This document shows positions 1 to 29,142 of a stretch of 29,142 nt of DNA, piece after piece (the stretch's first letter is position 1; every line of letters starts with the position of its first letter). The notes beneath the pieces are model-generated. The model did not search any database. It was given only the letters and a program-made list of their open reading frames with translations, and was not told where the DNA came from. Made by a program: the position numbers and the translations under genes. The stretch is from an uncultured Prevotella sp. GTDB lineage: Bacteria; Bacteroidota; Bacteroidia; Bacteroidales; Bacteroidaceae. Location: the NCBI GenBank assembly GCA_900557035.1, contig USRA01000021.1, positions 1 to 29,142 on the forward strand, read 5' to 3'.

Positions 1-337
1 GCATCAGATCAACAAACGATGAATAGCGCATGATGCCGGAATAGGTATGGAAGATCCGCATACCCACGACAAAGAGTGGAAGGGTGCAGACGTAAGTGAG
101 GACATAACTCCAGAAATTATTAGCCACCACTTCTCCGCCTTCTGCGATATAGGTGGCTATCATACCTGCAAAGAGAATCGCGATGCTATCCAATGACAGG
201 ATGCACCAATATGGAAGGGCGCTCTTAGAAAAATACCAACTTGTCAAACGATTGACGAAGAGGGACACCTTAAGCTTGTAGAACATCCCTGCGAATGGGG
301 TCTTGTTTGGTTGATTCTGATTATACAGCTTACTCAT
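1..337 (-). CDS. CapD/FlaA1-type polysaccharide biosynthesis protein (partial, N-terminal 112 codons)
   Basis: The frame opens with ATG at 337 and runs off the left edge, giving 112 codons. The visible part has a short basic N-terminus, then a hydrophobic segment around residues 47-65 and another around 78-95. It then reads HTYSGIMRYSSFVDL, which matches the membrane-anchored front end of the CapD/WbpM/FlaA1 family (nucleotide-sugar 4,6-dehydratases/epimerases with an F/H-x-Y-x-G-x-x-R-Y-S-S signature). The NAD-binding Rossmann domain would lie outside the window. It begins 21 nt after the NusG-like gene on the same strand, so the two are probably co-transcribed as the start of an exopolysaccharide or capsule locus. 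The family is inferred from this N-terminal signature only; the catalytic part is not visible. Confidence 0.8.
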   Translation of the reverse strand, partial: MSKLYNQNQPNKTPFAGMFYKLKVSLFVNRLTSWYFSKSALPYWCILSLDSIAILFAGMIATYIAEGGEVVANNFWSYVLTYVCTLPLFVVGMRIFHTYSGIMRYSSFVDLM

Positions 338-358
338 AAACTTATATCTTATCTTTTT

Positions 359-2389
359 TTATTTTTTATTCTTTCTCATACCGGCTGTGGCTGTCTTCCT
401 GATACGGTCTGATACAGCCTTTGTCTTCTGGAGGAAGGATGGGTATTTAAAATACGTCCATGCATCTTCTTCCTGCAGTTCAACCATTCCCTTATAGAGA
501 TAGTTGACTACACTCTCCTGCTTCTCGCTCTGCTGGATGATGGCATCGAAGAGCGCCGTGCAGGTTTCATTGGGATTGAAGTCCGCCCGGATATAGTTGT
601 AAAGCTCATCCTTGGCGAAATGGGCAGAGATGACCTTCGTCATGGCGAGGAAGCGGATGGCTGCCTGCTGCAACTGTCCGCTTGCCAGATAACCGGTTAT
701 CTGCTCCTGTCGCTGCCGGAGTGCCTGGGCGATGTCTTCTATCTGGAGTCTGCCTTCCTGCGGCTTGAACTTCTCCTCCAGTTCGATATCGGAAGCGATG
801 ACACTCGGGAGGTCGGCTACCGGAACCTTATGGAGCAGGACATATCGCTGGAGCAACTGTCGCCACATCAGGAGTCGGGCGCCCTGCCACATCTCTACGG
901 CTGCTGCCGTGGTCTGGGAGATGAAGCCCGGTTCGTCGCCATCGGATGCCTGAAGCAGAACGACAGCCTTCCGTGCCATCTCCTGGATATCCTCCGTATA
1001 AGGAATATCCAAATCCATGGAGAAGCCGCCTATCTGACCAACTTTCTCAAAACGGTATCTGTTTTGAGTGAGCAGATGCAGGAGGCGGGGATATTTCCTG
1101 TTTTCCAGATCGAGGAGGAACTTCTGGCGCTCTTCCTCATTCTGCATGGCATACTTCTCATAGAAGGCGCCCCAGGAGGTGATTGCCTTCACCCTTCCAT
1201 CACCGTTTGGCAACAGGGCGATGTGGGCATCATATTCATAATCCTCATCGAAGACGGGATTGAACTTGTCGGCTTCATATTCCTTGCTCCGGAAGAAATC
1301 CCTGAGATGGCAGCGGAGAACGAGTTCCACGATACCATTGTGCCAGAACACGGCATATTCCTGACCTGCGGAAATCGGGATGCCGGTGCTCGGCGTGAGG
1401 AAGGGACGGAGCAGGACATCGGGGATAAGCTCGTTCAGAGCATCCCACATGGTAGCATTGTCGGTCTTGAAATAGGCTGCGAGAATGCGGAAGTTGGGAT
1501 GCATCGCCTCATCAATATGATCGAGCACTTCCTTCTTCTGGGCTTCTTCCAGTGTTGACTTCTGTATGCTGTATGCCTTATCGGTCTGATTTCTACCGCG
1601 GTGAAGCTTCAGTTTCTTCTGATAATCCTCGAAAAGGCGGCGCAGGGTGGCTGCGGCATCTTCTTCAGGATTCCGGAACTGGAGATAACCGATGAGCTGG
1701 TCGATGGCACGCCATACGCCTACTGCTTCCGACTTGGCTCCGCGGGTTGCCTCGTGTTCTACCTGGATATCATACTGTCGGATATTGGAGATATTGAGGC
1801 AGCGATTGTTTCCGAAGCGTACCAGGAAATGGCGGTCTTTCTTGCCGTTCTTCTTGATCTGCTTCACCACGCCTACCCAACCCTTCAGCGGTCCGTTGAG
1901 GATGCGGATGGTATCATTCTCGAGGATGAGGTCGTCATAGCTCTTATCTACGATGCTGAGTCCCTGAATGTCTTCCGCAATCTGTTCATTATAGTAGATG
2001 AACCGTTCCATATCCGCATCTGGGATGCGGGCGAGGTCGATGATCTCACGGAGGGTATAGTTCTCTCTATCGGCACAGAGGAGTCGAGCCCGGGTAAAGA
2101 AGGTACGTTCTACCGTCTCTCCGGTGTTCCTATCGATATCATATCCCATGTATTCGAAATAGCCGTGATGGGAAAGGTTTCGCTCCAGTGCCTTCCTGTT
2201 TTCTGTCCGGATGAAGAAGAGGCCTGAAAGGAGGGGCATGAAACGAACCTTCTCACTCCCCTCTTCGTTCCTGTAGATCTTTCTTCCCAGCGGGAAATAA
2301 TAATCTGAGATGACTTCGGGGTAATGCTCCTTCAAAAAGTCGATGGACTTATTCTCTCCGGAAGTTACGGTCTGTATGATGAACCACAT
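359..2389 (-). CDS. Long NusG/UpxY-like transcription antitermination protein with large C-terminal extension
   Basis: This 676-residue protein starts MWFIIQTVTSGENKSIDFL, typical of NusG-family N-terminal domains (roughly residues 1-145; note PLLSGLFFI near 52-60 and IPDADMERFI near 122-131, as in UpxY-type proteins). A KOW segment follows at about 158-207 (GPLKGWVGVVKQI). UpxY/NusG paralogues are normally about 170-200 residues, so about 465 residues here are an unexplained extension with no membrane segment, rich in charged and helical-looking stretches, ending in a basic tail (RKTATAGMRKNKK). UpxY proteins bind RNA polymerase at the leader of their own polysaccharide operon and prevent early termination. 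Its place as first gene before a CapD-like gene, behind a ~300 nt leader, fits that role. The NusG assignment is strong; the function of the extension is unknown. Confidence 0.8.
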   Translation of the reverse strand: MWFIIQTVTSGENKSIDFLKEHYPEVISDYYFPLGRKIYRNEEGSEKVRFMPLLSGLFFIRTENRKALERNLSHHGYFEYMGYDIDRNTGETVERTFFTRARLLCADRENYTLREIIDLARIPDADMERFIYYNEQIAEDIQGLSIVDKSYDDLILENDTIRILNGPLKGWVGVVKQIKKNGKKDRHFLVRFGNNRCLNISNIRQYDIQVEHEATRGAKSEAVGVWRAIDQLIGYLQFRNPEEDAAATLRRLFEDYQKKLKLHRGRNQTDKAYSIQKSTLEEAQKKEVLDHIDEAMHPNFRILAAYFKTDNATMWDALNELIPDVLLRPFLTPSTGIPISAGQEYAVFWHNGIVELVLRCHLRDFFRSKEYEADKFNPVFDEDYEYDAHIALLPNGDGRVKAITSWGAFYEKYAMQNEEERQKFLLDLENRKYPRLLHLLTQNRYRFEKVGQIGGFSMDLDIPYTEDIQEMARKAVVLLQASDGDEPGFISQTTAAAVEMWQGARLLMWRQLLQRYVLLHKVPVADLPSVIASDIELEEKFKPQEGRLQIEDIAQALRQRQEQITGYLASGQLQQAAIRFLAMTKVISAHFAKDELYNYIRADFNPNETCTALFDAIIQQSEKQESVVNYLYKGMVELQEEDAWTYFKYPSFLQKTKAVSDRIRKTATAGMRKNKK

Positions 2390-2482
2390 ATATGTAACTG
2401 CTAAAATTCATTAACGGACATTGTGGTAAGTATATAGCTCTGCTTCCCCTGGAAAGATGACTCTTCCCGGACTATGAGGGGT

Positions 2483-2498
2483 TGTGATATGTATCACA
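2483..2498. promoter_or_regulatory. CRP-like palindrome TGTGATATGTATCACA in the leader
   Basis: Perfect 7-bp inverted arms (TGTGATA / TATCACA) around a 2-nt centre. The sequence fits the classical CRP/FNR half-site arrangement TGTGA-N6-TCACA exactly. It lies about 190 nt downstream of the predicted transcription start and 94 nt before the start codon, so it may be a roadblock-type operator or an RNA hairpin in the leader. Which of the two it is cannot be told from sequence. Confidence 0.45.
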
Positions 2499-2692
2499 GC
2501 ATTGAAAACCAATAGACTCACTTCCACTAATCGTCAACACTTTTATGTCTTTCTGCCGGCTGCATCATAGATACAGCGTAGCTTGGGTACTGCAACATAT
2601 TATTCATATTGATTGCTCCTTAGAAAGCCATTTTATTATTTCTTAGTTCGAGATTCACTATTGTCTCGTGTCATGAGACTGTGAAATCTGTT

Positions 2693-2725
2693 GCAAAAGT
2701 ACAAAAAATAATGAATATAAACAAA
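2693..2725 (-). promoter_or_regulatory. Bacteroidetes-type promoter for the polysaccharide operon
   Basis: On the minus strand there is a TTTG (-33) at 2725-2722, a 20-nt spacer, and TACTTTTG (-7) at 2701-2694. This is a full match to the Bacteroidetes primary sigma factor consensus. Transcription would start near 2686, leaving a leader of about 300 nt before the NusG-like gene. Confidence 0.8.
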
Positions 2726-2888
2726 TTATATGTGTTAATTTTTAGCGGATTTTTTAAGGATTTTGGGTTGAAACCGCAGATTTGAGGCTTTATTGGGGTT
2801 TCAACGTGCTATGGATGAAAGGGTTAAGGGGAAATTGGGGAAAATTGGTTCATTTTGGTTCATTTTTGATTCATACCACTGCCCCCAT

Positions 2889-3122
2889 CTTTTTATTCAT
2901 CGGATTACACAGAATTTACGGATATCCTTTCTCACTTCACGGATTACGCACGGATTTGAAACGGAAAGCGACCTGTACGGTCGTGTGCTGAAACCGCTGT
3001 AGGGAGGGTCCCACAGATTTCACGGATCAACACAGATTTTGACCAGTCCGGATAAGGGACCATCCACAACTTCCGATAATACAATGAATAAAATCTGTGT
3101 AAATCTGTGAAATCTGTGGGAG
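2889..3122. repeat. Interspersed 'cacagattt' repeat element, long inverted-repeat copy
   Basis: The stretch contains TTCATCGGATTACACAGAA near 2896, a degenerate 'cacggatt' block near 2938-2957, and GACCTGTACGGTC near 2970. The segment 3009-3040 recurs in inverted orientation at 3090-3121 with 3 mismatches in 32 and a 49-bp spacer, so it can form a long hairpin. The same sub-motifs recur in the same order at 5669-5766. I see no convincing gene in 2726-3180; the rest of this 811-bp gap is the leader and promoter of the gene at 359-2389. Confidence 0.75.
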
Positions 3123-3184
3123 AAATACGGACGGGGAAAGCATTAAAACTTGTGAAAAAGGGAGGGGATGTGAGATTTTTGTTT

Positions 3185-3192
3185 TACCTTTG
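3185..3192 (+). promoter_or_regulatory. -7 promoter box TACCTTTG for the 3228-3776 gene
   Basis: TACCTTTG matches the Bacteroidetes -7 box. A canonical -33 TTTG is not obvious upstream. The implied transcription start, near 3198-3200, falls almost on the first ATG (3201), which argues for translation starting at the internal ATG codons at 3228 or 3234. Confidence 0.55.
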
Positions 3193-3227
3193 TAGCTTCA
3201 ATGATGATTCAAGATAAAATACATTCA

Positions 3228-3776
3228 ATGAATATGGAAAATAAAAGCAAAAGAATAGAAGAGATCTTCAAACAGGATCTGAGTATGTACCTTGCTGGCA
3301 AACAGCGTGTTGACGAGCAGCTTCCGGATGCTCCAGACATCGAGAAACAGTGGGCTAAGATAGGCGAAAGCTATCTGCCTGACGCCATGCGCGAGTTCAG
3401 CAAATACCCTACCGTAGCGCTGGGATGGATTATGTTTGTAGGCATGGCCATCGCCAAATACTGGGACGAAGACTGGGAGTTGTATGGCAAGGTAGATAAT
3501 CTTTATGAATACCTCAGAGACCGCATTGATTTCGACCACATGGACGACTATATTCTCGACCAGGTTCTGCTGCTCGACGAGAACGAGCACTCTGCTACTT
3601 CTACCATCGTAGCAGAGTGTGCCGCACGCACCTATACCCTGCTCATCCATCAGGGATATGAGCCTGGTACTGAGGCAGCTTTCCGTGGTTTCATTGCAGC
3701 TTTACATCAAATGTATCTGATGGGCGCTGCCATGGAGCTGAAAAGACTGGGTTATCACATGACACAGCTGCAGTAA
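3228..3776 (+). CDS. Conserved-looking hypothetical protein
   Basis: I do not recognise a family. The frame is open from ATG 3201, but the -7 box ends at 3192, so the ATG at 3228 or 3234 (MNMENKSKR...) is the more likely start, giving about 181-183 residues. The protein looks soluble and helical. It has a charged N-terminus, a moderately hydrophobic stretch (TVALGWIMFVGMAIAKYW) too short and polar-flanked to be a clear membrane anchor, and many acidic residues (YWDEDWELYGKVD; DHMDDYILDQVLLLDENE). No signal peptide or catalytic motif stands out. It lies alone between a repeat element and the sulP gene, each with its own promoter. No hairpin terminator is visible after it. It is probably real because it has a promoter, a good length and coding-like codon use. 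Confidence 0.7.
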   Translation: MNMENKSKRIEEIFKQDLSMYLAGKQRVDEQLPDAPDIEKQWAKIGESYLPDAMREFSKYPTVALGWIMFVGMAIAKYWDEDWELYGKVDNLYEYLRDRIDFDHMDDYILDQVLLLDENEHSATSTIVAECAARTYTLLIHQGYEPGTEAAFRGFIAALHQMYLMGAAMELKRLGYHMTQLQ

Positions 3777-3819
3777 AGCCCTTTGCGGTTCAAAAACATC
3801 AAGAAAGTTTAAAAAAGAT

Positions 3820-3850
3820 TTTGTTATATGAAATAATAGTTGTACCTTTG
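3820..3850 (+). promoter_or_regulatory. Promoter of the SulP transporter gene
   Basis: TTTG at 3820-3823, a 19-nt spacer and TACCTTTG at 3843-3850 match the Bacteroidetes consensus. The downstream sequence CAGTCGTTTTTC resembles that following the tRNA-Cys and cupin promoters. The leader to the ATG at 3911 is about 50 nt. Confidence 0.8.
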
Positions 3851-3910
3851 CAGTCGTTTTTCGGATAACGAAGCAAAAATCACATTAATTCATATAACAA
3901 AACTTTTTAA

Positions 3911-5599
3911 ATGAAGGCAATAGCAATTAAGTCGAGGTTGTTTTCTTGCTTGAAGAGTTACAACAAGAAAACATTCATGTCTGACCTCATGGCAGGTATC
4001 ATCGTTGGTATCGTAGCCCTGCCTCTGGCCATCGCATTCGGTATCGCTTCTGGCGTGACACCCGAGAAGGGTATCATCACAGCCATAGTAGCGGGTCTCA
4101 TCATCTCCATCTTCGGCGGAAGCAAAGTGCAGATCGGCGGACCTACAGGAGCATTCATCGTCATCATCTACGGCATCATCCAGAAGTATGGATTCGAGGG
4201 ATTGACCATCGCAACGCTGATGGCAGGTCTCTTCCTGGTGCTCTTCGGACTGCTCCGACTCGGTACCATCATCAAGTACATCCCTTATCCTATCGTGGTA
4301 GGTTTCACCAGCGGTATCGCCGTTACCATCTTCACCACGCAGATTAAGGACCTCTTTGGTTTGACATTGGCTTCTAACCCTTCTGACTTCCTGGAGAAAT
4401 GGGGTGTCTACTTCCAGAGTTTCGACACCATCGACCCTTGGTGCGCCCTCATCGGTGTGGTGAGCGTGGTGGTCATCGCCATCACTCCTAAGTTCAGCAA
4501 GAAGATTCCGGGTTCGCTCATCGCCATCATCCTGATGACCGTTGTGGCACTGCTGCTCAAGCAGTTTGCCGGCGTAGAGAGCATCGAGACCATCGGCGAC
4601 CGTTTCTCTATCAGCAACGAGTTGCCTGCTGCCCAGGTTCCTGAGATGAACTGGGAGACCATCAAGAGTCTGGTATCTCCTGCCATCACCATCGCCATCC
4701 TCGGTGCCATCGAGAGTCTGCTCTCTGCTACCGTTGCCGACGGTGTAATCAGCGACCACCACGACTCTAATACTGAGTTGATCGCCCAGGGTCTGGCGAA
4801 CATCGCTTCCCCACTCTTCGGCGGTATTCCTGCTACCGGCGCCATCGCCCGCACGATGACCAATATCAACAACGGCGGCAAGACTCCTATCGCTGGTATC
4901 ATCCACGCAGTGGTACTGCTGCTCATCTTCCTCTTCCTGATGCCGCTCGCCAAGTATATTCCTATGGCTTGTCTGGCTGGTGTACTGGTTGTGGTTTCCT
5001 ATGGTATGAGTGGCTGGAGAAGCTTCCTGGGTCTGATGAAGAATCCTAAGAGCGACGTTACCGTGCTCCTGATTACCTTCTTCCTGACCATCATCTTCGA
5101 CCTGACCATTGCCATCGAGGTGGGTCTGATCATCGCCTGCCTGCTCTTCATGAAACGAATGAGCGAGACTACCGATGTAACTGCTATCACAGAGGACGAG
5201 ATTGACCTGAACAAGGAGTATGACTTCCTTTCTACCAACCTGGAGCACTATACGATTCCTAAGGGTGTAGAGGTATATGAAATCAACGGTCCTTTCTTCT
5301 TCGGAGCAGGTAATAAGTTTGAGGAAGTGATGGCTGCCTTCGGCGACCGTCCTTTGGTTCGCGTCATCCGTATGCGTAAGGTTCCATTCGTGGATTCTAC
5401 CGGTATCCACAACCTCACCAACCTCTGCGAGATGAGTCAGAAGGAGGATATCCAGGTTGTTCTCTCCGGTGTCTGCGAAAAGGTAAACGCCCAGTTGGAG
5501 AAGGCGGGCTTCTACAATATGCTCGGCAAGGAGAACATCACTGATCATATCAGCAAGGCGCTGAAGCGTGCTGAAGAGATCATTGAGGCTAATAAATAA
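3911..5599 (+). CDS. SulP-family inorganic anion transporter with STAS domain
   Basis: The 562-residue protein has the SulP layout. A cytoplasmic N-terminus leads into a transporter core of multiple membrane segments at about 25-415, including the typical FMSDLMAGIIVGIVALPLA start, GGPTGAFIV at 77-84 and PYPIVVGFTSGIAV at 126-138. A C-terminal cytoplasmic STAS domain follows at about 450-555, with the conserved VPFVDSTGIHNL loop at 491-502. SulP proteins move sulfate, bicarbonate or related anions, usually with Na+ or H+. The substrate cannot be assigned: no carbonic anhydrase or sulfate-assimilation gene is adjacent. Length and domain order are normal. It is monocistronic, with its own promoter at 3820-3850 and a strong terminator at 5621-5660. 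Confidence 0.93.
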   Translation: MKAIAIKSRLFSCLKSYNKKTFMSDLMAGIIVGIVALPLAIAFGIASGVTPEKGIITAIVAGLIISIFGGSKVQIGGPTGAFIVIIYGIIQKYGFEGLTIATLMAGLFLVLFGLLRLGTIIKYIPYPIVVGFTSGIAVTIFTTQIKDLFGLTLASNPSDFLEKWGVYFQSFDTIDPWCALIGVVSVVVIAITPKFSKKIPGSLIAIILMTVVALLLKQFAGVESIETIGDRFSISNELPAAQVPEMNWETIKSLVSPAITIAILGAIESLLSATVADGVISDHHDSNTELIAQGLANIASPLFGGIPATGAIARTMTNINNGGKTPIAGIIHAVVLLLIFLFLMPLAKYIPMACLAGVLVVVSYGMSGWRSFLGLMKNPKSDVTVLLITFFLTIIFDLTIAIEVGLIIACLLFMKRMSETTDVTAITEDEIDLNKEYDFLSTNLEHYTIPKGVEVYEINGPFFFGAGNKFEEVMAAFGDRPLVRVIRMRKVPFVDSTGIHNLTNLCEMSQKEDIQVVLSGVCEKVNAQLEKAGFYNMLGKENITDHISKALKRAEEIIEANK

Positions 5600-5620
5600 T
5601 GATTATAGACATCATACAAA

Positions 5621-5660
5621 AAAGATGCATTGCGGATTGTTCGGCAATGCATCTTTTTTT
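5621..5660. terminator. Bidirectional intrinsic terminator between sulP and the ABC ATPase gene
   Basis: Arms AAAGATGCATTGC (5621-5633) and GCAATGCATCTTT (5644-5656) pair perfectly around a 10-nt loop. A T-run follows on the plus strand and an A-run precedes it, so it can stop transcription from both convergent genes. Confidence 0.9.
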
Positions 5661-5668
5661 ATTCTTTA

Positions 5669-5766
5669 TTTTTTATTCATCGGAATACACAGAAGAAACG
5701 GAGGCATTCCTGTTAATTATAGTCCCACAGATTTCACGGATTTTCACAGATTTGACCTGTGCGGTC
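5669..5766. repeat. Second, shorter copy of the interspersed 'cacagattt' repeat
   Basis: TTCATCGGAATACACAGAA (from 5676), TCCCACAGATTTCACGGAT (5723-5741), then CACAGATTT and GACCTGTGCGGTC repeat motifs of the element at 2889-3122 in the same orientation. It sits between the terminator and the end of the ATPase gene. No coding potential is seen. Confidence 0.75.
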
Positions 5767-5780
5767 TAGGAGGATAATTC

Positions 5781-6521
5781 CTACAGGACTTTTCCCAGGA
5801 ACTCCTGGAGTCTTGGAGACTTCGGATGATTGAAGACTTCTTCAGGGGTACCATCCTCCGTAATATATCCGTCACTGAAGAAGAGCACACGATTGGCAAC
5901 TTCACGGGCAAAGCCCATTTCGTGGGTTACAACCACCATCATCATACCTTCGGCAGCCACATCCTTCATCAACTGCAATACTTCTCCTACCATCTCCGGG
6001 TCGAGCGCAGAAGTTGGTTCATCGAAAAGAAGAACCTCCGGATTCATTGCCAGGGCACGGACGATGGCTACACGCTGCTTCTGTCCGCCCGAAAGGCTAT
6101 CCGGATAACTGTCTGCCTTGTCCAGCAATCCGATGCGGGAGAGAAGCTCTGTCGCCTTCTCATCCGCCTCTTCACGGGTCATCTTCCCCAACTCTACCGG
6201 TGCCAGCATGATATTGCGGCGGATAGTCATGTTCGGGAAAAGATTAAACTGCTGGAACACCATACCCACCCGCTGACGCATCTTATTGATATCTACATCC
6301 CAGGAGGTAAGGTCTATGCCATCGATCAGAATCTTTCCCTCCGTAGGTTCCTCCAAGAGATTGATGGAACGCAGGAAGGTACTCTTGCCACAGCCCGACG
6401 GGCCAATAATGGCAACCACTTCGCCCTGTTTGATGGAAGTGGTAATGCCTTTCAGGACTTCGTTGTCGCCGAAGCGCTTGCGAAGTCCTTCTATCTTGAT
6501 TATCTCGTTCATTTTATCCAT
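5781..6521 (-). CDS. Polar amino-acid ABC transporter ATP-binding protein (GlnQ/HisP type)
   Basis: The 246-residue protein is an ABC ATPase of normal length. Walker [10 protein letters not shown] is at 40-48, the Q-loop glutamine at about 90 ([10 protein letters not shown]), the signature LSGGQ at 143-147, Walker B VLLFDEPT at 163-170 with the D-loop SALD, and the switch histidine at 200 (THEMGFA). The VFQQFNLFP motif and length are typical of the polar amino-acid uptake (PAAT) family. It begins 4 nt after the stop of the binding protein-permease fusion, so the two form one transporter: a homodimer of the ATPase energises two fused permease subunits. An alternative start at 6512 (MNEIIK) would remove three residues. 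The substrate is unknown; the upstream serine dehydratase hints at an amino acid feeding serine catabolism. Confidence 0.93.
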
Positions 6522-6525
6522 TCTA

Positions 6526-8079
6526 TTATCTTTCGCTCTTTCTCAAACGCTTTTCCAACTTTCTCACTCCGGCATTCAGTCCGAGGACGATGATGAGATA
6601 CAGGCAGGCAACCACACCCAATGGCATCATTGCCTCGTAGGTGATGCTGCGGATGATATCGGAACCCTTGGTAAGATCCACGAGACCGATGTAACCGCTG
6701 ATGGAAGTCTCCTTAAGCAGGGTGATAAGCTCATTACCCATCGCCGGCAGCACATTCTTGAAGGCTTGTGGCAGGATGATGAGTCGCATGGTCTTGCCAT
6801 AAGAAAGACCGAGACTTCTACCCGCTTCCATCTGTCCCTCATCTACCGACATGATACCCGAACGGATGACCTCGGCAATATATGCCGCAGAGTTCAAACC
6901 GAAGGCTATGACAGCCACCAGGATCTTGTTGACATCGGCAGAGGCGAAGACCACATAATAGATGATGAGCAACTGCACCATGGTAGGTGTACCACGCATG
7001 ATGGTGAGATACAACTGGCAGAGCATATTCGGAATGCGCCAACCACCCCGACGTTCGTGACGGGCACGGACAATGGCTATCAGCGTACCGAGAATCACGG
7101 AGAGGATGATGGCGAAGAAGGTGATGACGAGCGTATTGCCCAATCCCTGCAGGAGATACTCATAGCGGTTGTCATCGATGAAGCAAGACTTGAACTTGTC
7201 CAGAACTCCATGCTGTGAATCAGCCACTTCTGTATTTTCAGAATTTACCATGATGACCTGTCGCACATCGGCGTAGGAATCGGTGAATCCGATGTTCTTC
7301 TCCCGCTCCGGGGTGACGGTAATACCGGCGATACCGGCATCAGCCTTACCAGCCTGTACGGAAGTGATGATGGCATCAAACTCCATATCAAGAATCTCGA
7401 CATCCACGCCCATCACATCGCCGATGGCATTCGCCACATCTACATCGATACCCACAATCTTACCATCCTGGTAGTACTCGAATGGTTCGAAGGTGGCATT
7501 GGTGGCAAAGCGGAGACTCTTCTTCAGCCCGAGCTTCTGCAGCGCTTCCGGTCCAACCTTCTTCACATCCGAAGCCTTAGGCGTATAAGCCACGGCAATG
7601 CCCCGTTCCAGATGGCGGTTGACGATGGAATCGATGACGCCATTCGCCTTCAGGATACGGATGGCATGATTGATGGACTGCTGCAACTCGGCATGATCCT
7701 TTGCCACACAGATGGCGAAAGAGGAGGCATCGAAGGTTTCCGGCAGAATGCGGAGAGAAGGATTCACCCGCTGGAATGCCTTGGCTGGTGCCTCATCGGT
7801 CACCATACAGTCGATCTTACCCTGAAGGAGTGCCTGAATGGCATCGGCTCCCTTGTTGTATCGTTCTACCTTGGTGCCATCTCCTTTCTTTTCCAACTCA
7901 GTGGCAAGGCCGTCGCTGGTGGTACCTAACTGTACGCCGATAACGGCGCCCTGCAAATCAGCCTTCGTCTTCAACTGCTTCTTCGCATCGGAAGAATCCG
8001 AGCCGCAGGAAGCCAGAAGAAGACAGGCTGCTATTACTAAAGTACTTAAACTAAATTGTTTTAATCTATTATAAATCAT
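6526..8079 (-). CDS. Fused substrate-binding lipoprotein / amino-acid ABC permease, binding domain apparently circularly permuted
   Basis: This 517-residue protein starts with a lipoprotein signal (LLASC, Cys25). Residues ~36-158 resemble the second half of a GlnH-type binding protein ([46 protein letters not shown]). After a ~27-residue linker, residues 187-285 resemble the first half ([56 protein letters not shown]). From about 300 to the end lies a HisM/GlnP-type permease, with the coupling helix near 405-426 ([16 protein letters not shown]). In ordinary family members the first half precedes the second, so the order here is swapped. The ligand-binding Arg (TPERE) and the second-lobe Asp (VTDEA) both appear present. 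It follows serine dehydratase by 35 nt and precedes its ATPase by 4 nt. The lipid anchor and the permease would tether both ends of the binding domain at the membrane. Confidence 0.9.
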
Positions 8080-8114
8080 CTAATTAATAAAAAGCTTCTG
8101 CCCTTACAGGGCGA

Positions 8115-9323
8115 TTATTCTCCTTTAAAGCCTTTAGCCAAACCGCCCTCGCTGGTTTCCTTATAGAGCGAAGGGAGATCGTGACCGGTCTGTCGCATTA
8201 CCTCTACTACTCTATCGAACGATACGCTGTGATGACCATCCGAGAAGGAAGCGTAGAGATCAGCATCCAGGGCACGGGCAGCCGCAAAGGCATTGCGCTC
8301 GATACAAGGAATCTGTACCAATCCGCAAACCGGGTCGCAGGTCATACCCAGGTGATGCTCCAATCCCATTTCGGCAGCATACTCTACCTGAGCAGGACTA
8401 CCACCAAAGAGCTGGCATGCTGCAGCTGAAGCCATCGCACAGGCTACACCTACCTCACCCTGGCAACCCACATCAGCACCACTGATAGAAGCATTGTGCT
8501 TGACGATGTTACCCACCAATCCGGCAGTAGCCAAAGCGCGGAGGATGCGGTCCTCGCTCATTTCATGGGCGGTATGCATGTGATAGAGTACGGCAGGAAG
8601 CACACCACAGGCACCACAGGTAGGAGCCGTAACGATGGTACCGCCCGATGCATTCTCCTCACTCACCGCCAGTGCATAGGAATAAACCAGTCCGCGGCTC
8701 TGCAAGGAAGCACGATAGCCCTTTGCCTTGATATGATAGACTGCTGCCTTGCGCTGGAGTTTCAGCGGTCCAGGCAAGACACCCTCATGACTGAGACCAT
8801 TGCGGATAGACTGCTTCATGGTTTCCCAGATCTTGCGGAGATAATCCCAGATATCCGGATCCTCGCATTTCTCCACGTATTCCCAGAAAGAGCGGCCGTT
8901 GTCGTAGCACCATTTCTGGATTTCCGCCATCGTCTTCAGGTCATAGACATCTTCAGCGCCCAACTCCGACTGTCCTTCAGAACCATCCGAGATGGCACCG
9001 CCACCGATGCTATATACAGTCCACTCATCAATCACGTCGCCATTCAGGTCCTTGCCCACAAACTTCATTCCGTTAGGATGGAAAGGCAGGAAGACCTGAG
9101 GCTTCCAAATGATATGCACAATATGCTTCTTGAGCACTTCCTCGATAGCCACATCGGTCATGTGACCCTTGCCGGTAGCAGCCAGGGCACCATACAATGT
9201 AACTTCGTAGGACGAAGCGTTAGCACAACGCTCCAGGAAGAGCTTAGCTGCACGCTGAGGTCCCATCGTATGACTGCTCGATGGTCCCTTGCCAATTCGG
9301 TATAACTCCTTTAAAGATTTCAT
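8115..9323 (-). CDS. sdaA: L-serine ammonia-lyase (iron-sulfur serine dehydratase)
   Basis: L-serine is deaminated to pyruvate and ammonia. The 402-residue single chain carries the N-terminal beta-domain signature GPSSSHTMGP (13-22) and the C-terminal alpha domain. The latter has conserved cysteines in APTCGACGVLPAVLYHMH, GCQGEVGVACAMASAAACQLFGG and CDPVCGLVQIPCIERN, which include the [4Fe-4S] ligands. Some Gram-positive bacteria split the two domains into separate subunits; here they are fused. Its start is 55 nt after the cyclophilin gene's stop, and an amino-acid ABC transporter follows 35 nt downstream, all on one strand. This suggests a unit that imports and degrades serine or a related amino acid, although the transporter's substrate is not proven. 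No internal promoter was seen. Confidence 0.95.
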   Translation of the reverse strand: MKSLKELYRIGKGPSSSHTMGPQRAAKLFLERCANASSYEVTLYGALAATGKGHMTDVAIEEVLKKHIVHIIWKPQVFLPFHPNGMKFVGKDLNGDVIDEWTVYSIGGGAISDGSEGQSELGAEDVYDLKTMAEIQKWCYDNGRSFWEYVEKCEDPDIWDYLRKIWETMKQSIRNGLSHEGVLPGPLKLQRKAAVYHIKAKGYRASLQSRGLVYSYALAVSEENASGGTIVTAPTCGACGVLPAVLYHMHTAHEMSEDRILRALATAGLVGNIVKHNASISGADVGCQGEVGVACAMASAAACQLFGGSPAQVEYAAEMGLEHHLGMTCDPVCGLVQIPCIERNAFAAARALDADLYASFSDGHHSVSFDRVVEVMRQTGHDLPSLYKETSEGGLAKGFKGE

Positions 9324-9378
9324 TTTTCCCGTATTATAATGTTATTGTTTTCATTTCAGGTATTTTCCCCTTGCTAGT

Positions 9379-10146
9379 CTATTTCACCTGGGTGGCTCTG
9401 GTGATGACGATGTCTTCCAGCGGGCGGTCATTGTTGTCCTTGTTGGTAGCCACATTCTGGATCTTATCTACCACATCCATACCTTCCAGCACCTCGCCGA
9501 ACACGGTATATCCATTGTCCAGATGAGGCACTCCACCATGCTTGATGTAACCCTGCTGCAACTGCTCGGATGGCAATGCGTAGGATTTCGCACCCTCTCT
9601 CTTCTCCTTCTCTACATAGTATTCCATCTGTCGGGGTGAGAAGTTTCTGCCCCAGGTGATATAGAAATCGGTAGAGGCTGATGCCTTGGTTGGATTCTCA
9701 TCATCCCCCTCACGGGCTGCACAGAGCTGACCGCGCTTGTGGTAATATTTAGGATAGATGATTTCGGCTGGTACCGTATAGTTGACATCAAACTTCTCCA
9801 CCTTTCCGGGAGTAACCTTGCGACAAGAATAATCACCGCCCTGAATCATGAAGTTCTTGATGACACGCTGAAAGATACAGCCGTTGTAATATCCGCTGTT
9901 CACAAGCTTGAGGAAGTTGTCGCGATGATGCGGAGTATCGTTATAAAGAGCCACACGTATATTGCCCATCGTGGTTTCCAGCAGTACCTCGTGGCAGGTG
10001 GTATCACGAGGTGCCTCCCAAGGGAGCAACTCGTTATCGTATGCCGGACGGGCTGTCTGCTGAGTTGGCTGAGTCTGTTCCTGCGCCATTGCCTGAGGAG
10101 CAAAAGCAGCCAGCAAGAGGGCAGATATCGTTATTATCTTTTTCAT
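9379..10146 (-). CDS. Exported cyclophilin-type peptidyl-prolyl cis-trans isomerase
   Basis: The 255-residue protein has a signal peptide (MKKIITISALLLAAFAPQAMAQ). It then has a cyclophilin domain starting at about residue 55 (LLETTMGNIRVALYNDTPHHRDNFLKL). The core motif FQRVIKNFMIQGGD is the usual FHRVIxxFMIQGGD with Gln for His. DNGYTVFGEVLEGMDVVDKIQN closes the fold. It should speed proline isomerisation in proteins folding in the periplasm or at the outer membrane. Compared with minimal cyclophilins it carries an insertion (about 105-185, with many charged residues) common in Bacteroidetes exported members. It is the first gene of the minus-strand cluster that continues to serine dehydratase and the transporter; its -7 box is at 10193-10186. 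Confidence 0.92.
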   Translation of the reverse strand: MKKIITISALLLAAFAPQAMAQEQTQPTQQTARPAYDNELLPWEAPRDTTCHEVLLETTMGNIRVALYNDTPHHRDNFLKLVNSGYYNGCIFQRVIKNFMIQGGDYSCRKVTPGKVEKFDVNYTVPAEIIYPKYYHKRGQLCAAREGDDENPTKASASTDFYITWGRNFSPRQMEYYVEKEKREGAKSYALPSEQLQQGYIKHGGVPHLDNGYTVFGEVLEGMDVVDKIQNVATNKDNNDRPLEDIVITRATQVK

Positions 10147-10185
10147 TTTCTTAATACTTAAATCTGTTTTTTATGTTATTGATTG

Positions 10186-10193
10186 CAAAGATA
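10186..10193 (-). promoter_or_regulatory. -7 box TATCTTTG for the cyclophilin-sdaA-transporter cluster
   Basis: TATCTTTG on the minus strand, ~40 nt from the start codon, fits the Bacteroidetes -7 box. The -33 element is not canonical. It is divergent from the plus-strand box at 10238-10245. Confidence 0.6.
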
Positions 10194-10237
10194 ATGATTT
10201 TATTCTAAAAAGTTATGCTTTTCTCAAACTTTCTTTA

Positions 10238-10245
10238 TATCTTTG
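10238..10245 (+). promoter_or_regulatory. -7 box TATCTTTG for the gene at 10338
   Basis: TATCTTTGC on the plus strand matches the Bacteroidetes -7 box. The -33 region (around 10215-10222) is T-rich but lacks a clear TTTG. The leader to ATG 10338 is about 85 nt. Confidence 0.6.
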
Positions 10246-10337
10246 CGTGCAAAATGACAGAAACGGGCAAAATGATGCTCAAAAATTGGTGAATAACATA
10301 AAAAGCTTCGAAAAAGAGGCTACATAAACGATTTGAT

Positions 10338-11201
10338 ATGATGACAACAAAAAGATTATATCTTCTTCTCCTGGGCTTCGCTCTGATAGGAATGAAAGCC
10401 CAGGCACAGCACGTGAGCTTCGGACCTCTGCACAGTCAGGACAATCCGAGGGAAGACTGGTTGTTGCCTGGCGATACGGTATATCAGGACGGAAAGACCG
10501 TGGTATATGGTGGCAAACCGGTGAAGAATACGCAGGATAGTGATTATTACAACAATCCTATCTCGAATCTGACCAATACGGGAGAATTGGGAAACAGTTA
10601 TGACTATTGGGGAAAAGACTGGGGCAAATATGGCAGGAACCGATATGGCTGGGGACTTCATAAGGGACTGAACCTCTCGGTAGATCTTTCCGTCTTCGCC
10701 ACTTTCGGCAAGCATGCGCCACACTGGGGCGGTTTTACCCAGACCATCAATGCTACGTATCTCACGCCGCTCACCAAGGACAATAAGCTGTGGATGGCTC
10801 TGGGTACCTATCTGAACAACATCAATTACGGAGGCGATAATTTCCGGGATGGTGGTGTGTATGGCATTCTGGGCTTTCAGTTTAATGAGCACTGGGAGGC
10901 ATACGTATATGGACAGGTAAGTGTTGCCAACAACTACAATTCCATCTACAACCGTTATGCCGGATATGGTCCTTACGGTTATGGCAGATATGGTATGTAT
11001 CCCGGTGCCTGGGGAATGGGCGTGATGCCTGGAGGATATGGTATGGGAGCTGCCGGTGCCAATGTATTAGGTGCCGGAGTCAGATACACCAACAAGAACT
11101 TCTCCATCGGAGTAAGCGTAGAAGGAAACTGGTATAATAACCCAAAGACTCCTTCCTATTACAAACAGTATGATTATCCGGTATCAGAACCGCTTAAGTG
11201 A
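10338..11201 (+). CDS. Exported Gly/Tyr/Asn-rich protein, probable outer-membrane beta-barrel
   Basis: The 287-residue protein begins with a signal peptide (MMTTKRLYLLLLGFALIGMKAQAQ); the second Met is an alternative start. The mature part is rich in aromatic and glycine residues, with alternating patterns typical of beta-strands (LNLSVDLSVFATFG, YGILGFQFNEHWEAYVYGQVSVANNY, ANVLGAGVRYTNKNFSIGVSVEGNWY). This suggests a small outer-membrane barrel. A low-complexity Gly/Tyr/Met loop occupies about residues 210-240 (YGPYGYGRYGMYPGAWGMG). I do not recognise a specific family, and no enzyme motif is seen. It is monocistronic, between its own promoter and a bidirectional terminator. The export assignment is confident; function is unknown. 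Confidence 0.8.
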   Translation: MMTTKRLYLLLLGFALIGMKAQAQHVSFGPLHSQDNPREDWLLPGDTVYQDGKTVVYGGKPVKNTQDSDYYNNPISNLTNTGELGNSYDYWGKDWGKYGRNRYGWGLHKGLNLSVDLSVFATFGKHAPHWGGFTQTINATYLTPLTKDNKLWMALGTYLNNINYGGDNFRDGGVYGILGFQFNEHWEAYVYGQVSVANNYNSIYNRYAGYGPYGYGRYGMYPGAWGMGVMPGGYGMGAAGANVLGAGVRYTNKNFSIGVSVEGNWYNNPKTPSYYKQYDYPVSEPLK

Positions 11202-11206
11202 TAAAC

Positions 11207-11241
11207 AATAAAGCCAGCGACCGAAAAATCGCTGGCTTTAT
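11207..11241. terminator. Bidirectional intrinsic terminator between converging genes
   Basis: ATAAAGCCAGCGA (11208-11220) pairs perfectly with TCGCTGGCTTTAT (11229-11241) around an 8-nt loop, with A/T-rich flanks on both sides. It ends the barrel-protein gene and probably the operon from 14805 to 11271. Confidence 0.88.
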
Positions 11242-11270
11242 TATTTTGATTATTGAGTAGTGATGACAGA

Positions 11271-12383
11271 TTATCCATTGATAATCTGAACGATGCGTTC
11301 TGCAGATCGTCCATCCCATCTATCAGGAATACCACCCTTCTTCCATTCACCCTTCACAATCTTCTCCATAGCCTGCTGAAGCTTCTCCGGGTCTTCAGCA
11401 ACGAGCTCGTTGGTTCCTACGGTTACGGTTTCCTGATGCTCGGTATAACTGTTCAGGGTGATACATGGCACTCCATTGAAGGTAGCCTCTTCTGCCACAT
11501 TACCCGAATCGGTGATTACGCCCATGGCGTGGGCTGAGAGATAAGAGAAATCAAGATAACCCTGAGGATGCACAACCATGATACCTGCCTGATGGTCAGC
11601 CACATCCTGGTAAGCCTTGAAGGCAAGCACGAATCCCAATGCCTTGCCACGCAAAGGAGCCAGAACCTTGATGCCTGCCTGTCGAGCCACACAGTCGATC
11701 GTTGAGATCAAGGTCTTCATCTCTGCGATATTGTTGACGATGACCTTGCGGTTCAAGGTAAGTACCATATACTTGCCATCCTCCAGATGCTGTTCATCCA
11801 TCACCTGAGGACGCTTCATACGCTGCTGCAGGAATCGGATGTTATCAATGAGTACATTACCCACCATATAGACCTTAGAGAGTTCGGCACCCTCCTTGTT
11901 GGCAATACTGTTGTTGGAGATACCTGCGGTGAAGAGAATATCAGAGAGTCCGTCGATGACCAGACGGTTGATTTCCTTCGGCATAGTGATGTCGAAACTA
12001 CGGGTACCTGCTGCGATGTGAGCCAACTGAACGCCCTGCTTCTTGGTGACGATAGCCACAGCCATCGTTGAAGCCAGATCATCCACCACAATCACCACAT
12101 CCGTAGGATTCTGCTGGAGATAGCGCTCAAACTGAGCCATCACCATACCGGTCAGCTCATTCATATTCTCACATTCCACACCCAGATAAACATCTGGCTT
12201 CTTGATGCCCAAATCAGAGAACAGGGAGTCCTCCAGCGTCTCATCGTTCTCACGACCCGTGAACACCAGTTCATACTCCATCCCTTCGCCCTGCTTCCGG
12301 GCGTTCTCTATCGCTCTAATCACCGGAGCCACCTTAATGAAATTAGGTCTCGCTCCGGCAACAATACAAATTTTCTTACTCAT
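11271..12383 (-). CDS. UDP-N-acetylglucosamine 2-epimerase family protein with altered active-site motifs
   Basis: The 371-residue protein has the WecB/MnaA GT-B fold signatures: KICIVAGARPNFIKVAPVIRAI at the start, VGNVLIDNIRF in the middle, and TDSGNVAEEATFNGVPCITL near the C-terminal nucleotide site. WecB-type enzymes interconvert UDP-GlcNAc and UDP-ManNAc. Several conserved catalytic stretches differ. FTGQH is FTGRE (41-45), HGD is VDD (100-102), HVEAGLR is HIAAGTR (122-128), GHRREN is LNRKVIV (210-216) and SGGIQEE is SGNVAEE. Canonical epimerase activity is therefore doubtful. The start chosen is ATG 12383 (MSKKIC); upstream in-frame codons to 12407 begin with TTG. It follows the SPFH gene by 26 nt and appears co-transcribed with it. 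Confidence 0.82.
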   Translation of the reverse strand: MSKKICIVAGARPNFIKVAPVIRAIENARKQGEGMEYELVFTGRENDETLEDSLFSDLGIKKPDVYLGVECENMNELTGMVMAQFERYLQQNPTDVVIVVDDLASTMAVAIVTKKQGVQLAHIAAGTRSFDITMPKEINRLVIDGLSDILFTAGISNNSIANKEGAELSKVYMVGNVLIDNIRFLQQRMKRPQVMDEQHLEDGKYMVLTLNRKVIVNNIAEMKTLISTIDCVARQAGIKVLAPLRGKALGFVLAFKAYQDVADHQAGIMVVHPQGYLDFSYLSAHAMGVITDSGNVAEEATFNGVPCITLNSYTEHQETVTVGTNELVAEDPEKLQQAMEKIVKGEWKKGGIPDRWDGRSAERIVQIING

Positions 12384-12409
12384 ATTTTTAAGTTTACCTA
12401 TTTTCAAGT

Positions 12410-13363
12410 TTACTTACTGTTAAACAAATCCTTGATTCCGCCAATTGATCCCAGTAGGTTGGTAGCCTCGTATGGCAGATAAACCACCTTATTATCCTTA
12501 CCCTGAGCTACTTCCTGCATCATGGTAATGTATTTCTGCGCCAGCAGATAGTTGGCAGGATTGGTACTCTGTCCTACGGCTTCGGTAATCTTCTTGATGG
12601 CGATGGCCTCAGCCTCAGCCTTGCGGATGCGGGCGGTAGCCTCACCTTCAGCTCTCAGGATGGCCTGCTGCTTGGCAGCCTCTGCCTTGTTGACAATCGC
12701 CGCCTTTTCACCTTCGGAGAGCAGACGCTGTTTCTCCTTCTCACCTTCTGAAGTAAGGATGGTAGCTCGCTTGTTACGCTCTGCCTGCATCTGCTTCTCC
12801 ATCGCCTGGAGCACACTCTCAGGAGGAGTGATATCCTGCAACTCAACTCGGTTTACCTTGATTCCCCACTTGTTGGTGGCATCATCGAGCACCGCACGAA
12901 GCTTGGTGTTGATGGTGTCACGGGAGGTAAGCGTCTGGTCGAGCTCCATCTCACCGATGATGTTACGCAGGGTAGTCTGAGTCAACTTCTCTATCGCATT
13001 AGGCAGGTTGTTGATTTCATAAACACTCTTGAAAGGATCTACAATCTGGAAATAAAGCAGTGCATTGATCTGCATCTGGATATTATCCTTGGTAATCACA
13101 TTCTGGCGGTCGAAATCATAAACCTGCTCACGAAGGTCGATGCTGCTGGTATAAGTATAGCTTCCCCTACGCATCGCCACGATGGTCTTCGCCTGGTCGA
13201 TGAAAGGAATGATAATGTTGATACCTGGCTTCAGGGTAGCATAATAGCGACCCAATCGCTCGATGATTCTGGTCTCACTCTGAGGAATGATCACGATGGT
13301 TTTCTTTACCACTACCAGTGCAAGCAGCACAAGAGCAATCAATACATAAAGTCCTATTTCCAT
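12410..13363 (-). CDS. SPFH/Band 7 (stomatin-like, QmcA-type) membrane protein
   Basis: The 317-residue protein has one N-terminal membrane segment (about 5-20). An SPFH/Band 7 domain follows (about 20-190; TIVIIPQSETRIIERLGRYYATLKPGINIIIPF), then a long Ala/Glu/Lys coiled-coil (about 190-265). The C-terminal region ends LLGSIGGIKDLFNSK. Stomatin-like proteins oligomerise into rings or scaffolds at the membrane and are tied to lipid organisation and membrane-protein quality control. The upstream partner is a short NfeD protein, a pairing seen widely in bacteria, where NfeD and SPFH proteins act together. An M48 protease lies further upstream in the same cluster. The assignment is firm; the client or substrate is unknown. 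Confidence 0.94.
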   Translation of the reverse strand: MEIGLYVLIALVLLALVVVKKTIVIIPQSETRIIERLGRYYATLKPGINIIIPFIDQAKTIVAMRRGSYTYTSSIDLREQVYDFDRQNVITKDNIQMQINALLYFQIVDPFKSVYEINNLPNAIEKLTQTTLRNIIGEMELDQTLTSRDTINTKLRAVLDDATNKWGIKVNRVELQDITPPESVLQAMEKQMQAERNKRATILTSEGEKEKQRLLSEGEKAAIVNKAEAAKQQAILRAEGEATARIRKAEAEAIAIKKITEAVGQSTNPANYLLAQKYITMMQEVAQGKDNKVVYLPYEATNLLGSIGGIKDLFNSK

Positions 13364-13420
13364 GATGTTTACTATATTAAGTGAATACTAATGATCTGAC
13401 ACTTTTTCTGAAATAAGAAG

Positions 13421-13873
13421 CTAGCACTTCTCTACCTGGAGAATGATAGACTGGTGCCCCATCACTCTTACACGGGTGCCCTTGGCGATATCACCAGCAG
13501 CGCCCGGAGCTTCTGCCTTCCAGTCATCACCATCGAGCTTCACTCTTCCATACCCACCGGCAACGATGGTTTCACTCACCTCGCCTATTTGTCCGTCAAG
13601 GGCATCGGAATTACTCTTCCGATGATCGGCTCCCTTACGGATAACCTTTACCAGATGCGGACGGATCAACAGGATACTGAGTACGGAACATACCGCCCAG
13701 ACCACTACCTGCAACCAGAACGGAGCATCCATCACAGCCACAGGTATGCTGATGAGCGCACCGATGGCAAAACAAGTCACGTAGAAGTCGCCGGAAGACA
13801 ACTCCAGGATGAGGCAGATGAACATGATGACAGTCCAAAATAGCCAGAGGTTTTGAGAGATATATTCCATCAT
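13421..13873 (-). CDS. Short NfeD-family membrane protein
   Basis: The 150-residue protein has closely spaced hydrophobic segments from residue 8 to about 72. A C-terminal soluble OB-fold-like domain follows from about 90 to 148 (LDGQIGEVSETIVAGGYGRVKLDGDDWKAEAPG...GTRVRVMGHQSIILQVE), characteristic of NfeD. The N-terminal ClpP-like protease domain of long NfeD proteins is absent, so this is the short form, expected to work with the SPFH protein 57 nt downstream. Two adjacent Met codons are possible starts. The C-terminus ends with a Cys. Confidence 0.9.
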   Translation of the reverse strand: MMEYISQNLWLFWTVIMFICLILELSSGDFYVTCFAIGALISIPVAVMDAPFWLQVVVWAVCSVLSILLIRPHLVKVIRKGADHRKSNSDALDGQIGEVSETIVAGGYGRVKLDGDDWKAEAPGAAGDIAKGTRVRVMGHQSIILQVEKC

Positions 13874-13905
13874 ATCGTTATATTTTAGTTGATTTCTTCG
13901 TCTCG

Positions 13906-14805
13906 TTATTTTTTAGTTGATTTCTTCATCAGCGAGCTAGCCTTGATGGTCTTGACACCCGTTTTAGTTGTGGTAGTAACGGAAGTCTGTCCCTGAGGCT
14001 TGTAATACTTCAGCGCAGTAGGCATCGCCGCCTTCAAGGCAGCAATACGCTTGGCATCGGAAGGGTGATCGCTGAAAATGTCACTCTTGCCCTGATTGCC
14101 AGAAGCCTCAGCCATACGTTCCCAGAAAGGTATCGCCTGCTGAGGATCGTAGCCTGCCATCGCAGCAAAGATCAAGCCCATATAGTCGGCTTCTGTTTCG
14201 TTTTCACGCGAATACTTCAGATTACGGAAGGAGAAGTACTGTCCAGCTACGGCACCAGCCAGATCTCCCACTCCATTACCTACTGCCTGATTCAGCACAC
14301 CGCTCAGAATGCTGGTACCTACCTGCTGGTTCTGAGCCTTGGAAAGCTGTTCGGCACTATGCTTAGCCACGGCGTGTGCTATCTCATGACCCAGTACGAT
14401 GGCGAGCGAATTATCGCTGGAAGCCACCGGGAGCAAGCCTTCATATACCACAATCTTTCCGCCAGGCATGCAGAAGGCATTCACACTGTTGTCCTGAACG
14501 AGGTTGAATTCCCAGGAATAGTTCTGCAGATCATTGGCGTATCCGTTCTCCTTGAGATAAGTTTCCACGGCAGCAGCCAGTCGCTTTCCGACTCTTACCA
14601 CCTGCGCAGTCTTCACTGCATTGGTAGATTTCTTTGCCGAAGCCATGTACTTGGTATATTCCTGATTAGACAAACTCAACACCTGTGCATCTGAAACAGA
14701 GATGCGATGGGTGCGACCCGTAAGAGGCACCTTCTGCGTTGTACCGCAAGATGCAAGCATCATGGCGGCCAACATGCTAAAAACTAAAACCTTAATCCGT
14801 TTCAT
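13906..14805 (-). CDS. M48-family metalloprotease, lipoprotein
   Basis: The 299-residue protein has a lipoprotein signal ending in LASC (Cys20). Its M48 peptidase domain has the zinc motif in VLGHEIAHAVAKH (HExxH) and a downstream glutamate region ENETEADYMGL that supplies the third zinc ligand. It is anchored in the periplasm or outer membrane, like BepA/LoiP-type proteases that handle misassembled envelope proteins. No TPR domain is present; the C-terminus is a Lys/Thr/Ser-rich tail (TTTTKTGVKTIKASSLMKKSTKK). It is the first gene of the cluster M48-NfeD-SPFH-epimerase homologue, with 32 nt to NfeD. This context suggests an envelope quality-control unit. Confidence 0.93.
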   Translation of the reverse strand: MKRIKVLVFSMLAAMMLASCGTTQKVPLTGRTHRISVSDAQVLSLSNQEYTKYMASAKKSTNAVKTAQVVRVGKRLAAAVETYLKENGYANDLQNYSWEFNLVQDNSVNAFCMPGGKIVVYEGLLPVASSDNSLAIVLGHEIAHAVAKHSAEQLSKAQNQQVGTSILSGVLNQAVGNGVGDLAGAVAGQYFSFRNLKYSRENETEADYMGLIFAAMAGYDPQQAIPFWERMAEASGNQGKSDIFSDHPSDAKRIAALKAAMPTALKYYKPQGQTSVTTTTKTGVKTIKASSLMKKSTKK

Positions 14806-14864
14806 TTTCTATCTTCTCTTAAGTTATGTATTCTATTTGCACGAAATAGTTATCTTATGATTTG

Positions 14865-14895
14865 CAAATATACATCAAATACACGAAACAACCAA
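14865..14895 (-). promoter_or_regulatory. Promoter of the M48-NfeD-SPFH-epimerase cluster
   Basis: TATATTTG (-7) at 14872-14865 on the minus strand, with TTG at 14895-14893 as a partial -33 element 20 nt upstream. The leader to ATG 14805 is about 50 nt. Confidence 0.6.
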
Positions 14896-14911
14896 GTTTT
14901 TCCGAGAATTT

Positions 14912-14967
14912 AACAAAAAATTAATCCCGGCTCCGAGATTCCAAGCAAGAATCTCAGAGCCGGGATT
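14912..14967 (-). terminator. Intrinsic terminator after the GH109-like gene
   Basis: The arms at 14923-14941 and 14949-14967 form a 19-bp stem with one mismatch around a 7-nt loop. On the minus strand a T-rich run (rc of 14911-14922) follows, 24 nt after the stop codon. Confidence 0.88.
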
Positions 14968-14990
14968 TTAACTTCCTTAAATTCCTGATA

Positions 14991-16634
14991 TTATTTTCTA
15001 GCATTCATTGCCTTCTTGGCAGCAGCTACAGCCTTGTTGTACTTAGCAGTAGCCGACTTCAAAGCCTTGGCATTGTTAGCCTTCTTGGCAGCAGCTACAG
15101 CATCATAAAGGTTCCACAACTTGAACTTAGCAGTAGCCTCCTTCTGTGACTTGGTATAAGCAGCAGCGGCAGCCTCTGTAGCAGCCTCAGCCTCTGGTGC
15201 AGCATACTGATGCTTGTAACCATCCTGCTTGTTCCAGAAACCACGGGTGAAGTCTGGGAAGGTAACGGCAGCGCAGTTGTTGTCCATAGAAAGAGCACCC
15301 AACTCAGCCAAAGAACACCACTCAGCCAAATCATAAACGTCCATATCCAATGGCAAACCATTCTGCAAGCAGTAAACCAGACGAGAGTCCATGATGAAAT
15401 CCATACCACCGTGACCCATCTGACGACCCAGCTCACCATACTTCTTCAAGATTGGGTGATAATACTTCTTGGTCAAAGCTTCCTTCTGCTCCTTGTTCAT
15501 GAAACCATGAGCATTGAGGTTATCCATCTGAGGAGCACCTGTACCCTTGAGCGCCTCGCCAGAGAGTGCAAACTCCTCTGTAGGATACTTGGTAGCGTAA
15601 CCCTTGGTACCTGTGAGCTTGAACAGACGGTTGTATGGCTGAGGAGTCATCACGTTGTGCTGAATCTCCACCACCTTACCCTTAGCAGTACGCATCAAGG
15701 TAGTAGTATGGTCACCATTGCGGAACTCCTTGCACTCCTTGCCGCTCTTGTTCTTCACCCAGTCCTTACCCACGAAAGACTCTGTATCCATAGCAACGAG
15801 CGTTGTGAAGCGGTCGCCACGGTGAATATTCAGGCACTGAGCAACAGGGCCCAAGCCGTGAGTAGGATAAACATCACCACGGTTCTCCATGTTATACTTC
15901 ATACGCCAGTGGAGGTTGTCATTGTCATTGTCAGCTGGATCCTTCCAGTAAGCATCCCAGAAGTCCTCAAGACAGTGGATATAAGCACCCTCAGCACGGA
16001 TGATGTCACCGAAAACGCCATCCTGAGCCATAGCCAGCGCATTCATCTCATAGTAGTCGTAGCAGCAGTTCTCCAAGATGAAGCAATGCTTGCGAGTCTT
16101 CTCGCTCAAGTTAATCAGGCTCCAGCACTGATCCAGATTCATGGCACTAGGAACCTCGATGGCTGTATGCTTACCATTCTCCATCGCAAACTTGGCTACT
16201 GGGAAATGGTGATTCCAGTCGGCTGCGATATAAACCAGGTCGATGTCAGAACGCTTGCACAAAGCCTCATAACCCTTCTCACCGCTATAGATATCAGCAG
16301 GCTTCAAGCCCTGCTTGCGCAAGTACTCCTGTGATTTCTCTGCACGAGCCTCCTCGTAATCGCACAAGGCAACGATCTCTACACCTGGAATGTGGCAGAA
16401 ACGCATTACTGCCCAAGGACCACGCATACCTAGACCTACAAAGCCCACACGTACTGTCTTCAACTTAGGAGCCGTCAATCCCAAAACATTCTGCTGTCCT
16501 GCAGGACGTTCTGGTGTCTCCACAACGATTGTACCCTTGTCCCAATGCCACTTGGTGCCTGGAGACAAAGACTGAGCGCTAGCGGACAAAGAAAAAGCCG
16601 CCAAAGCTGCCATCAAAAAACTCTTAATTTTCAT
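14991..16634 (-). CDS. Secreted Gfo/Idh/MocA-family protein, GH109-like (NAD-dependent glycosidase type), with Ala/Lys-rich tail
   Basis: From ATG 16634 this is 547 residues with a Sec signal (MKIKSFLMAALAAFSLSASAQ). The GTG at 16652 would add a poor N-terminus. The Rossmann motif GFVGLGMRG is at 64-72, then VALCDYEEARA, a conserved IEVPSAM (Gfo/Idh EKP-like position) and HGLGPVAQCLNIHRGDRF. These fit the GH109 group, whose characterised members cleave alpha-N-acetylgalactosamine by an NAD-dependent redox mechanism. The last ~65 residues (from about KSQKEATAKFK) are Ala/Lys-rich, include a repeated AVAAAKKAxN motif, and lie outside the enzyme fold. It has its own promoter (16779-16786) and terminator, so it is probably monocistronic. 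The family is confident; the substrate is inferred. Confidence 0.85.
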   Translation of the reverse strand: MKIKSFLMAALAAFSLSASAQSLSPGTKWHWDKGTIVVETPERPAGQQNVLGLTAPKLKTVRVGFVGLGMRGPWAVMRFCHIPGVEIVALCDYEEARAEKSQEYLRKQGLKPADIYSGEKGYEALCKRSDIDLVYIAADWNHHFPVAKFAMENGKHTAIEVPSAMNLDQCWSLINLSEKTRKHCFILENCCYDYYEMNALAMAQDGVFGDIIRAEGAYIHCLEDFWDAYWKDPADNDNDNLHWRMKYNMENRGDVYPTHGLGPVAQCLNIHRGDRFTTLVAMDTESFVGKDWVKNKSGKECKEFRNGDHTTTLMRTAKGKVVEIQHNVMTPQPYNRLFKLTGTKGYATKYPTEEFALSGEALKGTGAPQMDNLNAHGFMNKEQKEALTKKYYHPILKKYGELGRQMGHGGMDFIMDSRLVYCLQNGLPLDMDVYDLAEWCSLAELGALSMDNNCAAVTFPDFTRGFWNKQDGYKHQYAAPEAEAATEAAAAAYTKSQKEATAKFKLWNLYDAVAAAKKANNAKALKSATAKYNKAVAAAKKAMNARK

Positions 16635-16778
16635 CCCTAAAGTTAGCAACACTTAAAGTTAGTAATATTATTAATAGGTTCTGATCAACATCTAGGTTTC
16701 TCAGCAATTCTCTCAAATCAGCACTCCATTCATCTTAGTGTTGCATTAGAAAATAAATGGAACGCTGAAATGACTCTG

Positions 16779-16786
16779 CAAAAGTA
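16779..16786 (-). promoter_or_regulatory. -7 box TACTTTTG for the GH109-like gene
   Basis: TACTTTTGC on the minus strand. No clear -33 TTTG is found 19-21 nt upstream. The leader to ATG 16634 would be ~140 nt; I saw no recognisable riboswitch fold in it. Confidence 0.6.
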
Positions 16787-16897
16787 CAAATAAAATTTGA
16801 GATACTGAATCTTTTTAGTGTTTTTTTATGGATAAAGACGCAATTCGAGGCTTTTAACAAGAAAAAACGCTCTGAATCAGAATGACAGAAACAAGAA

Positions 16898-16928
16898 AAA
16901 ACCGCTTCGCTTAAAGCGAAACGGTTTT
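16898..16928 (-). terminator. Intrinsic terminator overlapping the stop codon of the GHL10-like gene
   Basis: On the minus strand the 14-nt arm at 16928-16915 (the last sense codons) pairs with 16911-16898, with one G-T pair. The loop is only 3 nt, formed around the TAA stop (16913-16911). A T-run follows. The coding end is thus part of the terminator stem. Confidence 0.85.
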
Positions 16929-18422
16929 CTTTTTACCCTTACTCTCATTACCAACGCGATCGAGCGCTGTAACGACATAGGTATATTTCTGATCCTTTAC
17001 GTATGGTATCGGATAGGTGGTATCGTAAACAACAGCCTGGAGAGCGGTGACATCATTGAGATTCACAGGCACTCCCTTTTCAAAACGGTAGATGGCAAAG
17101 CGGTTGGCCACATCGCCCCATTTCTTCTTCTTTGCCTTTGGAGCCTTCCAGGTAAGAAGTGGTCCCTTCTCTGTCCACTCCATCTTCAGACTCTTCACAC
17201 CCTTTGGTGCCTTATCGTCGAGAAACGGCATCAATGGAGGAAGCGCAGGATATTTCCAGTAATAATCGCGCAGCGTATGTCCGATGTTGCCCACATTATC
17301 TGCGGCAGTCTTGGCATACCAGAGCACGGTGCCCTGTACATTATTCATCTGCTGGTGAAGGCGATGCTTGGCAGGCAGCTGATGGCTCTTCGGATTCGCA
17401 GGATCAGCAAACTTAGCCGTACGCTCGATATCCTCACCTATATAAAGAGGACGGTTGCCGGCATACTTGTTCCACCACTGGATGAGGGTCTTGTAATCTG
17501 CCGCCTTGTTACCTATCTCCCAATAGATCTGAGGCACACAGTAATCGATGAAGCCATTGTTTACCCAGAGGAGGACATCTGCATAGAGATCATCGTAGTT
17601 CTGAAGACCGAAAGTCTGTGAGCCAATCGGAGAGTTTTTCCTGTTGCGATAGATACCGAAAGGAGAAACGCCGAACTTCACCCAAGGCTTGACACGATGG
17701 ATGGTTTCCCCCAACTGCTTGACAAACCGGCTCACATTATCTCTTCTCCAGTCGCCGATATTACGGAATCCGCGAGGATTGGCAGCGTACATCTGCTGAT
17801 CAGGAATCTGCTTGCCAGCTACCGGATAAGGATAGAAGTAGTCGTCGATATGAAAACCGTCGATATCATAACGGCTCACGATATCAGCAGCCACCTGACA
17901 GGTATAATCAGCAGCCTCCTGAAGTGCCGGATTGAGAAGCACGAGATTATCATAGTTGAAACAGAGGTTCGGATGCTTCTTCACCACGCTCTGGGATGAC
18001 ACCTGGGAGAACGAGGTAGAACCATGCTTGGCACGGTAAGGATTGATCCAGGCATGAATCTCCATTCCACGCTGATGACACTGCTCAACCATCCACTCCA
18101 GCGGATCCCAATAAGGCGATGGAGCCTTGCCCTGCACACCGGTGAGGAACTTGCTCCAAGGTTCAAGATCACTCTGATAAAGGGCATCACATTCGGCACG
18201 CACCTGGAAGATGATGGCATTCACGCCATCCTTCTGCAATTCATCAAGTTGCTTGGTGAGCATCGACTGGATCTGCTGGGTTGATTTACCCAAATACTGT
18301 CCGTTGACACACTGGATCCAGGCGCCACGGAATTCACGTTTGTTCTGTGCCATCAGGGATGAAGCCTGAAACATCAGCATCATCGCCAACATCAGCATCC
18401 CTAAGATTTTCTCTCTTCTCAT
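16911..18422 (-). CDS. Secreted family-10-like glycosyl hydrolase (GHL10/YngK type) with C-terminal Fn3-like domain
   Basis: The 503-residue protein has a signal peptide (to about SSLMAQ, residue 26). The GHL10 domain follows: REFRGAWIQCVNGQYLGKS at the start, NAIIFQVRAECDALY, EIHAWINPYRAKHG, YDIDGFHIDDYFYPYP (acidic residues placed like the catalytic site of related TIM barrels), KFGVSPFGIYRN and YCVPQIYWEIGN. The final ~100 residues (from KMEWTEKGPLLTWKAP to YTYVVTALDRVGNES) look like a fibronectin type III-like module. Members are glycosidases acting on cell-wall or other polysaccharides; the exact substrate is unknown. It is the last gene of a probable rarA-TRIC-GHL10 transcription unit (54 nt after the TRIC gene). 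Its end is built into a terminator. Confidence 0.9.
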   Translation of the reverse strand: MRREKILGMLMLAMMLMFQASSLMAQNKREFRGAWIQCVNGQYLGKSTQQIQSMLTKQLDELQKDGVNAIIFQVRAECDALYQSDLEPWSKFLTGVQGKAPSPYWDPLEWMVEQCHQRGMEIHAWINPYRAKHGSTSFSQVSSQSVVKKHPNLCFNYDNLVLLNPALQEAADYTCQVAADIVSRYDIDGFHIDDYFYPYPVAGKQIPDQQMYAANPRGFRNIGDWRRDNVSRFVKQLGETIHRVKPWVKFGVSPFGIYRNRKNSPIGSQTFGLQNYDDLYADVLLWVNNGFIDYCVPQIYWEIGNKAADYKTLIQWWNKYAGNRPLYIGEDIERTAKFADPANPKSHQLPAKHRLHQQMNNVQGTVLWYAKTAADNVGNIGHTLRDYYWKYPALPPLMPFLDDKAPKGVKSLKMEWTEKGPLLTWKAPKAKKKKWGDVANRFAIYRFEKGVPVNLNDVTALQAVVYDTTYPIPYVKDQKYTYVVTALDRVGNESKGKKKTVSL

Positions 18423-18476
18423 TAATTAGCGTTTATCGTTTAATGTTATTGTTTAATGTTATAGTTTAATTCTAAA

Positions 18477-19127
18477 TTATTCTTTCTTTTCTTCCTCATC
18501 ACGCAATGTAGGCAGAGAGATGTGGTATTTCACGGCGAGCAGACGAATGATGCAGACCGTGAGGAAGGAGGCAACCACTGTAATATAGAGACTCAAGCCC
18601 AGATAGCTGAATGCCCAGTAAACCAGACCGCCCAACACACAAGCCATCGCATAGATTTCCTTGCGGAAGATAACCGGTTCCTCGTTGAGAAGCACATCGC
18701 GGATAACTCCTCCAAAGGAGCCCGTGATACATCCCATGATGATAGCTACCCAGAATGGGAAACCACAATCGAGGGTCTTCTGGATTCCGGCGATATTGAA
18801 AAGCGCCAAACCGAGGGTATCGAAAAGAAACCAGGTATTGTCTAGACGCTTCAGATAATGATGGCACACAATCACCACCAATTGGGCCAAGAACGTAAAC
18901 AGAAGATAGATAGGACTCGACATCCAGAAAGGATTCAAGCCCAGCATCACGTCGCGGATGGTTCCGCCTCCGATAGCTACAGCCACACCACACACAAATC
19001 CGCCCAGCCAATCATAATGCTTGCTGGCGGCAAGTCTGATGCCCGAAAGGGCAAATGCAAAGGTTCCAATGAACTCGATGACGCTCTGGAGTGTCATCAC
19101 AAGTTCCGGGTCTTGATGAATAGTCAT
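18477..19127 (-). CDS. Trimeric intracellular cation channel (TRIC/UPF0126, YicG-like) family protein
   Basis: The 216-residue membrane protein shows the two-fold TRIC repeat. The first half has GGFVCGVAVAIGGGTIRDVMLGLNPFW and the second GCITGSFGGVIRDVLLNEEPVIFRKEIYA. Each half has about three hydrophobic helices plus a seventh near the C-terminus. Prokaryotic TRIC proteins form trimeric, mainly K+-conducting channels; the YicG group has also been linked to glycine uptake, so substrate is uncertain. It starts 24 nt after the rarA stop, suggesting co-transcription. Length is typical. The C-terminus is short and acidic (LRDEEEKKE). Confidence 0.92.
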   Translation of the reverse strand: MTIHQDPELVMTLQSVIEFIGTFAFALSGIRLAASKHYDWLGGFVCGVAVAIGGGTIRDVMLGLNPFWMSSPIYLLFTFLAQLVVIVCHHYLKRLDNTWFLFDTLGLALFNIAGIQKTLDCGFPFWVAIIMGCITGSFGGVIRDVLLNEEPVIFRKEIYAMACVLGGLVYWAFSYLGLSLYITVVASFLTVCIIRLLAVKYHISLPTLRDEEEKKE

Positions 19128-19151
19128 TGTTTCTCGTAATAAATTATTTTT

Positions 19152-20426
19152 TTAGTTTTTGAATCTTTCTCCCCAGCAGGTAACCATCCAGTTATAGAGT
19201 CGTTCTTCTGAAGGAGAATGCTGCGGATGCCAGAATCTGGCGTCTTTCAGTTCATCAGGTAGATATTGCTGCTCTGTGAAATGTCCCGGATAATCGTGAG
19301 GATATTTATAGCCATCATGATAGCCCAGGTCTTTCATCAATTTGGTAGGCGCATTGCGGATATGCAGCGGCACAGGCAGATTACCGGTCTGCTTCACCGT
19401 GGCAATGGCATCATTGATACCCAGATATGCACTGTTGCTCTTCGGACTGGTAGCCAGATACACCACGGCTTCGGCAAGTGCAATCCTTGCCTCAGGCCAG
19501 CCTATCTTCATCACCGTATCGAAGGCTGCATTCGCCAGCAGGAGCGCATTCGGATTCGCCAGTCCCACATCCTCGCTTGCACTGATCACCACTCTTCGGG
19601 CGATAAACTGCGGATCTTCGCCGCCCTCTATCATACGCGCCATCCAATAGAGCGCCGCATCTGGGTCACTGCCTCGAATACTCTTGATGAAGGCAGAGAT
19701 GATGTCATAATGCATCTCGCCCTGCTTATCATAAGCCAGCGGATTCTGCTGCAACTGTTCCTCTACCATCTTATCGGTGATAACCACTTCATCGCTGCCT
19801 GCTGATTCCACCACCAGTTCCAGGATATTGAGCAGTTTCCGGGCATCACCGCCACTGAAGCGGAGCATAGCTGCGGTTTCCTTCAACTCAATCTTCTTCT
19901 GCTTGAGTTCCACATCCTCGGTGATGGCTCGCTGCAGGAGTCCCTCCAGGTCTTCCTTTTCCAACGATTTGAGCACATAGAGCTGGCAACGGGAAAGGAG
20001 CGGGCGGATTACCTCGAAAGAGGGATTTTCCGTGGTAGCACCAATCAGGGTGACAATACCCTTCTCCACCGCCCCCAACAGAGAGTCTTGCTGACTCTTG
20101 GAGAAGCGATGAATCTCATCAATAAATAAGATAGGAGAAGCAGAATTGAAGAATCTGCCACTCTTCGCTCTCTCTATCACCTCGCGCACATCCTTTACGC
20201 CACTGGTAACGGCAGAAAGGGTGTAGAAAGGAACCTTCAGGGTCTGGGCTACGATTTGAGCCAAAGTAGTCTTGCCCACTCCCGGAGGTCCCCAAAGGAT
20301 AAAAGAGGATATGCGCCCTGCGTCTATCATCTTGCGCAGCACGGCACCCTCGCCTACCAGATGCTTCTGTCCGACATAATCGGCGAGCGAGCGAGGTCTC
20401 ATTCTTTCAGCTAATGGTTCACTCAT
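19152..20426 (-). CDS. rarA: Replication-associated recombination protein A (RarA/MgsA AAA+ ATPase)
   Basis: From ATG 20426 ([23 protein letters not shown]) this is 424 residues. The start fits the family's usual N-terminus better than the upstream in-frame Met at 20516, which would add a hydrophobic stretch and place the -7 box inside the gene. Walker [10 protein letters not shown] is at 46-54 and Walker [11 protein letters not shown] at 99-108. [18 protein letters not shown] carries sensor 1 and the arginine-finger region, and the C-terminal oligomerisation domain ends with [21 protein letters not shown] and a conserved RFWHPQ. RarA acts at stalled replication forks together with single-strand binding protein. 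It is first in the cluster with the TRIC-channel and GHL10 genes, with no obvious functional link. Confidence 0.95.
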
Positions 20427-20445
20427 ATCAATTATTTTTTCGCCA

Positions 20446-20453
20446 CAAAGGTA
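20446..20453 (-). promoter_or_regulatory. -7 box TACCTTTG for rarA
   Basis: TACCTTTG on the minus strand, 20 nt upstream of ATG 20426, gives a short leader and supports that start. No canonical -33 is visible. Confidence 0.6.
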
Positions 20454-20533
20454 ATGAAAAAAAACGAAACACGCATAAGTTTTTAGGATAAAAGAAAAAA
20501 AAATGCATAAAAGCAAAAAAATAAGCTAGAAAA

Positions 20534-20565
20534 TTTGGATATATAAAAAGAAGTACTTAATTTTG
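20534..20565 (+). promoter_or_regulatory. Promoter of the acidic-protein gene cluster
   Basis: TTTG at 20534-20537, a 20-nt spacer and TAATTTTG at 20558-20565 fully match the Bacteroidetes pattern. The leader is about 14 nt. Confidence 0.8.
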
Positions 20566-20585
20566 CAATCAAAATACGTACAACA

Positions 20586-21389
20586 ATGAGAAATGAAAAA
20601 AATATCACCCTCAAGACATTGACCAAGAGCAGTGTCTGGGATCTCCAGGAGAATGATGTTTTCCGTCTTTGGGAAGCTGCCGAGAAAGACAACGACCTGA
20701 AGGACAATCAGCGTAGATACCTCGACATCATTCGTAGTGCTTTCGAGATTGAGCCAGTCAAGATTGACCGTACTGAAGTGCTCGACAAGTTGGTTGACCG
20801 TGGCTTCAAGATCGGTACCTTCCGTATCGACGACAAGAACGAAAAGTATGCCATCAAGAAGCGTCCTATCATGCGTGTGACTGACCTCACCTATGAGAAT
20901 ATCGGTCATGTAACTGCTACCAAGCTTATCGAAGTGCTGGAGCGTAACTTTGGCGGTGGCTGGGATAGTCTGTCTCAGAGCATCAAGGATATCATCGAGA
21001 GCGGTTTCGACATCAGTACTACTACCCTCCCAAAGGATCGTCTAAAGAAACCAGGTGGTCTCTACGAGAAGAAGCTCGCTGACGACTACGAAGTACTCAT
21101 AGTGCCAAAGGGCACCTGGGTAGAGGCTATCTTTGCCAAGGAGAAGCCAAAGCAGGAGAAGATTCGCATGAAGTTTATGGATGACGACATGGACCGCGAC
21201 GAAGACCTGCTGGACCATGACGAAGATGAGGATGCACCAGAGATTGAGGATCACTACAATGATCCAGATGAGGACGATGATGCATTCGATGACGACAAGC
21301 TCACCGAGGAAAGCTACCGTACTACCTTTGAGGATCCAGAGAACCTGGGACTCGATGACGCAGAAGACGTAGCTGATGACGATTATTAA
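20586..21389 (+). CDS. Hypothetical protein with highly acidic C-terminal tail
   Basis: I do not recognise a family for this 267-residue protein. Residues 1-190 look globular and mixed-charge (VWDLQENDVFRLWEAAEKD; VLDKLVDRGFKIGTFRIDD; HVTATKLIEVLERNFGGGWDSLSQSIKDIIESGFD). From about 199 to 267, 37 of 69 residues are Asp or Glu. There is no signal peptide or membrane segment, so it should be cytoplasmic. Acidic tails like this occur in histone or nucleic-acid mimics, RNA polymerase delta-type proteins and divalent-cation binders, but none can be assigned. It has a strong promoter and leads a cluster with two small membrane proteins (32 nt and then 27 nt spacing). Confidence 0.75.
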   Translation: MRNEKNITLKTLTKSSVWDLQENDVFRLWEAAEKDNDLKDNQRRYLDIIRSAFEIEPVKIDRTEVLDKLVDRGFKIGTFRIDDKNEKYAIKKRPIMRVTDLTYENIGHVTATKLIEVLERNFGGGWDSLSQSIKDIIESGFDISTTTLPKDRLKKPGGLYEKKLADDYEVLIVPKGTWVEAIFAKEKPKQEKIRMKFMDDDMDRDEDLLDHDEDEDAPEIEDHYNDPDEDDDAFDDDKLTEESYRTTFEDPENLGLDDAEDVADDDY

Positions 21390-21421
21390 AATATACATTA
21401 TTATATAATAAGGAGAAAGAA

Positions 21422-21643
21422 ATGAACGCATTAGTAGGATTAATCGCATTAATCGTGGTAGCACTCGTAGGTTGGGCTATCGCAGAATTTAAGTACAAGA
21501 TCTTCACCTTTACCCGTTCTGAGAAGGATATCGAGGAAGAGGAAGAGTTGGAGGAGCAGAAGCGTGCCGAGGGTTTCAAGGAGATGAACATCCGCGACAT
21601 TATGCGTAAGAACTCTACCAATGGCTACAATGCCGTAGGTTAA
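21422..21643 (+). CDS. Small single-pass membrane protein
   Basis: The 73-residue protein has one N-terminal membrane helix (MNALVGLIALIVVALVGWAIAEF). A short basic stretch (KYKIFTFTR) predicts a cytoplasmic C-terminus. A strongly charged Glu-rich helical segment follows (EKDIEEEEELEEQKRAEGFKE), then a polar tail. A purine-rich AAGGAGAAAGA lies just before the ATG and could serve as ribosome binding site, unusual in this window. No family recognised. It lies between the acidic protein and the Cys-rich protein, most likely in one transcript. Confidence 0.7.
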   Translation: MNALVGLIALIVVALVGWAIAEFKYKIFTFTRSEKDIEEEEELEEQKRAEGFKEMNIRDIMRKNSTNGYNAVG

Positions 21644-21670
21644 AGAGGGATTTTTAAACTCTAAAAGAAA

Positions 21671-21856
21671 ATGATGATACAATACACCATCATTGCAACG
21701 ATACTGGCGGCATGCATTCTGTATGTCGCCTTTCGTATTTATAAATCGTTGCAACAGGCAAACAAATGCAAGGACGGCAACTACCGATGCAGTGGTTGCG
21801 CTTTTTATGAACAGTGCAAGAAGAAGGGAAAGTTGGATTCTACAGATAATAATTAG
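21671..21856 (+). CDS. Small Cys-rich membrane protein, FeoB-associated type
   Basis: The 61-residue protein has an N-terminal membrane helix (about 4-24). A cytoplasmic tail follows with four cysteines in the pattern C-x6-C-x2-C-x5-C (CKDGNYRCSGCAFYEQC). The single helix followed by a CxGC-containing tail resembles FeoB-associated Cys-rich proteins, thought to assist ferrous iron uptake, although no feoA or feoB gene is nearby. Two Met codons open the frame; the second is equally plausible. It is the last gene of the 20586-21856 cluster. No hairpin terminator was seen before the tRNA promoter. The family call is tentative. Confidence 0.65.
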   Translation: MMIQYTIIATILAACILYVAFRIYKSLQQANKCKDGNYRCSGCAFYEQCKKKGKLDSTDNN

Positions 21857-21923
21857 AAATGGACTCTGAAAATGAATATTTTTGAAAAAAATCGAATATT
21901 TTTCGAAAAAAGATGCGGAAAGA

Positions 21924-21955
21924 TTTGGTGGATTCAAAAAAAAGTAGTACCTTTG
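21924..21955 (+). promoter_or_regulatory. Promoter of the tRNA-Cys pair
   Basis: TTTG at 21924-21927, a 20-nt spacer and TACCTTTG at 21948-21955. The transcription start would be near 21962, about 30 nt before the first tRNA. Confidence 0.8.
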
Positions 21956-21992
21956 CACTCGCTTATCAGAAATGGTAACAGAAACTCTACAA

Positions 21993-22063
21993 GGTGTCTT
22001 AACCGAGCGGTTAGGTAACGGTCTGCAAAACCGTGTAGAGCGGTTCGACTCCGCTAGACACCT
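21993..22063 (+). tRNA. tRNA-Cys (GCA), copy 1
   Basis: A 71-nt cloverleaf. The acceptor arms GGTGTCT / AGACACC pair fully and the D-arm is ACC/GGT with loop GAGCGGTTA. The anticodon arm ACGGT-CTGCAAA-ACCGT gives anticodon GCA, and the T-arm is AGCGG-TTCGACT-CCGCT. The discriminator is T. CCA is not encoded and must be added after transcription. Confidence 0.96.
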
Positions 22064-22112
22064 CGAAAGTTTTATCAAGCATCTATCAGGTGTTTGCAAA
22101 CAAAATCTACAA

Positions 22113-22183
22113 GGTGTCTTAACCGAGCGGTTAGGTAACGGTCTGCAAAACCGTGTAGAGCGGTTCGACTCCGCTAGACACCT
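22113..22183 (+). tRNA. tRNA-Cys (GCA), copy 2
   Basis: Identical over all 71 nt to copy 1, starting exactly 120 bp downstream. The identity extends into short flanks (TCTACAA before, CG after), which points to a recent tandem duplication or ongoing gene conversion. It is transcribed from the same promoter and followed by a terminator. Confidence 0.96.
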
Positions 22184-22186
22184 CGC

Positions 22187-22222
22187 AAAAAGGAAATCCT
22201 TTAAAAAGGGTTTCCTTTTTTG
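22187..22222 (+). terminator. Intrinsic terminator after the tRNA-Cys pair
   Basis: AAAAAGGAAATCCT (22187-22200) pairs with AGGGTTTCCTTTTT (22207-22220) with one G-T pair, ending in a T-run. Confidence 0.85.
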
Positions 22223-22425
22223 TTTTCCATACCTTCCCTACCGAATTCTATTCACTGCACATTCATCGTTTTTTTTAGATTGGACAGAAACACGAGATGG
22301 AGGGTAGATTTGAACAAATGTAGTATTACTGGGGAAAAACAAAAGAAAAAAAGAGCAAAAAGCAGAAAAAAGCATTTTTTTCAAAAATAGTTTAGATTTT
22401 ATTTTTTTAAACCAAATATTTTTGC

Positions 22426-22433
22426 TACCTTTG
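22426..22433 (+). promoter_or_regulatory. -7 box TACCTTTG for the sugar-nucleotide pair
   Basis: TACCTTTGCAGTCGTT matches the Bacteroidetes -7 box and the downstream sequence of the sulP promoter. The -33 region is a T-run without a clear TTTG. The leader to ATG 22612 is ~170 nt and holds the hairpin at 22493-22530. Apart from this, 22223-22425 is AT-rich with nothing recognisable. Confidence 0.65.
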
Positions 22434-22492
22434 CAGTCGTTATCCTGAATACAATCTTTTTACCTTAAAGAAAACTAATACCTATTGAATGT

Positions 22493-22530
22493 AGAGCAGT
22501 TGTCTGAGAAGATAGCTGCTCTTTACTTTT
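22493..22530 (+). promoter_or_regulatory. Terminator-like hairpin in the leader of the sugar-nucleotide genes
   Basis: AGAGCAG (22493-22499) and CTGCTCT (22516-22522) form a 7-bp stem with a 16-nt loop. TTACTTTTT follows, a moderate U-run. It lies between the -7 box and the cupin gene and could act as an attenuator. A loop this long makes it a weak terminator by itself. Confidence 0.4.
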
Positions 22531-22611
22531 TAATATTGCCCTATTTTTCCAATAACTTACTTTTTCCTTCCCTCTATACAATATTGCCCACTATCCTCCG
22601 TTTTTATAAAT

Positions 22612-22941
22612 ATGAACAAAATAGAAATCATAGAACTTCCCAAGATATATGATCCTCGCGGCTGTCTTACCGTCGCCGAGGAAAGCAGCCATATCCCCTT
22701 CAAAATTAAAAAGGTGGAATGGAAACATATTGGCATCATTCATTCCGATGCCCCAATGGAACTTGAACATTGTTCTATGATGCTGATTGCACTGGCAGGT
22801 GAAATCACCATACAGATTATGGAAGAAGGAACCCTCAGGCTCACCCGTCCTAACCAGGCTCTGATTCTGGGAGAAGCATGTAAAAGCCGCATAATTGAAA
22901 GCACCAAGCATTCCCTGCTTCTTACTATTCATCAAAAATAA
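22612..22941 (+). CDS. Short FdtA/WxcM-like cupin (sugar 3,4-ketoisomerase family)
   Basis: The 109-residue protein starts like dTDP-4-keto-6-deoxyglucose 3,4-ketoisomerases: IELPKIYDPRGCLTVAEESSHIPFKIKKVEW. It then has a cupin core (MLIALAGEITIQIMEEGTLRLTRPNQALIL). FdtA/QdtA proteins usually have about 130-140 residues. They carry an RGxHAHK motif whose histidines act in catalysis, and end in a Y-x-E-x-DYI tail. Here the middle reads HIGIIHSDAPMELEHC, without RGxHAHK, and the tail is missing. It is followed 5 nt later by the FdtB-like aminotransferase, its usual partner. The frame is intact, with no frameshift visible, so it may be a diverged or regulatory cupin rather than a pseudogene. Confidence 0.8.
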   Translation: MNKIEIIELPKIYDPRGCLTVAEESSHIPFKIKKVEWKHIGIIHSDAPMELEHCSMMLIALAGEITIQIMEEGTLRLTRPNQALILGEACKSRIIESTKHSLLLTIHQK

Positions 22942-22946
22942 AGGAA

Positions 22947-24209
22947 ATGGAAACAGAAAACGAGAAGAAAGCCATCAAGTATCTTGACCTGAAGACCATC
23001 AATGCCCCATACGAAGAAGAGATCAAGAAGGAAATCAATCAGGTAGTAAGTAGCGGATGGTACTTACAGGGAAGATGCGTGAAGCAGTTTGAGAAGAATT
23101 ATGCCAATTTCATCGGCACCGAGTACTGCATTTCCTGCGGTAACGGACTGGATGCTCTCAAACTGATTCTGATGGGAGAAATGGCTATTGGCAAGCTCCA
23201 CCAGGGTGATGAGATTCTGGTGCCTGCCAACACCTATATTGCTACCATTCTTTCCATCACGAGTGTGGGGCTGGTTCCTATCCTCGTAGAACCCAACCCA
23301 GAGACCCTGCAAATCGACGAGAACCTCATCGAGAGCAACATCTCCTATAAAACCAGGGGCATCATGCTGGTACATCTCTACGGCAAGTTATCCTGGACGG
23401 AAAGAATCCAGGAGATCTGCAAGGAGAACAATCTGCTGATATTCGAAGACAACGCACAGGCTTTCGGATGCGGATACGTCAACAGTTCTGCGCGAGAGGC
23501 TATCAGAAGAAAGCTGAATCAAGAAGACGAGAATATCACCTATCAAGACCAGATAGATATCATCAGCAATCATGCCATCCAGAAAAGCATCTGCCACACG
23601 GGCGCTCTAGGAGATGCCGGCGCCCACAGTTTCTATCCAAGCAAGAACCTGGGAGCATTGGGCGATGCGGGTGCCGTGACAACCGACGACGAAGAGCTGG
23701 CTGAGGCTATCAGAGCCCTCCACGATTATGGAAGAACCAGCAGATTTGATTTTGAATATCAGGGTATCAATTCCAGAATGGATGAGATTCAGGCAGCTGT
23801 GCTCAATGTAAAGCTGAGACATCCCCACGATGAGCATATCGCCAGATGCAGGAAGGCGATGCTCTATATGGATTATCTGCACCCAGCCATCGTGGAACGC
23901 TGCATCCCGAAGAGATTACTGGAAGATCCATTCAGCAATGTACTCCATATCTTCCCGTTCATTACCGAAGAAAGAATGAGACTGAGAGAGTTTCTGAAGG
24001 ATGAATCTGTAGAAACTGCGATACACTACCCTATTCCACCCAATGAGCAATTGGGATATCTTGAGCTTCGACATTATCAACTGCCGATTACCCAGGACAT
24101 CGCCTGCCAGGAGCTGAGCCTTCCCTGCAACTCTACAATGAGAGACGAGGAGGTCATCCGGGTAGCACAGCTCATCAATGATTATTTCTTGCGACGCAAT
24201 CTGCGGTAG
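22947..24209 (+). CDS. DegT/DnrJ/EryC1 (FdtB-like) sugar aminotransferase with an internal insertion
   Basis: The 420-residue PLP enzyme transfers an amino group to a keto-deoxysugar nucleotide. Seen: the family start YLDLKTINAPYEEEIKKEI, GNGLDAL (66-71), the PLP-contacting EDNAQAFG (167-174), SFYPSKNLGALGD with the Schiff-base lysine at 233, and the C-terminal IHYPIPPNEQ. Between AQAFG and TGALGDAG about 35-40 extra residues (roughly 179-217, charged and Gln/Asn-rich) interrupt the region where relatives have a short loop. FdtB makes dTDP-3-amino-3,6-dideoxyhexoses used in surface glycans, and the adjacent cupin supports that pathway. No thymidylyltransferase or dehydratase is adjacent. The last 28 nt overlap the end of the TPR gene on the other strand. 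Confidence 0.9.
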   Translation: METENEKKAIKYLDLKTINAPYEEEIKKEINQVVSSGWYLQGRCVKQFEKNYANFIGTEYCISCGNGLDALKLILMGEMAIGKLHQGDEILVPANTYIATILSITSVGLVPILVEPNPETLQIDENLIESNISYKTRGIMLVHLYGKLSWTERIQEICKENNLLIFEDNAQAFGCGYVNSSAREAIRRKLNQEDENITYQDQIDIISNHAIQKSICHTGALGDAGAHSFYPSKNLGALGDAGAVTTDDEELAEAIRALHDYGRTSRFDFEYQGINSRMDEIQAAVLNVKLRHPHDEHIARCRKAMLYMDYLHPAIVERCIPKRLLEDPFSNVLHIFPFITEERMRLREFLKDESVETAIHYPIPPNEQLGYLELRHYQLPITQDIACQELSLPCNSTMRDEEVIRVAQLINDYFLRRNLR

Positions 24210-24925
24210 AAGTCTTGCAGACGACCAGGAGCAACGCCCTTCTTCTGCAAAGCTTCCAGTTCGCGATAGGCATCCAACTTTCTGTTGAGCATGATGAGGA
24301 GATCGATACGGTTGATGCGGTAATCTGCATTATCCTCATCGAGGGAGATTGCCTTGGCGTAATCGTACTCTGCAAGTTCCAGCTGACCACGCTCCTTCTC
24401 CATACCGCCACGTGCTGCATAAGCCGTTGCACTATCCGGGTATTGTTCTATCAGATTGTTGATGCCATCATACGCCTCGGTATAATGCTTGTCCTTCTCA
24501 TTCAACAACGCCAGACCAAGCTGCGCCTGAAAGTTACCAGGCACCAGAACCAGAAGGTTCTGATAATCAAGACGGGCAAAGTTATAGCGCAGAAGCTTTT
24601 CGTTAACGAATGCACGGTAGAAGAGTCCTGCGATATTGGTATTGTTGAGGAACAACACCTTGTCCAGGTCATCCTTGGCATAACTCCACTGTTCCAGCTG
24701 GATATTCCACGCAGCCTTCTTCAGGCGCAGATCGATGCTGTCAGGATGATAGGCAAGCACACTCGTAGCTGCCGCCAGGGAATCTCGCAGCGCCTTGTTC
24801 TGAGCCTTAGAATCGCGCAATGCTACACCATCAACCTTAGAATCAGCCGTCAAATTGTTTTGCTGGGCAAACAGAGGTGTAGCCAGCCAACAACCTATAT
24901 ATAATATGATACTTTTCTTTTTCAT
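24182..24925 (-). CDS. Exported tetratricopeptide-repeat protein
   Basis: From ATG 24925 this is 247 residues with a signal peptide (MKKKSIILYIGCWLATPLFAQ). Helical TPR-like repeats follow, for example SIDLRLKKAAWNIQLEQWSYAKDDLDKVL, TNIAGLFYRAFVNEKLLRYNFARLDYQ, FQAQLGLALLNEKDKHYTEAYDGINNLIEQYP and TAYAARGGMEKERGQLELAEYDYAKAIS. The upstream ATG at 24994 would bury the signal peptide behind another hydrophobic stretch and sit upstream of the promoter, so it is rejected. TPR proteins in the periplasm act as protein-interaction scaffolds; no specific partner can be named. The C-terminus is Arg/Lys-rich (FYRRLRRKK), and its codons overlap the aminotransferase end by 28 nt. Confidence 0.85.
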   Translation of the reverse strand: MKKKSIILYIGCWLATPLFAQQNNLTADSKVDGVALRDSKAQNKALRDSLAAATSVLAYHPDSIDLRLKKAAWNIQLEQWSYAKDDLDKVLFLNNTNIAGLFYRAFVNEKLLRYNFARLDYQNLLVLVPGNFQAQLGLALLNEKDKHYTEAYDGINNLIEQYPDSATAYAARGGMEKERGQLELAEYDYAKAISLDEDNADYRINRIDLLIMLNRKLDAYRELEALQKKGVAPGRLQDFYRRLRRKK

Positions 24926-24929
24926 GCTG

Positions 24930-24961
24930 CAAAAATACAAATAGTTATGCAAACAGCCAAA
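24930..24961 (-). promoter_or_regulatory. Promoter of the TPR gene
   Basis: TTTG at 24961-24958, a 20-nt spacer and TATTTTTG at 24937-24930 on the minus strand match the consensus. The -7 box ends only 4 nt before the ATG at 24925, implying an almost leaderless mRNA. Confidence 0.7.
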
Positions 24962-25054
24962 AAAGGAAAGATAAAAGATGTTTAGAATTTTCAAAATAAA
25001 ATAAACAGGAGCAAAACCCCTTGTTTTTCCGGAGTTTAGCGATACAATATTTAT

Positions 25055-25127
25055 CCTTAAGGAAAAAAATAAATTCCCTTAAGGAAAAATATATATAGCC
25101 TTAAGGAAAAATATTCTTTCCCTTAAG
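25055..25127. repeat. Array of four CCTTAAG(G) palindromes with 22-bp period
   Basis: CCTTAAGG occurs at 25055, 25077 and 25099, and CCTTAAG-A at 25121, so the spacing is exactly 22 bp throughout. The first three are followed by A-rich runs (GGAAAAA...), and several extend to TTCCTTAAGGAA-like palindromes. The array lies in the 256-bp gap between leuB and the TPR gene, about 95 bp upstream of the TPR promoter. It may be an operator array. No gene is visible in the gap. Confidence 0.85.
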
Positions 25128-25181
25128 ACTATTCAAATCAAAATCCTATATTGTAAGAATACTTCTAAAAATCAATCCAGA

Positions 25182-26243
25182 TTAAGCATTCTTGATCCAG
25201 TTGACGATCCACTCGCCAACCTCTGTTGTGCCATACTGAGCACCACCCTCAACCTGAATCTCAGGAGTGCGGACATTGGCATCGAGAGAAGCATCTACTG
25301 CCTTACGGATCAAGGCGCCCTCCTCGTTCAAACCGAAGTGCTCCAGCAACATGGCTGCAGAAAGAATCTGAGCTACAGGGTTAGCCAGGTTCTTACCAGC
25401 TGCCTGTGGCCATGAACCGTGAACAGGCTCGAACAATGGGGTGTGCTCGCCCAATGAGCTAGATGGCTGCAAGCCCATAGAACCGGTGATGCAAGAGGTC
25501 TCATCGGTAAGGATATCACCGAAGGTGTTCTCTGTAACGATGACATCGAAGAATGTAGGCTCTGTCAACACACGCATAGACGCATTGTCGATGAACATAT
25601 AGTCGGTGTTAACCTCAGGATACTGTGGCTCCATCTCCTTGGCAATCTGACGCCAAAGACGAGAAGATGCCAATACGTTTGCCTTATCTACTACTGTCAA
25701 GTGCTTGTTGCGCTTCATGGCAAACTCGAAAGCTACCTTCAGGATGCGCTCAATCTCAGGACGGGTATAGATATCAGTATCGTATGCCTTATCGTTATCC
25801 TGATACTTCTCACCGAAGTACATACCGCCAGTTAACTCGCGGATAACTACGAAGTCAGCACCCTTCAGAAGTTCATCCTTCAATGGTGACTTGTGGAGCA
25901 GGCAATCGAATGTAGCCACTGGGCGGACATTGGCGAAGAGACCCAACTTCTTACGCATAGCAAGCAAACCCTGCTCAGGACGAACCTTGGCTGTAGGGTT
26001 GTTGTCGAAACGTGGGTCACCAACTGCTGCGAAGAGCACAGCATCAGCATCCATACAAGTCTTGAAGGTCTCCTCTGGGAATGGATCACCTACCTCGTCG
26101 ATAGCGTGAGCGCCGCAGATAGCCTCGTTATAAGTAAACTCGTGGTTGAACTTCTCTGCAATGGCCTGCATAACTGCTACGCCCTGCTTCATAATCTCTG
26201 GTCCGATACCATCACCGGCGAGAACTGCAATGTTTAATTTCAT
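25182..26243 (-). CDS. leuB: 3-isopropylmalate dehydrogenase
   Basis: The 353-residue enzyme oxidises and decarboxylates 3-isopropylmalate to 2-oxoisocaproate with NAD+ in leucine synthesis. Seen: [16 protein letters not shown] at the start, the substrate arginine region [33 protein letters not shown], the catalytic Lys in [27 protein letters not shown] and the NAD-binding [32 protein letters not shown]. Length is typical. It is the last gene of the leu operon in the window, 30 nt after the synthase. The same enzyme class can oxidise 3-methylmalate in the citramalate route to isoleucine, which is relevant if the upstream synthase makes citramalate. No hairpin terminator is evident downstream. 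Confidence 0.97.
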
Positions 26244-26273
26244 CTTATTTATAGTTTAAACGTTTTTATTCCT

Positions 26274-27872
26274 TTATTCCATATCTAAATTCCGAGGCGA
26301 AGCCGGCTGTTCGTCACTCTTATCTGCCTCATACATATTGAGCATCTTGAGTGTTGCCTTGATAGCAGCCTCCGTCTGGTCGGCATCCAAGCCTCGGGTG
26401 CGCCAGATGCGGTCGCCTTCACGCCAGGTAATGACGGTCTGAACGAGGGCATCGGTACGGCCACCAGGTGGAATGGTTACCTGATAGTTGTCGAGCTTAG
26501 GGAAGGTTTTGCCAAGCTTCACCTTGTAGATGTTGCGAAGAGCCTTTACGAAGGCATCATACTGACCATCGCCTGAACTTCTGTCTTCATACTCCTTGCC
26601 CTCGATTTCCACCTTCACGCTGGCTATAGGCTTCAATCCATAAGAAGTGGATACCATATAGCTGACCAGCTTCACGTTGTCTTCAGGTGAACTGTGCTTC
26701 AACACATCGCTCACGATGTATGGCAGGTCATCCTGGGTTACCAGCTCCTTGCGGTCGCCGAGTTCGGTGATACGCTTGGTCACAGCCTTGGTCTGCTCCG
26801 GCGTCAACTCCAAGCCCAGTTCGTTAAGGTTCTGGATAATGTTTGCCTTGCCGGAATTCTTGCCCAGTGCATACTCACGATGTCTGCCGAAACGCTCAGG
26901 CACCAGGTCGTTGCAATAAAGCTTGTCCTTGTTGTCGCCATCGGCATGCACGCCAGCTACCTGAGTGAAGACGTTATCGCCCACCACAGGGGTATTCGGA
27001 GCCACGGCGATGCCGCTGTATCCCTCAACCAATCGGGAAATATCGTTCAGACGGTCTTCCTTGATATTGGTTTTAGCCCCAAACATATCCTTCAGAATCA
27101 CCTGTACGCTCGCCAATGGCGCATTGCCGCAGCGCTCGCCCAAACCATTCACGGTAACGTGAAGACCCTTGGCACCACTCAATACGGCAGCCAGCGAGTT
27201 GCTCACCGCCAAATCGTAGTCGTTGTGGGCATGGAAATCGAAGTGAGAGTTCGGATAACGGCGAACCATCTGCCGTATATACTCCACACACTGCAATGGG
27301 TTCAGAATACCCAAAGTATCAGGAAGCAGGAAGCGCTTGATAGGCAGTTTTACCAATTCGTCCATCATCATGAAGAGATAATCACGACTGTCGCGCATAC
27401 CGCTCGACCAGTCCTCCAGGTAGAGATTGACGGTGAAATCCTTGCTCAAAGCATAGTCGATGGTCTGCTTGATGTGAGCGAGATGCTCCTCGGGCGACAT
27501 CTTGAGCTGCTGGGTGCAGTGCTTGTAGCTACCCTTGGCCAAGAGGTTGATGACATGACCGCCGCATTCGGCAATCCAATCCACACTCTTGTTGTTATCC
27601 ACGAATCCCAATACCTCAACGGAATCCAGTTTACCTATAGTCTTAGCATAACGGCAAATTCGAGCGACAGCATCCTTTTCACCTTCTGACACACGCGCTG
27701 AAGCCACCTCAATGCGATCAACATTGATGTCGTGCAACAGCATTCTTGCTATCATCAACTTCTCGTGAGGAAGAAAACTGACACCATTGGTCTGCTCGCC
27801 GTCGCGCAGCGTGCTGTCCATGATCTCAATCTCCTTGATGCGGGAATTATCTCTCTTTGCGTTAACGTTCAT
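26274..27872 (-). CDS. 2-isopropylmalate synthase / citramalate synthase family protein
   Basis: The 532-residue protein joins acetyl-CoA to a 2-oxoacid. The DRE-TIM signature is IMDSTLRDGEQTNGVSF (18-33), the metal-binding HxH is in FDFHAHNDYDLAVSNS, and GLGERCGNAPL follows. The C-terminal LeuA regulatory domain (about 400-510; SYGLKPIASVKVEIEGKEYEDRSSGDGQYDAF) usually binds leucine or isoleucine. It lies between leuD and leuB (2 nt and 30 nt gaps). The DGEQTxGVSF wording resembles LeuA-like citramalate synthases more than classical LeuA (DGEQSPG). Bacteroidales often carry a separate leuA elsewhere, so this may be a citramalate synthase feeding isoleucine synthesis through the same LeuCD and LeuB. 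Sequence alone does not settle the choice. Confidence 0.9.
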   Translation of the reverse strand: MNVNAKRDNSRIKEIEIMDSTLRDGEQTNGVSFLPHEKLMIARMLLHDINVDRIEVASARVSEGEKDAVARICRYAKTIGKLDSVEVLGFVDNNKSVDWIAECGGHVINLLAKGSYKHCTQQLKMSPEEHLAHIKQTIDYALSKDFTVNLYLEDWSSGMRDSRDYLFMMMDELVKLPIKRFLLPDTLGILNPLQCVEYIRQMVRRYPNSHFDFHAHNDYDLAVSNSLAAVLSGAKGLHVTVNGLGERCGNAPLASVQVILKDMFGAKTNIKEDRLNDISRLVEGYSGIAVAPNTPVVGDNVFTQVAGVHADGDNKDKLYCNDLVPERFGRHREYALGKNSGKANIIQNLNELGLELTPEQTKAVTKRITELGDRKELVTQDDLPYIVSDVLKHSSPEDNVKLVSYMVSTSYGLKPIASVKVEIEGKEYEDRSSGDGQYDAFVKALRNIYKVKLGKTFPKLDNYQVTIPPGGRTDALVQTVITWREGDRIWRTRGLDADQTEAAIKATLKMLNMYEADKSDEQPASPRNLDME

Positions 27873-27874
27873 AA

Positions 27875-28465
27875 TTACTTATTTTTAGCTTCCCAAGCCT
27901 CTACCTTGTCACGGTTCTGAACGAGGAAGTCCACATCGTCCAAACCATTCTCCAGGCAGTGCTTCTTGTAGCCGTTGATTTCGAAGTGCTCGCTCTTGCC
28001 TGTAGCAAGATTAGTCACGGTCTGGTTAGGAAGATCAACCTTTACCTCTGTCTTGTGATCCTTGTCGATGCTCTCGAAGAGTTCCTTCAGGAATTCCTCG
28101 CTTACCACTACTGGCAACACGAGGTTATTCAACTCGTTGTTCTTGTGGATATCAGCAAAGAAAGAACTGATGACTACACGGAAGCCTGCACCTGCGATTG
28201 CCCAGGCTGCGTGCTCACGGGAAGAACCTGAACCGAAGTTCTTACCAGCTACGAGGATGACGCCACTGTAGGAAGGGTCGTTCATCACGAAGTCTGGCTT
28301 TGGTGTTCCGTCGGCATTATAGCGCCAGTCGCGGAAGAGGTTGTCGCCCATGCCCTCTTTATCAATAGCCTTGAGAAAACGGGCTGGTATGATCTGGTCT
28401 GTATCTACATTCTCCAAAGGAAGAGGAATGCAGCTTGATGTAATTACATTGAATTTCTGTTTCAT
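27875..28465 (-). CDS. leuD: 3-isopropylmalate dehydratase small subunit
   Basis: The 196-residue small subunit forms the swivelling domain of isopropylmalate isomerase together with LeuC. Seen: PLPLENVDTDQIIPARFLK near the start and the family loop FGSGSSREHAAWAI at 77-90, then FRVVISSFFADIHKNNELNNLVLPV. Its usual partner leuC lies 33 nt upstream on the same strand, and the synthase starts 2 nt downstream. Length is normal. Confidence 0.96.
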   Translation of the reverse strand: MKQKFNVITSSCIPLPLENVDTDQIIPARFLKAIDKEGMGDNLFRDWRYNADGTPKPDFVMNDPSYSGVILVAGKNFGSGSSREHAAWAIAGAGFRVVISSFFADIHKNNELNNLVLPVVVSEEFLKELFESIDKDHKTEVKVDLPNQTVTNLATGKSEHFEINGYKKHCLENGLDDVDFLVQNRDKVEAWEAKNK

Positions 28466-28498
28466 TTCAATTTTTCATTTAACATTGAACACTTAACA

Positions 28499-29142
28499 TT
28501 ACATAAACTCTCTTGGGTCGGTAATCTTACCAGTGATAGCGGCTGCAGCTGCTACGTATGGGCTGGCAAGGATGGTGCGGGAACCTGGTCCCTGACGACC
28601 CTCGAAGTTACGGTTGGATGTACTTACAGAGTACTTGCCTGCAGGAATCTTATCATCGTTCATTGCCAAGCAAGCAGAGCATCCTGGCTGACGGATTTCG
28701 AAGCCGGCAGCCTCAACAATCTTATCAATTCCCTCTTCACGTATTTGTTTATCAACTAACCAAGAACCAGGTACAAGCCAAGCAGTTACACCGTCTGCCT
28801 TCTTCTTGTCTTTAACCAATGAAGCGAAAGCACGGAAGTCTTCAATACGACCGTTGGTGCATGCGCCCAGGAATACATAATCGATAGGATGACCCTCCAG
28901 TTTCTCGCCTGGCTGGAAGCCCATGTAGTTCAGGCTCTTCTTGAAACCAGCCTGCTCTTCCTCTGGAATCTCATCGAGAGTTGGGATGCTTTCGGTGATA
29001 CCGATACCCATACCAGGGTTGGTACCGTAAGTGATACGTGGTTCGATATCCTTTGCCTCGAAAGTCAACTCCTTGTCGAATACAGCGTCATCGCCACTCT
29101 TCAAGGTCTTCCAGTAAGCCACAGCCTTGTCCCACTCTTCAC
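28499..29142 (-). CDS. leuC: 3-isopropylmalate dehydratase large subunit (partial, C-terminal ~213 codons)
   Basis: The frame is open through the right end of the window, so the start and N-terminal half lie outside. The internal GTG at 29122 is not the true start. Seen are the conserved [17 protein letters not shown], with one iron-sulfur cysteine, and [32 protein letters not shown], with the other two cysteines (C-x2-C) and the aconitase-family [10 protein letters not shown] signature. With LeuD it isomerises 2- to 3-isopropylmalate using a [4Fe-4S] cluster. It is the most upstream leu gene seen, so the operon promoter and any leader control lie beyond the window. Confidence 0.96.

Follow-up and report, generated by a model that had tools for sequence, protein, structure and literature searches.

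A naturally permuted family 3 substrate-binding domain, read from sequence, in a probable permease-fused subunit of a PAAT importer from Prevotella

In GlnPQ of L. lactis (GlnP-type), the PAAT permease carries covalently attached family 3 substrate-binding domains (SBDs). The protein studied here has the same arrangement, but the tandem SBDs of GlnPQ (6h30) run in the usual N-C order, whereas its own SBD is permuted. GlnH, GlnP and GlnQ of E. coli belong to the same families of substrate-binding protein (SBP), permease and ATPase as the system in the window (the whole stretch of 29,142 nucleotides analysed), but they are separate subunits and GlnH has the canonical order, whereas the SBP of the window is both permuted and fused to its permease. 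Naturally permuted binding proteins are known from elsewhere, and OpuAC of Bacillus subtilis is described as one relative to ProX and the molybdate-binding proteins in the excerpted text of the CPSARST paper, where the identity between any permuted and unpermuted pair of its proteins is under 24% (PMC2395249). OpuAC belongs to another family (glycine betaine) and falls under this 24% limit, whereas permuted and canonical relatives in the window family are about 50-75% identical per half. TpMglB-2 (Tp0684) is also naturally permuted; it was proposed to represent "Type Ic / Cluster Bc" SBPs and is related to proteins of treponemes and of Gram-positive bacteria of the gut, and its authors discuss tethering as a possible reason (excerpts of PMC4990184). 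Like the window protein, TpMglB-2 is a natural permutant and a tethered binding protein, but it has a Type I sugar-binding fold that is cut elsewhere and crosses the hinge a fourth time; the excerpts of PMC4990184 do not mention a permease fusion, whereas the SBD of the window is fused to a permease. Among the matches listed from the open-licence literature, we found no report of natural permutation in family 3 amino-acid SBPs.

The gene under study and its two neighbors all lie on the minus strand, with the following features.

8079..6526, minus strand: SBP-permease gene, a 517-aa lipoprotein fused to an amino-acid permease (ORF translation)
8005..8079, minus strand: signal peptide and lipobox (residues 1-25, LLASC25; from sequence, C25 being invariant in the 23-row alignment A1)
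7606..7974, minus strand: canonical second SBD half, now first (residues 36-158; residues 36-155 equal GlnBP 101-219)
7522..7605, minus strand: new linker from the old C-terminus to the old N-terminus (residues 159-186; homologue alignments)
7225..7521, minus strand: canonical first SBD half, now second (residues 187-285, equal to GlnBP 3-101; alignment and PF00497 match)
7162..7224, minus strand: SBD-permease connector (residues 286-306; from sequence, with a low-confidence AlphaFold helix at 292-302)
6526..7161, minus strand: permease domain, PF00528 (residues 307-517 and stop; Pfam and phmmer)
5781..6521, minus strand: GlnQ-like ATPase gene, 4 bp downstream of the SBP-permease gene
8115..9323, minus strand: L-serine ammonia-lyase gene (sdaA), 35 bp upstream of the SBP-permease gene

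The BPD_transp_1 permease and the GlnQ-type ATPase stand in one gene cluster, as in PAAT systems. The gene very probably encodes the SBP-permease subunit of a PAAT importer whose naturally permuted SBD was fused to the permease after the permutation had occurred in a clostridial lipoprotein, and was then transferred to Prevotellaceae; the permutation and the fusion are read from the sequence, and the nesting in Lachnospiraceae forms is read from the trees.

Searches against PDB sequences (phmmer) align residues 9-108 of AncQR (4zv1) with residues 186-284 of the window protein (i-E 3.3e-21) and AncQR 108-228 with residues 35-154 (i-E 7.2e-18), so that the second half comes first. With E. coli GlnBP (L197) as reference, residues 187-285 correspond to GlnBP 3-101 and residues 36-155 to GlnBP 101-219, which places the cut at about GlnBP 101 and leaves just the last few C-terminal residues of GlnBP unmatched. 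The canonical family 3 order, in which the first half of lobe 1 precedes lobe 2, is not found in this SBD, and by its sequence the protein is a permuted variant of SBP family 3. A preliminary description of this DNA had suggested a circular permutation and proposed splitting the protein and aligning each part to a canonical binding protein; each half indeed matches, with the order swapped, in both AncQR and GlnBP. Its account of the lipobox (LLASC25), the linker (about residues 160-186) and the permease (309-514) also agrees with the sequence and phmmer. The linker (residues 159-186) varies in length among homologues, and the permease residues 309-514 match 4yms_D (E 1.4e-43). Pfam places PF00528 at residues 334-514 and PF00497 (SBP family 3) at residues 189-339 with 118.5 bits against a gathering cut-off of 26.4. 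The best PF00497 stretch covers profile positions 1-98 of 132, showing that domain models read such permuted proteins incompletely. PF04069 (the OpuAC family) is not among the three Pfam families found in the protein at E <= 0.001.

AlphaFold2 predicts a single, confidently modelled domain for the permuted SBD (pLDDT 91.8), which supports the single bilobed fold that had been anticipated. The break had been placed in the loop before the second lobe; the cut is actually inside lobe 2, one strand beyond hinge 1, since lobe 2 of GlnBP is given as residues 90-180 and the hinge as 85-89 in the excerpted text of PMC13229503. The permuted chain is therefore inside-out in topology compared with GlnBP, in that lobe 1 is formed by an uninterrupted segment lying within the lobe 2 sequence and the two termini belong to lobe 2. 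The lipid anchor is joined to lobe 2 rather than to lobe 1, and so is the permease where it is fused. Because the C1-N2 order within the 6h30 tandem reads like the permuted unit (query 34-272 on chain residues 100-322, phmmer), an SBD tandem is a possible route of origin.

GlnBP R75 corresponds to R259 of the window protein and GlnBP D157 to D95, and both are invariant in alignment A1. We take these two GlnBP residues to be amino-acid contact positions. Ligand-contact residues are thus kept in both lobes, as had been proposed, together with some substitutions of side-chain contacts (GlnBP D10 to N194, K115 to Q50, and H156 to T94). From the lipid anchor, the chain would run through most of lobe 2, hinge strand 2 and the C-terminal part of lobe 1, and then through the new linker, the N-terminal part of lobe 1, hinge strand 1 and the last lobe 2 strand into the permease. 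Since the hinge strands and most contact positions are kept, a GlnBP-like Venus flytrap mode of binding and closing is expected. The permuted SBD would bind and close around its ligand as GlnBP does, the closed SBD would dock on the permease dimer, and the adjoining GlnQ-like ATPase would drive the import of a polar amino acid. The full-length AlphaFold model is too weak to read the docking geometry.

Among the best 120 of 2865 homologue matches, 117 have the order C-N-permease, two are C-N-C-N-permease and one is truncated. A survey of named genomes (the best 80 of 261 relatives) shows 50 C-N-permease fusions, 15 permuted C-N lipoproteins that stand free, with the permease in a gene of its own next to them, 13 SBPs of canonical N-C order in the equivalent place, and two permeases alone (L089 and L095, both at a contig end). 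By record title, these 80 comprise 17 Prevotellaceae, two Victivallales and 61 Bacillota, 36 of which are placed in Lachnospiraceae. The statement that GlnP-type fusions of Firmicutes retain the standard order is incorrect here: in this family the permuted order is common in Firmicutes. The preliminary description had also inferred that the rearrangement lets the lipid anchor tether one end and the permease the other; as a cause of the rearrangement this is not supported, and because the same permutation exists in free-standing lipoproteins with a separate permease gene, fusion is unlikely to be the reason for it. Isolate records with the permuted order include Segatella copri, Roseburia faecis, three Blautia species and Lachnobacterium bovis. 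In the nearest genus the distribution is patchy, with a full-length match at E below 1e-170 in 3 of 36 genomes. The Victivallales loci L094 (2810.., plus) and L097 (5925.., plus) have an extra SBP-like frame after the ATPase, with weaker half-domain matches.

Neighbor genes were scanned at 83 loci (L001-L003 and L021-L100). A GlnQ-like ATPase homologue follows the permease in 82 of them, the exception (L049) being a contig end. The upstream sdaA gene could point to serine-specific transport, but this idea is weak: sdaA is matched only in L001 and L021 among the 83 loci, both from the same S. copri contig. It is unmatched in the other S. copri locus (L071), and it would go unseen at loci whose upstream flank is short. 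The L-serine ammonia-lyase gene is not a conserved partner.

Several loci have unusual architectures. A single 950-aa frame in the nearest genus (L017 in G036, 238-3090, minus) carries PF00528, PF00497 and PF00005 (Pfam), and here and in L018 (G019) the order is permease, permuted C-N SBD, putative transmembrane helix and ABC ATPase. In the Roseburia family sample, L155 (G079, 1106-4537, plus) is a 1143-aa chain of C-N-C-N SBDs, permease and ATPase. Tandem C-N-C-N-permease proteins (L004 in G048, P0112 and P0117) have a middle N1-C2 that could pair canonically, which makes the pairing ambiguous; in P0112 and P0117 the tandem copies are nearly identical.

Of 80 genomes sampled from the family to which Roseburia faecis belongs (taken to be Lachnospiraceae), 12 have orthologues with a second cut; 63 of the 80 match P0121 at E <= 1e-20. 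The 43 loci read among these 63 comprise 15 with the C-N order (perm-1; 11 free and four fused), 12 with the order Cb-N-Ca (perm-2), 15 canonical forms and one C-N-C-N-permease-ATPase single chain. Two of the 11 free perm-1 genes (L101 and L119) are already among the 15 of the named-genome survey, leaving nine further genes. In the perm-2 protein P0243 (L130), also compared with AncQR, residues 44-81 correspond to GlnBP 183-220 and residues 102-269 to GlnBP 5-165, so the cut lies at about GlnBP 165-183, in lobe 2 or at its end. Because this form is present in all three genomes examined from its genus (76-100% identity), it is unlikely to be an assembly slip. With either cut, perm-1 or perm-2, lobe 1 is one unbroken stretch of chain enclosed by lobe 2, which carries the chain ends.

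Permutation also occurs in a second SBP family. Roseburia faecis encodes P0244 (L110), a permuted SBP about 30% identical to its first permuted SBP and adjoining a more distant permease (TM score of 96 bits versus 329 for the first), and it is permuted at the same first lobe 2 loop as the first family. In a sample of 60 genomes of the Roseburia faecis family, 31 have a match at E <= 1e-15; the P0244-type C-N form is found in five of the 60 (69-100% identical to P0244), and canonical N-C sisters stand at nine loci read (59-74% identical per half). In a tree of chosen rows from both families (16 perm-1 and 19 canonical from family A, five perm-1 and 12 canonical from family B), a single clade of all permuted rows is rejected (log-likelihood 296 lower, AU p 7.7e-5). 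Unless a permuted ancestor went back to the canonical order repeatedly, perm-1 has two origins or more.

We built an SBD tree of 111 rows with the segments restored to canonical order, after dropping 18 of 146 loci that were identical in two segments and, as near-duplicates, 19 of 53 fused perm-1 rows. In this tree the main perm-1 clade comprises 55 rows (SH-aLRT 96) and falls within a set of canonical clostridial SBPs. Three free forms make up its earliest-diverging branch (support 83), indicating that permutation probably preceded fusion. A group of 34 (86) unites the fused rows and has a single free form in it, and within this group the eight Prevotellaceae rows are a clade (99). In the permease tree, the Prevotellaceae are joined with fused forms of the Lachnospira/Lachnobacterium type (99). 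The nesting of the Prevotellaceae copies inside fused Lachnospiraceae forms suggests that they were acquired by horizontal transfer. Free perm-1 rows are scattered in the permease tree (11 changes), with L072, L122 and L124 beside canonical rows, indicating that the permease was not always partnered with one SBP type. Most likely the permutation first arose in a clostridial lipoprotein SBP that stood free, perhaps by a route such as tandem duplication and trimming, and fusion to the permease and then horizontal transfer into Prevotellaceae would have followed.

Two further origins were considered and are not counted. L129 groups with the canonical L139 (97/97), and in a bootstrap analysis of 48 chosen rows the perm-1 rows form one clade in 0 of 200 trees; a single origin of the family A perm-1 rows is nevertheless not rejected (AU p 0.366 and 0.114). 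One origin of L130 and the other perm-2 rows is likewise not rejected (AU p 0.814 and 0.446), and in the run giving 0.814 the tree joining the perm-2 rows scored better than the free tree. The tests giving 0.366 and 0.814 kept 96 of the 111 rows after exclusion of 13 distant loci. Because these single origins are not rejected, family A perm-1 and perm-2 are counted once each. The distant C-N-C-N and single-chain relatives (L004-L007 and L155) sit on long branches.

The permuted domain within one chain could be only apparent if the halves paired between the two chains of a permease dimer and rebuilt canonical lobes across it. Permeases of this family function as dimers, and in the fused form the linker seems to be of sufficient length for such pairing. 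We consider it improbable, since the same order occurs in free-standing lipoproteins (15 of the 80 named-genome loci and the nine further Roseburia-family genes), and AlphaFold confidently folds the single chain, although that is a weak test here. An assembly or annotation artefact, in the form of two half-genes or a misassembled tandem, deserves almost no credence. Some metagenome proteins do look chimeric (17 Ch-Nh-Ch and two Nh-Ch-Nh among the 120 listed), but independent isolate genomes have the order, either as a one-frame fusion or as a single SBP frame, and the full C-N-TM order is present in 117 of the 120 best homologues. The 17 C-N-C proteins could have been evolutionary intermediates, but they were set aside because, in those compared, differing prefixes stand on the same suffix, as in P0122 and P0233; these two and 15 others probably join permuted to canonical paralogues through chimeric assembly.

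For a genuine permutation of one chain, it is harder to say whether the new order matters. Close-lying ends may simply have been rejoined, with function and docking unchanged, and canonical and permuted relatives do adjoin the same kind of permease and ATPase; we put this neutral reading at a little under an even chance. Against it, chain ends on lobe 2 result from both cuts, GlnBP ~101 and ~165-183, and the former cut is seen again in a second family. Although three events are few, this recurrence may be a sign of selection or of some mutational or structural bias. We propose only tentatively, and with more doubt than we attach to neutrality, that family 3 SBPs of gut Clostridia were permuted at least three times, inside-out each time, because a lobe 2 tether changes docking or delivery, and that they could form a "Type IIc" class.

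Natural permutation has often been inferred between far-diverged proteins, whereas the relatives compared here are about 50-75% identical per half. Within genomes of a single family, close permuted and unpermuted relatives stand beside the same kind of permease; two different cuts occur among them, and there is one repeat in another SBP family. This allows tests of how permutants come about, of whether the individual steps are neutral, and of how tethering by either lobe affects transport.
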